64,000 nt of DNA from a virus: the IMG/VR virus record IMGVR_UViG_3300045999_008996, positions 124,001 through 188,000 of that record. One strand, given 5' to 3'. Below are positions 1-64,000 of the stretch, piece after piece. The notes below the pieces were generated by a model that saw nothing but the letters and a program-made list of their open reading frames with translations, was not told the origin of the DNA and searched no databases. Position 1 is the stretch's first letter, and each line of letters opens with the position of its first letter. The translations under genes were made by a program, and so were the position numbers.

Positions 1-3000
1 AACAGATCTAAAGATTTCTAAAGAATTTGAAGTAACTGCTTGCTTGATTCTAAAGATTTCATTATTAATTAACAGATAATCGCCAAGATTTAATCCAAGA
101 GAGACCGCATTTGGAACATTCAATGTAGTTGAATCCAAATCAGTTGCAAGAATTGAAGTTCCAAGAGTTGTTGTAATTCCAGCATACTGATAATCTAAAC
201 GACCTGAACTATTTTCAGTATCTTTATCTAAGTTACCACCATAAGAAGTTAACGTAGGACGATAAGCATATAGAGTTCCTGTAGGTGAGATAGAAGTTGT
301 TGCACCAATACCAATATTAATATCTACAAGTGAATTTCCAACAGGACTATAAAGTTTTTTAACAATAAAATCTCCATTAAATGCAGATTGGTTTGCACCT
401 CTAATAACAACTTTATTATCAACTCTAAATCCATGACTGGTTGTAAATCCAACAGTTGCAAGTCCGGTTACAGAGTTATAAACAAACGTAGACACTCCTA
501 CGGTTTTCCCCGTAAATACATATCCAGAAGAAGCAGTTACTGTTGATCCTAATCCTACAGTTGAAAATCCGGAAATTGTCTCACTAGAAATTACATTAAT
601 TTCTTTTGTTTTACCTGTAGAAATTCCAGAAACTCTGTAAATTGTGTTATATTCAGAGTTTGATGTAGAGGGAATTCCAAAAATTTTAAGAGTGTCCTCA
701 ACATTATTAGAAATAGATTCAACTCTTACAACACCTATGGTGTGACTTGCAGTAGTTGCGACACCAACAACCGTAAGAGTATTTCCAATACCATATGCAG
801 AACCACCATCAATAATCTGAACTCCAGTGATTGCACCTGCAGTAACAGAAATTCTTGCAGTTGCATTTGCTCCTGTAGTCGATCCAGCAAAACCTACCAA
901 TCTAGCATTATAAAGATTTCCAGTAAAACTACCAGTCGATCCATAATTGCTACCACTACTTACAATACTAACTGTGGTGATTCCAGAAAGTCCATGATCA
1001 ATTGCAGTATAAATTGTGTGGGCGGTTCCGCTAGATGATTGAATATTCGTAATACCATACCCAACAATATAGGATTCTAAAGTCTCTTTAGTAATACTTT
1101 TTCGTGGATCATTTACTACAACTTTTCCAATAATGTCCGGAAGAGCATGAGAATCTGAAGCATCTAAATCAGATTCTGGATTGTCATTATTCGATTGTGG
1201 ATAAAGATTATCAATTGGTTGAGCGAATGATTCATCCCTAAATGGAGTAACTGTTGGTTTGTTTGAATAGTTAATTAGAGTCAAATAGTAAACACCATCT
1301 TGCACATTGGCAATGTATGGTTGAACTACTTGGGTTCTATAGACTTGATAGGTTTTTGTATATCTCTTTCTTCTAAAGTATGGAAGACTTGAAGTTCTGC
1401 TAGAAGTATCGTTTACAAAAGAACCAAGAGATGTTGTCACCGTATAAGTGAATTCCTTTGCACTTGGAATTGATGTTACGGTATATGTACCATTGTACCC
1501 TGAAGGAGATACATTAACGACTTCAATTTCTTCACCAACTTTTAAATTATGCGGAATTTCTGCACGAATTGTAACAGTGCCTGAAGAGTAAGAAGCATTT
1601 GCAATAAACTTAGGATTTCTAAGTAAAGTTGAATTTGAAATTGCACCAGAACTATTATAAAGTTGTCCAATTTCAGTAGTACCAGTTCCTATGATGTTGT
1701 TAGATTCTTGAAGAATAAATCCATCAGTCGGTGGTTTTGCTGTAGTAGAAGAATTTTTTGGAAGAACATAACGAACTCGATAGAGAGTATCAACTAAACT
1801 TCTAGAGTCTGGTTTACGTGTTACATAAGATCTTGTAGTTGCATCACCAAGACCCGAAACTCCTGAAGAATTAATTATGTTATAAATTCCATTATCTGTA
1901 GTATCTACGTTTACATACCACTGATTATCAAATTGAACTGGATGACCAATATCTCCTGGATTCTTATCAGAAACTCTACTTACAATACTTAAAGTTCCCC
2001 CTTTATTATTGATACTAATTGCATTTGCTGAAACAGATCCATTGATTGCACTACTTAAGGTTTTTGCAATTCTAATTTCATCCGTTCCAATTCCAGTTGC
2101 AGATTCTTTTGTAATTGCATAATAAATCTGATTCGCCTCTAGTCCATCGGGAAGATGTCCATCATCAGCAATAATACGAATTGATTCTCCATTTGAGAAT
2201 GAATGAGGTTCTGTTAATCTAAGAGTATTAGAATTAATACTGTTGATTCCAACTGGAGTCCTTAAAACAGTAAATAATTTCTCTGAAGAAGATTGAGTTG
2301 AATTATAAGGACCAAACGGCATTACAACTCTTGAGGAATAAGATGTAAGTGCTCCACCAACAAAAGATTGAATATTCAATCTTTCATTTTGCTTTGCTCC
2401 AATATGATAACCTTCAATTAATACTTTTGGTTGTACATTTTGATTAGTCTCACCATAGAGATAAAGATGTGAAGTTGTGCCGGCACCTGCAGATTTTGAT
2501 GTGGTAACTCCAACATCAATTGCACCAAACTCCACACTAATTTCGACATCTTCAATTTCTTTTGGGGGAATTATGTGGGTAATATATCCGTAATCATCTT
2601 GAGAGAATGCCTCTCTCTTAAATCCACTAGCTACTAACGCTTTCGCACCGAAGTTTGAGTTAGAATTATTGATTGCAAGATCGCCACCATTTTCTGCTAC
2701 AAAGTGCTGAGCATATCCAATAGCAAAAACAGAAACTAATTGTAAAAATGAGTCGTTTGTTGCTTTAATATGGAAGTTTTCATATGTAGGTTTGAATCTG
2801 GATCTAGAATCTATATTAAGATTGCTTAGTTTTGTTGAGTCCTTATATTCTCCTGCGCTAGCATCATATTTTACAAATGCATTTTCGTCTTTTTGAAGTC
2901 CAATACCAGTGTATTGAGCAACGACCATAGATTTAAATCCTGTTGCTTTATCACCATCCGCAAGTAATCCACACATTCCGTAAACAGAACGTACAGAGAT

Positions 3001-4167
3001 GTTAAAAATGTATGGAGATGCTGAAGTAACTGTATCAACAACAAGATTTAAAGTTGCTCCTGTTGGAGTTGGAAGTGGATTTACTGGTGTATTTTGTGTT
3101 TTATATGTAATTCTTGTACTACTCAATACACTATTAATCACGTATTGCCCATTATAACCATCAACACTCATTCCACTGATTTGAATTGGACTATCAACAC
3201 TCAAACCTTCAATAGTGTTTGCAAGATCCACCGTGATTGTATTTGTCGCTGTTGGGACTGTCCCTCCCCCAGCACGAATACTTGTAATACCTACAGAAGC
3301 ACCTTTTGGACCTACAATACGATATTCATCAATAACTGGTTGAATGTCTACAGTTCCTGCACCATAATCTGGAGTAATTTCTCTTCCCGAAGAAGCACCA
3401 TAAACTGCAGCGACCTTCTCATAATACATGTCTAGATCAGTTCTGGCAGTCCAACCAGATGTTGTCTCATTATATGTAAGAAAATCATCGTTAATTTTTA
3501 CGATATTTACACCATCAGCATATTCAAATCCCGCAAGTTTATGATGAGAGAAATTAGGAACGAAAATATTGTCTGTATAGTCCTTATAGCAAGTTCCATT
3601 TGGATCAGCATCTAAAATAGTAAACTGCCAAAAATAACAAGCACCTGTTGTACGGAAAATAGAAGATCTTTCAATATTATCATTCTCTGGATTTGGAACA
3701 TACAAAGGACGAATCTTGGTCTTACGAAGATCCATACCAACAATTGATGTTCCCCTTGGAACTACAACGCCACCATGAACTGAATTGAGTTTATAAAGTG
3801 GATTATCTGGGTCTGTCAGATCAAACCGAGTATCTATGTCCCATTGACCTAAATTAGTAAGATTTGTTAAACCACTTCTTGCAGAATAAGTTCCTGTGCC
3901 TGTAGGAATATATCCAGGACGGTTATCTATAAGGTGGTCGCCTGGATATAATACAATTGTTGTTTTATTAAATCTATCGTTATTTAATCCACGCTGATAT
4001 GAAAATCTTGCTGCTTCAATCAGTGCTCTTTGAATAGTCTTAAACGGTCTTGTTAAACTATTTCCTGAGTTTTCAATACTGTCCGTCGAATCAAGACTAT
4101 TTGGATCAACATAAAGAATTGTTCCTCTTGCCGACTTCAGAAAATTATCGAGGCGTGAAAGACCCAT
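1..4167 (-). CDS. Giant virion structural protein, N-terminal 1389 residues (3' end outside window)
   Basis: The reverse strand is open without a stop from an ATG at 4165-4167 to the window edge. The N-terminus (MGLSRLDNFLKSARG, then TILYVDPNSLD and SLTRPFKTIQRALIEAA) looks like the start of a large cyanophage virion protein with a right-handed beta-helix/pectate-lyase-like character (FKTIQ.A, repeated V/I/T/G strands). The rest is Ser/Thr/Gly/Asn-rich with many short repeats such as GITTVSIVSSGSNYG, typical of tail fibre or baseplate appendage proteins. A late-type element GATAAATA lies 30 bases upstream, just after the terminator of the preceding gene. No T4 counterpart is recognised with certainty; virion localisation is inferred. 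Confidence 0.8.
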   Translation of the reverse strand, partial: MGLSRLDNFLKSARGTILYVDPNSLDSTDSIENSGNSLTRPFKTIQRALIEAARFSYQRGLNNDRFNKTTIVLYPGDHLIDNRPGYIPTGTGTYSARSGLTNLTNLGQWDIDTRFDLTDPDNPLYKLNSVHGGVVVPRGTSIVGMDLRKTKIRPLYVPNPENDNIERSSIFRTTGACYFWQFTILDADPNGTCYKDYTDNIFVPNFSHHKLAGFEYADGVNIVKINDDFLTYNETTSGWTARTDLDMYYEKVAAVYGASSGREITPDYGAGTVDIQPVIDEYRIVGPKGASVGITSIRAGGGTVPTATNTITVDLANTIEGLSVDSPIQISGMSVDGYNGQYVINSVLSSTRITYKTQNTPVNPLPTPTGATLNLVVDTVTSASPYIFNISVRSVYGMCGLLADGDKATGFKSMVVAQYTGIGLQKDENAFVKYDASAGEYKDSTKLSNLNIDSRSRFKPTYENFHIKATNDSFLQLVSVFAIGYAQHFVAENGGDLAINNSNSNFGAKALVASGFKREAFSQDDYGYITHIIPPKEIEDVEISVEFGAIDVGVTTSKSAGAGTTSHLYLYGETNQNVQPKVLIEGYHIGAKQNERLNIQSFVGGALTSYSSRVVMPFGPYNSTQSSSEKLFTVLRTPVGINSINSNTLRLTEPHSFSNGESIRIIADDGHLPDGLEANQIYYAITKESATGIGTDEIRIAKTLSSAINGSVSANAISINNKGGTLSIVSRVSDKNPGDIGHPVQFDNQWYVNVDTTDNGIYNIINSSGVSGLGDATTRSYVTRKPDSRSLVDTLYRVRYVLPKNSSTTAKPPTDGFILQESNNIIGTGTTEIGQLYNSSGAISNSTLLRNPKFIANASYSSGTVTIRAEIPHNLKVGEEIEVVNVSPSGYNGTYTVTSIPSAKEFTYTVTTSLGSFVNDTSSRTSSLPYFRRKRYTKTYQVYRTQVVQPYIANVQDGVYYLTLINYSNKPTVTPFRDESFAQPIDNLYPQSNNDNPESDLDASDSHALPDIIGKVVVNDPRKSITKETLESYIVGYGITNIQSSSGTAHTIYTAIDHGLSGITTVSIVSSGSNYGSTGSFTGNLYNARLVGFAGSTTGANATARISVTAGAITGVQIIDGGSAYGIGNTLTVVGVATTASHTIGVVRVESISNNVEDTLKIFGIPSTSNSEYNTIYRVSGISTGKTKEINVISSETISGFSTVGLGSTVTASSGYVFTGKTVGVSTFVYNSVTGLATVGFTTSHGFRVDNKVVIRGANQSAFNGDFIVKKLYSPVGNSLVDINIGIGATTSISPTGTLYAYRPTLTSYGGNLDKDTENSSGRLDYQYAGITTTLGTSILATDLDSTTLNVPNAVSLGLNLGDYLLINNEIFRIKQAVTSNSLEIFRSV

Positions 4168-4197
4168 CTTATTAATACTTATAGTTCCGTTATGGAT

Positions 4198-4205
4198 TAT
4201 TTATC
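4198..4205 (-). promoter_or_regulatory. T4-type late promoter element GATAAATA
   Basis: On the minus strand this reads GATAAATA, one base from the T4 late consensus TATAAATA, 30 bases before the ATG of the giant structural gene and just after a terminator hairpin. Confidence 0.6.
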
Positions 4206-4212
4206 ATACAAC

Positions 4213-4232
4213 AAAACCCTCCGAAGAGGGTT
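4213..4232 (-). terminator. Rho-independent terminator
   Basis: Seven-base-pair stem AACCCTC/GAGGGTT with a four-base loop, followed on the minus strand by TTTTGTTG. It ends the transcript of the Mom-like gene and separates it from the late virion gene. Confidence 0.75.
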
Positions 4233-4257
4233 CTGAAGTCACACGGAAGGGGTTTGG

Positions 4258-4887
4258 TTAAGTATCGCCTTGATTATTATACCACTTCTCTTCTTTCCAC
4301 GTCAACCTTTTTTGCAAGTCTTTATCAAATACCATCAAGTATCTATGCTTTCTACTTCTTTCTTTCCATTCACCCTCTATACCTTTAACAGAACCTCTGG
4401 AATGCTTGGTTCCATCAGCATAATAAAAGTCTTTTTTAGGGTCTGTTAAACCGTAGTAAGTAAAATTACAAGCTCTGTATATAACTCCAGTGTGGTGATT
4501 AGAGTCAGCGTAACTAAGAATAGCACGAACTGTGGCATCTTTTTTAAATCTCCTTATGCAACGACTGACGAACCAAGATGTGATATTATATTCCTCTTTT
4601 TGAACATCTGGATGAATACAGAGTCTTGATAACTCGTAGATTCCTTCCTGCTCGTGCCTTTGCAATCCAAATGCACCTACTGCAATTTCTGGAACTGGGA
4701 GACCAGTAAAAATGCAAGCACCAACAGACCCGCCAATATTAAGGATGTCTGTGAATGACTTTCTGTAAAGTGAGTAGTTATATCCACTTTTGAAATCTTT
4801 TGATTCGTCTTTAAGATAATGGTAGGTATAAAGAAGTTCTTTGATTTCTTCCTTACTTACTTTATCTAGGTAAAAATCAGATTTCAT
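4258..4887 (-). CDS. Mom-like DNA modification protein (GNAT fold)
   Basis: 209 residues. The pattern YELSRLCI (about 85-92), a helix ending in RRFKK, then ILSYAD, HHTGVIYRACNF and TYYGLT is the conserved core of the phage Mu Mom family, which has an acetyltransferase-like fold and converts adenine in DNA to a carbamoylmethylated form that resists restriction. This family assignment is from remembered motif order, not from a search. The upstream half (YHYL, then GA..FTG) also fits. It would act on phage DNA in the host cytoplasm. It is followed by a terminator and preceded by two tiny genes. An unrelated GNAT acetyltransferase is the main alternative. Confidence 0.65.
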   Translation of the reverse strand: MKSDFYLDKVSKEEIKELLYTYHYLKDESKDFKSGYNYSLYRKSFTDILNIGGSVGACIFTGLPVPEIAVGAFGLQRHEQEGIYELSRLCIHPDVQKEEYNITSWFVSRCIRRFKKDATVRAILSYADSNHHTGVIYRACNFTYYGLTDPKKDFYYADGTKHSRGSVKGIEGEWKERSRKHRYLMVFDKDLQKRLTWKEEKWYNNQGDT

Positions 4888-4896
4888 TAAGTATTT

Positions 4897-5070
4897 TTAC
4901 TCACTTTGTTTGCATTCTAACATATATTCCACTGTATTTGCTACATCATTCATAGCATCACGAAGATGTGGTTGTTGTCCAGATTCTTGTTTTAGAATAG
5001 GTCTGGAATCATCAGTAAGAATCCAACGCCACTGCTTCATAGATTCACAATACCACAGATTAATTTTCAT
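4897..5070 (-). CDS. Hypothetical small protein, 57 aa
   Basis: Starts at ATG 5068-5070 (MKINLWYCESMKQWRW) and overlaps the stop of the preceding gene by 11 bases (the ATGAAAATTAA junction). That translational-coupling overlap is why the shorter start is preferred over one further upstream that would run through the neighbouring gene. Trp/Tyr-rich N-terminus, acidic C-terminus. No function recognised. Confidence 0.6.
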   Translation of the reverse strand: MKINLWYCESMKQWRWILTDDSRPILKQESGQQPHLRDAMNDVANTVEYMLECKQSE

Positions 5071-5218
5071 GTTTGAAGTGCTCCAATTCGACCCAGTTAA
5101 GGAGGGTTTGGAATGCCCCGATAGAGGCAGGAGTGCAGTTATCTTCCTTAAGTTTTTGAACATAATATTCAAGTGCTTCAATGACCATTTGACGGTCTGT
5201 TTGCGAAATAAGTGACAT
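5060..5218 (-). CDS. Hypothetical small protein, 52 aa
   Basis: Start at ATG 5216-5218 (MSLISQTDRQMVIEALEYY). Any longer version would run into the tRNA-Thr gene. A predicted helical protein, coupled to the next gene by an 11-base overlap. No function recognised. Confidence 0.6.
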   Translation of the reverse strand: MSLISQTDRQMVIEALEYYVQKLKEDNCTPASIGAFQTLLNWVELEHFKHEN

Positions 5219-5235
5219 TGGAGTTATAGAACTCA

Positions 5236-5307
5236 AGCCCCCGACAAGATTTGAACTTGCGACATCGGCTTTACAAAAGCCGCGCTCTACCACTGAGCTA
5301 CAAGGGC
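5236..5307 (-). tRNA. tRNA-Thr (TGT)
   Basis: Cloverleaf on the minus strand with 5' GCCCTTG pairing with CGGGGGC (two G-U pairs). Anticodon loop TTTGTAA gives TGT (Thr, ACA). Confidence 0.9.
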
Positions 5308-5308
5308 A

Positions 5309-5578
5309 TTAATCAACAGGTAACATTTCTGGATTTTCCAGTTCCAAATCATATAAGAGTGGATGACATTCTTCAAGCATTAAGTAGTATGATGCCTGAT
5401 AAAGGTCTTCTGGTTCAAAACGTCTTTCGTTATCTGCTAATTTGATCAGTTCCAAATCAAATAAAGATTCTTTTGGAAGATCGTCAAAAGTAAAAGGAAT
5501 TTGGTTTATGAAATACAGAAGGACAATTTCAGTTCCGCGATTATACCAAACGTATCTGGCATCTATTCTGTATTTCAT
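5309..5578 (-). CDS. Hypothetical protein, 89 aa
   Basis: An acidic protein (MKYRIDARYVWYNRGTEIVL) lying between two tRNA genes, one base from tRNA-Thr. The aromatic N-terminus and acidic Leu-rich C-terminus suggest a compact helical fold. No known family recognised. Probably co-transcribed with the tRNAs from the promoter at 5722-5751 or 6193-6221. Confidence 0.65.
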   Translation of the reverse strand: MKYRIDARYVWYNRGTEIVLLYFINQIPFTFDDLPKESLFDLELIKLADNERRFEPEDLYQASYYLMLEECHPLLYDLELENPEMLPVD

Positions 5579-5620
5579 AGAATAGTCCTTTACTTTTGTT
5601 TATTTAGAGGTAGAACCTCA

Positions 5621-5693
5621 TACCCGTGGCCAGATTCGAACTGGCACTGGAAGCATTTTAAGTGCTCTGTCTCTGCCGTTGGACTACACGGGC
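5621..5693 (-). tRNA. tRNA-Leu (TAA)
   Basis: 5' GCCCGTG pairs with CACGGGT; T-arm GCCAG/CTGGC with TTCGAAT loop. An an ticodon loop CTTAAAA gives TAA (UUA). The variable region is short, unlike most Leu tRNAs, which are class II, so the amino-acid identity rests on the anticodon. Confidence 0.8.
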
Positions 5694-5700
5694 AAAAAAC

Positions 5701-5904
5701 TTACGCTTTGTAAGTAATAGGATTATACTTGATGTACTCCCAGAATGTCAACTTCATTTCTTTTTGTGACATTCCGCAGTGCTTTGCTGCTTTGGGAAGA
5801 TTCCACTTTGCAGAAAAGAGTGCTTCATTTGCCTCTTTTACATTTTCAGGAGTGGTTTTAACAGTCTCTTCTTTGAGGTCTTTGTATGAGATTTTGTAAA
5901 CCAT
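5701..5904 (-). CDS. Small HTH-like hypothetical protein, 67 aa
   Basis: Start chosen at MVYKISYKDLKEE (ATG 5902-5904); an ATG three codons upstream is also possible. The central stretch NLPKAAKHCGMSQKEMKLTF has the spacing of a helix-turn-helix, so a DNA-binding role is possible but unproven. The 3' part of the gene contains a consensus promoter for tRNA-Leu. Confidence 0.65.
   Translation of the reverse strand: MVYKISYKDLKEETVKTTPENVKEANEALFSAKWNLPKAAKHCGMSQKEMKLTFWEYIKYNPITYKA
5722..5751 (-). promoter_or_regulatory. Sigma-70-type promoter TTGACA-N18-TATAAT (intragenic)
   Basis: Both hexamers are perfect with an 18-base spacer. It lies inside the 3' end of the 67-aa gene and points to tRNA-Leu, whose 5' end is about 30 bases downstream. 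Confidence 0.6.
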
Positions 5905-5950
5905 GTTTTTCAAAAAAGTAATAAGGGCAATTTTTACCGGGAGATTTTTT

Positions 5951-5976
5951 TCGACCTTTTTGGATTTAAAGGTCGA
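5951..5976. other. 9-bp hairpin between small genes
   Basis: Perfect inverted repeat TCGACCTTT / AAAGGTCGA with an 8-base loop. The T-run follows on the plus strand, and the minus strand has an A-run instead. It is therefore either a plus-direction terminator in a region with no plus gene, or an RNA structure in the minus transcript. Confidence 0.4.
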
Positions 5977-5984
5977 TTTTGGTT

Positions 5985-6167
5985 TCAGAGTGGATTTGCG
6001 TATGAGAGAGTCTCTTCATCCACTGTAGCACGAACGAACTCTAGCACATTCATAAACTCATCTACCGTCTCACAGGTCACTTGTTTTTCTGACCCTTCAC
6101 TGGAGTACAGGTACACTGTACGCTTGATGGGGTCAACAACGCAGCGTGAGAGGTACTCGTCTTGCAT
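5985..6167 (-). CDS. Hypothetical small protein, 60 aa
   Basis: MQDEYLSRCVVDPIKRTVYL: a short protein with alternating beta-strand and helix character (TVYLYSSEGSEKQVTC, then DEFMNVLEFVRA). It is the first gene after the promoter at 6193-6221, so probably early. No function recognised. Confidence 0.65.
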   Translation of the reverse strand: MQDEYLSRCVVDPIKRTVYLYSSEGSEKQVTCETVDEFMNVLEFVRATVDEETLSYANPL

Positions 6168-6192
6168 TCGGTCGTCCGTTGATTACCCATGT

Positions 6193-6221
6193 ATCATAGC
6201 ACGGTCAGTCCGCCCTGTCAA
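6193..6221 (-). promoter_or_regulatory. Sigma-70-type promoter TTGACA-N17-TATGAT
   Basis: Perfect -35 and a 5/6 -10 with a 17-base spacer. It overlaps the 3' end of the virion gene at 6205-6903 and drives the small early genes and tRNAs below it. This allows early expression downstream of a late operon. Confidence 0.7.
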
Positions 6222-6903
6222 GCCCCTCCCATTGAGAATTTCTTCGATCATAGTCCCAACCACCAATTAAGAAGTTTTTATTACTGTCAGGGTAATCATT
6301 AGGTGTCTCCCCTTCATAAACAACATGAAGTTTCTCATCGTGATTCATTGGATTAACCCATCTTGCTGCCCAAACCTCGTAATAGCAATTGATATTTGCA
6401 CCAACTCCAGAACGAATAATAACTTTTCTACCCCATTCAATCCTATCAACTATTAAATCTTGAGAATATCCAATTTGAGTTAGAGTAACTGTGATTGTTT
6501 CTGGATCTATGAGACCATCCCAGTATTCTGGTAAGTCAATAGTATTTTCATCCTTAAGTTTTCCGCGAATATAAATTCCAGGTTCCGGTCCTTCCGCAAC
6601 AATGTGACGAATTCTTTTATTTTTATCTTTTACATGTGGAATATCGAATGCAGAAAGAACTTTATTTCCACTTGCAACTCCGTTCAGATTTCCATTAAAA
6701 ATTGGTGCTGTTGCTTGAGTATCAATTTGGAGATTTGCAAATCTTCCATTAACTTGAAGATATCTTGAGCAAGCATCAACAGGATAATCATCATCGCCTG
6801 TTGTAGATCTATGAATATAGTCATAACTTGGATGAGGAATTCCAACAACTGGTCCATCGCAGTTCTTGTTTCCAATATTTTTTGGTTCAAATCGATTTGC
6901 CAT
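6205..6903 (-). CDS. Virion protein, paralogue of the upstream gene
   Basis: 232 residues. The second half (from FDIPHVKDKNKRIRH, about residue 87) parallels the neighbour at 6906-7685: IR/LRH.....EGP, .Y.RG+.K, LPEYW, DLIV/VI, C.Y, YEGE.P.DYP and a final GG/G+.YD. The repeated module is common in cyanophage virion genes next to the hub; a baseplate or tail-fibre accessory role is inferred from position at the end of the gp26-gp5 operon. Two bases separate it from the upstream gene. Exact function unknown. Confidence 0.7.
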   Translation of the reverse strand: MANRFEPKNIGNKNCDGPVVGIPHPSYDYIHRSTTGDDDYPVDACSRYLQVNGRFANLQIDTQATAPIFNGNLNGVASGNKVLSAFDIPHVKDKNKRIRHIVAEGPEPGIYIRGKLKDENTIDLPEYWDGLIDPETITVTLTQIGYSQDLIVDRIEWGRKVIIRSGVGANINCYYEVWAARWVNPMNHDEKLHVVYEGETPNDYPDSNKNFLIGGWDYDRRNSQWEGLDRAD

Positions 6904-6905
6904 TC

Positions 6906-7685
6906 TTATTTCTCCTTAACGTCATAGTGATATCCGGAGATAGAATACTGATTATTATCTCCTGGATAATCTGCTGGACTTTCTCCGGGATATTCTGAAA
7001 TTAGTTTTTCACCATCTTTTCTTTCTGCCATAATGTAATAGAAACAATCTATTGGCATACCACCTTTTGCTTGAAGATATATTTTAGAGTCATCCCATCT
7101 TTTTATAATGACATCTTGATGAGAACCAATAGGGGTCAAATTAACAATGATTGTATTAATATCTACAAGATCTTTCCAATACTCTGGTAGGTGAATTTCT
7201 GTTTTATTTTTAACTCTTCCGCGAACATAAACATCATTTGAAGGTCCTTCTGGGCAAGTGTGTCTAAGTCTCCAACCTTCTTTTGTTGGATGAGGAATAT
7301 CAAAGTTTTTCTTTGCGGATAAGATATGCCCACCACAACGAGACATTACTTCTCCCTGAGCAACGATGTTATTTCCTGCAGCAATATTTTGAGAAACATC
7401 TAAATTGTCAAAGATTGCAGCATTTCCATCAATAGCAAGAGAATATGGGTTATTGACACCAGTGCATAACGTTCCAGGAACAATTGGCGGTATCGCTTCT
7501 TTATTTCTATTTGGTCCAACCATTAAGGTTGCATAGTTGAATGGAAACGATGAAGGTTCTCCAACAATTGCAGGTCCTTCAATATAAGCAGAACCTCTTG
7601 CTTCGAGAGGTCCTATACCTAAAGCAACAGGACTGCCCTCTCCAACAAATAATCTTTTTCCAACATATAAATCAGGTACTTTCAT
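6906..7685 (-). CDS. Virion protein with cyanophage FDIPHP module
   Basis: 259 residues. The N-terminal part is beta-rich (VGKRLFVGEGSPVALG). The C-terminal module starts at FDIPHPTKEGWRLRHTCPEGP (about 128) and runs through LPEYWKDLV, PIGSHQDVIIKRW and CFYYIMAERKDGEK to a YPGESPADYPG tail. The downstream gene carries a diverged copy, so the two arose by tandem duplication. Late operon; likely a baseplate or tail-tip accessory protein. No T4 counterpart recognised. Confidence 0.7.
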   Translation of the reverse strand: MKVPDLYVGKRLFVGEGSPVALGIGPLEARGSAYIEGPAIVGEPSSFPFNYATLMVGPNRNKEAIPPIVPGTLCTGVNNPYSLAIDGNAAIFDNLDVSQNIAAGNNIVAQGEVMSRCGGHILSAKKNFDIPHPTKEGWRLRHTCPEGPSNDVYVRGRVKNKTEIHLPEYWKDLVDINTIIVNLTPIGSHQDVIIKRWDDSKIYLQAKGGMPIDCFYYIMAERKDGEKLISEYPGESPADYPGDNNQYSISGYHYDVKEK

Positions 7686-7688
7686 ATT

Positions 7689-8276
7689 TTAAATCTTAAA
7701 TCTGTTTTCATTAGAAAAAATTCCACCTTTGGAACCTTTAATTTTAGTTGCGCCATCTGCACAATCAATCAAACCACCATAAATGTTGAGAATACCTTTA
7801 CCAATACACTCTACAGTTTTTTCTGAGAATATTTTGGTAGATACTTTACTATCTATATCGATTTGCTGAGACTTTAAAATAATTTTTTCATCGGAATCCA
7901 ATATTATGACACCTTTCTCATTCCCCGTCCCAGTTGCTCTTATGTCAACATTTTCAGCACAAATTCTTAATCTTCCCTTTGGAACATTAATTACAAAGTC
8001 ACCACTTTCTGCTTCAAAATAAACTCCAGGAACCTCTTTTGAAACATCAGCGGCAGCAATAACTTGATAAGTACCAGGACAACGATTTATTGTTCCCCCC
8101 TTTCTCCCTCCTTCGGCAGATCCATCAATATCCATTTGCATATAATGGCGTCCACCATCTGGACCAGTTCTGATCATAACTCCAGATTGAACATTATCAT
8201 CGTGGATATGTCCAAATCTTAATTCGCCGTGATGTGTTCCATATCTTATGGAATACCGATCTTTTTTCTGTGCCAT
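7689..8276 (-). CDS. Putative baseplate spike / needle beta-helix protein
   Basis: 195 residues, with a Gly/Asp/Ile-rich C-terminal half (ICAENVDIRATG, VIILDSDEKIILKSQQIDIDSK, ILNIYGG) whose strand periodicity resembles the triple-stranded beta-helix of the gp5 C-terminal domain or gpV-like spikes. Its stop overlaps the start of the gp5-like gene, and that gp5 lacks such a helix. I infer that this protein supplies the membrane-puncturing needle. Not proven from sequence alone. Confidence 0.6.
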   Translation of the reverse strand: MAQKKDRYSIRYGTHHGELRFGHIHDDNVQSGVMIRTGPDGGRHYMQMDIDGSAEGGRKGGTINRCPGTYQVIAAADVSKEVPGVYFEAESGDFVINVPKGRLRICAENVDIRATGTGNEKGVIILDSDEKIILKSQQIDIDSKVSTKIFSEKTVECIGKGILNIYGGLIDCADGATKIKGSKGGIFSNENRFKI

Positions 8277-10825
8277 TATGGTACTATGTCAAATTCCTGT
8301 TTTGGTAATATTTTACCTACACAATCAATCACAGAAATAACTTTCTGTCCTGCTTGTTGCTTTCTTTCAACTTCATCTGGAGTCAATCTACGAATTTCAA
8401 ATTTTGGAGCAAGTTTAGCATTAAATCCACTATTACTTCTCACATAAATCCTTGGATAATTTGCAAATGATGCTCCATTATTTCTAATTATAATAGTTTT
8501 TATGCCGCCATTATTATCAACATCACCAACTTCAGCATCAACTCCATTGCTAGGCGGGTTATACTCACCTATTTCATCGTCTGCTGGAACAAAAACAATT
8601 GGATCTCCTGGAGTATAGTTATACCCGGGGTTTAAAATAACGACATTTTCGATAACCAAATCAATTGGATAACTATCGTTATCAATTGGTGCAGGTGGAG
8701 AAAATGGATCTATGGTAGGAAATTGTGGGGGAGATTCTAGAGGATTTGAAGAATCATAAGTGCCACATTTCGGTGCAGTGACTGACTGACTACTCGTAAC
8801 TTGGACCGCAGCGGAATTTGGATATTTAATCCAATCACCTGCGTTTAAAATGATTGTTTCTCCAGAAAGATAAGGCAAATCATAACACCCACTTGCTCTT
8901 CTAACTATTGTTTCGCAATAGTTAGCAAAAGTTCTTCCTCCACCACCTTCACTTCCGTCGTAACCATAAAGATAATTTTTTCCAGGTTCTTCAATTACAA
9001 CAGCAACAACTCTACCATTCTTAAGACCACTTATAGGAACACATCCTTCTTTTCCACTTTCTCCACCAAAACTTGAATTATTGTCAAATGTTCCACCGCT
9101 TGAATTTTTTACATCAGGATCAAACTCAAGTATTGCTCTACCGACAGATCCAGTTCCTTTACCGCAATTATCTTTAAATTTAACAAATGGTGGTTCAGAA
9201 TATCCATTACCTTCAGTAATAATATCAACACCAAGAATTTCTCCAGTAAATCCTATAATTACATTTCCTGTTGCACTGCTTCCTTCTCCACCATAAAACT
9301 CAACAACCGGTGGTCCGCAACGATAAGGACCAACATTACAAGAACCTCCCAATGGACTAATATCAAACCCATTCGAGGCAGATTCAACTGCACCTTGAAT
9401 AGATAAAATTGCGCCAGTAACTGTATCCGCAGCACCTTCGATTTGATCTGTTATATTTTCAGCAAAATCAGTCACCTGATCTATAAGACTCTGAATGTCA
9501 AAAGTTGCTGTTTTTTCTACACCATCCCAAGGACTCCAAGAATCAATCTCTGGACAATTTGGTTGTGTATCGCAAGTTAACCAAGAAAAAATATCAGCAA
9601 TAAATCCAAGAATATTTCCAGCAATATCAATTGTTGTGCCAATAATACCACTAATAGTGCCAATAATTCCGGTTATTCCAGAGAGAATGTCATTAAGAAC
9701 ACCACCAAGAATAACACTTACAAACTGTTGAGCAAAACAAGCAGGAACATTAATTAGTTTATCAAATAAAGAAAGAAGTAATTTTGATACGAGACTGAAA
9801 AGATTTTTAATAATTTTTTTAAACAAACATGCAATCAGATCATTTACATTTTCTACAGCAGTCTTTAATTTTGGTCTATCATTTGGAAAGATTGTATAAT
9901 AAAAATCTTTCATTTTGTCATTAACAACCTTAATAACGTGTTTTTCAATTTCAGTAACAATCCACTCAATTCCTTGAGTAATTTTATCTGTTGCAAATTT
10001 TATTTTATCCTCAATCCATCTTTGAACATCTTCTATGTTAGTAGATACTTTCGTTTTCCAATCCGATAAAGTTTTTCTTGCCGTCTCGATATCTTTTACG
10101 AGTTCTAAGATATCAAGTTGTATTTGCCCAAGAGGTTGTTTTTCGCAAACTGAGGTAAGAGGAACACTATGCTTCTTTTGACCCTCTCTTCTTTGTTCTT
10201 CTGATGCAGCATCACGTAAAGCATTATCACCGACAACAGATTGATTGATTGCGTTATTTACATTACCAGTATTACCTTTGCGATTTAATGGATCCGTTTC
10301 GATCAGACTAGGACCACCACTCTGCGTACCTAATGGAGTTTCTTTCTCAGTCTTTAAAGAATATTTTGCTACAGTTTCTTCAGCAAATCTATATCCTTGA
10401 AAAGGAATGAATCCTGCATCAGGAATATTATTAAGAACTTGAGTATATTGATTATATCCAAGTACACCCATAATAATTGGTTGCTGTGCATCTTCTCCAT
10501 CCAAGAAGAAACCATACACAAACATACCTTGTTTAAGGTTTGGTGTTTGAGACAATCCACCAGTTCCTGCACCAGCAGTTACTGGATACATTACAGAAGC
10601 CCAAGGAAGATCATCGTCTTTGAGTTCAGAAGGAACTGCAGTATGGTATCCCATAATGCGAACCTTATAACGATATTCAAAACCTTTATGATCTCCAGTT
10701 GTTGGAGTTCTATAACCAGGAATATTTCCACTCCATTTGGTTTCGTCAACAATCTGACCTAACCACCAAATAAAGTTATCTCTTCCTACAAAATGTCTCT
10801 TAAATAAACCTTGTTCAATCGTCAT
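8276..10825 (-). CDS. gp5: Baseplate hub protein, gp5-like (no lysozyme domain)
   Basis: 849 residues. Residues about 15-130 (FIWWLGQIVDETKW, then RYKVRIMGYH and LPWASVMYPV) form the OB-fold of T4 gp5, including the QPIIMGVLGYNQYT end. The middle is amphipathic/hydrophobic (LILGGVLNDILSGITGIIG) and the C-terminal half is Gly/Pro/Asn-rich with repeated GY.EPPFV, NYTPGDPIVFVPADD and YPRIYV units. The T4-type muramidase domain is absent. A tail-lysozyme domain occurs instead in the gene at 12386-14137. Overlaps its neighbours by 1 and 11 bases. Confidence 0.8.
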   Translation of the reverse strand: MTIEQGLFKRHFVGRDNFIWWLGQIVDETKWSGNIPGYRTPTTGDHKGFEYRYKVRIMGYHTAVPSELKDDDLPWASVMYPVTAGAGTGGLSQTPNLKQGMFVYGFFLDGEDAQQPIIMGVLGYNQYTQVLNNIPDAGFIPFQGYRFAEETVAKYSLKTEKETPLGTQSGGPSLIETDPLNRKGNTGNVNNAINQSVVGDNALRDAASEEQRREGQKKHSVPLTSVCEKQPLGQIQLDILELVKDIETARKTLSDWKTKVSTNIEDVQRWIEDKIKFATDKITQGIEWIVTEIEKHVIKVVNDKMKDFYYTIFPNDRPKLKTAVENVNDLIACLFKKIIKNLFSLVSKLLLSLFDKLINVPACFAQQFVSVILGGVLNDILSGITGIIGTISGIIGTTIDIAGNILGFIADIFSWLTCDTQPNCPEIDSWSPWDGVEKTATFDIQSLIDQVTDFAENITDQIEGAADTVTGAILSIQGAVESASNGFDISPLGGSCNVGPYRCGPPVVEFYGGEGSSATGNVIIGFTGEILGVDIITEGNGYSEPPFVKFKDNCGKGTGSVGRAILEFDPDVKNSSGGTFDNNSSFGGESGKEGCVPISGLKNGRVVAVVIEEPGKNYLYGYDGSEGGGGRTFANYCETIVRRASGCYDLPYLSGETIILNAGDWIKYPNSAAVQVTSSQSVTAPKCGTYDSSNPLESPPQFPTIDPFSPPAPIDNDSYPIDLVIENVVILNPGYNYTPGDPIVFVPADDEIGEYNPPSNGVDAEVGDVDNNGGIKTIIIRNNGASFANYPRIYVRSNSGFNAKLAPKFEIRRLTPDEVERKQQAGQKVISVIDCVGKILPKQEFDIVP

Positions 10826-11033
10826 AAATTCTACATTCTAATGCATCTGGATTTTCGTCACAATACATTTCAAACCCACTAGGATCATGATCAGTATCGG
10901 GATGATTTGCTTGATATTTCTCAAGATGTTCTACTTCATCTTCCAAATGGCGGCGACGTTGCCCACTGGTATTAGGATTATCGAGTTCATCCTTGTCGTC
11001 ATTAATATGTTGTTGGAGTGATCTGTCTGTCAT
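10815..11033 (-). CDS. Hypothetical protein, 72 aa, hub operon
   Basis: Highly charged (MTDRSLQQHINDDKDELD) with a central basic/acidic helix and a C-terminus CDENPDALECRIYDD carrying two Cys. It sits between gp27-like and gp5-like genes and overlaps gp5 by 11 bases, so it is probably a baseplate hub accessory or assembly factor. Function unknown. Confidence 0.7.
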   Translation of the reverse strand: MTDRSLQQHINDDKDELDNPNTSGQRRRHLEDEVEHLEKYQANHPDTDHDPSGFEMYCDENPDALECRIYDD

Positions 11034-11042
11034 TTTGGTTTC

Positions 11043-12386
11043 TTAGAAAGGTTTTCTACCAAAGCTGTCTCTTACGAGAGTCATACTTGTAAAAGTTTCT
11101 CTTGGTGTAATACGATGACATAAACTTGCTATCATATATATACCACCACTTTTCTTATTATATGTGGCATTCTTCTCAACAGTGAGTCCAGGAAAGTCAC
11201 AATGTACCAAATCACCTGCTCTTAAACTAAAATCACCAGGAATAACTACATTAATCTTAATCAAAAACATCTGGTTATATCTCATAATAGATTGAACCAT
11301 AGTTTTTGGTGCATCATAAATTGGACTAAATGGACTATTTTTCCAATTTTTAAGTTGCTCGTCAAGATTTTTTCCTTTCGGAAGAGTTCCTATATCTAAA
11401 ACGTGATTCATTAACCTTGACACAGGTTTTCTAAACTCTTCAGAAACTGATAGAAGTTCATCTAATCCACCATTTACAATTTTGTCTTTTTGATTTTCAT
11501 CTACAGAATATTCACGAACCTTATAATCCATAGCAAAAAAATCAAAGAAAATACTTCTATTTGCGTAAGTTCCAATAGTTAAATTATTTCCAAGATCAAT
11601 ATCTCTTTCGATATTATAAGATAAAACTTTAGCATCATATTCGCCAGGTTTTGCCTCTGTATTATTATAAATATATTTCTTTTTATATTTTTGATCGAAC
11701 AATGCATCAATAGATCTAAAATTATAACCATCATAATTTTCATAAAAAAGATATCCCGCAGCACCATCTGATTCCCCTACACTTTTTGGAACTGATTTTG
11801 ATGCTAACCAAGTGCAAACATAAAAAGGTTTTCTATCATTACCAATAAAATTATAGTCTATTAATGTGTCGTCCACTTTAACATTTTTTTCAGTTAAAAG
11901 TCCTTTGCCACCAGATAAAGATTCTGTGAGTATTGATTTTACATGATCAGAAATATTTCCTTCGTATCTTTTAACAACTCTACTTTGTTCATTTGCAAAA
12001 TATTCTCTTGGTGAAAAGTCAATGTTGTATAAATCTTTCTGAGTTCCTGGATCAATATCACGAACTCGATTTACATAAAGAGAATTATTTTTTTGAGTTT
12101 TAAATTCTAATTTGTTTGGTTGTACCTGATTATCTTCCAGAATAATATATGCTCTTTCTCCTCCACGAATTGGAAGACCATCAACGATACCATTATTTCC
12201 AATAGAACTATCGGTAAATCCGGTATCAATCACAGTCGTAGACATTGACATGGAGTTGGATAATATATTTTCATAATAACGTAACTCAACAATGCCAGGA
12301 GAAAGATCCACAGAATTCTTACCATCAGAAGACTGTAAAACAAATGCTCGTATATTACTGACTCTTGTTGCTTGATTATCTGACAT
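11043..12386 (-). CDS. gp27: Baseplate hub protein, gp27-like
   Basis: 447 residues. The N-terminus (RVSNIRAFVLQSSDG, GIVELRYYENIL, STTVIDTG) is the first tail-tube-like barrel of the gp27/gpD hub family. The C-terminal part LIKINVVIPGDFSLRAGDLV, then MIASLCHRITP and TSMTLVRDS is the characteristic hub ending. gp27 trimers connect the tube to the gp5 spike. The gene order gp51, tape measure, gp27, gp5 matches the T4-like hub region. Start overlaps the upstream stop by one base. Confidence 0.8.
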   Translation of the reverse strand: MSDNQATRVSNIRAFVLQSSDGKNSVDLSPGIVELRYYENILSNSMSMSTTVIDTGFTDSSIGNNGIVDGLPIRGGERAYIILEDNQVQPNKLEFKTQKNNSLYVNRVRDIDPGTQKDLYNIDFSPREYFANEQSRVVKRYEGNISDHVKSILTESLSGGKGLLTEKNVKVDDTLIDYNFIGNDRKPFYVCTWLASKSVPKSVGESDGAAGYLFYENYDGYNFRSIDALFDQKYKKKYIYNNTEAKPGEYDAKVLSYNIERDIDLGNNLTIGTYANRSIFFDFFAMDYKVREYSVDENQKDKIVNGGLDELLSVSEEFRKPVSRLMNHVLDIGTLPKGKNLDEQLKNWKNSPFSPIYDAPKTMVQSIMRYNQMFLIKINVVIPGDFSLRAGDLVHCDFPGLTVEKNATYNKKSGGIYMIASLCHRITPRETFTSMTLVRDSFGRKPF

Positions 12387-14137
12387 TATCCTTGTTTGTA
12401 TAAGAACCCAATAAGTTGAGTTTGATAGTAACTATTTAATAGTGCTTGTTTTGATACTCCAATAGGAAGCATCCTTGTTCCTCCTCCGCCCATTACTGGC
12501 GCAGAACCTCTGCCAATTGGTATCGGAAGAATTGTAGAAGACGGTGCTCCACCAACAATCTCATAGTCTGCCTGCTGCATAATCTGCGGAACACTTGCAG
12601 ATATTGGTGGTGGTGCTTGTTCTGGTGAGACTTGTGCCGGTGCTGGTGGTTGTAATGATGCTGCTGTTGCTGTTACTGCTGCTTGTTGTGGTGAAGGTAA
12701 TGCTGTTGCTGCTGTTGCTGTTGCTGCTGCTTGTTGTGGTGAAGGTAATGCTGGAGCAGGTGGTGCCTGAGTTTGTGTTGCTACTTCCACTGCTGCTTGT
12801 TGTGCTATACGATCTGCTTGTCTTTGTCTTTGTTGTGGTGTTGTTTGTAATTTAGAACCATAAACAGTTTTTGCTGCTCCAATTCTTCTGGACAATGATC
12901 CTTGTATTTCTGAAGCACTTGCTCTTTCCACTTCATAAGCAAACCCTTTTGTTTTTGATGCAACATCAGGACCATAAGACATTGCTTTCTGAAATTGTGC
13001 TGTTTCATAAGCATTGCCACCTTTCAATTCCCAAACAATATAATCTAATTGAAGATTTAAATCAGTAACTGGTTTTCCTTTTTGCTGTGCGAATTGAATT
13101 AATCTTGATTTTCTTCCATATGCCCACTGCATCAAACCAAAAGCACCACTTTTAGGATTTTCTGCTCCAGTTCTAAAACTAGATTCTGCTGCAATATTAC
13201 CTGTAATAGCAGCTGCTTCTTCTTTACTAAATCCTCTCTGAACTAATCCAGAATAAACTCTATTTGCACTTGTAGTTTCTCCTTCACCTAAAGGAGTTTC
13301 TGGTCCTGAATATCCACCTCCTCCTGGTTGAGGTTGCTCTCCACCACTACCACGAAGACTATTAATAGTATTGTTAATACCCTCAAAAAGATTTTTCAAA
13401 AATGGAATTTTTTTAGCAATCTCATCAATATTTTTTTTCAAATCTTTACTATCAAGATTCTCTGGAGGAACACCAAGTAATTGTCCTATCAACTTTGTTC
13501 CTTCTCCAGTAATCCATTTAAGACCCTCCCAAATAGGACTGAAAAACTTTCCTATTTTTTCAATAAAATCTTTGACAGTTTGAAAAACATTTTTTAAAGT
13601 CTCTATAATCTCTTCAAGATTTTTAAAAATTGCAAGAGCAAGAGATCCAAGCAAAACATTGCCAAAGAATCTCATAAGATTAAACTTATCTCCAGGTGCC
13701 TGTATATTTGGCATCTTGAAAGGTTTTTTCTTTGCTTCCTTTTTTAACTTGTCTTCTCTTTCTTTTTTATCTTCTAACTTAGTCTGCTCTTTTTTATTAG
13801 TCTCTTCTTCTTTCTGAGTTTGATTTCTATTATTCAATACATCAATAATACCTTGAAGTGTCTTACCAACTCTGTTAAAAATATCATCTAACCTACCAGT
13901 CTTTACATTTTTCTTAACCTCAGCAGCAGGTGGAAGTGCTTTTATTTCTGCTGGAGGAAGAAACAGATTAGTTGATATTGTTTTCTTTTTAATTACTGGT
14001 TCTTTTACAACAGCACCTTCATCATCAATCTTTTGAATAGATGATGCTTTCTTTTTCTCAAAGAACTTATCTTTGTCAACCTTTTTTTCTGATGGTAGTA
14101 GTGCCTTTGCGGCAAATCCTGCTAGTGCTGGTAACAT
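12386..14137 (-). CDS. Hub/tape-measure-related protein with tail lysozyme domain
   Basis: 583 residues. A Lys-rich N-terminal coiled coil is followed by a hydrophobic segment with RFFGNVLLGSLALAIFKNL (about 157-175), also seen in the next gene. Residues about 285-430 (SGLVQRGFSKEEAAAITG, NIAAESSFRTG, SGAFGLMQW, LNLQLDYIVWEL) match the phage tail lysozyme family, with Glu of AAES as likely catalytic acid. The C-terminus is Ala/Gln/Pro-rich with a 16-residue tandem repeat. It probably cuts peptidoglycan during infection, replacing the gp5 muramidase. Overlaps both neighbours by one base. Confidence 0.75.
   Translation of the reverse strand: MLPALAGFAAKALLPSEKKVDKDKFFEKKKASSIQKIDDEGAVVKEPVIKKKTISTNLFLPPAEIKALPPAAEVKKNVKTGRLDDIFNRVGKTLQGIIDVLNNRNQTQKEEETNKKEQTKLEDKKEREDKLKKEAKKKPFKMPNIQAPGDKFNLMRFFGNVLLGSLALAIFKNLEEIIETLKNVFQTVKDFIEKIGKFFSPIWEGLKWITGEGTKLIGQLLGVPPENLDSKDLKKNIDEIAKKIPFLKNLFEGINNTINSLRGSGGEQPQPGGGGYSGPETPLGEGETTSANRVYSGLVQRGFSKEEAAAITGNIAAESSFRTGAENPKSGAFGLMQWAYGRKSRLIQFAQQKGKPVTDLNLQLDYIVWELKGGNAYETAQFQKAMSYGPDVASKTKGFAYEVERASASEIQGSLSRRIGAAKTVYGSKLQTTPQQRQRQADRIAQQAAVEVATQTQAPPAPALPSPQQAAATATAATALPSPQQAAVTATAASLQPPAPAQVSPEQAPPPISASVPQIMQQADYEIVGGAPSSTILPIPIGRGSAPVMGGGGTRMLPIGVSKQALLNSYYQTQLIGFLYKQG
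12663..12752. repeat. Tandem 48-bp coding repeat
   Basis: Two 42-base copies, nearly identical and spaced by a 48-base period, encode LPSPQQAA-TATAA twice in the hub lysozyme protein. This is a likely linker of variable length. Confidence 0.75.
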
Positions 14138-16353
14138 TATCCTACAATGTTATAGATTGCTCTAACAACCATAGTGGTTGTGTTATTTGGATCCTCAGAA
14201 GAGAATCTTGGAACTGGTGCTTGATTTGGTGATGTTCCACTTGATACCTGTGGTGTTCCGCCACCAGTTGGTATAGGTATAGGTACAATATTACTTCTAC
14301 CAGTTGGTGAAGGTATTGATGGTGTTGTTGGTGGTGTTTGTGCTACTTGTGCAGTTTCTCCTACAGGTGTATGCATCATACCAGATTTAGATGTAGGTGC
14401 CAGATGCCCAACCCAAACTTTTCCGGATCCAGGAAGAATGCCAGTAACTCCACCTTTACCTCCAGTGTTTCTAACATCTGCTAAAGGAAAAGGAACTTTT
14501 GTTCCTTTTGGAACAAAAATATCAACAGATCTTCCGTCTCCACTATGACCATGCTGAGTTATTCCTATTCTTATTAATTTTTTTATTTCCTCCATAGACA
14601 TTCCAGGAGTAAACTTTTGCCCTTTACTTAATTCAGGTGTGACTCCAGAATCTAATAAACCCTTAACTATAGGAGCAGTATCATTTACAAGATCATTAGC
14701 AGTTCCCGTATCCGTTTGGAAATGACCATGCACAAATCCAGGAGCATTCGAAACATTTCCAGTTTCTCCAAATGTGGCACTGCCAGATCCAACTTGATTA
14801 CCAGCAGGCCCTGTTCCTGGTTGTGCGGCACTTGGAGGAAGTCCTGGCATTAATGAAGTTTGTGGTTGAACACCAGTATTTAAGTTTTCAACCATTTTTT
14901 GAGCATCTTTTACAAATTTGTTTATTTTATCAATGACATCACCTTGAGCACCTTCAGGGCCCATAATATCTTTCATTAACTTATCTTGTTCTTTTTGTGA
15001 TATAGGAATATTTTTTTCATTCTCTGCTATTATTTTTTTAGATATTTCTATATCTTTTAATTTTGCCTTATAGAATGGAGTACCTTCATACCCCCTTAAT
15101 TTTTTAAGTTCCTCTTCATCCTTTTTCAATTTTTGTTTTGTTTGCTCCAACTGCCTTTTCATACTTTGAGTTTTAGTCATTCTAGGCAAAAGTTCTTGCT
15201 CTATTCTATTAAGTTTCTTTTCGTCTTCTTGTATCTTTTTCAAAGATTGTTCTTTTTCTTTTCCGGACATTAACTGTGCTTGTCCTTTTCTGAGAACCAA
15301 ATCTTTTTTTAACTTATAAAGTTCACTCTCAACAGCAGGTGCATCTTCACCTCCGGCAAATTTCTGAATATTTTTGAATAACATTTGTCCACCAATAAAT
15401 GCCCCAAACAAACCAAAAGCAGGAAGTAAAGTGGTTAATCCACCAAGAGCAGTTCCAAGCATACCGATTCCACCAATAACTGCTGTGGTTAGACTAAGTA
15501 AAGTAGGAGCAAGTGGAAGAACAGCAATCGCAAGCAATCCACCAAGTATTAACCCAGCATTTTTTTGTAAGAAGTTAGAAAATCCATCAACTGCTTTTTG
15601 ATTTGCTGGATCTTTTAACCATTTAAACATTCCAAGAACAACAGAACCCAAAAGAACATTCGTAAAGAATCTTTTAATCGCACCAAAGAAATCATCAACA
15701 GGTTTTGTAAGTGCTTTAAGTATTGGTGAAGTTGGTTTTTTTGCTTCTAACTTAGATTCTCTTTCTTTTTTCTTTTTCTTTTGTATTTCTTTTCTATCTT
15801 CTTGTGCTGCTTTTTGTTCTGTTTTACCTTCACTTTGTAATAAACCTCTAATAGTAATCAGAGATTCTAAGATATTTCCTATACCTTTTGATAAGTCTTC
15901 TTGGTCAGTACCACCTGCAAGTTTTTTCTCTTGCTCTGGTGCTTCTTCTGCTACTGCTGGTATGAGTTTCTGTGCCTTTACAATTGCACCAGGAGGAGTT
16001 GGTTGTTTGCGATCTAATACCTTATTAATATTAACCTTCTTAGGTTTAACTTTAAATCTTCCAGTCTTATTCTTTACTCTCTTAAGTTCATTTGTAACTA
16101 ATTCAACACTCTCAGTTGTCATCTGAGAGCCTGGCATTCTTCCTTTAACTGCTGCTTCCTTTAAAAGAGAGGCATATTCTTCATAAGTTAAATCAAAAAC
16201 ATCTTCCAATCCCAAAATTGAAAGAATTTGAGAATCTATATCTTCCTCTACTAAATCCTCTGGTTTTTTAGCAGCAACAACAAGTGCAGAAGAAACTTTT
16301 GAATTATCCTCTGCAATATTAGTGTTGGTACTACTTGGAATTTTATCTTCCAT
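14137..16353 (-). CDS. Tape-measure-like hub protein (gp29 position)
   Basis: 738 residues. Long charged coiled coils (about 175-205 and 345-470), a hydrophobic stretch (GLILGGLLAIAVLPLAPTLL, about 270-325) and the segment RFFTNVLLGSVVLGMFKWL shared with the downstream protein. Near the C-terminus HGHFQTD, ITQHGHSGDGRSVDIFVPKG and VWVGHL resemble M23-type peptidase barrels, though a full Zn-binding set is not secure. Length and location after gp26/51 fit the tail-length determinator. The 11-base overlap with the gp51-like gene indicates coupling. Confidence 0.65.
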   Translation of the reverse strand: MEDKIPSSTNTNIAEDNSKVSSALVVAAKKPEDLVEEDIDSQILSILGLEDVFDLTYEEYASLLKEAAVKGRMPGSQMTTESVELVTNELKRVKNKTGRFKVKPKKVNINKVLDRKQPTPPGAIVKAQKLIPAVAEEAPEQEKKLAGGTDQEDLSKGIGNILESLITIRGLLQSEGKTEQKAAQEDRKEIQKKKKKERESKLEAKKPTSPILKALTKPVDDFFGAIKRFFTNVLLGSVVLGMFKWLKDPANQKAVDGFSNFLQKNAGLILGGLLAIAVLPLAPTLLSLTTAVIGGIGMLGTALGGLTTLLPAFGLFGAFIGGQMLFKNIQKFAGGEDAPAVESELYKLKKDLVLRKGQAQLMSGKEKEQSLKKIQEDEKKLNRIEQELLPRMTKTQSMKRQLEQTKQKLKKDEEELKKLRGYEGTPFYKAKLKDIEISKKIIAENEKNIPISQKEQDKLMKDIMGPEGAQGDVIDKINKFVKDAQKMVENLNTGVQPQTSLMPGLPPSAAQPGTGPAGNQVGSGSATFGETGNVSNAPGFVHGHFQTDTGTANDLVNDTAPIVKGLLDSGVTPELSKGQKFTPGMSMEEIKKLIRIGITQHGHSGDGRSVDIFVPKGTKVPFPLADVRNTGGKGGVTGILPGSGKVWVGHLAPTSKSGMMHTPVGETAQVAQTPPTTPSIPSPTGRSNIVPIPIPTGGGTPQVSSGTSPNQAPVPRFSSEDPNNTTTMVVRAIYNIVG

Positions 16354-16510
16354 TTTGTTGCTGTCTTAGATTCTCTTCTTCAAGATGTTGCTGCAATAAT
16401 CCCACATACACATCTCTTTCCCAAGGAATTAGATTTTCAATCTCAGTTAATGAATATTTATGGAACTGTAGTAAGGCAAAATTTATTTTAAAGTAATTCT
16501 CTAGGTTCAT
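16343..16510 (-). CDS. gp51: gp51-like tail/hub assembly chaperone, 55 aa, also -1 frame extension of gp26
   Basis: Translation starts MNLENYFKINFALLQFHKYS and contains LIPWERDVYVGLLQQHLEEE, matching the conserved C-terminal helix of T4 gp51-type proteins. Twelve bases separate the gp26 stop from this ATG, and no convincing ribosome binding site is present. It lies exactly in the -1 frame of gp26 downstream of a TTTTTTC heptamer, so a gp26-gp51 fusion of about 299 residues can be made. Overlaps the tape-measure gene by 11 bases. Confidence 0.75.
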   Translation of the reverse strand: MNLENYFKINFALLQFHKYSLTEIENLIPWERDVYVGLLQQHLEEENLRQQQNGR

Positions 16511-16521
16511 ATGAACCAGTC

Positions 16522-17241
16522 CTATGCGAAAAAACTTGTCAGACCCTCCAATGCGACAGTGCTCTCAACCTCAGTTTTTGGATTTATAAAAGTAATTTCG
16601 TGAGATAGTTTAGGCATTGTCTCAAAGAACTTTTCAATTTGTTTAAATTGAATACTATTCATTTGCTCTAAGAATTCAATCAATTCTTTTTTAGTCACAT
16701 CAGCAGAAACCCAAACCTCTTCTTCATTATAAATTTTATCAACGCAAGAGGCAATCAATTCAAATGATTGTTCAATTCCTGCACTAGCACCAAAATCAAA
16801 GTTATTTTTGATGAATTGATCAAGCGATGGATACTTCATCTCCATCATCAAGTTATCATCAAGTTTTATTTTATTTGTATGATCTTTTGACTTTTGTACT
16901 TTTATTTCATCAATATCGATTGTCACGGGGACTGAAGTAGTTCCATCATCAGGTGCGATTAGATTAACTTCAATTTTTTCACCAACTGACTTTCCACGAA
17001 TATTTAAAAACAAATATTCAATATCAAAAGTAGGAAGAGACTCTACTTTAATTCCTTTTGTCTGAATACAATTTCTTAAAACTAGTTTAATAGCATTTGA
17101 AATCTCTTTGATATCTTCAGATTCTAGTGCTAAAACTAAAAGTTTTTCTTCTTTTACTAAAAAAGGTCTATATTTTATTTCTTTTCCAGTTGACGGCAAT
17201 TCAAGAGTATAAACAGGAGTTGCAATTGTCGGTAAAGGCAT
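16522..17241 (-). CDS. gp26: gp26-like baseplate hub assembly protein
   Basis: 239 residues. MPLPTIATPVYTLELPSTGK, YRPFLVKEEKLLVLA and AIKLVLRNCI are the typical opening of the T4 base-plate protein family (gp26), a counterpart of lambda gpG-type tail chaperones. The last sense codons AGT TTT TTC form a -1 slippery site just before GCA TAG. The late element GATAAATA lies 30 bases upstream, making it the first gene of the hub operon. Confidence 0.8.
   Translation of the reverse strand: MPLPTIATPVYTLELPSTGKEIKYRPFLVKEEKLLVLALESEDIKEISNAIKLVLRNCIQTKGIKVESLPTFDIEYLFLNIRGKSVGEKIEVNLIAPDDGTTSVPVTIDIDEIKVQKSKDHTNKIKLDDNLMMEMKYPSLDQFIKNNFDFGASAGIEQSFELIASCVDKIYNEEEVWVSADVTKKELIEFLEQMNSIQFKQIEKFFETMPKLSHEITFINPKTEVESTVALEGLTSFFA
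16528..16534 (-). promoter_or_regulatory. -1 programmed frameshift site T TTT TTC in gp26
   Basis: Zero-frame codons AG(T TTT TTC) GCA TAG give an X XXY YYZ heptamer two codons before the gp26 stop. The -1 frame reads CGC ATA GGA CTG GTT CAT ATG and continues in frame into gp51. Inference from sequence; T TTT TTC is a known slippery type. Confidence 0.6.
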
Positions 17242-17270
17242 GATGTCCTATAGAAATTTCAGTATGTTGT

Positions 17271-17278
17271 TATTTATC
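17271..17278 (-). promoter_or_regulatory. Late promoter element GATAAATA
   Basis: 30 bases before the gp26 ATG, overlapping the stop region of the gp54-like gene. Expected to start the 11-kb hub operon. Confidence 0.6.
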
Positions 17279-18140
17279 AAGCAAAATCACGACTGAAATT
17301 GGTTGCATCTTGAGATCTTTGTCCAGGGCCTTGTCTTTGAGTTCCTGGAGTAACTCCACGAATAATACCATTATTATAATACTCGTTTGTAATTGTTCTT
17401 GTGAGTTTATTGACATCAAAGAATGGAGAGTTATCAAATAAGTTTGGATTTTTGTATAGATCAATATTAGGTTGAAGCGTTTGTATGTTTTGTACAGAAG
17501 ATGTTAATGTGGAAGATCTATTTCTTTTCATAACATATCTAATGAATGAAAAAGAAACATTACATTTTAAAAGTTGACTTTGTTCATATGAAACTGCCAT
17601 TGAATTAATACTAATTGGAAATCCATAAACAAAAGTATAATCTAAAGTTGTTTGATTTTTTGGAACGTGATGATCTCTTTCAAATTTTGTTAGATAAAAA
17701 TTTACTTTATAGTCATTTGCATATGCCATTCTGTGATGAACATATGGACTTTCAAACTGAGTCCTTGTAAAAACATCACCTACTCCAGTAATATAATCAA
17801 TCCAAGTTTCAAAAAATTCAACAACTTTATAATTTCTATCTACATAAAAAGTCATATCAGCAGTCTCATCATATAATCTCCTATAAACCATTTTTTCACT
17901 CACACCATGATAGTCATTTGTTGCCTCGTGAGTTGCGAGTGCAGATCCAGGTAAATTTGCTTCTGAGCATAGTAAAGAAATATTGTCTACATCAAAAGAA
18001 GTAATTCCTCTTTGAGAAGCAAAAGATGATACGTCCGGAGGAACAGGTATTGTTAATCGATATAATGACGTTTGTGCAATAGTCAGTAATCTAGATTTAA
18101 CGTCACTTACTGTAATTCTATCTGGACGGATACCTGCCAT
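17277..18140 (-). CDS. gp54: Tail-tube-fold protein, gp54-like baseplate tube initiator
   Basis: 287 residues. YRLTIPVPPDV, LLCSEANLPGSALATHE, MVYRRLYDETADMTFYVD and VVEFFETWIDYITG are the strand-helix pattern of the T4 gp19/gp54 tube family, with VNFYLTKFERD and YTFVYGFPISINSM closing the barrel. The extra C-terminal 100 residues and the position beside gp26, gp48 and gp53 favour gp54 over the main tail tube. It is transcribed divergently from gp4; the plus-strand late promoter for gp4 lies two bases beyond its start. Confidence 0.7.
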   Translation of the reverse strand: MAGIRPDRITVSDVKSRLLTIAQTSLYRLTIPVPPDVSSFASQRGITSFDVDNISLLCSEANLPGSALATHEATNDYHGVSEKMVYRRLYDETADMTFYVDRNYKVVEFFETWIDYITGVGDVFTRTQFESPYVHHRMAYANDYKVNFYLTKFERDHHVPKNQTTLDYTFVYGFPISINSMAVSYEQSQLLKCNVSFSFIRYVMKRNRSSTLTSSVQNIQTLQPNIDLYKNPNLFDNSPFFDVNKLTRTITNEYYNNGIIRGVTPGTQRQGPGQRSQDATNFSRDFA

Positions 18141-18141
18141 C

Positions 18142-18149
18142 TATAAATA
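18142..18149 (+). promoter_or_regulatory. Late promoter TATAAATA (perfect consensus)
   Basis: Perfect T4 late element on the plus strand 30 bases before the gp4 ATG, inside the divergent gap between gp54 and gp4. Confidence 0.75.
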
Positions 18150-18179
18150 CTTTTACTGATATATTATGTATGCTGGAAA

Positions 18180-18626
18180 ATGGCGGAAAGTATTAAGAGT
18201 ATCTACAAACCATCCTATCCAGAAAAATACAAAGGAGATGCAAATAATATAATTTGCAGAAGCAGTTGGGAACGCAAGTTTTGCTATTATTGCGATCATA
18301 ATCCTAGTATTATATCCTGGGCTTCAGAAGAATTTTGTATTGGTTATATATCTCCTGTAGACGGTAAAATGCATCGTTATTTTCCAGATTACCTCATTAA
18401 GGTCCAGGAATCATCAGGAAAGATTAAAACTTATGTGATTGAAGTAAAACCAAAGAAACAAACAGTTCCACCAAAACAAAAATCAAGAGTGACTAAATCA
18501 TACCTACACGAATGTAGAACTTATGCAGTCAATCAAGCAAAGTGGAAAGCAGCACAGGAATGGTGTGCGGATAGAATGTTAGAATTTAAAGTCATTACAG
18601 AAGAAGAACTTTTTAACTCACGATAA
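18180..18626 (+). CDS. gp4: Head completion nuclease, gp4-like
   Basis: 148 residues. SIYKPSYPEKYKGD, ICRSSWERKFCYYCD, YFPDYLIKV and YVIEVKPKK match the T4 gp4 (gp50/65) head completion protein, which has a TnsA/restriction-endonuclease-like core (W/E..., FPD, EVKPK). It seals filled heads and is needed for DNA end processing and tail joining. The stop overlaps the next ATG by one base. Confidence 0.85.
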   Translation: MAESIKSIYKPSYPEKYKGDANNIICRSSWERKFCYYCDHNPSIISWASEEFCIGYISPVDGKMHRYFPDYLIKVQESSGKIKTYVIEVKPKKQTVPPKQKSRVTKSYLHECRTYAVNQAKWKAAQEWCADRMLEFKVITEEELFNSR

Positions 18627-19012
18627 TGGCACAAGGTTTCGGTCAGTATGCTAATGTTCCTCCACGAATGAGAGAACTTAAAAAGAAAATTGATGAGGCT
18701 GGAACTAATGATCCAGAAGATCTAATGTTAATCATTATGGATACACTCAAAGAAGAAGTGTTATATCCAGAACCAGGAAAGTTTTATACCTTCATTTATA
18801 ATCCAAAAACACCGGAGATTGAGTATGATCAACATCCATTGATTGCTTGTACTTCATTGGAAAGATGGGGATTTAAAGCAATCAATTTTCATTGGAGAGA
18901 AGGAAGACAATATACTTGGGAAGAAGTTGCAGGAAAACTTCACGTTATAAAGTATGATGAACTTGATGAAATGTTATCTATACCTTATGCAAAATTCCGT
19001 CTAAATAAATAA
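18626..19012 (+). CDS. Conserved hypothetical protein between gp4 and gp48
   Basis: 128 residues: MAQGFGQYANVPPRMREL followed by GKFYTFIYNPKTPEIEYDQH, PLIACTSLERWGFKAINFHW and RQYTWEEVAGKLHVI. A compact alpha/beta protein with aromatic clusters. The pattern seems familiar from T4-like marine phages, but I cannot give it a function. Co-expression with gp4, gp48 and gp53 suggests a head or baseplate role. Confidence 0.75.
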   Translation: MAQGFGQYANVPPRMRELKKKIDEAGTNDPEDLMLIIMDTLKEEVLYPEPGKFYTFIYNPKTPEIEYDQHPLIACTSLERWGFKAINFHWREGRQYTWEEVAGKLHVIKYDELDEMLSIPYAKFRLNK

Positions 19013-19023
19013 AAACTCTTTAA

Positions 19024-20256
19024 ATGCCAACGAGTCCATCATATAGTTTATTTGATAAAGTTTATGGTCTCGGAACTTACGAGACGGTCACTAACGGAGA
19101 TTTTTATACTGTGAAAAAAACTCCGACTCTTGATATTCGTCAAGCAGAAATAAACACTGCCGCAACATCCGGTAATTTAAATACTGATGGATCGATCACT
19201 TATGCCAATATATTTTCGAAAGGAAATTATGAACAATTAGGTGCTCCAAGCTCTTGGATGGGATCATTGGCAAACGATCCTACTTATTGGGGTACTATTA
19301 ATCAATCAATCGGTTACTTATCAGATAATACAAATAATTTTGCATTTGCTGCAGACTTGAACGATTCTGTACTAGGTGCAGCACCTGACCCAACTCAAAA
19401 TTCTTTATCTGGAGATGGTAGTCAATTAAGATATCCTTTATCTAATGATGGTAAGTATGACTATCTAAAAATATCAACTCACGAATTAATAAGGAATGCT
19501 GACCTTTTAAGTGGTAGCGGTCTAACTGTTGCTGGTCCAGAAGAACAACTTAGTAGTGCTATAGGACCAACCATTGCTCTTCCAATGCAACCAGGAATTT
19601 CTGATAACAATTCTGTTGACTGGGGAGCAGATCAATTAAATCCACTTCAATTACTTGGAGCAAGGGCGGCCGCGACTGGAATAGAAAACTTTGCTCAACT
19701 AAAAGTTGGTGAAGGATTTAGCGCCATGGTAAATCAAGTTTTAACAGGAATTAGGCAGGCTGGAGGAGATATAAATGAAAGCGATATCGTGTCTTACTTT
19801 GCAGGACAAGCAGTTGGTGCAAATATCTTTACAAGATCTACAGGAAAGGTAATCAATCCAAATCTCGAATTACTCTTTAGAGGACCTCAACTCAGATCTT
19901 TTAATTATGCATTTAGATTTACTCCAAGAGATCCCGAAGAAGCAAAAACCGTCAAAACAATAATTAAACATTTTAAAAAACATATGGCAGTAAAAAGGAG
20001 TGGTGCTGGATTATTTCTAAAAACTCCAGATGTTTTTAAATTACAATATGTTTATTTAAATGGAGATCAACATCCATTTTTAAATAAAATTAAACCATGT
20101 GCGTTAACTAACTTTAATGTTGATTATACTCCCGATGGAAGTTATATGACATATAAAGATGGGTCTATGACTTCTTATAGTGTCACAATGCAGTTTTCAG
20201 AATTGGCTCCAATCTATGACATTGATTATAACGATTCCGACGACATGGGTTACTAA
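19024..20256 (+). CDS. gp48: Baseplate tail tube cap, gp48-like
   Basis: 410 residues. The C-terminal third (LELLFRGPQLRSFNYAFRFT, PRDPEEAKTVKTIIKHFKKH, LKTPDVFKLQYVYLNGDQH, KIKPCALTNFNVDYTPDGSY, VTMQFSELAPIYD) is the T4 tail-cap domain. Gp48 sits on the baseplate and starts tube polymerisation with gp54. An AATAAATA element at 19004-19011 may give extra late transcription. Followed by gp53 after two bases. Confidence 0.85.
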   Translation: MPTSPSYSLFDKVYGLGTYETVTNGDFYTVKKTPTLDIRQAEINTAATSGNLNTDGSITYANIFSKGNYEQLGAPSSWMGSLANDPTYWGTINQSIGYLSDNTNNFAFAADLNDSVLGAAPDPTQNSLSGDGSQLRYPLSNDGKYDYLKISTHELIRNADLLSGSGLTVAGPEEQLSSAIGPTIALPMQPGISDNNSVDWGADQLNPLQLLGARAAATGIENFAQLKVGEGFSAMVNQVLTGIRQAGGDINESDIVSYFAGQAVGANIFTRSTGKVINPNLELLFRGPQLRSFNYAFRFTPRDPEEAKTVKTIIKHFKKHMAVKRSGAGLFLKTPDVFKLQYVYLNGDQHPFLNKIKPCALTNFNVDYTPDGSYMTYKDGSMTSYSVTMQFSELAPIYDIDYNDSDDMGY

Positions 20257-20258
20257 AA

Positions 20259-21362
20259 ATGACTAAACCATACTTTAGACAAGTTCCCAACTTCGATTAT
20301 GTCTCCAGAAATCCAGGAGAAAAATATATCTCAGAATATATTCCAGTCAAGAATCTATTCAAGCGTGGAAAACTTCGTGAATATATTTTTGGTAATCTTA
20401 CATTCTTTGAAAAATATGCAGTCATAGGTGACGAAAGACCTGACAATGTTGCTAATAAGTTTTATGGAGATTCAACTTTAGACTGGGTGGTGCTTCTCTC
20501 AAACAACATTCTGAATATTCAATCGGAATGGCCATTGACTCAAAGAACTTTTGATAAGGCGATGTTGCAAAAGTATGGAACAATGAAAGCGGCGGTAGAA
20601 TATTATAAAGAACGTGGAATATCTATTGACGAGTTCTCAATTGCACTTACAGATGAACTTGCTTATGAAATTTTATACAATGGAATTCATCATTATGAAA
20701 CTGAAGAAATTAAAAACTCATTAGGAATTACTGTACTTCAAGGTGGTTTAAGAATTTCTCCAACCTGGAAAACTAGTGGAAATTTTATAGAAACAATCAA
20801 CTCAACAATTACAAATATTTCTGCTTACACAACTGATGAAAACGGTTTTGTTATTCCAAGTAAAACAGTAAGTGTTTTTATGCAAGATAATGTCCCAGCA
20901 AGTATTGGAGATCAAGTTACCATTGACGGAGTTTCTGAAATAGAATATAACGGAAAGCACGTAATCACATCAATATCTGAGAATAAATTTACTTATGAAC
21001 TTCCAGAAATACCAAATGTTATTATCCCAACAGTATCAACATCTGGTCAAGAACAAGTCATTTACACAATCATAGAAAATTCAGAAAATAGTAATACAAC
21101 CAATCCACGTTATTATGAATATTGGGATGCAGGTCTTGGTTATTCCGTTTTAGTTCCTTCAACTTCTTTTGTAAAGGTGGTTACTAATTATGAGTATGAA
21201 TTAAATATAGAAGAAGCAAAAAGAAACATTTATATTCTCAAACCAAGATATCTAAATGTAATCTTTAATGATATGGATGATATTATGCCATATAAAAAAG
21301 GTTCTCAGCAATATGTTACTGAGAACCTTAAGCGTGGTGATAATATCAGACTCTATGAATAA
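20259..21362 (+). CDS. gp53: Baseplate wedge subunit, gp53-like
   Basis: 367 residues. The N-terminal third (YFRQVPNFDYVSRNPGEKY, LREYIFGNLTFFEKY, DERPDNVANKFYGDSTLDWV, VLLSNNILNIQSEWPLTQ) is the gp53 fold. A beta-rich insertion of about 120 residues (170-290) makes it longer than T4 gp53. The last 20 codons contain an 11-bp inverted repeat that reads as a terminator for gp32 on the other strand. Converges with gp32 with no spacer. Confidence 0.85.
   Translation: MTKPYFRQVPNFDYVSRNPGEKYISEYIPVKNLFKRGKLREYIFGNLTFFEKYAVIGDERPDNVANKFYGDSTLDWVVLLSNNILNIQSEWPLTQRTFDKAMLQKYGTMKAAVEYYKERGISIDEFSIALTDELAYEILYNGIHHYETEEIKNSLGITVLQGGLRISPTWKTSGNFIETINSTITNISAYTTDENGFVIPSKTVSVFMQDNVPASIGDQVTIDGVSEIEYNGKHVITSISENKFTYELPEIPNVIIPTVSTSGQEQVIYTIIENSENSNTTNPRYYEYWDAGLGYSVLVPSTSFVKVVTNYEYELNIEEAKRNIYILKPRYLNVIFNDMDDIMPYKKGSQQYVTENLKRGDNIRLYE
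21293..21329 (-). terminator. gp32 terminator inside the gp53 coding region
   Basis: Perfect 11-bp stem AAGGTTCTCAG/CTGAGAACCTT with a 10-base loop, followed on the minus strand by TTTTTTATA. It lies about 35 bases past the gp32 stop, antisense to the gp53 C-terminus. Confidence 0.8.
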
Positions 21363-22316
21363 TCAATCTTCAGCAAGACGTTGGAAGTAACTCAGAGCAT
21401 CATCTTCATCCTCATCGTCTGAAGTAACTTTAGGAAGTGAAGGAGACTTACTACGATTGTACGAATCTTCTAGTTCTTCCATTACTTTACTTTCACGACT
21501 TACAGGAGCACTGTAAGATTCGTATTCATCCTCTTGTTCCACTACAGCACGAGACTGAGTAGGAGTGTTAGTTCCACCAACACCAAGAACATAATTCATA
21601 CGCTTTTCAAGATCTTCATATGACTTGAACTGGTCTGGAGCAGTGATTGCAGAGAGAGAATATTCTTTCTTCCAGATTGCTTCAAGTGCATCGTCATCAT
21701 CAAGGAGAGGAGCAACACGATCAAACTCAGACTTATCGTAGTTCCAATAACCATCCTTCTTCACAATCTTGATTTTGAAATTTGCACCTTGCCAGAAATC
21801 AAAAGGATTGATTGGATCTTCATCATCAAACTCGGGTTGCATAGCATTCAGAATCTTATCAAAGATCTTTTTACCATACTTGAAGAGAAATACTTTACCT
21901 TCGTTTTGTGGATTTGCGGGGTCCCTTACAACGTAAATATTGGAGTAATAAGACAGTTTACGTTTTTGCTTACGAACAGTGTCCTTATCCTTTTCGCTAC
22001 CACTGTTCCACAGACCACGATTATATTCACTCACAGGGTCCTTCTGACCAATAGTAGTCAGACTGTTTTCAATATACCAACCACCAGGACCTTGGAAAGC
22101 ATGGGTATACATCTTTACCCAAGGAACATCTTCACCATCAGGAGCGGGCAGGAAGCGAATTACTGCAGAACCTACACCTGTTTTATCCATTTCTGGTTTC
22201 CAGAGACGTTCATCAGCACCACCAGAAGTGGTATTCATCTTCTCTACTTGCTTCACCAGTTTCTCAGTCAGTGAACCAAGAGAAGATTGCTTTTTCAGAT
22301 TTGCAAAATTAGACAT
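21363..22316 (-). CDS. gp32: Single-stranded DNA-binding protein gp32
   Basis: 317 residues. LEKL-type N-terminal region (SLGSLTEKLVKQVEKM), core VIRFLPAP, WYIENSLTTIGQKDPVSEYN, KLSYYSNIYVVRDPANPQNE, GKVFLFKYGKKIFDKI, and an acidic C-terminal tail (SDDEDEDDALSYF) that recruits replication proteins. The T4 zinc ligands CxxC are replaced (KDPVSEY), so this version appears zinc-free. It has a strong promoter in the upstream gene (22361-22389) and an SD-like GAGG before the ATG. Confidence 0.92.
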   Translation of the reverse strand: MSNFANLKKQSSLGSLTEKLVKQVEKMNTTSGGADERLWKPEMDKTGVGSAVIRFLPAPDGEDVPWVKMYTHAFQGPGGWYIENSLTTIGQKDPVSEYNRGLWNSGSEKDKDTVRKQKRKLSYYSNIYVVRDPANPQNEGKVFLFKYGKKIFDKILNAMQPEFDDEDPINPFDFWQGANFKIKIVKKDGYWNYDKSEFDRVAPLLDDDDALEAIWKKEYSLSAITAPDQFKSYEDLEKRMNYVLGVGGTNTPTQSRAVVEQEDEYESYSAPVSRESKVMEELEDSYNRSKSPSLPKVTSDDEDEDDALSYFQRLAED

Positions 22317-22360
22317 TTGTACCTCGTATTTGTTGAGATTTGGCCTTTGTGTACTTCGTT

Positions 22361-22389
22361 ATTCTACAGGTCAGAACCTGTTTTGTCAA
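22361..22389 (-). promoter_or_regulatory. Sigma-70-type promoter TTGACA-N17-TAGAAT for gp32
   Basis: Perfect -35, 5/6 -10 and 17-base spacing. The -35 lies in the last codons of the gene upstream, and gp32 starts about 45 bases downstream. Confidence 0.7.
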
Positions 22390-22708
22390 TCTGTTTTTTC
22401 ATCGTCTCAAGCATCTTGGACATGTTAGTAAGAATGATATTCATATCTACATTGGGAGGCAGACCCATCATCACAGCAGATTCTGCAATACGCTTCTTCA
22501 TTTCCTGTGCTTCGGGGTCATCAGAAAGACTCAGACGTGTATAGAGAATTTGTTGTTTGCTCAAAAGTTTTTCAAGAAGATTAACATGATGAATCTTATC
22601 CTCTTTTGTCATTAATGGAAACTTAAAAACGCTTCCATAAATTTCTTCTTGCAGTTCAGAAATTTCAGACATCTCTGCGCGAACGACTTCAGAATCAAAA
22701 AAATTCAT
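22364..22708 (-). CDS. DUF1825-like cyanobacterial-type protein
   Basis: 114 residues: NFFDSEVVRAEMSEISELQ, then LLEKLLSKQQILYTRLSLSDD, then a G+PPNVDMN.I..NMSKMLETMK ending. This order (FFDSE start, LY.R..LS.D centre, G/PP..M..M...+.MK end) resembles the cyanobacterial DUF1825 family. It is not gp33, which is identified elsewhere in the block. Strong SD (AGGAG). Function unknown; its place beside gp32 suggests replication or early host interaction. Confidence 0.65.
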   Translation of the reverse strand: MNFFDSEVVRAEMSEISELQEEIYGSVFKFPLMTKEDKIHHVNLLEKLLSKQQILYTRLSLSDDPEAQEMKKRIAESAVMMGLPPNVDMNIILTNMSKMLETMKKQIDKTGSDL

Positions 22709-22744
22709 TTTTCTCCTAAGATTACTTCTTTCAAACTAAGTACT

Positions 22745-23152
22745 TTAATATTTATTTTTGTTTTTTTCGTAATATTCATTATGCATTTTTTTGAGTTTTT
22801 CTTTATTTTCTTTTCTATATTTTTCCTGTGCTTCTTTTATTTTTTCCTTATTCTTTTGTCTGTACAATTTATCAATTTCTCTTTTTCTTTCTCTATTTTC
22901 TTCTCTCCATTTTCTTTGTTGTTCTAATCTTTTTTCTTTACTTCTCTCTCTACTTTCTTTCCACTTTTGCAATTTTTCTTCTGGAGTATATTTTGTATTT
23001 GCTTTAGAGATTGCCTCTTTTGCTTCATCTGTATGGTTCCATCCTTTCTTTCCCCATCCAGTATTAGAATATATTGGAGTGTCATCAACATCCAAATATT
23101 CTGGTCCATCGACACAAAACAACTCATTTAAAGAGCGACAGTCGAAATTCAT
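22745..23152 (-). CDS. NUMOD-like charged protein, possible homing-endonuclease remnant
   Basis: 135 residues. WGKKGWNHTDEAKEAISKAN resembles a NUMOD3 DNA-binding motif of GIY-YIG/HNH homing enzymes. The rest is a Lys/Glu/Arg helix with YRKENKEKL-type repeats common as linkers in such enzymes. No catalytic GIY-YIG or HNH core is visible, so it may be a free-standing remnant. Its leader holds early and late promoter elements inside a 9-bp inverted repeat. Confidence 0.55.
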   Translation of the reverse strand: MNFDCRSLNELFCVDGPEYLDVDDTPIYSNTGWGKKGWNHTDEAKEAISKANTKYTPEEKLQKWKESRERSKEKRLEQQRKWREENRERKREIDKLYRQKNKEKIKEAQEKYRKENKEKLKKMHNEYYEKNKNKY

Positions 23153-23161
23153 ATTCTTTTA

Positions 23162-23220
23162 GTAGGGGTAATATTATTTATATTATAAATGCGGGACTTA
23201 CACAAGTCAAATACCCCTAC
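23162..23220 (-). promoter_or_regulatory. Dual-promoter leader inside a 9-bp inverted repeat
   Basis: TTGACT-N17-TATAAT (23182-23210) and perfect late TATAAATA (23175-23182) overlap. They are flanked by GTAGGGGTA (23162-23170) and TACCCCTAC (23212-23220), which would pair in any read-through RNA. Confidence 0.6.
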
Positions 23221-23240
23221 CCGACTTTGCTGCCCGCAAA

Positions 23241-23840
23241 TTATAAAATTATTTCTTTGAGAATTTTTTTGAATTTAAAAATATTTATCTGAAGAAATGG
23301 ATTATATTTTTTAATCCGACGACTGACGGTTTGCCACACCGGATCTTGAAGTTTTTTATCAAAGTTGTTTGAATATGCAAAAATTTTATCTAAGAGAACC
23401 ATTGTCTCTAGAGAAATCTTACCACTCAAATACTTCTTTAAAAGAACAGGATGTCCTTTTGAACACTTAAAGACATCCTCAAATTTATTTTCTTCAAACA
23501 GAGATTGACTCTCTTCCTTGAAGACATATGAAAGTGATTGTACTTTTTTCTGCCAGTTTTGGTATCTTGTTTCACCCTCTTTAATCATTTCACCGATCCA
23601 AAGAGATTCTGGATCATTACAAGATACAAAATTAGCAACAAAAAAATCTAGAATTTCCTGATCTGTTTTTTGTCTTGATATCTTTTCAAACCACATCCTA
23701 TCTTTTCGTTTATAAAAAGACTGAATAGTTGCCCTCGATTTTCCACAGTACTTATGATAGTCATAACTATCTTTCGTAAAATGATTTTTCAAAGACAAGT
23801 AGCATTTGTATGCATCAAAGGGGACCACTTTAGGTATCAT
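23241..23840 (-). CDS. gp59: Helicase loader gp59
   Basis: 199 residues. FDAYKCYLSLKNHFTKDSYD, SFYKRKDRMWFEKIS, FFVANFVSCNDPESLWIGEM and MVLLDKIFAYSNNFDK parallel T4 gp59, which loads the gp41 helicase onto gp32-covered forked DNA. Length matches T4 (217). Shares its start with the gp33 stop. Confidence 0.85.
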   Translation of the reverse strand: MIPKVVPFDAYKCYLSLKNHFTKDSYDYHKYCGKSRATIQSFYKRKDRMWFEKISRQKTDQEILDFFVANFVSCNDPESLWIGEMIKEGETRYQNWQKKVQSLSYVFKEESQSLFEENKFEDVFKCSKGHPVLLKKYLSGKISLETMVLLDKIFAYSNNFDKKLQDPVWQTVSRRIKKYNPFLQINIFKFKKILKEIIL

Positions 23841-24097
23841 TAAAAAATTAATTTTGCACGGGAAGTTTTCTTGAGAAAATTAAGTTCCATTGCTTCATAC
23901 TTAATCTTCTCTTTCAAAGGTTTTGAAATGAGTTTAGGAACTGACTCCAGATCTATATTATTCTGCTCACAAAAGTAAATGATTGCATCAATATAGTTCA
24001 TTTCAACATTAACTTGTACAAGATTTTCGATTTCTTGTGCAAATCGTGATGGGCAGAAGAACTTGCTTTCGAGTACCTTTTCTAATTCATTCTCCAT
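23840..24097 (-). CDS. gp33: Late transcription co-activator gp33
   Basis: 85 residues from MENELEKV (ATG 24095-24097, preceded by TTAGGTCAG); an ATG eight codons upstream is possible. MNYIDAIIYFCEQNNIDLES, VPKLISKPLKEKIKYEA, MELNFLKK aligns by eye with T4 gp33 (EATTAFLEENSI, FAKFIPSGIIEKIQSEA). gp33 links the host polymerase to the gp45 clamp and late sigma gp55, which recognise the NATAAATA elements found throughout this window. Own promoter at 24150-24178. Confidence 0.85.
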   Translation of the reverse strand: MENELEKVLESKFFCPSRFAQEIENLVQVNVEMNYIDAIIYFCEQNNIDLESVPKLISKPLKEKIKYEAMELNFLKKTSRAKLIF

Positions 24098-24767
24098 CTG
24101 ACCTAATATTGTGATGTACAAATTCTTTAATATAACGAACTAGTAGTCTAATATAGTCTGCTTTGTTCCTTTTGTCAAATACTTTAACCTCACCACCAGG
24201 AGTTACCATCAAAGTAATTAATTTAACAGGAGGAATGTCGGTGAGTTCATAGTAAGCAGCGGCATAAAAAGTTTCTTGAACGAAGTAATTTTCAATCCAC
24301 TCTTCTGGTTTGATTTTTTCTGAAGTCTTAAAGTCAATAACTGCCAACTCCCCCTCATATTCAGCAATACAATCAACTCGTCCAGCAAGTCCCAAATATT
24401 TTGAATAGAGAGTTCTTTCAATCGCGTGAATATTATTTATCTTATCAAGATAAGGTTTCGCGTGGTGAAACATAAACTTTGTCAGGGGTTGATAATCATC
24501 CCAGTTTAGTTCTTTGTTTTCAAGATAATCCTGACAGACTTGGTGAAAATCAGTTCCTCTTGCTGTTGCCTTCTTAGTGATTGCGTTTGCTTTTTCTACA
24601 CCAACTCTCTTTCTCCATTCAACAAAAATTTGCCTATTGTAAAAAGAAGTTACTGAAGTAATTGAAGGCACCCATTGACCATCAGGAAGATGGTACAGAC
24701 GGATGCCATTCGTTTCTTTCTTTTCTAATTCAAGATCACCCAAGTAATTATGATGAATAAAACTCAT
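24087..24767 (-). CDS. PD-(D/E)XK exonuclease, MGME1/Cas4-like
   Basis: 226 residues. RGTDFHQVCQDYLE, LAGRVDCIAEYEGELAVIDFK and TS.K, QETFYAAAYYE form the D-x(n)-D-F-K and QxxxY signature of the PD-(D/E)XK superfamily. A 5'-3' or flap exonuclease role in phage recombination or replication is likely. Overlaps phoH start by four bases (ATGA). Confidence 0.8.
   Translation of the reverse strand: MSFIHHNYLGDLELEKKETNGIRLYHLPDGQWVPSITSVTSFYNRQIFVEWRKRVGVEKANAITKKATARGTDFHQVCQDYLENKELNWDDYQPLTKFMFHHAKPYLDKINNIHAIERTLYSKYLGLAGRVDCIAEYEGELAVIDFKTSEKIKPEEWIENYFVQETFYAAAYYELTDIPPVKLITLMVTPGGEVKVFDKRNKADYIRLLVRYIKEFVHHNIRSDGE
24150..24178 (-). promoter_or_regulatory. Sigma-70-type promoter TTGACA-N17-TATATT for gp33
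   Basis: Lies in the last third of the exonuclease gene; the predicted start is about 45 bases before the gp33 ATG. Confidence 0.6.
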
Positions 24768-25519
24768 ACACCAACTTCCATTTTAGCAAGGATATATTCC
24801 TTCACGAATCCAGAACGAACAATATCGTCAACTTCAAATTCAATAATATCAATTGAAGGCATCACACGAAGAATTTTCATAAAATCAACAATTCCATTCT
24901 TTTCATTCGTTTTAATAAGATCACTTTGAGTAGCATCGCCACAGAAACAAATCTTACTATTTTCACCAACTCGGGTAATTATACTATCAAGTTCGTGAAA
25001 GTTCAAGTTTTGGAATTCATCTACGATAATGATTGCATTATCAAGAGTAGTTCCACGAATAAATGAAGTGCTCCAAAAACTAATTGTTCCTTGAGTTTTA
25101 AGATTTCCATAGAGCATCTCAAAAGATGCATCATCTGGCATTTGGAACATATACTTTACCATATTCTTATAAGGAATTTGATAAAGAGAAGACTTATCTT
25201 CATGGTCTCCTGGAAGGAAACCAATTTCACGAGTAGCAACGAGAGACCTTACGATATAGATTTTTTCATAAGGACTTCTTTCATCTAAAACATCTTGAAG
25301 AGCATTATATAAAGTGATGAATGTTTTACCTGTTCCTGCACATCCATAAGCAACAATATTTTGATTTTTTTCGTATGATTTGTATAAAAGTTTTTGATTA
25401 TCCGTGAGAGGTTCAATATCTCTCATCAAATCAGCACCAATTGGTTTTTTGCGTTTCATTTGCTTTGCGGTCATTCCAACGCCAATTGGTTGATCTTCTG
25501 CCCTTCTTCTTCTTGCCAT
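24764..25519 (-). CDS. phoH: PhoH-like ATPase
   Basis: 251 residues. Walker A GCAGTGKTF (about 58-66), Walker B IIIVDEFQNL, and sensor ICFCGDATQSDL. Common in cyanophages whatever the host phosphate status; PhoH proteins are SF1-like RNA/DNA ATPases. The basic N-terminus (MARRRRAEDQPIG) is typical. Sits directly upstream of the exonuclease in one transcript. Confidence 0.9.
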   Translation of the reverse strand: MARRRRAEDQPIGVGMTAKQMKRKKPIGADLMRDIEPLTDNQKLLYKSYEKNQNIVAYGCAGTGKTFITLYNALQDVLDERSPYEKIYIVRSLVATREIGFLPGDHEDKSSLYQIPYKNMVKYMFQMPDDASFEMLYGNLKTQGTISFWSTSFIRGTTLDNAIIIVDEFQNLNFHELDSIITRVGENSKICFCGDATQSDLIKTNEKNGIVDFMKILRVMPSIDIIEFEVDDIVRSGFVKEYILAKMEVGV

Positions 25520-25526
25520 AGAATAA

Positions 25527-25775
25527 TTAAATTGGTTTTACTTTTGAACCTGGTGCTTTTGATGCTTTACGAAGAACATCATTCCATCCTGGATGAGACT
25601 TTTTAAGTCGGTCATAAATTTCACCAACCTCTCCCGATGCTGGACAAGTTGATGGGTCCGACCAATCTCTATCCCAATCTGGGTTATCTTTTTTCCATTG
25701 CTCCCAATCATGAACACTGAGAACAACTTCTTTTTGTTCGCCAGTTTGTTTATTAATCACTGGATATGTTGCCAA
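25527..25775 (-). CDS. Conserved hypothetical protein, TTG start
   Basis: 82 residues. The start is TTG (25773-25775) because GGAGG stands seven bases upstream and no ATG is available. MATYPVINKQTGEQKEVVLS then HDWEQWKKDNPDWDRDWSDP: Trp/Asp-rich, and without the Cys pairs of a zinc ribbon. A short stretch upstream carries AATAAATA (25802-25809). Function unknown. Confidence 0.75.
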   Translation of the reverse strand: MATYPVINKQTGEQKEVVLSVHDWEQWKKDNPDWDRDWSDPSTCPASGEVGEIYDRLKKSHPGWNDVLRKASKAPGSKVKPI

Positions 25776-25801
25776 TGTTACACCTCCATTGTATGTAAGG
25801 A

Positions 25802-25809
25802 TATTTATT
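25802..25809 (-). promoter_or_regulatory. Late-type element AATAAATA
   Basis: Between thyX and the TTG-started gene, 27 bases before its start codon; matches NATAAATA. Confidence 0.45.
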
Positions 25810-26515
25810 CAATAGTCACTGAAGGGGGATCAACACATTCTGCACATCCTTCACGAGTCCAACCAAGTGCCTCAGATACTGCAGGGAACTGACAGGTAAA
25901 GATACAACGGACCAATTCTGCGATTTCCATATGTTCCTTCTGTGTACCATGTGCAGAACGAAGATCGATATAATGAATCCATGACCTCACAGAACCGGTC
26001 ATATAGAGTCTTGTGGGAGTCGCCAAGGGCAGTACGAACCTTGCACACTCCTTTGCCACACCTTTGTCCAGAAGGCGGTTGTAGAGGCGTAGAGCACTCT
26101 CAAAATGAACACGGATGTCTTCGGTCAGGGTCAGTTTCAGATAATCAGGAATATCGTCAATTGAGTTCTGACGATTCTTAGTATCCTGACGACGAAGTTC
26201 AGGAAGAGGAATAGTCTTATTCAAGAGATTAGTATCAGCATACCGTTGTGAAAATTCTTGATATGTAAATGAACGGTGTCGAAGAATTTGAGCTGCAATA
26301 CCTCTTGTAGTATTAATCTCAACAGTCATTGAAGCTTGTTCAAAAATGCTCCAGTGTTGATGTTGGATACAATACTTAAGTAGTCCGGAGAACTTTTCAT
26401 TCTCTTGATTTGCAGGGTTACTTACGCGAGCACAATATGCCATGTGCTTTTCTGCGTCAGGAGTAACACTAATAAGTTTTACTTCTGGTTTCATAAACTC
26501 AAAGTCATCGAACAT
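25805..26515 (-). CDS. thyX: Flavin-dependent thymidylate synthase ThyX
   Basis: 236 residues from MFDDFEFMKPEVKLIS (ATG 26513-26515, overlapping the upstream stop); MKPEVKL at 26494 is an alternative. ThyX motif RHRSFTYQEFSQRY (about 80-93) binds FAD/dUMP; ARFVLPLATPTRLYMTGSVR near the C-terminus completes the active site. Makes dTMP from dUMP with methylene-THF for an AT-rich genome. Confidence 0.92.
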   Translation of the reverse strand: MFDDFEFMKPEVKLISVTPDAEKHMAYCARVSNPANQENEKFSGLLKYCIQHQHWSIFEQASMTVEINTTRGIAAQILRHRSFTYQEFSQRYADTNLLNKTIPLPELRRQDTKNRQNSIDDIPDYLKLTLTEDIRVHFESALRLYNRLLDKGVAKECARFVLPLATPTRLYMTGSVRSWIHYIDLRSAHGTQKEHMEIAELVRCIFTCQFPAVSEALGWTREGCAECVDPPSVTIE

Positions 26516-26678
26516 TGTATTCATCTTCCTCGTCATAAAATACTTCGTCGTAATCAGTTAAAAAGTTTTTAATCTCTTCATAGACAGGATCTTTAACTTC
26601 TGGTTCAATCTCTGCCTTTAAGCATTCTACCAGAGACTCAAGGTTTCTGACAATTAGCTTAAGCTTTTCTCTATCCAT
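26505..26678 (-). CDS. Acidic hypothetical protein, 57 aa
   Basis: MDREKLKLIVRNLESLVECL, ending YDEVFYDEEDEYNVR. Start ATG 26676-26678 has GAGG upstream; longer versions would translate the promoter. Helical then strongly acidic. First gene after the hybrid terminator-promoter, overlapping thyX. No function recognised. Confidence 0.65.
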   Translation of the reverse strand: MDREKLKLIVRNLESLVECLKAEIEPEVKDPVYEEIKNFLTDYDEVFYDEEDEYNVR

Positions 26679-26700
26679 TTTTATCAACCTCGACAAAGGT

Positions 26701-26733
26701 ATTATAGACAAAAAAAAGAGGAGTGTCAAGCAC
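26701..26733 (-). promoter_or_regulatory. Hybrid terminator-promoter: TTGACA-N17-TATAAT within a hairpin
   Basis: Stem AGAGGAGTG/CACTCCTCT with loop CTTGA and T8 forms a good terminator for the upstream transcript. The perfect -35 (26724-26729) starts in the loop, the T-run is the spacer, and TATAAT is at 26701-26706. It drives the 57-aa gene, thyX, phoH and so on. Confidence 0.75.
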
Positions 26734-26746
26734 TCCTCTAAATCAT

Positions 26747-26833
26747 TTACTTATTCAGCAATAGAATTTCCAAATAAATTAAAAAAATGAACGCTATCGA
26801 TGCTCCACATATAGCAGCAATCGTAGAGATCAT
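26747..26833 (-). CDS. Single-span membrane micropeptide, 28 aa
   Basis: MISTIAAICGASIAFIFLIY followed by LEILLLNK: one transmembrane helix. ATGA overlap with the upstream 32-aa gene. Likely real because of the chain of overlaps starting from a strong SD. Confidence 0.5.
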   Translation of the reverse strand: MISTIAAICGASIAFIFLIYLEILLLNK

Positions 26834-26928
26834 TTTCCAGCACCTACGTTTACAAGTAGTGCTTGATAACGACGTTGTTCTTTTTGCTTTTGCTCTTTAA
26901 TGAGTTGAAGGACATTAAGTTTTTTCAT
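26830..26928 (-). CDS. Basic micropeptide, 32 aa
   Basis: MKKLNVLQLIKEQKQKEQRR then YQALLVNVGAGK: a basic amphipathic helix. The start overlaps the upstream stop as TGATG, and its stop overlaps the next start as ATGA. Confidence 0.55.
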   Translation of the reverse strand: MKKLNVLQLIKEQKQKEQRRYQALLVNVGAGK

Positions 26929-27065
26929 CACTTATGCCCCTCTTTTACGAACTTAACACCACGATAGGTTTCGTTGTATTGTTGAGGTTGTTGCATCATT
27001 TGTTGCTGATACTCAAGGCGTTTTTGAGTATCATATTCGATGCCACGATAAACTACTTTTGACAT
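26928..27065 (-). CDS. DUF4278-like small protein, 45 aa
   Basis: MSKVVYRGIEYDTQKRLEYQ, then ETYRGVKFVKEGHK. The two YRG.+Y/F motifs are those of cyanobacterial DUF4278 proteins. Very strong SD (AAGGAGAACCCTA before ATG) and a near-consensus promoter 135 bases upstream. First of three overlapping micro-genes. Confidence 0.7.
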   Translation of the reverse strand: MSKVVYRGIEYDTQKRLEYQQQMMQQPQQYNETYRGVKFVKEGHK

Positions 27066-27117
27066 TAGGGTTCTCCTTAGTTTTTTAGGTTAAAGAGCGT
27101 TCCTTCAGTCGGCGTTT

Positions 27118-27148
27118 GCGTTCGCTATTTACAAATAGCGAATGAACG
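27118..27148 (-). other. Leader hairpin
   Basis: CGTTCGCTATTT/AATAGCGAATGAACG-type inverted repeat (core TTCGCTATT/AATAGCGAA) in the about 130-base leader between promoter 27200-27228 and the DUF4278-like gene. Possible mRNA stabiliser or control element. Confidence 0.4.
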
Positions 27149-27199
27149 ATCCGTTCCGCGTCGGCTTACTTCCGTCTGTTTCCAGATGAACGTAAGGTC

Positions 27200-27228
27200 A
27201 TTATAGACCTGTTAGTATAGTTATACAA
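27200..27228 (-). promoter_or_regulatory. Sigma-70-type promoter TTGTAT-N17-TATAAT
   Basis: Perfect -10, 4/6 -35, 17-base spacer. Drives the micro-gene chain at 26747-27065. Confidence 0.65.
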
Positions 27229-27246
27229 AAACTTTTGTAACTTTTG

Positions 27247-27573
27247 TTACCGTTCAATATAACTTAACGTATGGTTTTGGGCATATAATTGTTCTATGAT
27301 AATATCACACCCAATTTTTGGATTGCAGTCTCCGCATGTATAAACGTCCACTGCTGCCTTACCTTCCTCAGGCCATGTATGGATACTAATATGACTTTCA
27401 GATAGTAAACAAATTACAGTAACTCCCTGGGGTTCAAACTTTTTTGAAATAGTTTGTACTACAGTTGCTCCGCTTGCTGCTGCTGCGTTTTCCAATAAGT
27501 CTATAAGACAACGCTCGTCATCCAAAAGGACAAACGAGCATCCATACAAGTTAAGTAGATAATGCTTTCCCAT
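27247..27573 (-). CDS. speD: S-adenosylmethionine decarboxylase SpeD
   Basis: 108 residues. LSESHISIHTWPEEGKAAVD (about 57-76) is the bacterial class-1B signature: autocleavage before the Ser of ESHIS yields the pyruvoyl group, with His of SIHTWPE and Cys of YTCGD in the active site. Provides decarboxylated AdoMet for polyamine synthesis; found in many cyanophages. One base downstream of the preceding stop. Confidence 0.9.
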   Translation of the reverse strand: MGKHYLLNLYGCSFVLLDDERCLIDLLENAAAASGATVVQTISKKFEPQGVTVICLLSESHISIHTWPEEGKAAVDVYTCGDCNPKIGCDIIIEQLYAQNHTLSYIER

Positions 27574-27574
27574 T

Positions 27575-27787
27575 TTACAGTGGATTCTCCTCCGCTTCCT
27601 TAATTAATGAACTCACAATATCTTCTGTGCCGTCCATCGTTTTGATAGCATACAGAGATGATTTTTGATATTTTTTAATTTTTTTATATTGTTTAATAAC
27701 TTGATCAATATTATCCAAATCAATTTGGATATTTAGATCCTTACCAGTTCTTCCTTGGTTTGGATCTCCACCAAATCCTGCACTCAT
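27575..27787 (-). CDS. Hypothetical protein, 70 aa
   Basis: MSAGFGGDPNQGRTGKDLNI, a DLDNIDQVIKQYKKIKKY helix and a short acidic tail. ATGA overlap with the upstream gene and one base before speD. Function unknown; possibly tied to speD expression. Confidence 0.65.
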   Translation of the reverse strand: MSAGFGGDPNQGRTGKDLNIQIDLDNIDQVIKQYKKIKKYQKSSLYAIKTMDGTEDIVSSLIKEAEENPL

Positions 27788-28092
27788 TTTCTTTTCTTTT
27801 TTTCAGGTTGTTTATATCCCCAAAGTTTTGGATTAGTTCTACCATATCCAAAATCAATCTTTTGAACTGCACCTGGACCATACTTGTCATAATACATATC
27901 AAAAAGATTGACTCGCTTGGAGCAACGAGTTAGATCAACATGTTCTTCACCATCTACTACATACCAAATTAAATATGCATCATTAGGAAGTGAAGAATCT
28001 TTTGCTTTTTCTACAGTAGTTTTTTCAAAAAGAATTTCACATCCATACTCATGTGGCAGAACTTTATTGATTTTAGATTTATTTTCCGCCAT
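27784..28092 (-). CDS. Hypothetical protein, 102 aa
   Basis: Start set at MAENKSKINKVLPHEYG (ATG 28090-28092), 11 bases after GGAG; starts at 28122 or 28137 are possible. Contains YLIWYVVDGEEHVDLTRC and FDMYYDKYGPGAVQKIDFGY, ending in a Lys-rich tail. Aromatic and conserved-looking, without a family I can name. Confidence 0.65.
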   Translation of the reverse strand: MAENKSKINKVLPHEYGCEILFEKTTVEKAKDSSLPNDAYLIWYVVDGEEHVDLTRCSKRVNLFDMYYDKYGPGAVQKIDFGYGRTNPKLWGYKQPEKKKRK

Positions 28093-28118
28093 TTTCTTTT
28101 TTTCTCCTACTACTGCTG

Positions 28119-28688
28119 TCATGAACGACCTCCCCATTGAATGTCAGGATAAGACTCTTTGACATTTTCAAAAGATATTTTGTATTTATCTGCAAGTTTT
28201 TTATCTTTTGTGAGAATTAATACTTCTGCTTCTTTTGGATGAAGACCTCTTAGAAGATTAATAAACATCATTTCTCTGCGAATAGATGTAAGAGAATCGT
28301 TACCACCTTTCACATAATGATAAAGATTCTGCCACTCTTTGCGAAGAGATGTTCTTCCTCTTCCATCAAGATCTTGACCGGTTGCTAGTTCTCCACCATA
28401 TGCTTCCTTCTTCAAATTCTCCGAAAGAGTCCCAGAATATACAGATTGTTCGTCAGCATTTCCATAAGGAACTTCTCCATCAGGAAGAAGAGAAACTACA
28501 CTCTCATCAAAGTTCCAAATAAAAACTGCTTTTAGAGAGTCGTGTTCATATGTCTTAAGAACTTCTACCTTCTTTGCATTGCTTCTTTGCTTTGATGCAA
28601 GTTCTAGAATTTCGAATACAAAAGGATTCGTTGGAAGAGTTTCAATCGGTTTTTCAGTCGTTGTCCTCTTCGTCTTCGTCGTAGTCAT
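28119..28688 (-). CDS. Conserved cyanophage protein, DUF6433-like
   Basis: 189 residues from MTTTKTKRTTTEKPIETLPT. NPFVFEILELASKQRSNAKK, LKAVFIWNFDESVVSLLPDG, EWQNLYHYVKGGNDSLTSIR, MMFINLLRGLHPKEAEVLIL form an alpha-helical protein repeatedly seen in T4-like marine phages (I recall it as DUF6433; not searched). Overlaps the small membrane gene upstream by 35 bases. Confidence 0.65.
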   Translation of the reverse strand: MTTTKTKRTTTEKPIETLPTNPFVFEILELASKQRSNAKKVEVLKTYEHDSLKAVFIWNFDESVVSLLPDGEVPYGNADEQSVYSGTLSENLKKEAYGGELATGQDLDGRGRTSLRKEWQNLYHYVKGGNDSLTSIRREMMFINLLRGLHPKEAEVLILTKDKKLADKYKISFENVKESYPDIQWGGRS

Positions 28689-28887
28689 AATCGTAATCGT
28701 TTTCAAATCGTACAGATACTATTTCGTCAGGAATAACCTGCCCATTTTCATCAAAGAACTCTGGATGCAAATATGGAGGTCTTGATTCCAGAAGATGCCT
28801 ATAAGTTAACCAACCTATTATACCTCCTACCATAAAAAAGAGCAAGGTGAACATTGTGACAAATGTTACTACATATGCTGTTTCCAT
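28654..28887 (-). CDS. Small membrane protein with acidic tail, 77 aa
   Basis: METAYVVTFVTMFTLLFFMV then GGIIGWLTY: one membrane helix (about 5-28), a 25-residue linker, and a tail of alternating D/Y and then D/E (YDYDYDEDEEDND). SD CTGGAG before ATG. Function unknown. Confidence 0.65.
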   Translation of the reverse strand: METAYVVTFVTMFTLLFFMVGGIIGWLTYRHLLESRPPYLHPEFFDENGQVIPDEIVSVRFENDYDYDYDEDEEDND

Positions 28888-28939
28888 CTGTTTTCTCCAG
28901 AGAGTTTATTTTTTCCTAATATCAAAGTGAAATTCTATA

Positions 28940-28967
28940 AAAAAGTGAAACTCTCTACGGAAGAGAG
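28940..28967 (-). terminator. Weak terminator
   Basis: 6-bp stem CTCTCT/AGAGAG with minus-strand TTTCACTTTTTT after it, in the otherwise empty 184-base gap 28888-29071. Confidence 0.4.
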
Positions 28968-29071
28968 AAATCATCTTACCAAACTTCACTTGAAAAGTTT
29001 TTGGTTTTGATTCTCTCCTCCTCTTATTCCTAAGTAATAACTCAACACCCCGATTGATTTGGGGTTCTGAC

Positions 29072-29431
29072 TTATTTAGTTTTCTTTTTCCGCCTTCCTG
29101 GTCGTTTATCATGACTATACTTCCAGGCATCTTCTAAGATACCATACAGATAATTTCTTATTTTTCTTGCTTGTGGTTTTGGAATATGTCCATAACCTTC
29201 GCGAAGTTGTTTGTGAATTTCATCATTCCCACCTTCAAGATAATCATCTAAATCCATTACAAGATTATTGAGTTCACTGGCAGTAGCACTTTCAATAAAC
29301 TCTTCAACTTCAACTCTTTTCGTTCCACGAACTTTTAGATAATCATAAAACTTCAAAACAAACTGTCCATTAAAAGCATAATCAATTGCTTTTTCAACAT
29401 CAGTATAAACTTCGCGAATGGTGTTTTCCAT
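29072..29431 (-). CDS. Hypothetical helical protein, 119 aa
   Basis: MENTIREVYTDVEKAIDYAF, then FVLKFYDYLKVRGTKRVEVE, DLDDYLEGGNDEIHKQLREG and a basic C-terminus (DKRPGRRKKKTK) fitting nucleic-acid binding. ATGA-type overlap with the glutaredoxin stop. No family recognised. Confidence 0.7.
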   Translation of the reverse strand: MENTIREVYTDVEKAIDYAFNGQFVLKFYDYLKVRGTKRVEVEEFIESATASELNNLVMDLDDYLEGGNDEIHKQLREGYGHIPKPQARKIRNYLYGILEDAWKYSHDKRPGRRKKKTK

Positions 29432-29667
29432 TAAACTAGATTTTGCTCCTTAAGGTATTGAACAGTATCGGTGCATCCACCAATATGTTGGTCATTTACA
29501 ATCACTTGAGGAAAAGTTGAACCTTCTCCAAACTCAGCATAAAACTCATCGCGAGTAAAATCAGCATTCAATTTGTAAACTACATGCTGAAGTTGCGCCA
29601 ACTCTAACACTTGTTGGACCTTTGTGCAATATGGGCAACCGTCTTTTGAATAAACTGTAAATTTCAT
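29431..29667 (-). CDS. Glutaredoxin
   Basis: 78 residues. Dithiol active site CPYC (Cys11, Cys14) in YSKDGCPYCTKVQ, cis-Pro region STFPQVIVNDQHIGG, and the GG..D helix cap. A likely electron donor to the phage ribonucleotide reductase (nrdB is at the right edge of the window). Coupled to the 119-aa gene by a one-base overlap. Confidence 0.9.
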   Translation of the reverse strand: MKFTVYSKDGCPYCTKVQQVLELAQLQHVVYKLNADFTRDEFYAEFGEGSTFPQVIVNDQHIGGCTDTVQYLKEQNLV

Positions 29668-29687
29668 AAGTGTTATAAAACTGAAAG

Positions 29688-29972
29688 TTATTTAGCGTTA
29701 ACTGGAATTCCTTGTCCTTGCGGTAACCACACCTGCTGCTGAAGTTCAATTGGTGGAAGTTCTTCTTTTGCTGCAGGTAAACCTTGTTGTCCAGGAAGTT
29801 GTTTGTCTTGCGTCGCTGTAATTGTAATAATTTGATCCATAATGAACTTTTGCTTTCTATAAGTTCTTTTGTCTGGGTCAAAACCAATTAACATGAGAGC
29901 ATCGTTTTCTTCTCCACAATGTGCAATCACTTTACCTGTGGTCTTATCTGTCACCACCCAATAATCATACAT
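29688..29972 (-). CDS. Hypothetical protein, 94 aa
   Basis: MYDYWVVTDKTTGKVIAHCG, DALMLIGFDPDKRTYRKQKF, then a Gln/Pro-rich C-terminus. Overlaps the upstream small ORF by eight bases. Function unknown. Confidence 0.65.
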   Translation of the reverse strand: MYDYWVVTDKTTGKVIAHCGEENDALMLIGFDPDKRTYRKQKFIMDQIITITATQDKQLPGQQGLPAAKEELPPIELQQQVWLPQGQGIPVNAK

Positions 29973-30105
29973 TCTTTTTATTCTTACTTTTAGTAGTATA
30001 GGTTTCTTTTGCTGGTTTGTAAAGTCCAGGCCAAGTATCTCTAATAATTTCTGCGAGTTTGTAAGGTGTTTCTGAAGTTATCATTTCAAGATCTGTTGGG
30101 AACAT
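29965..30105 (-). CDS. Hypothetical small protein, 46 aa
   Basis: MFPTDLEMITSETPYKLAEI then RDTWPGLYKPAKETY and a Lys/Asn tail. A shorter start (MITSETPYK, 30084) is possible. Overlaps neighbours at both ends, as do most genes in this chain. Confidence 0.6.
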   Translation of the reverse strand: MFPTDLEMITSETPYKLAEIIRDTWPGLYKPAKETYTTKSKNKKNV

Positions 30106-30247
30106 AATCCATATCTCCTAAGAGTTCTTCTAACATTGCTCCATATTCTTTAAATTTTCTATCTCCTGCAACAAAACATCTTTGACGCATCCAAACAGCA
30201 TCTGCAAGAAGTTTAATCTGGTCTTCTGAAAGTAATAGGTTTTTCAT
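30086..30247 (-). CDS. Hypothetical small protein, 53 aa
   Basis: MKNLLLSEDQIKLLADAVWM then RQRCFVAGDRKFKEYGAMLE: a helical hairpin-like protein. Continuous coding frame with overlap to the next gene. No family named. Confidence 0.65.
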   Translation of the reverse strand: MKNLLLSEDQIKLLADAVWMRQRCFVAGDRKFKEYGAMLEELLGDMDYVPNRS

Positions 30248-30252
30248 AACTG

Positions 30253-30333
30253 TTAGTAATGATAGTGGTCTGTGAGTGATATTAGAACCATAAAGATTCC
30301 AAATGCTATGAATGAGAAGAGGATGAGTAACAT
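30253..30333 (-). CDS. Membrane micropeptide, 26 aa
   Basis: MLLILFSFIAFGIFMVLISL then TDHYHY: one membrane helix with a short aromatic tail. Overlaps the end of the HNH gene by 28 bases. Supported only by composition and position. Confidence 0.45.
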   Translation of the reverse strand: MLLILFSFIAFGIFMVLISLTDHYHY

Positions 30334-30800
30334 TTTAGATTTTCTACTAGGAGTTCTAGTTCTTGTAATGATGCATCATTTTTAAGAGTGTTTGCTCTAT
30401 TACTTATGACCCATACATTACCTTTTATGTATCCTTTTGTTGAGTCTATACGGTCTAATGAAGGAGATTTCATAGGAGTTCCTAACAAAGGACAAATATC
30501 TGGAATAACAATATCTTCTTTTGTGATATTAAAATCTAATCCTCTTTGTTTTGCTCTATACTTTGCTCTTGATAACATAGAAGAACGGGCATCCCAACCC
30601 CTCCTTCTATCCCACTTATTTTTCCAACATCCACAAGATTTAACATCTTTCTTTTTTATTACAGATGAATGCCTTACCCATTTTTCTGTTCCACATTCAC
30701 ATCTCACATATAACATTAATTGCTTTCCTTGAGTTTCTTGCTTCAAGACAGAAAGTTTATAAAAAGTTTCTCCAACAACAGATGGTGTTTTTCTTCCCAT
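30306..30800 (-). CDS. HNH-family homing endonuclease-like protein
   Basis: 164 residues. Zn-binding region YVRCECGTEKWV and VKSCGCWKN, then CPLLGTPM, SLDRIDSTKGYIKGNVWVIS and NRANTLKNDAS, the HNH-like pattern seen in free-standing phage endonucleases. Located directly downstream of the psbD terminator. Its leader has both TTGACT-N17-TAAAAT and a perfect late TATAAATA. Confidence 0.8.
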   Translation of the reverse strand: MGRKTPSVVGETFYKLSVLKQETQGKQLMLYVRCECGTEKWVRHSSVIKKKDVKSCGCWKNKWDRRRGWDARSSMLSRAKYRAKQRGLDFNITKEDIVIPDICPLLGTPMKSPSLDRIDSTKGYIKGNVWVISNRANTLKNDASLQELELLVENLKCYSSSSHS

Positions 30801-30821
30801 TATTTTACCGCAGGTTATAAC

Positions 30822-30859
30822 TATTTATATATTTTAACATTTACAAGAGGCAAAGTCAA
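30822..30859 (-). promoter_or_regulatory. Early and late promoter elements of the HNH gene
   Basis: Perfect late TATAAATA at 30822-30829, 21 bases before the ATG, and sigma-70-type TTGACT-N17-TAAAAT (30831-30859) immediately upstream, after the psbD terminator. Confidence 0.65.
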
Positions 30860-30860
30860 T

Positions 30861-30883
30861 AAAAAAGACCCTTTCGGGTCTTT
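30861..30883 (-). terminator. psbD terminator
   Basis: 8-bp stem AAAGACCC/GGGTCTTT, tetraloop GAAA on the minus strand, followed by TTTTTTATT. Confidence 0.9.
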
Positions 30884-30910
30884 GCGTTTCCACAGGGTAT
30901 TATATTTTTA

Positions 30911-31972
30911 TCACAAGGCGTTCCCACGAGGCAACACCTCTTCTGGAAATTCAAATCGTTCGTGAATCTGATCTACAGGTGCCATCCAAGCTCTTAATCC
31001 CTCATTAAGAAGTATATTTTTTGTGTAAAATGTCTCAAATTCCGGGTCTTCTGCTGCACGAATCTCCTGACTTACAAAGTCGTAAGCACGTAGATTAAGA
31101 GCAAGACCGATAATACCAATACTGGAAGTCCAAAGACCCATAACAGGGACGAAAAGCATAAAGAAATGAAGCCAACGCTTATTACTGAAAGCAATACCAA
31201 AGATCTGAGACCAGAATCGGTTTGCAGTAACCATTGAATAGGTTTCTTCTTCTTGAGTAGGTTCAAAAGCCTTGAAAGTGTTTGATTGATCACTGTCTTC
31301 ATAAAGTGTATTCTCTACAGTTGCTCCGTGAATTGCACAGAGCAGTGCTCCTCCCAGTATACCAGCAACTCCCATCATATGGAAGGGGTTGAGAGTCCAG
31401 TTGTGGAAACCCTGAAGGAACAGAAGGAACCTGAAGATTGCTGCCACTCCAAACGAGGGTGCGAAGAACCAACTGGATTGTCCTAGTGGATACATCAGGA
31501 AAACGCTGACGAACACAGCGATAGGACCAGAGAAGGCAATAGCGTTATAAGGACGAATACCAACCAGTCGTGAAATCTCAAACTGACGAAGCATGAATCC
31601 AATCAGGCTGAAAGCCCCGTGGAGCGCCACAAAAGTCCAGAGTCCCCCAAGTTGGCACCACCTGATGAAATCCCCTTGAGACTCAGGACCCCAAAGTAGA
31701 AGAAGAGAATGACCCATAGAATCTGCAGGCGTTGACACAGCTGCCGTAAGGAAATTAGCACCCTCAAGGTAACTAGACGCCAACCCGTGGGTGTACCAGC
31801 TTGTAACAAACGTTGTGCCAGTAAGCCAGCCACCAAGGGCAAGATAAGCAGTGGGAAAAAGTAGTAGTCCAGACCAACCCACAAATACAAAGCGATCTCG
31901 TTTAAGCCAGTCATCCAAGACATCGAACCAACCTCTCTGTGAAATGGGCGGTGAAAGTGTAGAAGAAGTCAT
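30911..31972 (-). CDS. psbD: Photosystem II D2 protein
   Basis: 353 residues, full length. Five transmembrane helices; [20 protein letters not shown] loop, and HGATVENTL and [20 protein letters not shown] around the iron/quinone site, with the usual C-terminus [12 protein letters not shown]. Keeps PSII running during infection together with phage psbA. SD AGGAGG before ATG; both sigma-70-type and late elements upstream. Followed by a strong terminator. Start M-T-S-S-T is cyanophage-like and lacks the longer cyanobacterial N-terminus. Confidence 0.97.
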
Positions 31973-31993
31973 AGCCTCCTATGTGATTTCTCA

Positions 31994-32027
31994 TATTTAT
32001 CTTAACATTGCTTAACAAAAGAGTCAA
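31994..32027 (-). promoter_or_regulatory. psbD promoter region (early TTGACT-N17-TAAGAT plus late GATAAATA)
   Basis: The late element (31994-32001) overlaps the -10 of the sigma-70-type element (-35 at 32022-32027), so psbD may be transcribed in two phases from one site. Confidence 0.6.
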
Positions 32028-32040
32028 TGAGTGTTTGTGC

Positions 32041-32163
32041 TTATCCCCAATAAATTACTGAAAGAGTGAAGGCGACAAACACAATAACTGTGAAACCCAT
32101 CATACCTACACCTGCCCAGATAATCCAGGATTCCATAGGATGATGTTGATTATTATGAGACAT
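32041..32163 (-). CDS. Small membrane protein between psbA and psbD, 40 aa
   Basis: MSHNNQHHPMESWIIWAGVG then MMGFTVIVFVAFTLSVIYWG: one hydrophobic helix. Size and location suggest a photosystem- or thylakoid-associated peptide, but it does not match a PSII subunit I know. Four bases after the preceding stop. Confidence 0.6.
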   Translation of the reverse strand: MSHNNQHHPMESWIIWAGVGMMGFTVIVFVAFTLSVIYWG

Positions 32164-32167
32164 AATT

Positions 32168-32389
32168 CTACTTACCTTTTAAAGAATCTAACCAAATTTT
32201 TTCTGTAGTGGGTTCACCATCAGAATATGTTTTAACAAATTTTCTACCCAAGAAAAACATCTTTGGACTTCTTCCTGCAACTGGTCCAACATCATCAGCA
32301 GATGAACTAAATCCAGGTTTATCAACAGTGCTTTGTGTTGTCATTCCTTCCTTTAAACATTCCGAAATAAACTGTTTGAAAGTTTTCAT
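32168..32389 (-). CDS. Hypothetical protein, 73 aa
   Basis: MKTFKQFISECLKEGMTTQS then SPKMFFLGRKFVKTYSDGEP. N-terminal amphipathic helix (FKQFISECLKE) reminiscent of cyanophage prohead or structural small proteins. Lies 60 bases beyond the psbA terminator and is followed by the membrane peptide. Function unknown. Confidence 0.65.
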   Translation of the reverse strand: MKTFKQFISECLKEGMTTQSTVDKPGFSSSADDVGPVAGRSPKMFFLGRKFVKTYSDGEPTTEKIWLDSLKGK

Positions 32390-32421
32390 TTGTGGTGGTT
32401 TTTAGATATTTAGATTTTTCA

Positions 32422-32450
32422 CAAAAAAAAAGACCTCCAAAGGAGGTCTT
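32422..32450 (-). terminator. psbA terminator
   Basis: 9-bp stem AAGACCTCC/GGAGGTCTT, three-base loop, then T9 on the minus strand. Confidence 0.92.
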
Positions 32451-32469
32451 AAAAACTATTGAGTTTTTA

Positions 32470-33549
32470 TCAACCGATTGCTGGAGCAGTGAGAGCAACA
32501 GGAGTTGCTTCGGCAGCAGCCAGGTCCAGTGGGAAATTATGAGCATTACGCTCGTGCATTACCTCCATTCCCAGTCCAGCACGATTAAGGACATCAGCCC
32601 AGGTGTTAACTACACGACCCTGACTATCAAGCAGAGACTGATTAAAGTTGAAGCCATTCAAATTGAATGCCATCGTGGAAACACCAAGAGCAGTGAACCA
32701 GATGCCGACCACGGGCCAGGCAGCAAGGAAGAAGTGAAGTGAACGAGAGTTGTTGAACGAAGCGTATTGGAAGATTAGACGACCAAAGTAACCGTGAGCA
32801 GCAACAATGTTATAAGTCTCTTCTTCTTGACCAAACTTGTAACCATAGTTCTGTGACTCATTCTCAGTGGTTTCACGAACCAGTGAGGAAGTAACCAGAG
32901 AACCGTGCATCGCACTGAACAGAGAACCACCGAAGACACCAGCAACTCCAAGCATGTGGAAGGGGTGCATCAGGATATTATGTTCTGCCTGAAACACAAG
33001 CATGTAATTGAACGTACCAGAGATACCCAGGGGCATTGCGTCTGAGAAAGAACCTTGACCGAAAGGATAGACTAGGAATACGGCGCTTGCAGCAGCAACA
33101 GGTGCAGAGTAAGCAACGCAAATCCAGGGACGCATACCTAGGCGGTAAGAAAGTTCCCATTCACGACCCATGTAAGCATAGATGCCAATTAGAAAGTGGA
33201 ATACGACCAGTTGGAAAGGTCCTCCGTTATATAGCCACTCATCAAGTGAAGCGGCTTCCCAGATGGGGTAAAAGTGCAGTCCAATTGCGTTGGAAGAAGG
33301 AATCACAGCACCAGAGATGATGTTGTTTCCATACATGAGTGAACCAGCAACAGGTTCACGAATACCATCAATGTCCACGGGGGGAGCACCGATGAATGCG
33401 ATGATGAAGCAAGTGGTTGCTGCGAGCAATGTTGGAATCATCAAGGTTCCAAAATTGCCGATGTATATACGATTATCGGTAGAAGTAACCCAGTTGAGAT
33501 ACTTTTCCCAAAGATTTTCTTGTTGTTTTACTGAAATTGTAGCAGTCAT
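32470..33549 (-). CDS. psbA: Photosystem II D1 protein
   Basis: 359 residues from [17 protein letters not shown] (ATG 33547-33549); the 21 codons upstream lack D1 similarity. No intron. Five helices, [20 protein letters not shown], and the C-terminal [13 protein letters not shown] processing region. Residue 130 is Glu (YMGRE), the form associated with high-light D1:2. Replaces fast-turning host D1 during infection. Transcribed from TTGACG-N17-TATACT with a leader of about 160 bases containing three hairpins. Confidence 0.97.
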
Positions 33550-33571
33550 TTTTTTAAGAGAGTTAGTTAAG

Positions 33572-33670
33572 AGTTCGGGGGAACGAACTGATACAATTAT
33601 GCTCTGCGACACCCTCCATCGCAGATATGAAGGACGGATTTTACTTGCCCATTAGTCCTGGTGGGGCAAG
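33572..33670 (-). other. Three hairpins in the psbA leader
   Basis: Stems AGTTCG/CGAACT (33572-33589), TCTGCGA/TCGCAGA (33603-33625) and CTTGCCC/GGGCAAG (33644-33670) follow one another between promoter and start codon. They could control stability or light-dependent translation, by analogy only. Confidence 0.5.
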
Positions 33671-33719
33671 GTGTTTATGAGATTTGTTTATAAAACTTAA
33701 CAAACCTCATTACCTATTT

Positions 33720-33748
33720 AGTATAGGGCATCACTCAATTTTCGTCAA
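33720..33748 (-). promoter_or_regulatory. psbA promoter TTGACG-N17-TATACT
   Basis: Both hexamers 5/6 with 17-base spacing; the -35 lies in the last codons of the HNH gene. The downstream CTAAATA may act as a weak late element. Confidence 0.7.
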
Positions 33749-34370
33749 GTCCTTCTGGGGTCTTTTTTCTGGACCACTTGTGAAACTGGCAGTGCTTCTT
33801 CATACTCTCACTTCTTTTCTTATTACTTTCTTCACTAAAAACTTGTTGTGCTCTTTTATCTCTTATTTTCTGTTTACTCTCTTCACTATGATTTTTATTT
33901 TCACACCCTTTCTTTGGTCCTGGTTTGAGGTGTAGTTCATACCCAAATTTTGAACACTCCCGAATAGCCCTTTTAATTTGATGTTCTTTTAGTCCCAGCA
34001 AATCAGCAACTTCTTTTCTACTCATACCAGATTGTCTATATTTAAGAATAGAAAGTTCTTGCTGTGTTGGTTCTGTTTTTTTAGGTGGTCCTCCACCAAC
34101 TCTTACACCTTTCTTATTTTCAGTTCCATTTTTCTTTCTTGTTTCATATCCTTTTCTTGCCCACAAGACACTTTCATTTTCGTGGACTTCTGCGTGAAGT
34201 GCTGGATGATAAACATATAAGTGCTCTGGAATGTTTCTACCACCTTCACATCTTGGTGGATTATGGTGAACATCCATATCTTTCATTTGCTCATCAGTAA
34301 GTCCATAGTGCTGTTGAGCAACTTTACGATAGTTATGTTTATCAGTAGAGAGAACAATAGCAGAGCACAT
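33735..34370 (-). CDS. HNH homing endonuclease beside psbA
   Basis: 211 residues from MCSAIVLSTDKHNYRKVAQ (ATG 34368-34370, GGAG six bases before). DVHHNPPRCEGGRNIPEHLY and HPALHAEVH form the HNH core; a helix-turn-helix SRKEVADLLGLKEHQIKRAI and NUMOD3-like HSEESKQKIRDKRAQQ follow. Such enzymes near psbA (for example F-CphI of S-PM2) promote spread of the psbA region. The start region is held in a 12-bp hairpin with a late-like element in its loop. Confidence 0.85.
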   Translation of the reverse strand: MCSAIVLSTDKHNYRKVAQQHYGLTDEQMKDMDVHHNPPRCEGGRNIPEHLYVYHPALHAEVHENESVLWARKGYETRKKNGTENKKGVRVGGGPPKKTEPTQQELSILKYRQSGMSRKEVADLLGLKEHQIKRAIRECSKFGYELHLKPGPKKGCENKNHSEESKQKIRDKRAQQVFSEESNKKRSESMKKHCQFHKWSRKKTPEGLDEN

Positions 34371-34410
34371 AAAAAACTCCAAACCTACTATTATTTAGGT
34401 AGGTTTGGAG
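34371..34410 (-). promoter_or_regulatory. 12-bp hairpin: terminator covering the HNH ribosome binding site
   Basis: Stem CTCCAAACCTAC/GTAGGTTTGGAG with a 10-base loop, then TTTTTTATG on the minus strand. The GGAG of the 3' arm is the ribosome binding site for the HNH ATG. The loop reads CTAAATAATA, close to a late promoter. Confidence 0.7.
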
Positions 34411-34444
34411 TTGTAATGAAGTTTATGTTAGTATTTCGTAATAA

Positions 34445-34804
34445 TCAACCAATAATACTATCTCTCCACTCTTCACTCATATTCACCATAATTGCTTCTG
34501 CTGCTTCTGTTGTTTCAGCATATCCTTCGTCAAGAAGATGTGAGAGGATGATGTCGTAAATATCTACTTGTTCTTTTTGAGTTCCTTTTTTGCGTGGATG
34601 CTTTTTAAGAAACTCTTGTGCTTGGGATGCTTTTTTTCGTTTTTGAGAAGCACTTCTAAACCTTTCTAGGTTCGCATCAATATCTCTATTAAATTTGTTT
34701 ACCCTTTCTTCATAATCATCTTGTTTTTTAAAACCACCCAAACCCTCATTCATAACAACTTCCATATATGCTTCTTGAAGACTACGAAAATTTTGTGCGT
34801 CCAT
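34445..34804 (-). CDS. Conserved cyanophage protein, late
   Basis: 119 residues from MDAQNFRSLQEAYMEVVMNE; the start is fixed by the perfect late promoter 20 bases upstream. The C-terminus VDIYDIILSHLLDEGYAETT, EAAEAIMVNMSEEWRDSIIG is a compact helical module frequent in T4-like marine phages. Late promoter suggests a virion or assembly role. Ends just before the HNH hairpin. Confidence 0.75.
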   Translation of the reverse strand: MDAQNFRSLQEAYMEVVMNEGLGGFKKQDDYEERVNKFNRDIDANLERFRSASQKRKKASQAQEFLKKHPRKKGTQKEQVDIYDIILSHLLDEGYAETTEAAEAIMVNMSEEWRDSIIG

Positions 34805-34823
34805 TCTACTAATACTTTTTAGA

Positions 34824-34831
34824 TATTTATA
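34824..34831 (-). promoter_or_regulatory. Late promoter TATAAATA (minus)
   Basis: Perfect consensus, 20 bases before the MDAQNF gene, and six bases from an oppositely directed late element. Confidence 0.75.
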
Positions 34832-34837
34832 TTTTTT

Positions 34838-34845
34838 CATAAATA
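34838..34845 (+). promoter_or_regulatory. Late promoter CATAAATA (plus)
   Basis: Matches NATAAATA; 25 bases before the GTG of the plus-strand gene. Forms a bidirectional late promoter with 34824-34831. Confidence 0.65.
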
Positions 34846-34870
34846 TCATTGTATCATTTGGGACAGTGCA

Positions 34871-34984
34871 GTGGCAAAGTCTGCAAACAAAGGCAAGAAG
34901 GGTTCCGCTGGCGGTAAGCAATCTAAACAAAATCAAGGTAATGCGACTGCGAAAAAGGCAAAGAACGGCGGCAAGAAGAAGTGA
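34871..34984 (+). CDS. Very basic small protein, 37 aa, GTG start
   Basis: GTG at 34871; product (V/M)AKSANKGKKGSAGGKQSKQ then a Lys-rich tail to KNGGKKK. Only Lys, Gly, Ala, Asn, Gln and Ser dominate, as in DNA-condensing or histone-like packaged peptides. Late promoter upstream supports packaging into the virion (inference). Confidence 0.6.
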   Translation: MAKSANKGKKGSAGGKQSKQNQGNATAKKAKNGGKKK

Positions 34985-34987
34985 TAT

Positions 34988-35179
34988 ATGCCACGCGAAT
35001 GGAATACTCCCAAGCGTGAGCGATGGAACGCACCAATACATAATATTCTAAAAGCAATTGATAATCACACTCAAGAATACTTCAAGAGTGGTGATGTTTG
35101 GCATCTAGAAAAAGCAGATATGTTAAGGAAATATCTTCACGAACTTAAGACCTGGATACATAAACAAGAAGGAAGATGA
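34988..35179 (+). CDS. Hypothetical protein, 63 aa
   Basis: MPREWNTPKRERWNAPIHNI then a helical, basic-acidic body ending WIHKQEGR. Three bases after the basic peptide and ATGA-coupled to the next ORF. Function unknown. Confidence 0.7.
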   Translation: MPREWNTPKRERWNAPIHNILKAIDNHTQEYFKSGDVWHLEKADMLRKYLHELKTWIHKQEGR

Positions 35180-35295
35180 ATGAAATAGTTTGGTCAGTGA
35201 ATATTATGCTCGCTATTGGAATGATTGGAGTTGCTTGGATAATTTATAAAATTTTACTTTTTGCAAATCAAGAAAATGAAAGCGATCATAGTTGA
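35176..35295 (+). CDS. Single-span membrane protein, 39 aa
   Basis: MNEIVWSVNIMLAIGMIGVA then WIIYKILLFANQENE: one membrane helix with acidic tail. ATGA overlap with the preceding gene. Late operon next to lysis enzymes, so a holin- or spanin-like role is conceivable. Confidence 0.55.
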   Translation: MNEIVWSVNIMLAIGMIGVAWIIYKILLFANQENESDHS

Positions 35296-35431
35296 GTTTT
35301 TAATTCTTGCTCGTCTTTTAACTCATGATTGGATAATGCTTGAGAATAGAAGACCTATTCCTAAAAGACAACCACCAGAAATAATTCGTTTTATTCGTAG
35401 ACCTGCTAAAAGAGGTAGAAAACTAAAATGA
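35276..35431 (+). CDS. Basic hypothetical protein, 51 aa
   Basis: MKAIIVEFLILARLLTHDWI then Arg/Pro-rich tail (NRRPIPKRQPPEIIRFIRRP). Overlaps the previous gene by 20 bases and couples to the next through ATGA. Hydrophobic N-terminus, strongly basic C-terminus. Confidence 0.55.
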   Translation: MKAIIVEFLILARLLTHDWIMLENRRPIPKRQPPEIIRFIRRPAKRGRKLK

Positions 35432-35688
35432 AAAATATCAGTTCATTCACAGCAATTAGGTTAATAATTCTTGGATGGTCTGCTACTTTATTGACACTAA
35501 ACTATATGGATTACTTAAAAAAAATGGATGCTACTTTCATAGCATCCGTATTTACTTCTGCACTAGCAACTTTTGGAGTTGATGCAGCTAACAAAAAATC
35601 AAAGACCAGCCTTGATAAATCTGTAGATTGTGATGCCTGCAGATCCAAGAGTAGCAAAGAGAGCACCCAAACTACTGAAGAAACCTGA
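35428..35688 (+). CDS. Two-span membrane protein, holin-like candidate, 86 aa
   Basis: MKNISSFTAIRLIILGWSAT (TM1 about 7-26) and ATFIASVFTSALATFGVDAA (TM2 about 35-54), then a charged Ser/Lys/Thr-rich tail. Size and topology fit a class II holin, and it lies near the lysozyme/peptidase genes, but this is inference. Its 3' end overlaps an open antisense frame by 90 bases. Confidence 0.55.
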   Translation: MKNISSFTAIRLIILGWSATLLTLNYMDYLKKMDATFIASVFTSALATFGVDAANKKSKTSLDKSVDCDACRSKSSKESTQTTEET

Positions 35689-35916
35689 TATCTTTTCTTC
35701 CAAAGGTTTTCTTTCTACGTGAAATAACTCTCTATTATCATATATCCATTGCCACATAGATATTCTCATATCTTCTGGAACTAATGGATCAATCCAGGAA
35801 CTAATTTCACTTTCTCTATCTCCAACAAGGATTCCGCTTTTATTGTAAGTGCGTATTCTTGTAATATTGTATTCACCAGTATAATCTACTTGTTTGTCAG
35901 CAATTTCATCAGCAAC
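35599..35916 (-). other. In-frame 105-codon extension after an amber stop
   Basis: Immediately after the TAG of the 153-aa gene the same frame stays open for 105 codons (VADEIADKQVDYTGEYNITR to a TGA at 35599-35601), with a plausible protein including SSWIDPLVPEDM and SGFFSSLGALFATLGSAG. The first in-frame ATG is 50 codons in. It is either stop read-through, a nonsense-split gene, or a sequencing error. Confidence 0.55.
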
Positions 35917-36378
35917 CTAAAAGTCAATATCTGCTTGAACACGCTCATAATGAGTTTTCATAAAAGTAACATCCAATTCAACATCACCGTTTTCTGGTCT
36001 ATAAGGATGTGAAACACCATTCACACAAACTTCAAGTGTTCCTGGATGTAGTTTATTTTGAGTTGGGAATACTTGGCAGATTAATGGTTTAGGAATCAAC
36101 CAGGATGTTTTCGTTAAAGCAAAGTATGGAATTCCAATAGAGAGAGTAATTGGTATTCCAAAAGCAAGTATTCTTTTTCGGTGACTGTTAATTATCGTCT
36201 GGGCAGCTTCACCAAGATCTTTTGTTCTAGCAGCGTGGATTACCAAAAGATTACGAAACGATTGTAGTCTTTTACGAAATCCAAGTTCATATTGCGATTC
36301 TTCAGCAACAAGTATCATATTATCCAGCTTCTGTAACAAGACCACATGATCTGTGTTGTTACATTGCTCGGCGGGCAT
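35917..36378 (-). CDS. Membrane-anchored hypothetical protein, 153 aa before TAG
   Basis: MPAEQCNNTDHVVLLQKLDN, a basic helix (FRKRLQSFRNLLVIHAARTK), one membrane helix RILAFGIPITLSIGIPYFAL and a beta-rich C-terminal half with HPGTLEVCVNGVSHPYRPEN. Ends ADIDF-TAG, then the frame continues. Sits next to the lysozyme gene. If extended it has 259 residues and a second hydrophobic segment. Role unknown; envelope or lysis function is a guess. Confidence 0.65.
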   Translation of the reverse strand: MPAEQCNNTDHVVLLQKLDNMILVAEESQYELGFRKRLQSFRNLLVIHAARTKDLGEAAQTIINSHRKRILAFGIPITLSIGIPYFALTKTSWLIPKPLICQVFPTQNKLHPGTLEVCVNGVSHPYRPENGDVELDVTFMKTHYERVQADIDF

Positions 36379-36422
36379 TTATTTAATACTAGACGATATG
36401 ACTATTTATTGATTGTAACAAA

Positions 36423-36881
36423 TTATGAAAACCAAAGTTTACCTTCTGCAACTCTTCTTCTCTTCAATCCCGCTTCCACACTTGTTCCTGGGTTATGATA
36501 AAGATATAAAGCATCAGGTACCTTAGTCCATTCTTTATTTTTAAGAACTCTGGTTATGGTATTAAAATTGGAAGACCCGTAAAAACCAGCACCAAGATTA
36601 TAAGCAAAAGAAAGAAGTGCTCCTTTTTGATTTTCATTCATTTCACTCCAGTAAGGTATTCTTTGTAGTGATGGCAAAAATCTATTCTTTAAATCAAATT
36701 CAAGTAGAGTGTCTGCATACTTTTGAGTAATCACTCTACCTATTTTGAAGGGTGTCCCATCAAAGTCTTTAGTGCTTCCCCAACCAATTGTAATCGGCGG
36801 TCCTTTTGTTAAAGGATCTGGATAAGCATTTAAATGACATCCTTCAAACTCTTTGATTAAATTAATGCCAACCAACGGCAC
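36423..36881 (-). CDS. T4-type lysozyme (GH24), probably made as a frameshift fusion
   Basis: 152 residues if started at GTG 36879-36881. GINLIKEFEGCHLNAYPDP (catalytic Glu in FEG), ITIGWGSTKD, and QKGALLSFAYNLGAGFYGSS identify the endolysin/GH24 muramidase family. There is no ATG and no SD; the frame is open from just after the slippery site A AAA AAG of the peptidase gene. Product may therefore be only the C-terminal domain of a peptidase-lysozyme polyprotein. Confidence 0.85.
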   Translation of the reverse strand: MPLVGINLIKEFEGCHLNAYPDPLTKGPPITIGWGSTKDFDGTPFKIGRVITQKYADTLLEFDLKNRFLPSLQRIPYWSEMNENQKGALLSFAYNLGAGFYGSSNFNTITRVLKNKEWTKVPDALYLYHNPGTSVEAGLKRRRVAEGKLWFS

Positions 36882-36923
36882 TTCATTGGCATTATTAATG
36901 TTAGTTGGCGCTTCTACTTTTTT
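36867..36923 (-). promoter_or_regulatory. -1 programmed frameshift signal: A AAA AAG plus stem-loop
   Basis: Slippery heptamer at 36917-36923 (zero frame GCA AAA AAG TAG). A 7-base spacer (36910-36916) contains the stop, followed by a 10-bp stem (36900-36909 with 36867-36876, one G-U pair, 23-base loop). The -1 frame reads GTA GAA GCG CCA and leads without stop into the lysozyme. Confidence 0.75.
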
Positions 36924-37609
36924 GCATCAAAAATACGACCCCAACCAGTCTTATCTCTTCCTTTTTCTAACCAACGATAAGTAAGGTCTGACTTTTTATA
37001 GACTGAACCTTTACCATTCGTAACTGGTCCAGTGTAACCATCGTTTAGAGAACCATAAGGATCGTTAACAACGTAGTCCTCACCTTTCTTTCCAATCACT
37101 ACAACCATGTGCCCGCCAGTAGGATTAGATAAAGAGCCGCGGTGCAGGATACCAATAACGACAGGTCTCCCAGCAGATAACTCACGATCAAGATCAACAA
37201 ACCCAAGATTGTAACTAAAGCGTGACTTAATTCCATAATTTTCCAGAACTTTTGTCTGGACGGTGTGATCAGTTGAATCACCAATCGCAAAAACTTTTTG
37301 GACATAGGCATCATCGCCTTTTGCTCCTTGAAGCGTACCTGGTTTGAAATACTCTAGGCACATCGCACAAGCAGATGAGTTGCAAGTTCTTTGTGCATCT
37401 CTATAATTATCTGTTTGTGGATAAAAAGGAACAGGAAGAACTCCAGGAACAGTTGGTTTTGTTCTATAAATTCTAACCCAATTAGAAGTGTCTTCAAGCA
37501 AATCTGGGTTCTTACTTACAAGATCAACCTCAAATTGTTCTACAGCAGCAACATGCTTTGGATTGTTCTCATCATAATGTTTAAAAAAGTTATGAAGATC
37601 TACTCTCAT
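36914..37609 (-). CDS. C39-like cysteine peptidase
   Basis: 231 residues. Catalytic Cys in RTCNSSACAMCLEYF, His in TGGHMVVVIGKKG and Asp in YVVNDPYGS form the papain-like triad of the C39-like peptidase family. N-terminal 55 residues are a separate helical part. Likely cleaves peptide crosslinks of peptidoglycan during lysis or entry. Late promoter upstream. The last two Lys codons are the -1 slippery site. Confidence 0.8.
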   Translation of the reverse strand: MRVDLHNFFKHYDENNPKHVAAVEQFEVDLVSKNPDLLEDTSNWVRIYRTKPTVPGVLPVPFYPQTDNYRDAQRTCNSSACAMCLEYFKPGTLQGAKGDDAYVQKVFAIGDSTDHTVQTKVLENYGIKSRFSYNLGFVDLDRELSAGRPVVIGILHRGSLSNPTGGHMVVVIGKKGEDYVVNDPYGSLNDGYTGPVTNGKGSVYKKSDLTYRWLEKGRDKTGWGRIFDAKK

Positions 37610-37631
37610 TGTCTCTATTAATTAGATATTT

Positions 37632-37639
37632 TATTTATT
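37632..37639 (-). promoter_or_regulatory. Late promoter element AATAAATA
   Basis: Matches NATAAATA, in the T-tract just past the peroxiredoxin terminator, 23 bases before the peptidase ATG. Confidence 0.6.
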
Positions 37640-37665
37640 AAAAAAGCGTCCTTTCGGACGCTTTT
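37640..37665 (-). terminator. Terminator of the peroxiredoxin/hli/petF operon
   Basis: 10-bp stem AAAAGCGTCC/GGACGCTTTT with GAAA tetraloop on the minus strand and T-run. Confidence 0.9.
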
Positions 37666-37673
37666 GAGTATCT

Positions 37674-38201
37674 TCAAACAGTTGCAGTTTCTCGAACTGT
37701 AGATTTTACATAATCCAGAACATTCTCTGGAGTAGTTGCTTCGTAAGGGTCACTGTCTGCATTGTCTCGCTGACCTGCCTCAACGAATAGTTTTTCGATG
37801 ATTCCGTTATCCACGACTGCAGCATAACGCCAAGAGCGGTCGCCGAAACCAAGGTTAGACTTATTGACGAGCATACCCATAGAGCGTGTGAAGTAAGCAT
37901 TTCCGTCTGGGATAAGTTTTACGTTCTTGATGTTCTGATCTTGTCCCCAAGCATTCATTACAAACCCATCATTAACAGAGATGCAGTAAATAGCGTCGAT
38001 GCCACTACCAATAAAGTCTTCGTATTTCTCTTCGAATCCAGGAAGCTGATAGGAACTGCAAGTAGGAGTGAAAGCACCAGGCAGACTAAACAAGACCACA
38101 CGCTTTCCATCGAAAAGTTCTGCAGTTGTGCAATTTACAAACTCTCCATTCTCGCGGAATACAAATTCAACTTGAGGAACTTGGTATTGTTCTTTACGCA
38201 T
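37674..38201 (-). CDS. Peroxiredoxin (Prx5-type)
   Basis: 175 residues from MRKEQYQVPQVEF; GGAGG six bases upstream fixes this start over the longer 38246 one. Peroxidatic Cys in PGAFTPTCSSYQLPGFEEK; resolving region SRDxx-type ending AGQRDNADSDPYEATTPENV. Reduces H2O2 and organic peroxides, fitting the photosynthesis and oxidative-stress cassette of hli and ferredoxin upstream. Confidence 0.9.
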   Translation of the reverse strand: MRKEQYQVPQVEFVFRENGEFVNCTTAELFDGKRVVLFSLPGAFTPTCSSYQLPGFEEKYEDFIGSGIDAIYCISVNDGFVMNAWGQDQNIKNVKLIPDGNAYFTRSMGMLVNKSNLGFGDRSWRYAAVVDNGIIEKLFVEAGQRDNADSDPYEATTPENVLDYVKSTVRETATV

Positions 38202-38250
38202 TTTAACCTCCATAGTATTTTCTTTTTTCTTAAAAATATTAAACATTAAT

Positions 38251-38358
38251 TCACCAGATTCCTGGAATGATTTGTCCAGTAAGGGCATAAGAACCCATTG
38301 CGGCAACAATACCAATCATTGCTGCCCAACCATTAATACGTTCTGCGCGTTCGTTCAT
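38251..38358 (-). CDS. hli: High-light-inducible protein, 35 aa
   Basis: MNERAERINGWAAMIGIVAA then MGSYALTGQIIPGIW. Contains the E.INGWAAMIG..A chlorophyll-binding helix of cyanobacterial Hli proteins. Binds chlorophyll or carotenoid and protects PSII assembly. Minimal version without a long N-terminus. Confidence 0.9.
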   Translation of the reverse strand: MNERAERINGWAAMIGIVAAMGSYALTGQIIPGIW

Positions 38359-38370
38359 TGTTTTTCTCCT

Positions 38371-38556
38371 TTAGTTTACTTTAGAATAGATAGAAGTTTC
38401 ACCATAATCACGGTGAATTTTGTAACCAACAACTGCACCCTTAGTATTCATAAGTGCAGGCATAAAGACAATTGTGAAGAATACTGCTGGTGCTCCAATA
38501 AACAGAGCAGCAACAATCACATAATAAGTCAGCAGTTCAATTAGAGAGTGTTCCAT
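38371..38556 (-). CDS. Small membrane protein, 61 aa
   Basis: MEHSLIELLTYYVIVAALFI then GAPAVFFTIVFMPALMNTKG: one or two close membrane spans and a polar C-terminus. Overlaps the upstream gene. Companion of hli in many cyanophage operons; function unknown. Confidence 0.7.
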   Translation of the reverse strand: MEHSLIELLTYYVIVAALFIGAPAVFFTIVFMPALMNTKGAVVGYKIHRDYGETSIYSKVN

Positions 38557-38815
38557 TATAAGGGTGTTGTTGTTTGAGTTCAGGATTTGGTTGTGAAGGA
38601 ACAACTGGGTTCCTTGATTTGTTTTTAATTACGATGAAAGCATCGTTTTGATAAGATACAGTTCCAAATGGTTTTGCCCATTTTGGGTTTGCGTTTGGAC
38701 TAGTAGCAGTTCCTGTGACTGCTACTCCACCAATTTCAACTGAGATGTCATCATCTTTATCCCATCCAAGTGTTTGAAGTGCAATTGCAAATTGCCCTAG
38801 CATATCAGCACTCAT
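38537..38815 (-). CDS. Hypothetical protein, 92 aa
   Basis: MSADMLGQFAIALQTLGWDK, DDISVEIGGVAVTGTATSPN, ending in a Pro/Gln-rich tail. Acidic, beta-rich. Shares a base with the upstream stop. No family recognised. Confidence 0.65.
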   Translation of the reverse strand: MSADMLGQFAIALQTLGWDKDDDISVEIGGVAVTGTATSPNANPKWAKPFGTVSYQNDAFIVIKNKSRNPVVPSQPNPELKQQHPYNGTLSN

Positions 38816-39246
38816 CAGAATGCCTTTCCGAGAACATCACGAACTTCTGTTACAGAGTCATAATTATCTCCAGCAACAGAGATGATTGCTTGAGTATCAC
38901 GGCACCAGACAAGCACTTTCATATTACCAACTGTTGCCCATTGTGAATTACTATTGCTATCAGACATATCACGAGCACCAAGTTCAAAAAACTTAGAGCG
39001 AGCAGTATTCCGACAAGCAATGTTATTTGGAGTGGAACGAACACCAAGAGACATTGAAGGGGGAGTAGATCCTCCAGAACTAAGAGCACCAAACGTAGCA
39101 GCAGTGCGACCACCAACTTCAGATTTAACTGGTGCAGATGCCATTACAACTGGTTTTGGTGAAGTAACTTCTTCAGCAAGAATTGGAGCACAAAAAGGAG
39201 TAACAGGAATTGCTACGGCAGCAGCAAGAAGAATATTATTAATCAT
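38815..39246 (-). CDS. Secreted hypothetical protein with signal peptide, 143 aa
   Basis: Start at [20 protein letters not shown], a signal peptide ending near ILAEE; the petF stop overlaps the ATG. The mature part is Ser/Thr/Ala-rich, with CRNTARSKFFELGARDMSDS and VGNMKVLVWCRDTQAIISVA, two Cys that may pair. Likely periplasmic. No family named. Confidence 0.7.
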   Translation of the reverse strand: MINNILLAAAVAIPVTPFCAPILAEEVTSPKPVVMASAPVKSEVGGRTAATFGALSSGGSTPPSMSLGVRSTPNNIACRNTARSKFFELGARDMSDSNSNSQWATVGNMKVLVWCRDTQAIISVAGDNYDSVTEVRDVLGKAF

Positions 39247-39539
39247 CACAGATTCTCTTCCTGTTCGGCGAGAATTACACAATCACTTGTGGGATAAGCA
39301 ACGCAAGTGAGAACCCAACCTTCTGCTTGTTGGTCATCATCAAGAAACGATTGTTCTTCGTTGTCAACTGTGCCGCTAATGAGTTTCCCAGCACAGGCAG
39401 AGCAAGCACCTGCCTTACATGATGAAGGGAGGTCAACACCTGCCTCTTCTGCTGCTTCAAGGATATATTGGTCATCAGCACATTGGATAGTAGTTTCAGT
39501 GCCATCAGGAGATTGGAGAGTGACGTTAAAAGTAGCCAT
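39246..39539 (-). CDS. petF: Plant-type 2Fe-2S ferredoxin
   Basis: 97 residues with CKAGACSAC (Cys41, 46, 49) and LTCVAYP (Cys79), the four ligands of the plant-type ferredoxin. Takes electrons from PSI and could feed ribonucleotide reductase, bilin synthesis or other reductases during infection. TAATG coupling with a 28-aa membrane peptide upstream. Confidence 0.95.
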
Positions 39540-39625
39540 TAGTAAGTCTCACAAAGTTTTTCTACGGATGCTGCCAACAGAACGAAGAAGGCAACGGATG
39601 TCATTGTAAACAAGAGTGAAGTCAT
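39539..39625 (-). CDS. Membrane micropeptide before petF, 28 aa
   Basis: [20 protein letters not shown] then VEKLCETY. One hydrophobic segment; the stop overlaps the petF ATG (TAATG). Translation coupling supports reality. Confidence 0.55.
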
Positions 39626-39634
39626 TGTCAAGTC

Positions 39635-39856
39635 TCAAATTACTCCAAAGAAGAGGTGCCCAGTGAGAGCATAAGAAATAAAACCAGCAATAATCCCGAG
39701 CATTGCAGTGCGTCCATTCATTTTCTCCGCTTTTTCTGCATAGGGTTCGATGCCATAACGCTCAAGGTCTTCCTTGGTCATATACATCGCGGGTTCTTTG
39801 GCAAACATATTCATTTGCCCAAATTCGTTTTTTGTTACAGTCATTGTTACATTCAT
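39635..39856 (-). CDS. hli: High-light-inducible protein, 73 aa
   Basis: C-terminal half AEKMNGRTAMLGIIAGFISY then ALTGHLFFGVI is the Hli helix (ExxNGRxAMxG). The N-terminal 40 residues (KNEFGQMNMFAKEPAMYMT) are phage-type. First gene of the operon driven by a perfect consensus promoter. MTVTKN (39844) is an alternative start. Confidence 0.92.
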   Translation of the reverse strand: MNVTMTVTKNEFGQMNMFAKEPAMYMTKEDLERYGIEPYAEKAEKMNGRTAMLGIIAGFISYALTGHLFFGVI

Positions 39857-39871
39857 TAAGAATTGTTACAC

Positions 39872-39900
39872 AATTATATAGGAAAAATAAAGGGATGTCA
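39872..39900 (-). promoter_or_regulatory. Perfect sigma-70 promoter TTGACA-N17-TATAAT
   Basis: Both hexamers perfect, spacer 17. The -35 is in the loop of an imperfect GC hairpin (GGGGGTG/CATCCC) that serves as the pstS terminator. Drives hli-petF-hli-prx. Confidence 0.8.
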
Positions 39901-39909
39901 AGCACCCCC

Positions 39910-39923
39910 TGTATCATATGATA
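39910..39923. other. 14-bp perfect palindrome GTATCATATGATAC
   Basis: Lies between the pstS stop and the -35 of the hli promoter, in an operator- or activator-like place. No known regulator site recognised. Confidence 0.5.
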
Positions 39924-39939
39924 CTTATTTTGTTAAGGT

Positions 39940-40902
39940 TTACTGACCAATACGGTTCACAGCAATCCTTGCACGGTTCAAAATAGAACCAGACAGAGGA
40001 ACATAACCCAAATCATCAGCAATACTTTGTGCCTTAGAGCTCAGAGCATAGTTCAGAGCAGCACGAATATTACTTGTCTTTGCACCATTACCAGTGCGAT
40101 ATGCAAGAACCCAAGTCAGAGTAGAAATAGGATATGCATTTGCACCAGCAGGATTTGGGTTTTCGCCAGCAAGGTTTGCGTCCAGTTTGATGTTGTTCAG
40201 AGCAGCGGCACCAGTTGCAGCGGTGGGAAGAACAAACTTACCTGCCTTGTTTTGAATTGCTGCTGCTTGAATGCGATTTGCTTTTACAAATCCAGTGTTC
40301 ACATAACCGATAGAACCAGGGGTCTGACGGATGCGACCAGAAACACCTTCATTACCCTTTGCACCAACACCAGTAGGCCATTTAACTGCCTTACCTACAC
40401 CTGGACCCCATCCACCAAAAGCAGCAAGAGAGTTAGTGAATGCATAAGTGGTTCCAGAACCATCAGAACGATACACAGGAGTGATAGGACCAGCAGAACA
40501 ACCAAGTGCTTTCCAATCCCTAATACGACCAGCAAAAATATCTACAGTCTGCTTCTGGGTGAGTTTCAGATTGCATCCTTTCTTGTTATAAGCAACAGCA
40601 ATCGTTCCACCAACCATAGGAATCTGAACGACACCACGCTTTACTTTGGCGACATCTGCTGCGGAGATTGGTTCGTCACTTGCTCCAAAGTCAATTGTGC
40701 CCGCAATGAATTGACGAACACCAGCACCAGAACCAACGGACTGATAATTAACCCTACTCCCAGAAGTTCGTGCATAATCTTGGAACCATCGTTGATAAAT
40801 GGGTGCGGGGAAGGTGGCACCAGCACTGTTCAGAGCAGGTCCAGCGAAAGCAGCAACAGGAGCAGCAACCAGACCAACAGCAATAAAGTTTTTGAGTTTC
40901 AT
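39940..40902 (-). CDS. pstS: Phosphate-binding protein PstS
   Basis: 320 residues. Signal peptide MKLKNFIAVGLVAAPVAAFA; phosphate-binding segments SAGATFPAPIYQ, SVGSGAGVRQF, DFGASDEP and RSDGSGTTYAFTN. Works with the host PstCAB transporter in the periplasm to increase phosphate uptake. Own promoter with candidate Pho box. Its signal peptide shares the MKLK..A start with the porin upstream. Confidence 0.96.
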   Translation of the reverse strand: MKLKNFIAVGLVAAPVAAFAGPALNSAGATFPAPIYQRWFQDYARTSGSRVNYQSVGSGAGVRQFIAGTIDFGASDEPISAADVAKVKRGVVQIPMVGGTIAVAYNKKGCNLKLTQKQTVDIFAGRIRDWKALGCSAGPITPVYRSDGSGTTYAFTNSLAAFGGWGPGVGKAVKWPTGVGAKGNEGVSGRIRQTPGSIGYVNTGFVKANRIQAAAIQNKAGKFVLPTAATGAAALNNIKLDANLAGENPNPAGANAYPISTLTWVLAYRTGNGAKTSNIRAALNYALSSKAQSIADDLGYVPLSGSILNRARIAVNRIGQ

Positions 40903-40926
40903 AAAAAGTGAATAACTTCGTAAGTA

Positions 40927-40971
40927 ATAATACTAGAAGACAATCTTAAAGTCCACTAAGATTTGGTTAAG
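40927..40971 (-). promoter_or_regulatory. Candidate Pho box and -10 of pstS
   Basis: Three units spaced exactly 11 bases: CTTAACCA (8/8 to PyTTAAPyPyT/A), CTTAGTGG, and TTTAAGAT, followed after 9 bases by TATTAT. This is the architecture of cyanobacterial PhoB boxes. Confidence 0.55.
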
Positions 40972-40987
40972 GTTTTCATTACCTAAC

Positions 40988-41013
40988 AAAAAAGTCACCC
41001 CATTTGGAGTGAC
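40988..41013 (-). terminator. Porin terminator
   Basis: 8-bp stem GTCACTCC/GGGGTGAC (one G-U) with T6 on the minus strand; separates the porin and pstS transcripts. Confidence 0.85.
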
Positions 41014-41037
41014 CTAACTCAACTTATGAGTGGATTA

Positions 41038-42501
41038 TCAGAACTTGAAGGTAGTCTGGATTACACCACCCCAGTTAGAGGAGTTATTAGCAAGACGTTG
41101 GTTATCGCTACCATAGATAATAGCGGGAGTAACGCTGATGTTATCAGACACTTGATACTTGTAGAAGATTTCAAGCATCGTGGACTTCTCAAGGTTTTTG
41201 CCAGTAGGTGCTTGACCGATAGCAACACCAGCAGAGTTACCATCAACAAACACATCGTCCCAGGTCAGACCAGCAAACCAAGATTGACTGTTAGTGGCAT
41301 CACTTTGAGTGCCACTAACAGTATTCCAACCATAACCGCCAGAGATAGAGGGAACCCAACCAGATTGAGTAGGTTGCCAATATGCGTTTACAGCGTAACC
41401 ATTGGAGGTTTGACCAGGAACCAGAGTGCCAGAAGCACCGTTCAATCCGTTGTAGATGCGAACACGAGTACCTTCAGTGCCATAACGATAACCGAAAGCA
41501 GCACCCCAGTTAGTACCACGATATCCAATTTGTGCCAGGGTGTTGAGAGCACCAGACTTATCAAACTCACCAGTTGCACTATCAGCACCATTCTGTGCCA
41601 CATAGTTTACACCAGCAACCAGACCTTTAGTTCCATACTGAACACCGAAACCGGAACCAGTTGCTTTATTATAAACACCTGGAGCACCTGCTACTTGGAA
41701 GAAGTCAAGAATGTTTGACTTATATGCAGTAGGAATCCAAGAGATTTCAGTATTACGAACAAGAGCACCAGCAGTCAGAGTAGTGCTGCCATTGAATACG
41801 GGGAACTGATAATAGAGACGATCAATAACTACGTTATTACCAACTTCACTAGTGGTATTATCTGCTTTATCTAGTTTAAAGATTGAAGAACTAGAACCAA
41901 AAGGATCTCCACTGAAGTTAGAAGAACGCAGACGAGTACGAAGCAGATCCTGACCAGTGAATGAAGTGTCCAGATTCAAACGCAGATCATAGTTGAATGC
42001 AGTATGAGTTACATCACCACCTTTGGTCTGGTAGTCATCAACACCACCAAGAACGAAAGATGCTTCACCTCGAAGTTTTGTAGTGGTGGAAAACTGATGT
42101 GCTTCAAGAGCAGTAACCTGTGCTTCCAGTTTGTCTACGCGACCACGAAGAACAGCAAGTTCTTGAGCAAACTCTGCTTGAAGACGCTTGAGTTCATCAG
42201 TAACCTCAGTCACACGATCGAGACAAGCATTCAAAAGTGCTGCTGCCTCGTATCGGGTCATTGCACGACCACCACCAAAGGTTCCATTGGGATATCCAGC
42301 AACGCAACCATAACGCTCTACAAGGTTGCTGAGTGCCTGATATGCCCAATCGGTAGGGCGAACATCAGAAAATTGAGTGACGCTTGTGACCTGTTCCGAA
42401 GAATATTGGTTGACTCCATTCATATCAAGATCTGCTGCAATCGCAGCAGGAGCAACCATTCCCAGAGCAACAGGTGCAAGCATCAGTTGTTTGAGTTTCA
42501 T
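41038..42501 (-). CDS. Outer-membrane porin, cyanobacterial SLH/OprB (Som) type
   Basis: 487 residues. Signal peptide (MKLKQLMLAPVALGMVAPAA), SLH domain VTQFSDVRPTDWAYQALSNL, ERYGCVAGYPNGTFGGGRAM, TRYEAAALLNACLDRV, coiled coil LKRLQAEFAQELAVLRGRVD, and a beta-barrel domain ending with F (GVIQTTFKF). This is the layout of the abundant Synechococcus porins. A full-length host-like porin in a phage is probably a nutrient-uptake gene: it lies next to pstS. TTGACA-N17-TACACT promoter and followed by a terminator. Confidence 0.9.
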   Translation of the reverse strand: MKLKQLMLAPVALGMVAPAAIAADLDMNGVNQYSSEQVTSVTQFSDVRPTDWAYQALSNLVERYGCVAGYPNGTFGGGRAMTRYEAAALLNACLDRVTEVTDELKRLQAEFAQELAVLRGRVDKLEAQVTALEAHQFSTTTKLRGEASFVLGGVDDYQTKGGDVTHTAFNYDLRLNLDTSFTGQDLLRTRLRSSNFSGDPFGSSSSIFKLDKADNTTSEVGNNVVIDRLYYQFPVFNGSTTLTAGALVRNTEISWIPTAYKSNILDFFQVAGAPGVYNKATGSGFGVQYGTKGLVAGVNYVAQNGADSATGEFDKSGALNTLAQIGYRGTNWGAAFGYRYGTEGTRVRIYNGLNGASGTLVPGQTSNGYAVNAYWQPTQSGWVPSISGGYGWNTVSGTQSDATNSQSWFAGLTWDDVFVDGNSAGVAIGQAPTGKNLEKSTMLEIFYKYQVSDNISVTPAIIYGSDNQRLANNSSNWGGVIQTTFKF

Positions 42502-42537
42502 AAAAGTGTTTTAGTACTAAACGACATTTAGATTGTT

Positions 42538-42558
42538 AAGAATTACTACAGAATTCTT
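42538..42558. other. Inverted repeat AAGAATT/AATTCTT in the porin leader
   Basis: 7-bp arms separated by 7 bases, between the porin promoter and ATG. The strand also carries CTTAAGAA and CTTAACAA 21 bases apart, weakly Pho-box-like. Confidence 0.4.
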
Positions 42559-42570
42559 AAGTACTTATTT

Positions 42571-42599
42571 AGTGTAGCAGTAAATTCTAGAGGTGTCAA
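42571..42599 (-). promoter_or_regulatory. Porin promoter TTGACA-N17-TACACT
   Basis: Perfect -35, 4/6 -10, 17-base spacer; the -35 overlaps the stop region of the GT25 gene. Confidence 0.6.
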
Positions 42600-43393
42600 G
42601 AGGTTTGTTGTGCTGCAGTATTTTCGGTTATCCTACCCAAATAAGGGTTATAATCTGTAATTTGTTCTGCAGTTAGGTCACTTCCTTGGGTTTTCCAGAA
42701 ATTGAGTATTCCATCATGACTATTACGGTGAAAAACATCGATGTGTTCCGGATGAATAGTTGATCCCAATTCTAATCTGTAAAGTAACAAGGGAGTTGCA
42801 TAAGTTACACCAGAATTATAGATCAAATCATCAGCAACTGCTCTGGGTTTAACTCCATTATCAAGTTTATACTTATCACCACGAATATGATTATTAATTA
42901 ATTTTTGAGCATGATGACGAGTAATTACATAACAGGCAGTGGAAAAATCATTTACGAATCTATTATGAATAGGGACTACAATGTCTCCCGTACAAATGAT
43001 TGCAAGTTGAATTACATCCCAAGCATAAGGAGCACGAGCAATAAAATCTTGCCAGGTAAAATTCCAATACTTGACTAAATCTAAATTACAATCATCTTCC
43101 ATGATAATTGCATATGGACTATCAGAGGTTTCCATCCAATACTTAATTGCCTTCAAATGAGAAGTTGTACATCCAATCTCACCAGAGGTCATCATATCTG
43201 GATACTTACCTTTAATGATATCACTCAAATCATCTTCACGACCATCATATGCAGAGATGCGAGTATAATTTTCTATTTCCCAATACTTAAATTGGTCCTC
43301 CATATATTTTTGTCTTTCTGGTTGACCATCAAGATTCAAATAATAAATTGGACCAAAATTTTTGAGTTTATAAGTAGATTTATTTTTGTCCAT
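42596..43393 (-). CDS. Glycosyltransferase family 25 (LPS-type)
   Basis: 265 residues. IYYLNLDGQPERQKYMEDQF, TRISAYDGRE, GEIGCTTSHLKAIKYWMETS and AIIMEDDCNLD are the GT25 signature (beta-1,4-galactosyltransferase-like; EDD binds the metal). Last gene of the glycan island; overlaps the epimerase. Likely acts in host or phage-directed surface glycan synthesis. Confidence 0.85.
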   Translation of the reverse strand: MDKNKSTYKLKNFGPIYYLNLDGQPERQKYMEDQFKYWEIENYTRISAYDGREDDLSDIIKGKYPDMMTSGEIGCTTSHLKAIKYWMETSDSPYAIIMEDDCNLDLVKYWNFTWQDFIARAPYAWDVIQLAIICTGDIVVPIHNRFVNDFSTACYVITRHHAQKLINNHIRGDKYKLDNGVKPRAVADDLIYNSGVTYATPLLLYRLELGSTIHPEHIDVFHRNSHDGILNFWKTQGSDLTAEQITDYNPYLGRITENTAAQQTS

Positions 43394-44276
43394 CAATCCA
43401 TTCCTTCAAATTTACTTTTGGTTCCCACCCAAATACTTTTTTAATTTTGAAATTATCTGCAAGAGTAACTTTTGTTTCTCCAATTCTAGGAGGAATGCAC
43501 TCCACATTATCGGAAATAAATGAAGCAACTTCTTTGATTGAATAATTTTTTCCAGTTCCTACATTGTAAACCTGCCCATAATGCACGTCTTTAACATTTG
43601 AAGTTGTAACAATAATATTAGCATTTACAACATCACTAACATGAGTAAAATCTCTTCTTTGTTCCCCTTCTCCTATAATAGTTAATGCTTTTCCATCTCT
43701 TCTTTGTCTTAAAAAAATTCCAACTACAGGCGCATATTGTCCTCGAAGAGGTTGATGTTCTCCATAAACGTTAAAATATCTAAAGATAATAGTTTTTAAT
43801 CCATACAAATCATTATACATTTTACAAAGTTTCTCACCACTAACTTTGGAAATAGAGTATGCATTTAAACAATCATCTAACTGAGTTTCTACATTTGGAA
43901 CACTATTCATTCCATAAGCAGAAGATGTTGAAGAGTATATCACGCACTTAACACCTGCCTCCCTAGAACACTGCAGTACCGTACAAGTGCCCACAGAATT
44001 AATGCTTACTGCCTCAATTGGATTCAGGATTGCAGGCTGAATACGTGCCTCTGCTGCAAGGTGAAACACATAATCTACGCCATCATAAAGAGAGCGTGTG
44101 TTTTCATAGTCACGAATATCATACTTATAATTCTGTGCATTATCGTTCCAATAGAACTGATCATGGGTGTCAGAAAACTCATTATCAATTACAATGACCT
44201 CATGTCCTATACTGATTAATTTATCTACAAGATTTGAACCAATAAATCCTGCTCCGCCAGTTACTAAACTTTTCAT
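43380..44276 (-). CDS. NAD-dependent sugar epimerase/dehydratase
   Basis: 298 residues. Rossmann motif VTGGAGFIGSNLVDKLI, LAAEARIQPAI, active-site SSTSSAYG and YSISK (YxxxK). Extended SDR of the UDP-glucose 4-epimerase type; substrate cannot be told. ATGA overlap with the upstream glycosyltransferase. Confidence 0.88.
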   Translation of the reverse strand: MKSLVTGGAGFIGSNLVDKLISIGHEVIVIDNEFSDTHDQFYWNDNAQNYKYDIRDYENTRSLYDGVDYVFHLAAEARIQPAILNPIEAVSINSVGTCTVLQCSREAGVKCVIYSSTSSAYGMNSVPNVETQLDDCLNAYSISKVSGEKLCKMYNDLYGLKTIIFRYFNVYGEHQPLRGQYAPVVGIFLRQRRDGKALTIIGEGEQRRDFTHVSDVVNANIIVTTSNVKDVHYGQVYNVGTGKNYSIKEVASFISDNVECIPPRIGETKVTLADNFKIKKVFGWEPKVNLKEWIDGQK

Positions 44277-45079
44277 AAAGTATTATTCCTAATAGATTTT
44301 ATCCACCAACTAACTTTAAGTTTATCCATATTAAAAGTTTTATTAGAAAATTCTTCAAGTTTTTTATTCAAAAAATCTTCAGTTATTTCTTTAAATGATT
44401 TAACTATTACCACAGGAAGATCTGTTAAACATTTACAATGAATAGTGTTTTCTACAATTGGTATTATACCATGATACATAGATTCCCACAAACGATGCGT
44501 ATCAATTCCATTCCCACTTGGGCAAAGAATAAATTTATGATTATCTAACTGCGTTTTATATTCTTCCAATAATAAGTTTGGATGTTCAACAGAGCACCAT
44601 TCATTTGTTTGAAAGTAATCATATATCCATTTTCTACATTTAGAATTAGTTTCTATTCTATGATTTACATAAAGCAATTTTTTTGGAGATCCACTTTTTA
44701 TTAACTTATCATATTTTAATGTAATTGGGCAATAATCATTTGCAATACCAATAGGAATAGGAATCAAATCATTGTGATCATAATCTACATTTTGAGCATA
44801 CCATTTTGAGATGCATTTTGGTTTAGTAAAAAATAACTCTTCATCTACCGCATAATCTCCTTCATGAGTTATCAACTTTATATCTTTAATGTCATCTTCA
44901 TCTTTAAGAGTATCAAAAAGTAGAGGAACTAAGTCAATTTTGCAAAAAAGAATATTACCATCATCTAGTTCAAAGTTTTCATTCACATAAGTCTTGTGAG
45001 TTCCATTTTCAGGAATGGTTTCGGAAAAAATAACATCAGACTGTCTAGCAAAATTATATCCACTTAAAAAGTCATTCAT
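44273..45079 (-). CDS. Exostosin-like glycosyltransferase
   Basis: 268 residues. DLIPIPIGIANDY, LLYVNHRIETNSKCRKWIYD, HKFILCPSGNGIDTHRLWES and MYHGIIPIVE fit the GT47/exostosin-like GT-B C-terminal domain. AT-rich like its neighbours. Four-base overlap at both ends. Confidence 0.75.
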   Translation of the reverse strand: MNDFLSGYNFARQSDVIFSETIPENGTHKTYVNENFELDDGNILFCKIDLVPLLFDTLKDEDDIKDIKLITHEGDYAVDEELFFTKPKCISKWYAQNVDYDHNDLIPIPIGIANDYCPITLKYDKLIKSGSPKKLLYVNHRIETNSKCRKWIYDYFQTNEWCSVEHPNLLLEEYKTQLDNHKFILCPSGNGIDTHRLWESMYHGIIPIVENTIHCKCLTDLPVVIVKSFKEITEDFLNKKLEEFSNKTFNMDKLKVSWWIKSIRNNTL

Positions 45080-45729
45080 CGTATTCTTTCTCCCGTTTTT
45101 TCTCCACTATAAAGTGGTTCATCATTTTCATTGTATCCTTGTCCAATAAAATGATTTTTATCTCTAGTTTTCATCATCCAATCTACTTCCAGAAATCCAT
45201 GAATCATACAATCTTTTTCTGCATCTTTCCATATAATATCTTTTAAGAAAATTTGATCGGACGTGTAAAAATGATACTTAGCATAATTCTCCATAGTAGA
45301 GAGAATAGTATCATCTATCTTACCTTTCATTCCCCACATGCCAGCAAGCATTGGCCAATCATAATGTGGGTAATGATCTCTAATAATAGAAAACTTTTTA
45401 TCGCTTTTTAACCACTCATTGACACATCTTACTTCTCTTTCAGAAAGTCGAGAATCACTGTCTCTAGACAACACAATATCATCATCATTTTGAAACATAG
45501 AATAAAATCTCCAAAATGCCCCAAATATAGACTCATCTTCAACTTGTGCTAATTCAACATTGGGAAGTTTCAACATATCTTCAACATAATGTGTTGGAAC
45601 TGTGTCATTAATAAAAATTCTACAAGTCCAATCAGGAAACAATTCTTGTGCTATTTGAGCATTTTTAATTGCACCAATGGAATACGCGGGATTATTTCCC
45701 CACACGCTAATTGATATAATCTTTGCCAT
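45076..45729 (-). CDS. Putative glycosyltransferase (GT-A type)
   Basis: 217 residues. SISVWGNNPAYSIGAIKNAQ, PDWTCRIFINDTVPTHYVED and DIVLSRDSDSRLSEREVRCV with a DSD metal motif; WPMLAGMWGMKGK and YTSDQIFLKDIIW. A GT-A-like fold common in phage glycan clusters. Donor and acceptor unknown. Confidence 0.7.
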   Translation of the reverse strand: MAKIISISVWGNNPAYSIGAIKNAQIAQELFPDWTCRIFINDTVPTHYVEDMLKLPNVELAQVEDESIFGAFWRFYSMFQNDDDIVLSRDSDSRLSEREVRCVNEWLKSDKKFSIIRDHYPHYDWPMLAGMWGMKGKIDDTILSTMENYAKYHFYTSDQIFLKDIIWKDAEKDCMIHGFLEVDWMMKTRDKNHFIGQGYNENDEPLYSGEKTGERIR

Positions 45730-47108
45730 TATTGAAAATATCCAGATAGTTTTTCTCTATCGTATTTACTGCCTTTGATAAGTGCAAATGCAGTTTTCAA
45801 TTCGTCATCAAGAGTTCTCCAGACTTCTTGCATTTCCTTTCCAGCAACATCCTTATTATAATTTGTTCCTGGGGGATGATCTATTGTATGATTATAATCA
45901 CGAATTACTGGACGACCATTAACAAAACAAATGGAAGCAAGAACAAGATCCCAACCCCAACCCATTTTGTTATTTGAGAAATCTACATTTTTTGTAGTCA
46001 TTTCCTGAATAATTTCTTTGCGAATAAACCAAACAGTTTCATCCGTACAAGCGACCATTTTTATATTTTCATGATCCGCTTGAATAGAATCAATATCAGT
46101 ATTTTCGGAAGAATACCAAGTGTAGTCAATATTTGGTGCATAAATTCCTGCATCATAATAATCAAAATATGTCCTTGCATCTTCTACAAGTTTTTCCCAA
46201 TTATCATAAGAAACATCTCCCTGAACGTGCATCAGAATATCACCATCAAATAATTCAAGTGCTTTTCTGAATTGATCACTGAAATATGCATCATCACCAA
46301 GATCAACCCAACCATCTCTAGTATTATTGTCATCACTATTGATAACAGTTACTTTATCAAAAATCTTAGAAAGAGAATCTTCAACTGCACAAGTTTTATC
46401 GAATTGATTATTCCAATTAAAAATAAAAGGTTGAATGTTCATATAATTTAGTTTAATTAAAGATTTCAGTTGATCAATTTCTTCTTTGTGTTTTGAATAT
46501 GGTCTAGGACAGTGTGCATCAATATAAGATATATCTCGCATTGTCCAATAGACTCTATCTAGTCTATTTTTTGCCATTCCATATTCCCATTCTCTATTAT
46601 ACTTTACTTTATCAAAAGAACAATTATCAATTCTTTCAGTAATGTATAACTCATCTGTATTCCATCCCAATCCTAGAGAATTAAGACGTAAAACAAATTC
46701 TTCCCAAGTTTCATTTTCATTCTCTAATGCAATGGAAGAAAGAACTTTCCCATATGCAGAAAGATAACACATTGGATATCTTTTACCTTCGTGTGCATCA
46801 GAAGAATAGATTATAATTTGATTATCAGACTTTGGAAGTTTTGACCAATAATAATTTTGATCAAATGGAAGCATATCAATATCTGTAGTCAAAACTATTC
46901 TATCTGGAAATGATTTTGCTACATATAATCTAACAATTTGAGATTGTAAAGAAGACTCTACTCCAGGAATAAGTGGAAATTGTTCGGTTCCTATCCGTGC
47001 GTAAAATGGTTCGAATCCCAAAGTTTCCCACATTTCGGAAACTAAGGGAGAAAACTCAGAATAATCTGGATTACTGTCACTAGAAAATATTGCTATTGGT
47101 TTTTGCAT
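45729..47108 (-). CDS. Two-domain glycosyltransferase
   Basis: 459 residues. Domain 1 (1-200): IAIFSSDSNPDYSEFSPLVS, RIVLTTDIDMLPFD (DID), NTDELYITERI. Domain 2 (about 225-450): IQPFIFNWNNQFDKTCAVED, DGDILMHVQGDVSYDNWEKL, MGWGWDLVLASICFVNGRPV, the GT2-like core with a GWGWD motif. Two linked transferases may add consecutive sugars. Overlaps both neighbours. Confidence 0.75.
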   Translation of the reverse strand: MQKPIAIFSSDSNPDYSEFSPLVSEMWETLGFEPFYARIGTEQFPLIPGVESSLQSQIVRLYVAKSFPDRIVLTTDIDMLPFDQNYYWSKLPKSDNQIIIYSSDAHEGKRYPMCYLSAYGKVLSSIALENENETWEEFVLRLNSLGLGWNTDELYITERIDNCSFDKVKYNREWEYGMAKNRLDRVYWTMRDISYIDAHCPRPYSKHKEEIDQLKSLIKLNYMNIQPFIFNWNNQFDKTCAVEDSLSKIFDKVTVINSDDNNTRDGWVDLGDDAYFSDQFRKALELFDGDILMHVQGDVSYDNWEKLVEDARTYFDYYDAGIYAPNIDYTWYSSENTDIDSIQADHENIKMVACTDETVWFIRKEIIQEMTTKNVDFSNNKMGWGWDLVLASICFVNGRPVIRDYNHTIDHPPGTNYNKDVAGKEMQEVWRTLDDELKTAFALIKGSKYDREKLSGYFQ

Positions 47109-47755
47109 TTTAATTCATGAATACGATATATGGAATTTACATCCCCTTTGTTTAAAATTCGGTAATGATAATAAGAAATATCCAAATCATCGGATATTTC
47201 TCCTGGATTTAGATCAATTCGTTTCGCTGACGGATCAATTTGAACTCCCAAAACTTGAGTTACAAATTTTCCTATCATCACATCATCACACCAACCGGGC
47301 ATTCCATAATTATACAATACCTCTTTATTTTTAACAATTTCTTTTACCAGATCCTTTGAAAGAAAATATCCACTACCTGAAGCAAAATCTACTCTATTCA
47401 ATTCTCCGTGACATCCGCAATAAAATTTTTCTAGAGGTTTATCTTCAACAAATTCACTAACAAGATTCAAATCAAAATATCCTGTTGAATTGCATCTAAA
47501 AATATAATCAAAATCTGATTCCAAAAATGTTTCATAAGCAGAGAGAGTTTTATATAGGCAAATATCCAAAGACTCTCTTCTATTTACATAAAAAGAATCG
47601 TTTTCGTCCCAAAAAATACTTTCACCACCACCATACATAAAAATTGTCTTTACATTTTCTGGAGATCTAGAAGCCCAGGTTTCTTTAGCAGCAGTATCTA
47701 TAGGACCATAATGACCTTCTTTACAAGCAAGAACTAAATTTAAAATACTTTTCAT
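47093..47755 (-). CDS. Putative GT31-like glycosyltransferase
   Basis: 220 residues. LACKEGHYGPIDTAAKETWA, KTIFMYGGGESIFW, DFDYIFRCNSTGYFDLNLVS and FASGSGYFLSKDLVKEIV resemble beta-1,3-galactosyltransferase-like enzymes (TW-S, then DFDY+, then SGSGY). The usual DDD is replaced by RCN. Catalytic status uncertain. Confidence 0.65.
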   Translation of the reverse strand: MKSILNLVLACKEGHYGPIDTAAKETWASRSPENVKTIFMYGGGESIFWDENDSFYVNRRESLDICLYKTLSAYETFLESDFDYIFRCNSTGYFDLNLVSEFVEDKPLEKFYCGCHGELNRVDFASGSGYFLSKDLVKEIVKNKEVLYNYGMPGWCDDVMIGKFVTQVLGVQIDPSAKRIDLNPGEISDDLDISYYHYRILNKGDVNSIYRIHELKCKNQ

Positions 47756-48459
47756 CTCGATAAAAACCTCTTTCTCATATACTCTAAATTATCTGTTTGT
47801 ATGTCATCCCATTTCATAAGTGCATCACCATCAATACTATTTGAAATATCGATACCTTCGCATTTACAAATATAACCAATTACTCTTTCAGAAAATTGTC
47901 CATGATTAAATGTTTCGGATTTTATGTTTTCCAATACTTTTTTATTATCTAAAAGTTTTACAAAATCGTTTGAATATATTCCCATTGTTCCAAATATTGC
48001 ATAAAAGTCATTAGAAAAATATCCATTAATATCATTATCATAATCAATTTTTTCAAAAATATCATTCATCCATTGTATATACTCTTTCTTAATATCAGAA
48101 TCTACATCATTTAAAGTTTCTAATGGGGAACTAAAATGCATAAAAACTTTAATTCTATCAAGAGAATCAATAAAACTCTGAATTGATTTTTTTAATGATA
48201 CGGAGTCATGCATCAAAACATAATATCCTTCATCTGGATATTTTTCGTATGCACATTTCAATGCTCCAATTAATCTATATGGATTTGATACATCTAGTAT
48301 TTCTACGTTATTATATTCTTCTATATCTTTATAGTAAGATTTATCATTGGATCCAGAATCAACCAAAACAATTTTTTCCGTTGGGTGAATCTGTGTTATC
48401 GACTTTATAGAATCTAAAATTGGAGATCGAGAATCGTATTTGCAAGGAATTACAAACAT
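47752..48459 (-). CDS. Putative GT2-like glycosyltransferase
   Basis: 235 residues. MFVIPCKYDSRSPILDSIKS, KIVLVDSGSNDKSYYKDIEE are the start of a family-2 fold (VDSGSND). YYVLMHDSVSLKK substitutes for the DxD. The remainder is highly AT-rich and less conserved-looking. Part of the overlapping chain. Confidence 0.65.
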   Translation of the reverse strand: MFVIPCKYDSRSPILDSIKSITQIHPTEKIVLVDSGSNDKSYYKDIEEYNNVEILDVSNPYRLIGALKCAYEKYPDEGYYVLMHDSVSLKKSIQSFIDSLDRIKVFMHFSSPLETLNDVDSDIKKEYIQWMNDIFEKIDYDNDINGYFSNDFYAIFGTMGIYSNDFVKLLDNKKVLENIKSETFNHGQFSERVIGYICKCEGIDISNSIDGDALMKWDDIQTDNLEYMRKRFLSR

Positions 48460-48473
48460 AAAAACTTAATATA

Positions 48474-49277
48474 CTAATTTTCATACCAAATAACATTCCA
48501 GTTATCTAGTTTTGGTTTTAACAACATATTTAGATATGGATTATTGCAGTCTGGACCATCACACTTTCTATGCCATTCGGTTCTTGCATATGCATGAAGA
48601 TTAATTTTAACATTCTTCATCAGATTTTTTGATTGTAAATGATATACAAAAAGAGCAACCGAATTTTCAATTAAATGAACTTCTTTTGCATTCTCAATAA
48701 CTTTTACTGTATCTACAAAATTTGAAGATAGACGATGCAAATTTACAATAGATTTATTATTAACGTATTTTCTGTTTATATTAAATGGATTGTAATCACA
48801 AATAGCAGCATAATCAGATTCAAGTTTTAACGAATTAAATAATTCATTTTCATCATCGACCAGTCGTTCAAAATAAAAATTATCAATTCTCATTGAACGA
48901 GGAAATCCCATATGAACGTAAAACTGAGATGCATTATCTGTTATTTTTTGGTCTCCAACATTTATGTTAAGTGCTATTCCAATCTTCCTAAGTTTATTAT
49001 AATAGTTTCTATCATAATTTCCTTCGTGATAATAAAGTTCTCCGACTCTAGTATCAATAATATCAAAAGAATCTTCACTTAAGCATCTATCGTGATATTC
49101 TATAAATCCCAGAGGAATTACATTTTTATTATCATGAAATAAAGATCGAACAAAAGAAGCGCAAATATCAGTTACAACATATACCTTATCATATTTTTCC
49201 AAAAGGAATCTAATCATTCCATTATTAGAAATATAATCTCCAATAGCATCATAACCAATAAAAAATATATCTTTCAT
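48474..49277 (-). CDS. Putative GT-B (GT9-like) protein
   Basis: 267 residues. DIFFIGYDAIGDYISNNGMI, RFLLEKYDKVYVVTDIC recalls the heptosyltransferase G-D-x-I start; IVNLHRLSSNFVDTVKVIEN, AKEVHLIENSVALFVYHLQS the C-terminal domain. Function is tentative. Confidence 0.6.
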   Translation of the reverse strand: MKDIFFIGYDAIGDYISNNGMIRFLLEKYDKVYVVTDICASFVRSLFHDNKNVIPLGFIEYHDRCLSEDSFDIIDTRVGELYYHEGNYDRNYYNKLRKIGIALNINVGDQKITDNASQFYVHMGFPRSMRIDNFYFERLVDDENELFNSLKLESDYAAICDYNPFNINRKYVNNKSIVNLHRLSSNFVDTVKVIENAKEVHLIENSVALFVYHLQSKNLMKNVKINLHAYARTEWHRKCDGPDCNNPYLNMLLKPKLDNWNVIWYEN

Positions 49278-49720
49278 ATAAAAGCGGGATAATCAGTACA
49301 AACAGCAAAAGCACCATCAAAACAAGTAGTATCAGTCAATCCAACAATATCATCTTTACCAATCAAAGGTATAATAACATTATTATCAATCTTCATAGAA
49401 AGATCATGTAACCAAATCTTTCCAGTTGTAGTATAAGTAAAAGGATCGTTGGTATGACAAAATGAATGGTATGTCCAGCATTCAACTGCTGCTTCTGAAT
49501 TTTTACAATGGATCCAAAGATAGTTTCTACGTTTATCTATCCAATTATGATCAATTTTATATTGTGGTTCATCATGACCTAACCACAATTCCCCATTAAT
49601 AGATCTAACATCAATTTCTACATCATACCCATTTCCAATGGCACAATCAATATAAGTGGGTCTATTTTCTTTATCGGGAACTGGACCACGAATGTTCCCC
49701 CTATGAGAAATAATTTTCAC
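49274..49720 (-). CDS. Glycerophosphodiester phosphodiesterase-like protein, short
   Basis: 148 residues. KIISHRGNIRGPVPDKENRP, YDVEIDVRSINGELWLGHDE, PQYKI are the GDPD barrel start (HRG, E.D, H). It is shorter than normal GDPDs (about 250) yet retains the N-terminal catalytic motifs. Probably remodels polysaccharide phosphodiesters or is a pseudo-enzyme. Confidence 0.75.
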   Translation of the reverse strand: MKIISHRGNIRGPVPDKENRPTYIDCAIGNGYDVEIDVRSINGELWLGHDEPQYKIDHNWIDKRRNYLWIHCKNSEAAVECWTYHSFCHTNDPFTYTTTGKIWLHDLSMKIDNNVIIPLIGKDDIVGLTDTTCFDGAFAVCTDYPAFI

Positions 49721-50028
49721 AGTTCTTCAATCCTCAATGCTTTATCTTCTATAAACAAATCGTAAAATGGTTTATCGACTTTTAGTTCATGATATTTTGC
49801 TCCCCATTCAGCAAGTTGATTACGTGTCAAATCTTTCCAATCAATTTGCTTTCTGGATCCACGAGCAGTCCAATAAACTATTGTGTGACCTTCATCATAT
49901 AGTTTATTGATTTTTTCTATATTTTCTACTATAGGTTTTGCTTTTGTATAATCATGGGTTGTTCCAAAGTCAACAGAAGTTTCCCGATGACAAATGGTTT
50001 CATCAATATCAACATAAATGACTTTCAT
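49717..50028 (-). CDS. HAD-family phosphatase
   Basis: 103 residues. VIYVDIDETICHR (nucleophile Asp7, acid Asp9), IVYWTARGSRKQIDW (Thr motif II), and YDLFIEDKA (motif III-IV). Resembles capsule-cluster HAD phosphatases that act on sugar phosphates. Coupled to its neighbours by ATGA overlaps. Confidence 0.85.
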   Translation of the reverse strand: MKVIYVDIDETICHRETSVDFGTTHDYTKAKPIVENIEKINKLYDEGHTIVYWTARGSRKQIDWKDLTRNQLAEWGAKYHELKVDKPFYDLFIEDKALRIEEL

Positions 50029-50690
50029 TGATACATATTTCTCCTGTAGTTTTCATTTGGGCAAGTATCAACATCAGCAACTTCTTGTTTGGTAAGGAAC
50101 TTAACTCCACCTAGAAGTTTTGCTCCAACAAAAATATCAGCAGATTTTTCACACATTAATGTTGCGGCGGCACAATCTTTTTTAGATGCAGATGCTGTGA
50201 TTATACCATGGTTTTGTAGAAGTATCAACTTAGGAAAAAATCCTTCACAATCGATAAATCTAGAAACATGTTCCTCAACTAATTTTAAAATTGCTTCTCC
50301 CGGAGGAGCATAAGGAATGACACAAGATTTGGTCCCGTTTCTAACAATTTGATCAGGAAACCATCTATTATTTGCAAATTGATATAATTGATTTGAACAA
50401 AGAATCTTTGTAGTATTAGGTGGATGTGTATGAGCAATAAAATTTATTTCTGGGTAAGTTCTCATAATCCAAGCGTGAAAAGAAGTTTCAATGCTTGGTT
50501 TTTTTTGTAAAAGTTCTATTTGAACTCCACGAATATTACACAAAGTCAAGTCTTCTTCTGATAAAGTATGAAGACTTGTTCCACTTGCTTTAATTACAAA
50601 AGTATTTTCACTTTTTCGCATTGAAACATTTCCTTCACCGCAAATAGTATAATCACTAATTTCGTGTGCTAAATCTAGTATTTCAGACAT
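50025..50690 (-). CDS. Class II aldolase/adducin family protein
   Basis: 221 residues. ICGEGNVSMRKSENTFVIKA, AHTHPPNTTKIL (Zn-His), LLQNHGIITASASKKDCA. Family includes fuculose-1-P aldolase and ribulose-5-P 4-epimerase. Probably makes or breaks a sugar phosphate for the pathway. Overlaps both neighbours. Confidence 0.85.
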   Translation of the reverse strand: MSEILDLAHEISDYTICGEGNVSMRKSENTFVIKASGTSLHTLSEEDLTLCNIRGVQIELLQKKPSIETSFHAWIMRTYPEINFIAHTHPPNTTKILCSNQLYQFANNRWFPDQIVRNGTKSCVIPYAPPGEAILKLVEEHVSRFIDCEGFFPKLILLQNHGIITASASKKDCAAATLMCEKSADIFVGAKLLGGVKFLTKQEVADVDTCPNENYRRNMYQ

Positions 50691-51786
50691 CTTTAATAAA
50701 AGTTTCTATGGTATTTAGATTTACTCTCCAAGGTGAATTTAAACCACCAGAAATAGAAAGAGCACCATCACTATCAATAGTTTCTTCAATTTTTTCAACA
50801 AACTCAGTATCATTAAAATGATGAAGTTGAGTGTGCATCATCGAATACTCAAAGCGAGTATTAACATCAAAGAACAGAGGACTATTAATTGAAATAACTT
50901 TTGTTTCTGGTGGAGAAAAAATTACATTACACATACCACCACCAATAGGACCAGCAACATACTTTGCAGAATTGAAGAGTCCAATCTTTTCTTTCATCGT
51001 CATATTTTCACAAAAGACTTCTTCATATCCTAAAGACTTGAAGAGTTCTGCTACTTCATCTTCATTCACACAACGACGACGTTCTGTGTAATTAGTGCCG
51101 ATGTTTTCGAAGTTATTATGCAACCAAGTTCTACGTGAAATATAAATTTTTTCTGGTCCTTTATACTCTCCTTTCATACGGTTGATAATATCAAATACTC
51201 CTGAGTGTGGTGGAGTGTTTGATAGTCCATTGTGAGTCAAAGAAGACCCAACTACAACTGTGTTGTATAAGGTATCGGGATTCAAGAATATAACATCTTT
51301 CTTTCTTATTCCCAGAAGTTCTAGACATTCCCAAACAAATGGATATAAATCGTCTTTTCCCTCTGGGGGACTTATAAGAAGTTTTAGTTCTGGATGAATC
51401 TGCTTCTCATTAAAATATGAATAAAGATAAGGTAACGTATCGTATATAAAGTGGAAATAATTTGCAGTATTATAAACAAAATAAAATACTGGAAGAGAGC
51501 AAAAATTTTTAAAGTAAAATGGATGATTTATTTCATATGCCATTGTCTCTTCATAAACTGTGCCACGACCAAGAGACATAAACATCTCTTTTGTTGGAAG
51601 AATCAATTTATGAGTTTGATGTGAATAAATCAGTGGTTGTGGATAATGTTTTGACAATCCAGTAAATTGGCAGGAAAAGAAATATGCAACTTCAATATCC
51701 CTACCATTTTCATCTTTTTCTTTTATCAGTCTAGTTCTTCCAGAATTCCAATATTCAATTGGTAAAATAGTCTTTTGAATACTCAT
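50683..51786 (-). CDS. GT61-family glycosyltransferase
   Basis: 367 residues from MSIQKTILPIEYWNSGRTR. KIYISRRTWLHNNFENIG, RRRCVNEDEVAELFKSLGYE, EKIGLFNSAKYVAGPIGGGM and CNVIFSPPETKVI are the GT61 (DUF563) hallmark. The overlap with the upstream gene (32 bases) supports coupling. Confidence 0.82.
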   Translation of the reverse strand: MSIQKTILPIEYWNSGRTRLIKEKDENGRDIEVAYFFSCQFTGLSKHYPQPLIYSHQTHKLILPTKEMFMSLGRGTVYEETMAYEINHPFYFKNFCSLPVFYFVYNTANYFHFIYDTLPYLYSYFNEKQIHPELKLLISPPEGKDDLYPFVWECLELLGIRKKDVIFLNPDTLYNTVVVGSSLTHNGLSNTPPHSGVFDIINRMKGEYKGPEKIYISRRTWLHNNFENIGTNYTERRRCVNEDEVAELFKSLGYEEVFCENMTMKEKIGLFNSAKYVAGPIGGGMCNVIFSPPETKVISINSPLFFDVNTRFEYSMMHTQLHHFNDTEFVEKIEETIDSDGALSISGGLNSPWRVNLNTIETFIKDV

Positions 51787-53317
51787 AAGGATGCCAATCA
51801 ACTTTATCAAAAAATCTTTGCCAATATTCGTAAGTCTTTAAATCGTTAGGAGTTCCCCAACAAATGTATTCATCAACGGTAAAGTTTTTAACTTTATATC
51901 CCATTTCAATAGCAGAATTGATTAGATTATCTACGTAATATTCACCATTTGTTTTGGTATTAGTAAAATAAAGATTCTTTAGAGGTTCAATAAATTTCTC
52001 TTTATTTCTAAAGAACATTGTTCCAACAATGGCATTTCCTTTAAGAGGATCATCTCCTTTAAATTCTTTTACATTTACTTTCGTAATGTTATCATCACCA
52101 TCAATATCTAACCAAGAATACATATTCGGATTATGCTTACTAGCATAATTTCTGGTATAACTCCAAACTATAATATCATTAGATTCGTCATTTACCAAAT
52201 CAACAAATTCATATGGATCATAAAAAACTCCATTATCGCAGGCGGAAATTAAAACTGCAAGTTTGGGATCAACATTTTCCAAAATCTTTTCGCAAGTGCA
52301 AGCTTGACCTTGAAGAACATTATCGATCCAAACTATTTCACCATTTAAATCAACAAACTCTTGATGATCTTTTAAACATCCATATATTACTTTATCTGTT
52401 CTTGGTAAGCATCTTACTGCTTGATCTACCATTCTTTTTTCATTAATAGGAATAAAAGGTTTTGGTAAATCATATCCTTCAGACTTAAATCTACTTCCTT
52501 CTCCAGCCATTGGAAGCACTGTTACAGAATCGACTAAAACTGCTTTTGGTATTTGGAATAATGATTTAATATTATATGAAGACCATTTTCTATAAAAGTC
52601 TAAATCGGAAGGTGTTCCCCACTGCAGCATATGAGGAACTTCAAAAACAAAAGAATTTAATTCATCTTCATTCAATAAATTGTAAATTAAACTCACATAA
52701 TATTCACCATTAATATTAACATCTTCATCCATTAACTGCTGGAAGTATTTTTTAACATAATAACCTTTTCTAAAATAATAAGTTCCAGTAGATGCAAATT
52801 CAGACATTTTATTGTCTGTAAATGGTTGCTTTTCTCTGATTTCTAATATTCTATTATTATCTTCTACTTTACAGAATGCATAATTATCGCTACCCAGCAT
52901 ATGTGGATGGAATCCAGTATAACAAACCACTGCTCCATCACACCGAGTATCATTTACAAACTGTTCAAATTCATTGTAATTCCAATACATTGAAAAATCA
53001 CAGTAATTTACTATGACTTGCTCGTCATCTTTGATGATATCAAAAATCTTTGATACTGTATAAACTGGACCCAACTTATGAGATGGTATGCTTAAAATAG
53101 TCTTATTTTCAACTAAGTCATTCAAAACTTCTTGAATATTTGTAGTTTTAGAATGAATATCATTTACTATAAAAATAAATTCAGAATCTTTTGGAAAAAG
53201 ATCTACAATATGCTTTATTACAGTTTTTCCATCTACTTCAATTAAGTATTTTGGTTCATCATATCCAGCAGCAGAAAACCTGCTGCTCATACCAGACATT
53301 GGAATTATAATTTTCAT
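51755..53317 (-). CDS. Bifunctional tandem sugar nucleotidyltransferase
   Basis: 520 residues with two related NTP-transferase domains: residues 1-250 (IIPMSGMSSRFSAAGYDEPK) and 265-505 (VLPMAGEGSRFKSEGYDLPK, PFIPINEK). Each ends with a QWGTP/CWGTPNDL motif. Each G-x-G-x-R-F-x(n)-PK loop binds NTP. Makes activated sugars. The tandem duplication within one chain is unusual. Late-like AATAAATA upstream. Confidence 0.82.
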   Translation of the reverse strand: MKIIIPMSGMSSRFSAAGYDEPKYLIEVDGKTVIKHIVDLFPKDSEFIFIVNDIHSKTTNIQEVLNDLVENKTILSIPSHKLGPVYTVSKIFDIIKDDEQVIVNYCDFSMYWNYNEFEQFVNDTRCDGAVVCYTGFHPHMLGSDNYAFCKVEDNNRILEIREKQPFTDNKMSEFASTGTYYFRKGYYVKKYFQQLMDEDVNINGEYYVSLIYNLLNEDELNSFVFEVPHMLQWGTPSDLDFYRKWSSYNIKSLFQIPKAVLVDSVTVLPMAGEGSRFKSEGYDLPKPFIPINEKRMVDQAVRCLPRTDKVIYGCLKDHQEFVDLNGEIVWIDNVLQGQACTCEKILENVDPKLAVLISACDNGVFYDPYEFVDLVNDESNDIIVWSYTRNYASKHNPNMYSWLDIDGDDNITKVNVKEFKGDDPLKGNAIVGTMFFRNKEKFIEPLKNLYFTNTKTNGEYYVDNLINSAIEMGYKVKNFTVDEYICWGTPNDLKTYEYWQRFFDKVDWHPYEYSKDYFTN

Positions 53318-53338
53318 ATATTCTTCAGTATTGAATTA

Positions 53339-53346
53339 TATTTATT
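53339..53346 (-). promoter_or_regulatory. Late-type element AATAAATA
   Basis: Directly at the GME stop, 22 bases before the nucleotidyltransferase ATG; matches NATAAATA. Confidence 0.45.
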
Positions 53347-54385
53347 TTTTCAATTGAGAGTTAATCCAATTATATGTTTTTTCAATACCTTCTTCTAAAG
53401 TCATACTGTAGTCCCAACCAAGTTTTTCGCGAATTAGATCATTATTTGAATTGCGACCACGAACACCAAGAGGACCGTCAATATGATTCTTTTCTACTAC
53501 TTTATTAGCAACTCTAGCAGCAGTATCAACAAGTTGATTGATTGTAACCATTTCTTCTGATCCAATATTAACTGGACCCATGAAATCACTATTCATCATT
53601 CTGCGGGTTGCTTCAATGCATTCATCAATATACAGGAAAGAACGAGTCTGTAAACCGTCTCCCCACACATCAATGGTTCCACCTTCCTCTGGAAGGTAGG
53701 CAACTTTACGGCAGATTGCTGCAGGAGATTTTTCCCTTCCTCCTTCCCAGGTTCCTTCAGGTCCAAAGATATTATGATACCTAGCAACCCTGACAGGAAT
53801 ACCGTAGTTCCTATGATAAGCGAAGTAAAGACGCTCTGAGAAGAGTTTTTCCCAACCATATTCTGAGTCTGGGTTTGCTGGATATGCGGACTCTTCACGA
53901 CAATCAGGATTGTCTGGATCTAATTGATTATGCTCTGGATACATGCAGGCAGATCCAGAGTAGAAAATCTTAGTTTTGTTTACTTCTTTGAAATCATTCA
54001 GTTGTCTTTGTGCTTCAAGAACATTCAAATTGATTGTTGCAGAGTTGTGCATGATATCAGCATCGTTCTCACCAGTGAAAACGAATCCCGCACCACCCAT
54101 ATCAGCAGCAAACTGATAAATTTCGTCAAAGGTTTCAATGTACCTACTAGGAACAAAATTATAAAAATTTCTATAAGGACCTTTATATTGAAGAACTCTC
54201 TCTACAAAATTTAAGTCTCGCAGATCTCCAATAACAAATTCATGTGCTTCGCTTTCAGAATATTCTGGTAGTTTAAGGTCTACACCACGTACCCAATAAC
54301 CTTCAGATCGTAGTCTTTTTACCATGTGACTTCCAATGAAACCACCAGCACCAAGAACAAGTGCTGTTTTCTTATATTCACTCAT
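53342..54385 (-). CDS. GDP-mannose 3,5-epimerase-like SDR enzyme
   Basis: 347 residues. ALVLGAGGFIGSHMVKRLRS, YSGSACMYPEHNQLDPDNPD, EYGWEKLFSERL (YxxxK), RYHNIFGPEGTWEGGREKSP, WGDGLQTRSFLYIDECIEAT closely follow plant/bacterial GME. Converts GDP-mannose to GDP-L-galactose/gulose. First gene of the island, expressed from the perfect promoter 54412-54440. Confidence 0.9.
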   Translation of the reverse strand: MSEYKKTALVLGAGGFIGSHMVKRLRSEGYWVRGVDLKLPEYSESEAHEFVIGDLRDLNFVERVLQYKGPYRNFYNFVPSRYIETFDEIYQFAADMGGAGFVFTGENDADIMHNSATINLNVLEAQRQLNDFKEVNKTKIFYSGSACMYPEHNQLDPDNPDCREESAYPANPDSEYGWEKLFSERLYFAYHRNYGIPVRVARYHNIFGPEGTWEGGREKSPAAICRKVAYLPEEGGTIDVWGDGLQTRSFLYIDECIEATRRMMNSDFMGPVNIGSEEMVTINQLVDTAARVANKVVEKNHIDGPLGVRGRNSNNDLIREKLGWDYSMTLEEGIEKTYNWINSQLKK

Positions 54386-54411
54386 AAACGAATAAATTAC
54401 TCCTAGTATAT

Positions 54412-54446
54412 ATTATACAAAAAAAGGAGGTTGTTGTCAACCTCCT
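54412..54446 (-). promoter_or_regulatory. Hybrid terminator-promoter, perfect TTGACA-N17-TATAAT
   Basis: Stem AGGAGGTTG/CAACCTCCT, loop ACAA, T7. The -35 (54435-54440) spans arm and loop, the T-run is in the spacer, and TATAAT is at 54412-54417. Ends the upstream transcript and begins the glycan island. Confidence 0.8.
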
Positions 54447-54454
54447 CAAGTTAT

Positions 54455-54541
54455 TCAGGCTCGCCACCAATTCTTTGACTGGAAATTGGAAACCAGGCGG
54501 GAGAGAGTCCCATCCGCACCAGCAAGAATTTTTATTGTGCC
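54455..54541 (-). pseudogene. Possible 3' remnant of a gene interrupted by the GIY-YIG gene
   Basis: Open frame of 28 codons without a start, GTIKILAGADGTLSRLVSNF then QSKNWWRA-stop, ending nine bases before the terminator hairpin. Its composition looks coding, and it begins where the endonuclease ends. Confidence 0.35.
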
Positions 54542-55095
54542 TTATCTTGCGGGCACCAGGAAGACCATTTTTTAGATTTGCTATAAATTCTATTAGCAAC
54601 TTCCATTTTAGTCATATTATAGTGTTCCATAATAGATTGGATACCAACATACTCTTTACCATCAACTATAAAAATTTTTTTTGAGGGTTTAACAAAATTT
54701 AAAATTCTTTTATTTCTTTCTTCTTCAGAAAGAGAATCCCAATGCTTTTTTACAGAGTGTTTGATATTATCTTTATGTTCTTCAGTAATGACTTGTAAAG
54801 GTCTAACTTTTTTTAGTTTTTTGCTAATTTTTAGTTTATGTTCTTCACTTAATGGAGTTCTTCCTTTACTTCCACCACTTTTTCTGTTTAAAAGATTATC
54901 TAATATTGATATTAGATATTTTTCGTGTTTTAATGCATCCTCTTCAGAAAGGTTTTTCTTCAAAAATAATATTTTATCTTTGGTGGGTCTTGGAACATTA
55001 TGATTTTTATGAAATGCTCTACGACCAGTTCCCTTTCCTATGTAATATGGTGTTCCATTTTCACGAAGATATGCATATGTGTAATAGGTCTTCAT
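54532..55095 (-). CDS. GIY-YIG homing endonuclease
   Basis: 187 residues. YYTYAYLRENGTPYYIGKGT, GRRAF is the GIY-YIG core (Tyr, Tyr-Ile-Gly, Arg), followed by KHEKYLISILDNLLNRKSGG with catalytic Glu and NUMOD3-like LSEEHKLKISKKLKK. Free-standing, inserted between a small membrane gene and the terminator. Its start codon lies in a hairpin arm with a perfect late promoter in the opposite arm. Confidence 0.88.
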   Translation of the reverse strand: MKTYYTYAYLRENGTPYYIGKGTGRRAFHKNHNVPRPTKDKILFLKKNLSEEDALKHEKYLISILDNLLNRKSGGSKGRTPLSEEHKLKISKKLKKVRPLQVITEEHKDNIKHSVKKHWDSLSEEERNKRILNFVKPSKKIFIVDGKEYVGIQSIMEHYNMTKMEVANRIYSKSKKWSSWCPQDKAQ

Positions 55096-55129
55096 ATAAA
55101 TTTTACTATTACATAGTATTATTTATATG
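55092..55129 (-). promoter_or_regulatory. Late promoter in a hairpin that encloses the GIY-YIG start codon
   Basis: 10-bp arms TCATATAAAT/ATTTATATGA flank a 19-base loop holding an inner ACTAT/ATAGT pair. TATAAATA is at 55120-55127 and the ATG (55093-55095) is in the 3' arm. Confidence 0.7.
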
Positions 55130-55143
55130 AATGGCTCCACCAC

Positions 55144-55377
55144 TTAGTTTTGAGAAACTAAGAAAAGTTGGGTTAACTTTGATATCTCGGTAATACCAAA
55201 GAAAGCACATAAGAATAGTACATCCCAAAGTTTAAGTTTAATAGCAAAGGGAACTGTGAGTAATCCTCCAACAACCTTTATCATCAAACCGTATTTAAAT
55301 TCTCCCCATAACATAGTTTGATAACCAATTATGAGGAGAATGTTTCCAATCCACCGAAGTAAATCAGATTTAGACAT
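55144..55377 (-). CDS. Small membrane protein, 77 aa
   Basis: MSKSDLLRWIGNILLIIGYQ, LMIKVVGGLLTVPFAIKLKL, LWDVLFLCAFFGITEI: two or three membrane spans. The gap 55378-55425 holds no gene. Function unknown. Confidence 0.65.
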   Translation of the reverse strand: MSKSDLLRWIGNILLIIGYQTMLWGEFKYGLMIKVVGGLLTVPFAIKLKLWDVLFLCAFFGITEISKLTQLFLVSQN

Positions 55378-55425
55378 AAGGGGTTTTGCTCCCGACCAGT
55401 GCTTTTTAAGTCTCTCCGTGACTAT

Positions 55426-55674
55426 TTACTCACCATCGTCTCTCACATAACAAGGAACACGATCTGGATCTAACCATTTCGCATACTCAATATCCTCCAT
55501 TGCAGTAGAACATTGTAGCACATTATCAAAAAGATAAATGTCATTCCAGCGTTTTGTATACTCGTTTTGCTTTTGCATACGGTAATCGGGTTTGCCGTTA
55601 ATCTCAAGGATACCAACTTCTACGAAACGGTATCCTTCACGTTCCAAAAGAACTTTAGGAAGTCGTGTCATCAC
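55426..55674 (-). CDS. Hypothetical protein, 82 aa
   Basis: MMTRLPKVLLEREGYRFVEV, YRMQKQNEYTKRWNDIYLFD, AKWLDPDRVPCYVRDDGE. ATGA overlap with the upstream gene. No family recognised. Confidence 0.65.
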   Translation of the reverse strand: MMTRLPKVLLEREGYRFVEVGILEINGKPDYRMQKQNEYTKRWNDIYLFDNVLQCSTAMEDIEYAKWLDPDRVPCYVRDDGE

Positions 55675-55886
55675 GCCACTTCAACGGATTCAAGATCTGC
55701 AAGGACATACTCCATAAGCATTTCATAATCATCAAGAGGATCACCAGAGAATACTACACCTTCATTCTCATAGAAACGACGAACCTTTTTGTAGAGTTTC
55801 GGATTCTTTACATCAAGGTAGAAGTCACCGTTTGCTGCACCGCGAAGGGTTTGAACGTCTTTCTTGAATTTTGCTGTGAGAGTCAT
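55671..55886 (-). CDS. Hypothetical protein, 71 aa
   Basis: MTLTAKFKKDVQTLRGAANG then VKNPKLYKKVRRFYENEGVV; mixed charged protein with an acidic end. First gene after the TTGACA-N18-TATAAT promoter. Unknown. Confidence 0.65.
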   Translation of the reverse strand: MTLTAKFKKDVQTLRGAANGDFYLDVKNPKLYKKVRRFYENEGVVFSGDPLDDYEMLMEYVLADLESVEVA

Positions 55887-55908
55887 TGTTTTGAATGTTG
55901 ACCTTAGT

Positions 55909-55938
55909 ATTATAAGGGTTTGACAGGTAATCTGTCAA
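55909..55938 (-). promoter_or_regulatory. Sigma-70-type promoter TTGACA-N18-TATAAT
   Basis: Perfect hexamers. The -35 is part of a palindrome TTGACAG/CTGTCAA that also carries TTGACA on the plus strand; directly after tRNA-Met. Confidence 0.65.
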
Positions 55939-55939
55939 G

Positions 55940-56012
55940 TGCTCCTTGCGTGGATCGAACACGCCTCAGGCGAATTATGAGTTCGCTGCATTCACCAGAT
56001 TGCTAAAGGAGC
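55940..56012 (-). tRNA. tRNA-Met/Ile2 (CAT), copy 1
   Basis: Acceptor GCTCCTT/AAGGAGC, anticodon stem GCGAA/TTCGC, loop CTCATAA, T-loop TTCGATC. Could be elongator Met or lysidine-type Ile. Confidence 0.85.
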
Positions 56013-56016
56013 AAGG

Positions 56017-56104
56017 TACGAGTGGGTGGATTCGAACCACCTCAAAGCCGCTAATCTGGCGGAAAGGCGTTATAAGTGCCCTCTGACTACCAAGTCTCAC
56101 TCGC
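56017..56104 (-). tRNA. Class II tRNA, anticodon loop CTTATAA (TAT?)
   Basis: Acceptor GCGAGTG/CACTCGT, T-arm GGTGG-TTCGAAT-CCACC, and a long variable arm CCGC/GCGG. Loop reads TAT in the anticodon position, with an A-C mismatch closing the loop. Amino-acid identity uncertain (Leu/Ser/Tyr-type body, Ile-type anticodon). Confidence 0.5.
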
Positions 56105-56117
56105 TTGAACCAGGTCT

Positions 56118-56146
56118 ATTATAGAGGACCTGGAACTCTATGTCAA
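56118..56146 (-). promoter_or_regulatory. Perfect promoter TTGACA-N17-TATAAT before the tRNAs
   Basis: The -10 lies in the loop of a CCAGGTC/GACCTGG hairpin. Drives the two tRNAs and small genes below; overlaps the 3' end of the antitoxin-like gene. Confidence 0.7.
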
Positions 56147-56373
56147 GAACCTTCTTCGTGGTCAGTGTGTATTCGTATCATATCATCATCCACTTTAGAT
56201 TCTACTGCAAACTTTATAGTTTCGTTATATGGAACAATCACTGCGTTTCTTTCTCCATCAGTAATAATAAATGATTCGCCGTTCTCTACTCTTTGTATTA
56301 GATTGTCAAAATCTACTTGAAACTCTTGAACTGTAAATTTTTGGAGATCTGAAAGTTCTGGATACATTTTCAT
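56143..56373 (-). CDS. Phd/YefM-like antitoxin, 76 aa, without a visible toxin
   Basis: Start at MKMYPELSDLQKFTVQEFQV. FTVQEFQVDFDNLIQRVENG, ESFIITDGERNAVIVPYNE is the antitoxin DNA-binding fold; the acidic C-terminus is the toxin-neutralising end. No RelE/Doc-like gene adjoins, so it may inhibit a host toxin or act as a regulator. Longer starts would cover tRNA-Pro. Confidence 0.75.
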   Translation of the reverse strand: MKMYPELSDLQKFTVQEFQVDFDNLIQRVENGESFIITDGERNAVIVPYNETIKFAVESKVDDDMIRIHTDHEEGS

Positions 56374-56389
56374 AAAGTGAAGTTTATGA

Positions 56390-56461
56390 TCGGGGTGAGA
56401 GGGATCGAACCTCTGTCTTCTTGCTCCCAAAGCAAGCCGTCTACCGCTGACTTACACCCCG
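56390..56461 (-). tRNA. tRNA-Pro (TGG)
   Basis: Acceptor CGGGGTG/CACCCCG, stem CTTGC/GCAAG, loop TTTGGGA. One base from the 38-aa ORF stop. Confidence 0.92.
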
Positions 56462-56578
56462 TTATTTGTTTCTGTGTATAAACATAATACCAGCAAATGG
56501 TACGATTGTCAACCCACATCCACAAAGAAAAAGAAAGAAGGGACTTGCTGCTAATGTTTCAACAAGATGAAAAATCAT
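56462..56578 (-). CDS. Membrane micropeptide, 38 aa
   Basis: MIFHLVETLAASPFFLFLCG then CGLTIVPFAGIMFIHRNK. Hydrophobic helix with Cys pair. ATGA overlap with the upstream gene. Contains the promoter of tRNA-Pro. Confidence 0.5.
   Translation of the reverse strand: MIFHLVETLAASPFFLFLCGCGLTIVPFAGIMFIHRNK
56484..56512 (-). promoter_or_regulatory. Promoter TTGACA-N17-TATTAT (intragenic) for tRNA-Pro
   Basis: Inside the 38-aa gene, about 25 bases before the tRNA 5' end. Confidence 0.65.
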
Positions 56579-56802
56579 CTTCCCCTCCAGTTCTTGTATT
56601 CATAATACATGTATTGGTCGGTTTCGTCAAGCCCCTGTAAAGGAGCATGAACGTCCCAGTGTGACCATTCAATACAGAACTGTTTAATATGTATATCATT
56701 AACAGCAGTCTTTACTCCATACATTCTAGAAAATGAAGACATTGCAAAATGATATTTTTGTCTAATGTGCGGTTCCATTTCCCTTATATTCTTTGGAGTC
56801 AT
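56575..56802 (-). CDS. Hypothetical protein, 75 aa
   Basis: MTPKNIREMEPHIRQKYHFA, CIEWSHWDVHAPLQGLDETD, ending in an aromatic tail. Overlaps neighbours on both sides. It contains TTGACG-N17-TATTAT (56602-56630). Unknown. Confidence 0.6.
   Translation of the reverse strand: MTPKNIREMEPHIRQKYHFAMSSFSRMYGVKTAVNDIHIKQFCIEWSHWDVHAPLQGLDETDQYMYYEYKNWRGR
56602..56630 (-). promoter_or_regulatory. Intragenic promoter TTGACG-N17-TATTAT
   Basis: 5/6 hexamers and 17-base spacer inside the 75-aa gene, toward the 38-aa ORF, tRNA-Pro and antitoxin. Confidence 0.5.
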
Positions 56803-56881
56803 AGTATCCTCCTCTTGTTCCGAAATAGAGTGTTGTTAAAACAAACGGAATAGAAATGAAAATAAGTGCTTTACCTAACAT
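56762..56881 (-). CDS. Membrane micropeptide, 39 aa
   Basis: MLGKALIFISIPFVLTTLYF then GTRGGYYDSKEYKGNGTAH. Strong SD-like GGGGGA before ATG; overlaps gnd by 11 bases. Confidence 0.5.
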   Translation of the reverse strand: MLGKALIFISIPFVLTTLYFGTRGGYYDSKEYKGNGTAH

Positions 56882-57893
56882 GATGTCCCCCAAACATATA
56901 ACGCATTCCGTTTAGGATTTTTGCTCCGAATGATCCGAGATTGCGTGAGTTAAATCTTTCAAATAGTGCTGTAGTAATAACAGGAGCGGGAACCCCCAGG
57001 TCCACAGCGGCAGAAACAGTCCAACGACCCTCACCACTATCGGATACTCCTCCAGAGAACTGTTTAAGGCTACCATCCCGGCGTAACACATCAGCAGTAA
57101 GATCAAGTAACCAAGACCCAACCACGCTACCGCGACGCCATAACTCAGCAACCTCAGCAACATCAATATCATAACAATAGGATTCGGGGTCTGCCATAGG
57201 GGCGACTTCTGCATCTCCTTCTCTAACATATTTGGCACCCACATTAGCGTTCTTCAGAATGTTGAAACCTTCTGCATATGCTTGCATTATTCCATACTCA
57301 ATACCGTTGTGAACCATCTTCACAAAATGTCCTGCACCTGGACCACCACAATGCAACCAACCAAACTCAGCAGAAGTTACATCCGAGTCATACTGAGTCC
57401 TGGGGGCAGCGTTGATTCCTGGAGCGAGGGCATCAAAAATGCTTGCACAAGTGGCGACCGCAGTATTTCCGCCACCAACCATAAGACAGTATCCACGATC
57501 CAAACCATAAACACCGCCGCTAGTACCACAATCAATATATTGGATACCAAGTTTTGCAAGACGCTCTGCTCTCTTCCGACTGTCTTTAAAATTGCTATTG
57601 CCATGATCAATAATAATATCTCCCTCACCACAATATCGTAGTAACTCATTGATTGTTTCCTCTACAGTTTCTGCTGGCACAACCATTTGAAATATTCCTG
57701 GATTGCCATTACCTTTTACTACTTGAACAAGGCTTTGTATAGTAGTCGTAACACCATTAACATATCCGTTTTCATATGCTTCTTGAGCCTTTTCATAGTT
57801 CCTTCGGTAACCCCAAACCTCAATACCCGCTTTCATCATGCGGCGAGACATTCCTTCACCCATTCTTCCCAAACCAATTAATCCTACTTTCAT
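56871..57893 (-). CDS. gnd: 6-phosphogluconate dehydrogenase
   Basis: 340 residues from MKVGLIGLGRMGEGMSRR; GGAGG upstream sets the start. NADP loop GLGRMG, DIIIDHGNSNFKDS, DCGTSGGVYGLDRGY, and GGPGAGHFVKMVHNGIEYG (catalytic Lys, substrate-binding). Short (YqeC/GndA-type) version. Makes NADPH and ribulose-5-P from the pentose phosphate pathway for nucleotide synthesis. Confidence 0.95.
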   Translation of the reverse strand: MKVGLIGLGRMGEGMSRRMMKAGIEVWGYRRNYEKAQEAYENGYVNGVTTTIQSLVQVVKGNGNPGIFQMVVPAETVEETINELLRYCGEGDIIIDHGNSNFKDSRKRAERLAKLGIQYIDCGTSGGVYGLDRGYCLMVGGGNTAVATCASIFDALAPGINAAPRTQYDSDVTSAEFGWLHCGGPGAGHFVKMVHNGIEYGIMQAYAEGFNILKNANVGAKYVREGDAEVAPMADPESYCYDIDVAEVAELWRRGSVVGSWLLDLTADVLRRDGSLKQFSGGVSDSGEGRWTVSAAVDLGVPAPVITTALFERFNSRNLGSFGAKILNGMRYMFGGHHVR

Positions 57894-57985
57894 AAAACCT
57901 CCGGATATGCGTGTGTAAGTCCCCAATGTATAAAAAGTCCAATAGACGAAAAAAGAAGAATTGTAGATATTATTGTTTTAATCAT
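57890..57985 (-). CDS. Membrane micropeptide, 31 aa
   Basis: MIKTIISTILLFSSIGLFIH then WGLTHAYPEVL. One hydrophobic helix; its TGA overlaps the gnd ATG. Confidence 0.5.
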   Translation of the reverse strand: MIKTIISTILLFSSIGLFIHWGLTHAYPEVL

Positions 57986-58091
57986 CTTCTTCATCTTCGT
58001 AAGCAGATGGTTCTTCAAAGAGTTCTTCCATTTTTTGTTGAAGAACTCTTTTGTTTAGTTTTTGCAAATCTTCTTCTGTGATTGTTACCAT
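57978..58091 (-). CDS. Acidic small protein, 37 aa
   Basis: MVTITEEDLQKLNKRVLQQK then MEELFEEPSAYEDEEDD. Coiled helix, acidic tail; eight-base overlap downstream and TAATG with the gene upstream. Confidence 0.5.
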   Translation of the reverse strand: MVTITEEDLQKLNKRVLQQKMEELFEEPSAYEDEEDD

Positions 58092-58294
58092 TAGTTTAAA
58101 GTAATTTTAAGAAATGGAAGTAACGGGGGAATAACTCCAACTAATCTCAAAAGTCCCTCAGCAAATAAAGCAAGAACCACCCAACCGACGCACATACTAA
58201 TGATAGAAGCATTACGGTTGTGTCTTCGGATAGCAGCATCAATCATCTCCTGAACTTCAGAACGTGTGATAAATTCTTCTTGTTCGTGCATCAT
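58091..58294 (-). CDS. Membrane protein, 67 aa
   Basis: MMHEQEEFITRSEVQEMIDA helix, then SMCVGWVVLALFAEGLLRLV membrane span and a short Pro/Leu end. Coupled by ATGA to the 49-aa gene upstream. Confidence 0.6.
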   Translation of the reverse strand: MMHEQEEFITRSEVQEMIDAAIRRHNRNASIISMCVGWVVLALFAEGLLRLVGVIPPLLPFLKITLN

Positions 58295-58440
58295 TTTTCA
58301 TCGCCAAGAAATTTTGCAAGAGGGTCTCTTCGGGTTTTTACGATTTCAACTGCTCTTTTGTAGAACATATTATCCATGTTCCCAGAAGATTCAAAAGTTG
58401 CTTTGATCTTCACCCAATTATCGTAGGTGTGTTGATCCAT
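58291..58440 (-). CDS. Hypothetical protein, 49 aa
   Basis: MDQHTYDNWVKIKATFESSG, NMFYKRAVEIVKTRRDPLAK. Helical. A weak TTGACA-N16-TAGTAT element lies upstream (58463-58490). Unknown. Confidence 0.6.
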   Translation of the reverse strand: MDQHTYDNWVKIKATFESSGNMDNMFYKRAVEIVKTRRDPLAKFLGDEK

Positions 58441-58555
58441 CGGTTCGTCCCCGTGATACTACTATATACTAATCACAGGTATTTCGATGTCAACTTTTTG
58501 TGTTCATATCGTAACACTGTTGAAAAAATTATTAAATTTGTAACTATTCTTAAAA

Positions 58556-58641
58556 CGGAAGCGGTAGGATTTGAACCCACGAACGCTATTAACGTTGGTT
58601 GTTTTCAAGACAACTGCCATAAACCACTCGGCCACGCTTCC
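58556..58641 (-). tRNA. tRNA-Ser (TGA)
   Basis: Acceptor GGAAGCG/CGCTTCC, stem GTTGT/ACAAC, loop CTTGAAA, long variable arm. Confidence 0.93.
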
Positions 58642-58651
58642 AGTAGAAGGT

Positions 58652-58903
58652 TCAACGAACCTCAAAATCCAATCGTTTTACTTTACGTTGGCGTCTTGCT
58701 TCTTGAAAAGCAAGATCTTGCGAAGAAAGAACATTTGATTTTTGTTCTTTCTGGATAGAGTTTAACATAACAATGCGAGATAAGTCAAGTGCTGATATCT
58801 TATCTCCACGAATTGTTGCCATATTAGGACAACCACAGGTCACCGTTTTTGAATGATGTCCTGTTATTTCCTTATTACAATCTTTGCATCTTATTGAAAT
58901 CAT
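58652..58903 (-). CDS. Small zinc-ribbon-like protein, 83 aa
   Basis: MISIRCKDCNKEITGHHSKT, VTCGCPN: CxxC and CxC pair consistent with one zinc. The rest is helical (QDLAFQEARRQRKVKRLDFE). Function unknown. Confidence 0.65.
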   Translation of the reverse strand: MISIRCKDCNKEITGHHSKTVTCGCPNMATIRGDKISALDLSRIVMLNSIQKEQKSNVLSSQDLAFQEARRQRKVKRLDFEVR

Positions 58904-58918
58904 GATTCTTCATCCTAT

Positions 58919-59353
58919 TCATTGCAGGTGTGCTCTTAACTGCCAAACAAACTTACCATGAGATTCCATTAAATCTTGAACTAAATTTGCTGTAGCATAT
59001 GACTTTTGATTTTCAGATTCTTCCGAAATCTCTACCATTAAATCACAAAACTTGGTATTGTTATCAAGAAGCTCTTGAAGCATTTCTTTTGCTCCAGTTG
59101 AACTTGCTGCCTCTTTGATTTGAGTTACCTCAAGCATTCTAGAAAGAGAACTGAGAGGTTTTACATTCAAATAACGCATATGTTCCGAAAGACGATCAAT
59201 CTCTTCAAACATAGTTTCATACTGACCGCCAAAGAGTTGATGAAGTTGAGTGAAGTCTTCACCTACAACATTCCAATGAAATGCCCAAGTTTTATGGAAT
59301 AAAACAAAAAGCGATGACTGTGCATCACTCAAGAGTTTATAAAGTTTTTCCAT
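58919..59353 (-). CDS. dps: Dps-like ferritin
   Basis: 144 residues from MEKLYKLLSDAQSSLFVLFH. KTWAFHWNVVGEDFTQLHQL and FGGQYETMFEEIDRLSEHMR carry the di-iron ligands of the Dps family (H, H, D/E). A DNA-protecting iron-storage protein against oxidative stress. Longer starts would run through two tRNA genes. Confidence 0.88.
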   Translation of the reverse strand: MEKLYKLLSDAQSSLFVLFHKTWAFHWNVVGEDFTQLHQLFGGQYETMFEEIDRLSEHMRYLNVKPLSSLSRMLEVTQIKEAASSTGAKEMLQELLDNNTKFCDLMVEISEESENQKSYATANLVQDLMESHGKFVWQLRAHLQ

Positions 59354-59381
59354 TATACTCTTTTTATTTTTATTTATCAAG

Positions 59382-59454
59382 TGGGCAAAGAGGGATTCGA
59401 ACCCCCGACATCCTCCGTGTAAAGGAGACGCTACTACCGCTGAGCTATTTGCCC
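59382..59454 (-). tRNA. tRNA-Val (TAC)
   Basis: Acceptor GGGCAAA/TTTGCCC, loop TTTACAC, T-loop TTCGAAT. Confidence 0.92.
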
Positions 59455-59457
59455 TGG

Positions 59458-59529
59458 CTCCACAACCTGGATTCGAACCAGGGACCAAGTGATTAACAGT
59501 CACCGACTCTACCGCTGAGCTATTGTGGA
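59458..59529 (-). tRNA. tRNA-Asn (GTT)
   Basis: Acceptor TCCACAA/TTGTGGA, stem GGTGA/TCACT, loop CTGTTAA. Confidence 0.93.
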
Positions 59530-59533
59530 ATGA

Positions 59534-59603
59534 AGGAAGTTACTGGACTTACACCAGTTACGAGGGCATTGTCTGCTTGTCTTGATTCTTTGACTTAACT
59601 TCC
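59534..59603 (-). other. Degenerate tRNA-like element
   Basis: 8-bp acceptor-like GGAAGTTA/TAACTTCC, 3-bp D-like arm GTC/GAC, T-like arm ACTGG-TGTAAGT-CCAGT lacking TTC, and only a GCA/TGC centre arm without T33. It sits in register in the tRNA array. Probably a decayed tRNA or a tRNA-mimic RNA. Confidence 0.5.
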
Positions 59604-59643
59604 TTTGGCGTCTTTCTATGCTATCTGCATAACGACTACCAAG

Positions 59644-59716
59644 AGCGAAAGACGAGATTCGAACTCGCAACAACCTGCTTGGAAGGCAGGGACTCTACCG
59701 TTGAGTTACTTTCGCA
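59644..59716 (-). tRNA. tRNA-Gly (TCC)
   Basis: Acceptor GCGAAAG/CTTTCGC, stem CCTGC/GCAGG, loop CTTCCAA. Confidence 0.93.
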
Positions 59717-59724
59717 ATGAGACA

Positions 59725-59753
59725 ATCATAAACTATTTTAGTTTGATTGTCAA
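59725..59753 (-). promoter_or_regulatory. Promoter TTGACA-N17-TATGAT in the tRNA array
   Basis: Perfect -35, 5/6 -10; nine bases before tRNA-Gly. Confidence 0.65.
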
Positions 59754-59754
59754 G

Positions 59755-59836
59755 TGTCGATGAGAGGACTTGAACCTCCACAGATTAATCTACTGGAACC
59801 TAAACCCAGCGCGTCTACCAATTCCGCCACATCGAC
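59755..59836 (-). tRNA. tRNA-Leu (TAG)
   Basis: Class II; acceptor GTCGATG/CATCGAC, stem CTGGG/TCCAG, loop TTTAGGT. Confidence 0.92.
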
Positions 59837-59900
59837 TTGATGGAGTAAGTATGATATACCTCATAAGGATATAACAGTGACTTACCCTCTATCATTTTAT

Positions 59901-59929
59901 ATATTAACAGACTCAAAAGAATCTGTCAA
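59901..59929 (-). promoter_or_regulatory. Promoter TTGACA-N17-TAATAT in the tRNA array
   Basis: Between tRNA-Arg(ACG) and tRNA-Leu(TAG), the widest gap in the array. Confidence 0.5.
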
Positions 59930-59930
59930 G

Positions 59931-60003
59931 CGTCCTTTGAGAGATTCGAACTCCCGCACATAGGTTCGTAGCCTACTGCTCTATTCCACTGAGCTAAAAG
60001 GAC
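59931..60003 (-). tRNA. tRNA-Arg (ACG)
   Basis: Acceptor GTCCTTT/AAAGGAC, loop CTACGAA. Confidence 0.92.
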
Positions 60004-60006
60004 AAG

Positions 60007-60078
60007 TTCTGAGGGTAGGATTCGAACCCACGAATGGCGGGACCAAAACCCGCTGCCTTACCGCTTGGCGACCTCAGA
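60007..60078 (-). tRNA. tRNA-Gln (TTG)
   Basis: Acceptor TCTGAGG/CCTCAGA, stem GCGGG/CCCGC, loop TTTTGGT. Confidence 0.92.
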
Positions 60079-60150
60079 AGCCCTCAATTGGATTTGAACC
60101 AACGACCTACTCATTACTAGTGAGTTGCTCTACCACTGAGCTATAAGGGC
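60079..60150 (-). tRNA. tRNA-Thr (AGT)
   Basis: Acceptor GCCCTTA/TGAGGGC, stem ACTCA/TGAGT, loop CTAGTAA. Abuts tRNA-Gln with no spacer. Confidence 0.9.
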
Positions 60151-60152
60151 GG

Positions 60153-60223
60153 GGTGCCGTGAGGGAATCGAACCCTCATATAGAGAACCACAATCTCCTG
60201 TCTTACCATTAGACTAACGACAC
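60153..60223 (-). tRNA. tRNA-His (GTG)
   Basis: Acceptor GTGTCGT/ACGGCAC, loop TTGTGGT. The usual extra G-1 is not encoded next to it (the base is T). Confidence 0.88.
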
Positions 60224-60224
60224 A

Positions 60225-60298
60225 AGGCAGTAGATAGATTTGAACTATCGACCATAGGCATATGAGACCCGTGCTCTGCCAGACTGAGCTATACTGCC
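60225..60298 (-). tRNA. tRNA-Met/Ile2 (CAT), copy 2
   Basis: Acceptor GGCAGTA/TACTGCC, loop CTCATAT; one mismatch in the anticodon stem. Lysidine-type Ile possible. Confidence 0.82.
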
Positions 60299-60300
60299 AA

Positions 60301-60389
60301 CGGAAGTGGTTGGATTCGAACCAACGGATGCCTATAAAGACATCGGCGGATTAGCAATCCACTGCATTAGACCTCTCTGCCACACTTCC
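60301..60389 (-). tRNA. tRNA-Ser (GCT)
   Basis: Acceptor GGAAGTG/CACTTCC, stem GTGGA/TCCGC, loop TTGCTAA, long variable arm. Confidence 0.92.
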
Positions 60390-60391
60390 AA

Positions 60392-60465
60392 TAGGAATGG
60401 TGAGATTCGAACTCACGACCACACGATTATCAGTCGTGTACTCTAACCAACTGAGCTACATTCCT
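60392..60465 (-). tRNA. tRNA-Ile (GAT)
   Basis: Acceptor AGGAATG/CATTCCT, stem CACGA/TCGTG, loop CTGATAA. Confidence 0.93.
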
Positions 60466-60469
60466 GTGG

Positions 60470-60541
60470 TATTCCTAACGGGATTCGAACCCGTGCTGCC
60501 ACCTTGAAAGGGTGGTGACCTAACCGCTAGTCGATAGGAAC
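60470..60541 (-). tRNA. tRNA-Glu (TTC)
   Basis: Acceptor GTTCCTA/TAGGAAT, stem CCACC/GGTGG, loop CTTTCAA. Confidence 0.93.
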
Positions 60542-60589
60542 TTAATGCTGACGGCATTCTGGATTATCAGCTCCAGCGCAAATCAGCAA

Positions 60590-60661
60590 CGACTCTAACG
60601 GGATTTGAACCCGTGATACTACCGTGACAGGGTAGCGTGATAACCGCTTCACTATAGAGTC
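60590..60661 (-). tRNA. tRNA-Asp (GTC)
   Basis: Acceptor GACTCTA/TAGAGTC, stem CTACC/GGTAG, loop CTGTCAC. A 48-base spacer before tRNA-Glu holds nothing recognised. Confidence 0.93.
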
Positions 60662-60665
60662 AAGG

Positions 60666-60747
60666 TGGGAGGAGCAGGATTCGAACCTGCGAAGGTAGAA
60701 CCGTCTGATTTACAGTCAGATTCCTTTAGCCACTCGGAAATCCTCCC
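60666..60747 (-). tRNA. tRNA-Tyr (GTA)
   Basis: Acceptor GGGAGGA/TCCTCCC, stem TCTGA/TCAGA, loop CTGTAAA, class II. Confidence 0.93.
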
Positions 60748-60750
60748 AGA

Positions 60751-60823
60751 TGGGTATGGTCGGGTTCGAACCGACGACTTACAGGTTAAAAGCCCGCTAC
60801 TCTACCAACTGAGTTACATACCC
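60751..60823 (-). tRNA. tRNA-Lys (TTT)
   Basis: Acceptor GGGTATG/CATACCC, loop CTTTTAA. Last-upstream tRNA of the contiguous block. Confidence 0.93.
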
Positions 60824-60939
60824 TTAGAATTAAATTGTCAAGGTTCGGGGTGTGGTCTCTCTCGACCACTTGATTAGAATACCACCTTTTGGACTCTGGG
60901 GGGAGATTGGTGGACACTTAGGAAACTGGTCCAAGCAAC

Positions 60940-60972
60940 AAAAAAGGGGAGGAAACTTTTGGTTTCTCTCCC
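60940..60972 (-). terminator. Strong terminator
   Basis: Stem GGGGAGAGAAAC/GTTTCCTCCCC with one bulge, then T6 on the minus strand. Ends the 33-aa ORF transcript. The stretch 60824-60939 shows nothing else recognisable. Confidence 0.8.
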
Positions 60973-60998
60973 CTCTATTTGCTTTTATGGATTGCATA

Positions 60999-61100
60999 TT
61001 ACATATGTCTTTCCATTTCAGCAAACAGGGGATTACCCTCAATATGCCAATCACGGCAATCGAGAGTACTAATCTGTTTGGTGGTGATTTGGAAAGACAT
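60999..61100 (-). CDS. Late-promoter micro-gene, 33 aa
   Basis: MSFQITTKQISTLDCRDWHI then EGNPLFAEMERHM. Perfect late TATAAATA 22 bases upstream and a strong terminator downstream form a complete transcription unit. Unknown function. Confidence 0.5.
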   Translation of the reverse strand: MSFQITTKQISTLDCRDWHIEGNPLFAEMERHM

Positions 61101-61121
61101 TGTTTTCGACCTAAGTGTTTT

Positions 61122-61129
61122 TATTTATA
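61122..61129 (-). promoter_or_regulatory. Late promoter TATAAATA (perfect)
   Basis: Minus strand, between tRNA-Arg(TCT) and the 33-aa ORF. Confidence 0.7.
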
Positions 61130-61152
61130 AGACTTTTATTTAAAAAGTCTAA

Positions 61153-61226
61153 CGGGTTAGGAGGGACTCGAACCCCCGACCAATTCATTAGAAGTGAATT
61201 GCTCTATCCATCTGAGCTACTAACCC
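61153..61226 (-). tRNA. tRNA-Arg (TCT)
   Basis: Acceptor GGGTTAG/CTAACCC, stem ATTCA/TGAAT, loop CTTCTAA; preceded by a CCTCTC/GAGAGG inverted repeat. Confidence 0.93.
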
Positions 61227-61312
61227 AAGAGACCTCTCTGTTTGTGCTTCTATGAGAGGCATGAGAGGGGTGAGACTTATATGAGGTTTGGACCCTCACT
61301 GCTCATATGATT

Positions 61313-61341
61313 ATTGTACTACTCCTTTTTACAGGTGTCAA
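61313..61341 (-). promoter_or_regulatory. Promoter TTGACA-N17-TACAAT
   Basis: Overlaps the end of the 136-aa gene; drives tRNA-Arg(TCT) and probably the array. Confidence 0.65.
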
Positions 61342-61729
61342 GCCATGGTGAACAGAGTCTCATTTCTCCTCCAAGTTTCTTACACTCTTCAGTATAACAC
61401 TTAGAAGTATCTAGAGGCCTCTCTATCAACCTCGACAAAGGTATTCTACTGTTGTTCGAAGCCCCTGTCAAGCGTTCATACTCACGAATAGCCTTATCAA
61501 CATCCCTCTCAACTCTCCTACCCACCACAGCAGGGTCCTGGAGCAGCACGTCGTTGATTACGGTGCCTGGGAACAGAGTCCTCTGAACCTCGTCTAAGAG
61601 GTCCCAGAGGCGCTCCTGGGGCGCTCCAGTGCATTGGGAGAGGGTCGCTACGATACCGCTGAGTATGGCGCTTATAAGGATTATCTGCTTCTTGTTCGGT
61701 CTCTTCTTTCCGAAGTTAAAATTGAACAT
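61319..61729 (-). CDS. Membrane/lipoprotein-like hypothetical protein, 136 aa
   Basis: MFNFNFGKKRPNKKQIILIS, AILSGIVATLSQCTGAP: basic start, membrane helix and a lipobox-like LSQC, then a charged helix (VVGRRVERDVDKAIREYERL) and four Cys near the C-terminus (KCYTEECKKLGGEMRLCSPW). More GC-rich than its surroundings, so perhaps acquired. Promoter TTGACA-N17-TAGAAT inside (61443-61471). Its ATG abuts a terminator T-run. Confidence 0.65.
   Translation of the reverse strand: MFNFNFGKKRPNKKQIILISAILSGIVATLSQCTGAPQERLWDLLDEVQRTLFPGTVINDVLLQDPAVVGRRVERDVDKAIREYERLTGASNNSRIPLSRLIERPLDTSKCYTEECKKLGGEMRLCSPWLDTCKKE
61443..61471 (-). promoter_or_regulatory. Intragenic promoter TTGACA-N17-TAGAAT
   Basis: Within the 136-aa gene, in tandem with the promoter at 61313-61341. 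Confidence 0.55.
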
Positions 61730-61760
61730 AAAAAAAGAGGAGTAGCAACCGCTCTCCTCT
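61730..61760 (-). terminator. Terminator whose T-run touches the next start codon
   Basis: Stem AGAGGAG/CTCCTCT, 11-base loop, then TTTTTTTATG: the ATG of the 136-aa gene follows directly. Confidence 0.75.
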
Positions 61761-61784
61761 ATTTAGTATTAAACTTTTAGATCA

Positions 61785-62147
61785 TTATACCCGCGAGTAA
61801 CAAATCCTAGCAACACCTTGACTGGGTGAAGCAATAGTAGAGAATGCACCGTAAGACAAGTCAAGGTCTCTACCCGCGATATAAGGACCGCGATCATTAA
61901 CACGTACAATTACCGATTTACCATTGGATTGATTTGTAACTCTCAGCCTTGTTCCAAATGGCAACCATTTATGTGCTACAGAATTAGAATAAGCATTGTA
62001 TCTTTCGCCATTGGCAGTTGTCTGCCCGTGATATCCATCACCAACTCCATAATGTGATGCGAGGGAACATCCGCTCGCTGCCTTTGCTTGTAGGGGTGCT
62101 AATCCTGCAGTGACAATGGCAAAAATTGAAAGTGTTTTAAAAAGCAT
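61785..62147 (-). CDS. rlpA: RlpA-like double-psi beta-barrel protein
   Basis: 120 residues from MLFKTLSIFAIVTAGLAPLQ (signal peptide to AKA). ASHYGVGDGYHGQTTANGER, AHKWLPFGTRLRVTNQSNGK, VIVRVNDRGPYIAGRDLDLS is the RlpA/expansin-like domain; the Asp of VNDRGP is the putative catalytic residue. Periplasmic; may loosen septal peptidoglycan or assist lysis. Confidence 0.88.
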   Translation of the reverse strand: MLFKTLSIFAIVTAGLAPLQAKAASGCSLASHYGVGDGYHGQTTANGERYNAYSNSVAHKWLPFGTRLRVTNQSNGKSVIVRVNDRGPYIAGRDLDLSYGAFSTIASPSQGVARICYSRV

Positions 62148-62242
62148 TAAATTTAACAGAACTCTACATCCGTATAGAAAGGGGGTACACCCTTTTCTCA
62201 AAGGGCACTTTCCACGGCTCTAAATCAAAATCAAAGTCTCAT

Positions 62243-62268
62243 AATAAAAAACCCTGCTCATAACAGGG
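62243..62268 (-). terminator. Terminator 8 bases after a promoter
   Basis: Stem CCCTG/CAGGG, 7-base loop, T6. It lies immediately downstream of the TTGACA-N17-TATTAT promoter. Confidence 0.7.
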
Positions 62269-62276
62269 ATTTTTAC

Positions 62277-62305
62277 ATAATAAGTTAATATTTAGAATTT
62301 GTCAA
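62277..62305 (-). promoter_or_regulatory. Promoter TTGACA-N17-TATTAT
   Basis: Minus strand, after the 72-aa gene stop; perfect -35, 5/6 -10. Transcripts meet a terminator at once, so it may make a very short RNA or control rlpA by attenuation. Confidence 0.6.
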
Positions 62306-62314
62306 GAGTTTGGT

Positions 62315-62533
62315 TTACCGAACATCAACTTCTTGTTCATCAGTCCAGTCTTCATCTTCCAAACAAAGATAATCCAATTCTTGAGTTCCTTCTGGAATAT
62401 TAATCCACTCATCAAACTCTGCAAGAAGTGCCTGAGCATTCTTATGACGGTCTGCTTCGTGAAGGAGTTCAATTTTGTTAATTGCCCATTCACGAACAAA
62501 CGCTACAGGTTCGCTTTCAATCTGAGTTTCCAT
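62315..62533 (-). CDS. Acidic hypothetical protein, 72 aa
   Basis: METQIESEPVAFVREWAINK, LLAEFDEWINIPEGTQELDY, ending in DWTDEQEVDVR. Start at ATG 62531-62533, since upstream sequence belongs to the Seg-like gene. Own promoter at 62571-62599. Function unknown. Confidence 0.7.
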   Translation of the reverse strand: METQIESEPVAFVREWAINKIELLHEADRHKNAQALLAEFDEWINIPEGTQELDYLCLEDEDWTDEQEVDVR

Positions 62534-62960
62534 AGTAATCTTTTCGGAAGTACCTGTTGAGGATGTTGCTATTGTAGTAGGCAGGTGTTCCGTTGTCAAG
62601 TGATTCTGTGAGGACATTGTGTGCGAAGAGTTGTCGGGTTTCTTCGAAGTTAGTTTTGCCCTTTGTTTTATGTAATGATAAAATAGTGCGCGTAAAATTC
62701 TCCCTACCATACTTTTTTATGTCCTCCTTGAGTTCTGGGCATGATCCATAGTAATTCTTCCAGTCAGATTCTGCCTTAACTTTTCGAGACTTTCCTCTCG
62801 GAGTGCGGAAACTCCAGAAATATTTTCTACCAATATAGTCGCGATTAGTTGTGTTGCAATGAATATGATATACAAAACCATAATAATCCAGAATATCACT
62901 TGAACCAAATTCTTTTCCATTGTAGGTCCAAGGATTTTCATAGTCAATATCTGTACTCAT
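62517..62960 (-). CDS. Seg-like GIY-YIG family protein
   Basis: 147 residues from MSTDIDYENPWTYNGKEFGS. GFVYHIHCNTTNRDYIGRKY fits a diverged GIY-YIG core (GFVYHI...YIGRK), and KNYYGSCPELKEDIKKYGRE, NFTRTILSL follows as in T4 Seg-type proteins. Adjacent to nrdB, a common homing site in T4-like phages. Activity uncertain. Confidence 0.72.
   Translation of the reverse strand: MSTDIDYENPWTYNGKEFGSSDILDYYGFVYHIHCNTTNRDYIGRKYFWSFRTPRGKSRKVKAESDWKNYYGSCPELKEDIKKYGRENFTRTILSLHKTKGKTNFEETRQLFAHNVLTESLDNGTPAYYNSNILNRYFRKDYYGNSD
62571..62599 (-). promoter_or_regulatory. Intragenic promoter TTGACA-N17-TACAAT
   Basis: In the 3' part of the Seg-like gene, driving the 72-aa gene. Confidence 0.6.
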
Positions 62961-63105
62961 CAATAATATCAAGAACTTCGTTCAGATATTTATGAGCGAG
63001 TCCTTTCATATCCATTTCTGGTCTAATATGATCTTTGTGCAATTTATCTTTTAATTTTAAAACACGAACTTTAATTTCATCTTTAGTCAGTTGATTTTTG
63101 GACAT
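62944..63105 (-). CDS. Hypothetical helical protein, 53 aa
   Basis: MSKNQLTKDEIKVRVLKLKD, KYLNEVLDIIDEYRY. The ATG directly follows a terminator T-run (CTCCTCTTTTTTATG), so no SD is present. Overlaps the Seg-like gene by 17 bases. Confidence 0.6.
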   Translation of the reverse strand: MSKNQLTKDEIKVRVLKLKDKLHKDHIRPEMDMKGLAHKYLNEVLDIIDEYRY

Positions 63106-63130
63106 AAAAAAGAGGAGTGTGACCTCCTCT
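63105..63130 (-). terminator. Terminator abutting a start codon
   Basis: Stem AGAGGAG/CTCCTCT, 6-base loop, T6 then ATG of the 53-aa gene. Confidence 0.75.
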
Positions 63131-63135
63131 ATCTA

Positions 63136-63282
63136 TCAGATATCATTTAACCATTCTTTGCAATAGTCATAATCACCAAACATAAACTCATCACATTCTG
63201 CTGCTTCTCGGTATGCGTTTAGGATTTCCTGTTCGCACCATTCATCATAATTGGAATCCTGCGAAAGTATTTTTGGTAACAT
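63136..63282 (-). CDS. Acidic small protein overlapping nrdB, 48 aa
   Basis: MLPKILSQDSNYDEWCEQEI, NAYREAAECDEFMFGDYDYC. Starts inside the nrdB 3' end in another frame (38-base overlap) and ends before the terminator. Cys and aromatic residues; unknown. Confidence 0.5.
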   Translation of the reverse strand: MLPKILSQDSNYDEWCEQEILNAYREAAECDEFMFGDYDYCKEWLNDI

Positions 63283-64000
63283 CTTGTTTGATTCCCCCAA
63301 CTACATAACTTTCGACTTCCGTTTCTTGTGGGGCTACTTGGAGACCTTTAGAGGAAATCCAGTGTTGAGTCCATGGAAGAGGATTATTGTTTGCTGAAAT
63401 ATCGTATTGTGGTTTAAGACCGATTGCTTTTAATCTACGATTTGCAATCCATTCAACATACTGCTGAAGAAGTTTATCATTTAGCCCAATCATGCTTCCA
63501 TCTTTGAACAGATAATCTGCCCATTTCTTTTCTTCATTTACTGCACGATCAAACATCTTATAGACCCATTCTTCCTCTTCTTTAGCAATCTGCTTCATTT
63601 CAGGATCATCACCTTCCCTCCATTTATTCAGAATATTCTGAGTAAGTGCTAGGTGCTGGTTTTCGTCTCTTGCAATGAGACTAATGATTTTAGCGGATCC
63701 TTCCATAAGCTTAAGTTCACCAAAGGCGAAACTACAAGCAAAACTAACGTAAAAGCGAATACCTTCAAGAATATTAACGTTTGCGACTGCTCTGTACAGT
63801 TTTCGTTTAACGTCATTAATTGATTCCTTTGCGTATGATACTCCTTCAAGATTGTGCATCCAGGCATCGGATACACCATATTGTTGTGCGGATTGAATGA
63901 AGTCATCATAAGACTCTGTAACGCTCTTAGCACGTTCCAGAATACGCTCATCTCCAATGATAGTATCAAAGACCTCAGAAGGGTCTGGATAAATGTTTTT
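63245..64000 (-). CDS. nrdB: Ribonucleotide reductase beta subunit NrdB (5' part outside window)
   Basis: 251 residues plus stop, open to the right edge. RFYVSFACSFAFGELKLMEG, ARDENQHLALTQNILNKW carry the E..H ligands of the di-iron ferritin-like fold, and the C-terminus ends NTFAGFQL, the tail that docks on NrdA. Supplies dNTPs for phage replication, matching thyX and glutaredoxin. Confidence 0.94.
   Translation of the reverse strand, partial: KNIYPDPSEVFDTIIGDERILERAKSVTESYDDFIQSAQQYGVSDAWMHNLEGVSYAKESINDVKRKLYRAVANVNILEGIRFYVSFACSFAFGELKLMEGSAKIISLIARDENQHLALTQNILNKWREGDDPEMKQIAKEEEEWVYKMFDRAVNEEKKWADYLFKDGSMIGLNDKLLQQYVEWIANRRLKAIGLKPQYDISANNNPLPWTQHWISSKGLQVAPQETEVESYVVGGIKQDVTKNTFAGFQL

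Follow-up and report, generated by a model that had tools for sequence, protein, structure and literature searches.

The gp26-gp51 locus in the window (the whole 64,000-nucleotide stretch of DNA analyzed here) reads, from its sequence and its relatives, as a T4-type (Kyanoviridae-like) cyanophage gene for the tail assembly chaperone that would use −1 frameshifting, a reading to which we assign a probability of roughly 0.92. As in phage lambda, one gene of this marine T4-type virus very probably yields a tail-building helper in two lengths. The window comes from a virus record of 222,563 bases that may be incomplete.

Layout of the locus and its predicted products

By profiles and position, the chaperone gene sits between the tail-tube and tape-measure genes (Table 1), and the PF12322 profile match to its gp26 part extends over positions 2-219 of 219. 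The gp26 gene ends in GAG GGT CTG ACA AGT TTT TTC GCA TAG, and the heptamer T_TTT_TTC within it fits X_XXY_YYZ in the gp26 frame, as the sequence-only reading had claimed. Read at the slip in the −1 frame, the sequence becomes FF-RIGLVHMNLENYF... and meets no stop; after a −1 slip the frame continues as RIGLVHMNLENYFKINFALLQFHKYSLTEIENLIPWERDVYVGLLQQHLEEENLRQQQNGR to 16343 for a fusion of 299 aa, and the ATG of the 55-aa gp51-like ORF shares this phase, again as claimed. The tape-measure-like gene expected to follow was found as well, the 738-aa ORF qualifying by position and the 583-aa ORF by its phrog_9570 profile; the former, which lies between gp51 and the latter, had no direct tape-measure match. 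As an observation in its own right, 12386-16353 on the minus strand holds two successive tape-measure-like proteins, each with a wall-hydrolase-like part (endolysin-like phrog_34252 in one, Phage_lysozyme2 in the other).

Table 1. Features of the chaperone locus and its neighbors (positions in the window)
Feature	Position	Strand	Evidence or remark
gp26 / TAC-N ORF, 239 aa	17241..16522	minus	PF12322 T4_baseplate E 1.6e-71; phrog_150 E 1.5e-76
Slippery heptamer T_TTT_TTC	16534..16528	minus	gp26 frame, one sense codon ahead of stop
TAG stop, unshifted short product	16524..16522	minus	
−1-frame tail, 61 aa + stop, TAC-C / "T" part	16343..16528	minus	would be added by the shift
gp51-like ORF as would be annotated, 55 aa	16510..16343	minus	ATG at 16510; phrog_634 E 6.2e-25
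SD-like GGAGGG, putative stimulator	16544..16549	minus	9 nt upstream of heptamer
Hairpin GGTTC-ATAT-GAACC, putative stimulator	16504..16517	minus	10 nt after heptamer; contains gp51 ATG
Tail-tube-like gene, directly upstream of gp26	17277..18140	minus	PF23849 E 1.5e-15; phrog_45 E 2.4e-34
738-aa ORF, directly downstream	14137..16353	minus	located where a tape measure is expected; has hydrophobic stretches and an endolysin-like C-terminal part (phrog_34252)
583-aa ORF, tape-measure-like	12386..14137	minus	phrog_9570 tape measure E 6.9e-25; Phage_lysozyme2 PF18013 E 7.7e-27

We infer that most ribosomes stop at the TAG and release gp26 (TAC-N, the G equivalent), and that the remaining fraction would slip by −1 on T_TTT_TTC to yield the gp26-gp51 fusion (TAC-NC, the GT equivalent). 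The SD-like AGGG upstream would pair with 16S rRNA, probably aiding the slip, and the hairpin downstream probably aids it in this lineage. By analogy with lambda, the tape-measure protein would be coated by the short form, and tail-tube subunits would be recruited through the extra tail that the long form carries.

The predicted fold of gp26 is consistent with such a role. An AlphaFold2 model (46 sequences, mean pLDDT 84) gave no match with an E of <0.001 in Foldseek alone; in a second-look (VIA) comparison, the top three matches of residues 1-96 were HK97 TAC 2ob9 (Z of 7.9 over 84 residues, 4.0 Å), 3fgx (7.8), and YqbN 3klu (7.2), with the next match at 4.9; Z values just below 8, as in these three, may reflect chance resemblance. 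We regard the modeled resemblance to the HK97 tail assembly chaperone as supportive rather than as proof; taken together with the position between tube and tape-measure genes, it points to a G/GT-type (TAC-N/TAC-NC) locus that would use −1 frameshifting. A model of the T4-type long form displayed a similar order of elements and a helical tail, and when this T4 long form was put through the second-look structure search, no TAC was among its matches. Sequence searches for a solved homologue returned chance kinase matches only, and no useful model was found in NCBIfam.

Sites of this kind were few in the window. Of the 81 mechanical ORFs that reach 100 aa or more, 7 had an in-frame X_XXY_YYZ within the last 12 codons, and 3 of those 7 had a −1 extension of at least 40 aa; gp26 alone was T_TTT_TTY, the other two with long extensions being A_AAA_AAG, and the remaining four heptamers lacked such extensions. 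Two ORFs elsewhere on the minus strand deserve mention separately. At 36423-37609, a C39-like peptidase ORF (37609..36914, PF13529) ends with an in-frame A_AAA_AAG, and its −1 frame runs stop-free into a phage lysozyme (PF00959, 36881..36423); the same two functions are separate overlapping genes in S-SRM01 and are fused in the opposite order in S-CREM1, and the pair in the window is possibly a second frameshift fusion or a plain overlap. At 27575-28137, the stop of a 117-aa ORF is preceded, at 16 nt, by an in-frame A_AAA_AAG, from which about 69 aa can be read in the −1 frame into the next small ORF.

Conservation of the heptamer and codon choice at the slip

Relatives were gathered through gp26 protein similarity and not through the slip site, which gave a broad set of 242 distinct loci from cyanophages and from the pf16-, Ochrobactrum-, KVP40-, and other T4-type groups. 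Heptamer and open −1 frame were kept in all close relatives (80/80). Across the broad set, conservation of heptamer and phase, proposed earlier as the check, was borne out: an in-frame T_TTT_TTY lay 7 to 31 nt before the gp26 stop in 241 of 242 distinct loci, the −1 frame was open from the slip in every heptamer locus (241/241), and it reached 53-67 aa beyond the gp26 stop in all complete cases but one. Aeromonas 65.2 and Nitratidesulfovibrio SRB7757, added later, agreed in both respects. A broken gene or a sequencing error was ruled out, as the arrangement recurs in hundreds of independent contigs, and a chance heptamer was ruled out by conservation combined with codon statistics.

Some loci were recorded separately. 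In one of the 80 close relatives, an IMG/VR contig (L050, 2341 onward), the tail is interrupted about 14 residues in by a short repeat, probably an artefact of assembly. A related group, consisting of Ackermannviridae-type Vibrio phages together with Pseudomonas phage Cygsa01 (L094, L286, L288, and L289), has a −1 overlap without the canonical heptamer, which weighs against the frameshift reading; here CTT, GTT, or ATT precedes TTT or TTC, in part with a TAATG stop-start overlap. A scan of viral contigs for Atu_ph04-like gp26 found none.

Phe237-Phe238 was invariant in the protein alignment, and the codons were therefore tested. An explanation of the motif as a by-product of this gp26-terminal Phe-Phe in AT-rich genomes, with no role in decoding, could appeal to that invariance and to a background TTT share of 69%; the codons nevertheless make it exceedingly unlikely. 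At the slip the pair was TTT_TTC in 208 loci and TTT_TTT in 33, with TTC never first (241/241 TTT_TTY), whereas Phe-Phe pairs elsewhere in the same genes were mostly TTC_TTT (169, against 76 TTT_TTT, 9 TTC_TTC, and 5 TTT_TTC) and began with TTT in 81/259, counts that share ancestry and for which we therefore claim no single p-value. Even GC-rich phages kept TTT TTY at the slip (V45v66, with 0/9 Phe codons TTT, and pf16, with 1/14), and T4-type short gp26 genes, 9/9 of which lack the heptamer, had Phe-Phe at the homologous place in 6 of 9 cases and wrote it TTC TTT in all 6. Moreover, the −1 frame was always open and encodes a conserved domain. The codon preceding the slip always ended in T (AGT, TCT, GAT, AAT, GCT, GGT, or ACT). 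Codon choice of this kind shows that the nucleotides at the slip, beyond the Phe-Phe residues, are under selection. A per-codon profile revealed no extended synonymous constraint near the site outside the slip codons; the SD-like element was visible only when its two codons were read jointly and not in this profile.

Candidate stimulators and starts for gp51

Upstream of the slip, the Glu-Gly codons at positions 4-5 before it carried AGGG (GAG GGN or GAA GGG) in 103/110 loci of a thinned set, against an expectation of 36% from codon use and 17/60 for Glu-Gly pairs elsewhere; the excess persisted on thinning to 25% divergence (28/33) and to 35% (11/14). The element lies 9-10 nt upstream of the heptamer, which is the known spacing of SD stimulators of −1 frameshifting, e.g., that of dnaX, and in the window it ends 9 nt before. 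Judged by these codon counts, the SD-like AGGG is under selection, and both it and the downstream fold are putative stimulators. Downstream, 50-nt segments starting 6-12 nt past the first base of the heptamer had a mean fold z of about −1.5 versus shuffles, compared with 0.1 to −0.6 elsewhere in the gene. In near relatives a hairpin of 5 bp, showing some compensatory changes, follows the heptamer at 10 nt, and 69% of cells were paired in this lineage hairpin versus 15-48% when it was slid. The hairpin was not conserved in distant relatives, other lineages having other hairpins; a downstream RNA structure common to all relatives was rejected, RNAalifold on an ungapped alignment having given none. 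Bacterial −1 signals of the dnaX type likewise combine a downstream hairpin with an SD-like element that precedes the heptamer by about 10 nt, but the heptamer there is A-rich and that of the window T-rich, and the hairpin of the window is small and lineage-specific. As far as could be checked in the literature, these stimulator observations are new.

The six or seven consecutive T residues of the slip could in principle also serve RNA polymerase, slippage on the T6 run producing mRNAs with one extra base that encode the long form. We consider this highly improbable: the register of the run relative to the reading frame is fixed, its length stays at 6-7, and a selected SD-like element at ribosome spacing indicates that the ribosome is what slips. 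It also counts against this explanation that the runs in known cases of transcriptional slippage are usually longer.

Another explanation would make gp51 a separate small protein, translated either from a start codon of its own or by ribosomes that re-initiate once gp26 has ended, and the overlap an ordinary one of a compact operon. In the window this has some footing. The claim that gp51 lacks a good SD was mistaken, in that its ATG is preceded by a moderate SD-like AGGA (16523..16520) at 9 nt spacing, so that separate initiation is possible there; public records annotate gp51 as its own gene, and the stop-start overlap of the noncanonical Vibrio group would suit such a mechanism. Among relatives, however, the AGGA was not conserved. 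Of 230 intact distinct loci, 29 had no ATG, GTG, or TTG in the tail leaving at least 45 aa, 161 had such a start without a preceding 4-nt SD-like core, and 40, the window included, had both. The sequence-only reading had named expression of gp51 only from its own ATG as what would refute frameshifting; this was not upheld, as many relatives have lost that ATG. With about 33 nt between them, the conserved SD-like element is too distant to serve the gp51 ATG, and it fits the spacing of the slip site; the heptamer is conserved at the nucleotide level; and T4 carries both parts as one protein. We therefore rate a separate gp51 as unlikely, if the least so of the explanations other than −1 frameshifting. 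In S-SSM4, ACG-2014d, and DSL-LC03, the −1 frame is intact and gp51 is unannotated.

Relation to T4 and other phages

T4 genes 26 and 51 are divergent neighbors whose products each match PF12322 over its full length, and T4 gp51 has an extra tail equivalent to the −1 ORF of the window (phrog_634 in both). In the alignment, T4 gp51 is continuous across the junction against FFRIGLVHMNLENYFKINFALLQFHKYSLTEIENLIPWERD, its tail aligning residue by residue so that it corresponds to the whole gp26-gp51 fusion, and T4 gp26 ends just past the junction. T4 has two divergent genes without a slip site, whereas the window has one single-copy gene with it; only one PF12322 gene was present in the possibly incomplete 222,563-base record, in contrast to the short and long pair of T4. 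The proposal that T4-type gp26 and gp51 are the equivalents of G and GT holds for the type of locus and needs amending for the parts, as cyanophage gp51 alone is the "T" tail and the GT equivalent is the gp26-gp51 fusion. It fails for T4 itself as a frameshifter, in which two separate genes encode the short form, gp26, and the full-length long one, gp51. As in lambda G/GT, the window has a short protein and a predicted −1-shifted long form between tail-tube and tape-measure genes; unlike in lambda, the slip sequence is T_TTT_TTC and a conserved SD-like element lies upstream.

KVP40-type vibriophages (Schizotequatrovirus), pf16, Ochrobactrum phage OC, Agrobacterium Atu_ph04, and Aeromonas 65.2 have the in-frame T_TTT_TTY and the open −1 tail, as does the window, although their gp26 proteins are only about 25-37% identical to that of the window, several contain zinc-ribbon-like cysteines that the window lacks, and the SD-like element is weaker or absent in some. 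In a tree whose rooting was not established, the long copies formed one clade (100/99), the short copies grouped weakly (62/13), and the frameshift-type copies lay apart. We give about even odds to the idea that the ancestor of T4-type phages had one recoded gene for the chaperone, equipped with its own dedicated SD-like stimulator, and that the T4 branch swapped recoding for gene duplication, one copy being frozen as an in-frame long form and the other as a short form. If true, the exchange of recoding for paralogues could here be read directly from the genomes, and tandem long-short loci, such as that of Klebsiella phage CP-p-KP-21068, would represent another arrangement of the pair.

Part of this has precedents. 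Atkins et al. (2016) described G-T frameshifting as conserved in long-tailed phages "except T4" (PMC5009743), a statement that is valid for T4 proper and, on the reading favored here, would not be for its abundant marine relatives. Sullivan et al. (2010) recorded the short cyanophage gp51 without explanation, remarking that gp51 of cyanophages and marine vibriophages was some 200 residues too short (PMC3037559); it would be short because the missing residues are gp26 itself. That T4 gp26/gp51 are chaperones is already in the literature: as cited in PMC10885494 and PMC12846349, these T4-like tail assembly chaperones were identified by Vladimirov, Gautam and Davidson (2022), in a paper whose title argues that the mechanism is not frameshifting. 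PRFect (PMC10885494) attributes to it a short gene and a long fusion gene in some T4-likes, and the Adele paper (PMC12846349) credits it with poly-T slip signals in T4-like TAC-N genes; going by these citing accounts, the cyanophage frameshift case itself is possibly already in print. Many public cyanophage genomes list gp51 separately or miss it, and a joined CDS is warranted. The T4-type phages would also offer a clean comparative system for the role of the short-to-long ratio, because one branch would set the two proteins through recoding and the other through a pair of genes.

Two further observations concern the wider family. The zinc-ribbon-like cysteines (CPKCG) of T4 gp26 and of the vibriophage relatives are replaced by NPKT in the aligned cyanophage gp26 proteins, that of the window included. 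In Klebsiella phage CP-p-KP-21068 (L290:2001-3292), the long and short chaperone genes follow each other on the same strand, in tandem, whereas those of T4 are divergent.

Follow-up and report, generated by a model that had tools for sequence, protein, structure and literature searches.

The DNA analysed here (the window, 64,000 bases) is the section 124001-188000 of a cyanophage record, 222,563 bases in length, that carries psbA, psbD and a large tRNA array. Within it, a gene for a C39-like cysteine peptidase ends with GAT GCA AAA AAG TAG, and a GH24 lysozyme follows in the -1 frame (Table 1). Direct reading agrees with the initial annotation in placing an A AAA AAG heptamer, in register, against the TAG, followed after a 7-nt spacer by a potential 10-bp stem (including one G-U pair) that closes a 23-nt loop. 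An in-frame slippery heptamer of the X XXY YYZ type is combined with an open -1 frame. Elsewhere in the window, the photosystem genes psbD (31019-31888) and psbA (32596-33468) lie on the minus strand, as does an ORF adjoining psbA (33735-34382) that resembles an HNH-type homing endonuclease. The tRNA array (55939-61227, minus strand) is dense, with 19 genes that include tRNA-Lys(UUU) and tRNA-Arg(ACG).

Table 1. Features of the peptidase-lysozyme locus and the phage lysine tRNA, in window coordinates.
Feature	Position	Strand	Basis
Zero-frame ORF, C39-like cysteine peptidase, 231 aa, C-terminus ...FDAKK*	36914..37609	-	PF13529, PHROG 3617
Slippery heptamer A AAA AAG, zero-frame register	36917..36923	-	sequence reading
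Zero-frame stop TAG, immediately 3' of heptamer	36914..36916	-	sequence reading
7-nt spacer, heptamer to stem	36910..36916	-	sequence reading
Stem 5' arm GCCAACTAAC, putative stimulatory	36900..36909	-	sequence reading and comparison of relatives
Stem 3' arm GTTGGTTGGC, within start of lysozyme domain	36867..36876	-	sequence reading and comparison of relatives
-1 frame ORF, linker and GH24 lysozyme	36423..36926	-	PF00959
GTG, sole conventional start ahead of lysozyme domain, no Shine-Dalgarno	36879..36881	-	sequence reading
ATAAATA, possible T4-type late promoter of the peptidase-lysozyme unit	37632..37638	-	motif match
Phage tRNA-Lys(UUU)	60751..60823	-	tRNA search

The peptidase matches Peptidase_C39_2 (PF13529, E=5e-11, 43.7 bits against a Pfam cut-off of 24) and PHROG 3617 (E=2e-89). 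Its C, H and D motifs (CNSS.CAM, GGHM and DPYG), for which catalytic roles are putative, are kept across the aligned fusions. A sequence search of the PDB returned no C39 relative, and Foldseek matched the C39-like peptidase 3erv weakly (E=1.6e-3). The claim that the -1 frame runs openly into a GH24 lysozyme was confirmed, with no interruption from 36926 to the stop codon at 36425-36423 and a match to Phage_lysozyme (PF00959, E=4e-22, 79 bits against a cut-off of 22.3). The E/D/T catalytic positions of GH24 are present (EFEG...YPDP...ITIGWG), and PDB 9kbq is a relative in the structural database (E=2.5e-15). A slip at the heptamer is predicted to add 164 residues (from 36917), giving a 395-aa fusion.

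The position at which the frame could change is closely bounded. In the -1 frame a TGA (36929-36927) stands shortly before the slip site and reading is open only from 36926, so that any shift has to fall within some ten bases, where the slippery site is the heptamer. Its placement also seems to go beyond chance, because among the 22 in-frame copies of A_AAA_AAG in the 236 phage ORFs of at least 100 aa, only the copy at the peptidase end lies 6 nt or less from a stop. Upstream of the heptamer, the sole candidate for a Shine-Dalgarno-like stimulator is a G-rich TGGGG about 15 nt away, which conserved WGR codons would account for. The description of the lysozyme as having neither an ATG nor a ribosome binding site, and a GTG as its one candidate start, also holds. 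The ATAAATA ahead of the peptidase may be a T4-type late promoter; the motif is not enriched within the 64-kb window.

To place this arrangement among its relatives, we drew on tblastn searches of annotated phages, in which 105 records matched the peptidase and 538 the lysozyme, and on scans of viral contigs, which led to about 260 loci. The peptidase is followed by the lysozyme at 161 distinct junctions, the window included; at 126 of these the lysozyme overlaps in another frame, and that frame is -1 in all 126. The overlaps comprise 96 with the heptamer, eight with both the heptamer and an ATGA stop/start, 22 with ATGA only and none lacking both, counts that do not represent independent events given the kinship among the loci. 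Heptamer and lysozyme domain are separated by 8 to 68 nt, in 13 different lengths, every one of which keeps the -1 frame. Such agreement bears on whether a sequencing error or a decayed gene has split what is truly one ORF, a reading for which one-frame fusions among the relatives could be cited, and an error in the six-A run had been among the concerns of the initial annotation. However, about 100 distinct loci, metagenomic contigs included, share the same frame relation with both domains intact, and the junction is identical in two records of S-PM2 and in three isolates of S-CAM7. This concordance leads us to exclude sequencing error, which would also leave the covarying stem described below unexplained, and the chance that a single true ORF lies here is vanishingly small. 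The S-PM2 linker is without any start codon, and the annotated lysin of this phage is a truncated ORF whose start lies a long way downstream (NC_006820.1, 116499-116717). Both the S-PM2 and S-CAM7 lysin annotations are short ORFs that start inside the lysozyme domain, and each is probably half of a trans-frame protein, annotated wrongly.

Conservation at the slip site is strict. Of the 104 distinct loci with a heptamer, 101 have A AAA AAG and three have U_UUU_UUU (the S-CAM7 type), with the stop codon 0, 3 or 6 nt 3' of it in 83, 18 and 3 loci, respectively. That stop is TAG in 76 of the 104 loci, TAG being the rarest stop of this phage genome (29/236). The codon ahead of the heptamer ends in A in 101/101 cases (GCA, GTA, ACA, ATA or GAA), against a background in the same genes of just 28-40% A-ending Ala, Val and Thr codons, and the order AAA then AAG is invariant, where other conserved lysine columns mix the two. 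A run of this kind might allow RNA polymerase to add an A and so restore a fused frame by transcriptional slippage; the naturally fused relatives L202 and L217 do carry A7, and the T8 (U8) run in which the S-CAM7 heptamer sits is long enough that slippage may occur at that locus. The run is nevertheless exactly A6 in 100 of the 101 A AAA AAG loci, below the usually cited An with n>7 (PMC3711429), and a hairpin 4-9 nt downstream of a heptamer in the A_AAA_AAG register is a ribosomal feature. We have rejected transcriptional slippage as the general mechanism on these two grounds, and consider it exceedingly unlikely here.

The initial annotation paired the heptamer and its spacer with a stem, and this combination recurs among homologous loci. 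Stems begin 4-9 nt 3' of the heptamer in nearly all relatives, and a stem score of at least 8 is reached in 88 of the 96 heptamer loci without ATGA, compared with 22% after exchange of 5' arms among dissimilar loci. The window's stem is of the GCCAACTAAC/GTTRGTTGGC type, and stems of unrelated sequence include GTTCTACTCC/GGAGTAGAAC, TCAACACCAC/GTGGTGTTGA, GTCCCACTAC/GTAGTGGG and GTAGAACCAC/GGGGTTCTAC, among others. When the pairing was anchored on the coding alignment, 89 of 99 loci fell into three registers spaced three bases from one another. In these three families 89-97% of cells are paired, compared with only 1-51% for slid partners, and both-side changes number 10, 12 and 10 cells against shuffled means of 3.5, 2.4 and 4.1. 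The window's stem falls in the register -2 family, in which 96.9% of cells are paired, with compensatory changes. The 3' arm lies within lysozyme codons and the 5' arm in free linker, and on the aligned sequences it is the 5' arm that tracks the 3' arm. A few heptamer loci without ATGA, such as L200 and L201, have no clear stem. Single-sequence folding of the window gave no proof of the 36909-36867 stem, since a competing hairpin located farther 3' (AATGCCAA/TTGGCATT) is nearly isoenergetic (-14.1 vs -13.7 kcal/mol, z=-1.9); the former stands out once the relatives are compared.

The lysozyme could instead be a second gene, translated from the GTG at 36881 or by termination-reinitiation after the TAG. 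This GTG is also present in several close relatives, and the ATGA overlaps in 22 heptamer-free and eight heptamer loci suggest that translational coupling is probably used in these peptidase-lysozyme relatives. However, in 51 of the 104 heptamer loci the stretch from where the -1 frame opens to the catalytic Glu holds no ATG, GTG or TTG, and we rejected an independent GTG start given that half of the relatives lack any conventional start and that the window's GTG has no Shine-Dalgarno. Two separate genes would also leave the heptamer, the A-ending codon ahead of it and the covarying stem unexplained. The stem is absent in 8/8 heptamer loci in which an ATG of the lysozyme's own overlaps the stop (S-SRM01 plus seven contigs; Fisher P=5e-8, computed over related loci without correction for kinship). 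Its loss exactly there runs counter to separate translation, and is expected if the stem serves frameshifting and is dispensable once a start is available. The scenario raised at the outset, in which related phages supply an ATG and Shine-Dalgarno for the lysozyme and fail to conserve the signal, was not borne out given the many start-less loci, although the 22 ATGA-only loci do exist. Separate translation of the lysozyme in this phage therefore seems very unlikely.

The decoding context was considered through the lysine tRNAs. The phage tRNA-Lys(UUU) is expected to read both slip-site codons, and no tRNA-Lys(CUU) was found in the phage genome. Synechococcus RCC307 was used as a host proxy, which may not be the actual host; a ferredoxin query matched no host genome, and the choice was made by psbA, which is 96% identical between RCC307 and the phage, as it is between the phage and a Cyanobium genome bin. 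Of the 41 RCC307 tRNAs, 35 could be read, including one Lys(UUU) and no Lys(CUU), the other six being of class-II length, and tRNA-Lys(UUU) appears to be its only lysine tRNA. In E. coli the slipperiness of A AAA AAG rests on a sole, weakly pairing tRNA-Lys, as set out in a large review (PMC5009743), and the dnaX-type combination of tRNA-Lys(UUU) without tRNA-Lys(CUU) is found in the phage and appears to hold in the proxy.

Taken together, the conserved heptamer, the covarying stem and the start-less lysozymes support the programmed -1 frameshift that the initial annotation put forward, and we consider it very probable that a two-product endolysin is expressed from this locus through -1 programmed ribosomal frameshifting. 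Ribosomes would translate the C39-like peptidase and arrive at A AAA AAG with tRNA-Lys in the P and A sites, where the hairpin about 7 nt downstream would hold them and putatively stimulate the slip. A fraction would move back one base, from AAA AAG to AAA AAA, bypass the TAG, pass the short linker and enter the GH24 muramidase, and the predicted products are the peptidase alone (231 aa) and a peptidase-linker-lysozyme (395 aa). As both would share one initiation site, their ratio would be set by the efficiency of slipping. That the slip occurs in infected cells, and with what efficiency, is something that we infer from the sequence. Both enzymes presumably cut the host wall at lysis, where the product ratio would matter, and we likewise suppose that there is a benefit to two products and an activity on cyanobacterial peptidoglycan.

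Other relatives use an ATGA overlap, separate genes or one-frame fusions. The peptidase tree calls for at least 25 changes of expression mode overall; the A AAA AAG frameshift label requires 20 changes, with at least seven forced by well supported branches, and exchange of the lysozyme half may contribute to such changes. In L202 and L217 an A7 run brings both domains into one frame, with a junction peptide closely similar to that of the proposed fusion, a point in favour of the frameshift, and L217, seen in six identical contigs, is 395 aa long, equal to the fusion proposed for the window. An alignment-based model of L217 (pLDDT 69, pTM 0.42) has two domains and a low-confidence linker at residues 231-239, and a single-sequence AlphaFold model of L202 gave a pLDDT of 37. 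In L068, L076, L008 and the ACG-2014f isolates (L403-L407, L411), counted as three of the one-frame relatives, the zero frame encodes the fusion, the A AAA AAG and hairpin are kept, and a TGA stands one codon on in the -1 frame, so that a frameshift of dnaX polarity could possibly give both products again. The TGA of ACG-2014f may be coincidental, because a similar SE/SD motif occurs in fused relatives that have no heptamer. S-CREM1 and L043 have the domains fused in reverse order. The heptamer-free ATGA class (L047, L071, L154-L169, L208, L257 and L273) has a distinct 52-aa lysozyme extension (MTIKFIDAVKNHKDLPHQ...) that matched nothing in Pfam and only weakly matched PHROG.

At separate-gene loci, the lysozyme bears its own copy of the first ~50-66 residues of the peptidase (45-58% identity, E ~1e-15 to 1e-17), as seen in DSL-LC02, DSL-LC03 (L004, L005), L062, L063, L070, L079, L083, L085, L086, L089, L090 and the fragment L084. 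A search for the function of this shared N-terminal module was without result. Both enzymes thus tend to bear the same module, which frameshifting achieves from one gene. It is possible, though we lean slightly towards doubt, that selection acts on the very split into peptidase and peptidase-lysozyme, with the slip site and downstream stem kept through inversions of frame polarity; the repeated moves among frameshift, stop/start overlap, one-frame fusion and separate genes would form part of this same tentative reading.

The mechanism is a known one, and as far as we found its use for a cyanophage endolysin has no earlier description. This accords with the initial annotation, which knew of no such cyanophage endolysin: searches on cyanophage, endolysin and frameshift gave no prior report among the titles and abstracts listed, which came from openly available published papers. 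The part covered of the frameshifting review (PMC5009743) contains no endolysin, lysozyme or cyanophage, and the main text of a survey of prokaryotic frame transitions (PMC3711429) mentions neither lysozyme nor endolysin. If our interpretation is right, this would be, as far as could be found, the first endolysin made via ribosomal frameshifting and an unusual phage use of A_AAA_AAG beyond transposons and tail chaperones. It would also correct an error that recurs in annotations, where the lysins of S-PM2 and S-CAM7 are listed as N-terminally truncated ORFs. The relatives provide many naturally occurring stimulator hairpins that covary, together with alternative architectures and, should the split prove to be selected, a natural experiment that could show why a phage doses its lysis enzymes. 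The viral family is large, and its hosts are the picocyanobacteria that these viruses kill.

The cyanophage locus shares A_AAA_AAG, a downstream hairpin and tRNA-Lys(UUU) with E. coli dnaX (tau/gamma), where frameshifting is given as about 50% efficient in the survey (PMC3711429) and in the review (PMC5009743). It differs in that the -1 product of dnaX is the short one, whereas here it is the long fusion, and in that the upstream Shine-Dalgarno stimulator of dnaX has here, at most, a candidate counterpart in the G-rich TGGGG. The IS3-family elements (IS911 and IS3) also combine a -1 shift, an A-rich heptamer and a downstream structure to make a longer fusion from two overlapping ORFs, but these encode transposases of mobile elements rather than an endolysin. 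Phage tail assembly chaperones (lambda gpG-T and HK97) similarly obtain two products from one start through programmed frameshifting in a phage gene, though for tail assembly and not for lysis. Among endolysins, CTP1L, phi2638A and LysIME-EF1 each yield two related polypeptides per gene, but do so through in-frame internal starts that leave a common C-terminus (PMC9430671). A short C-terminal isoform of that origin does not fit the present locus, where the lysozyme lies in another frame, and the two cyanophage products would instead share their N-terminus and be related through a frameshift.
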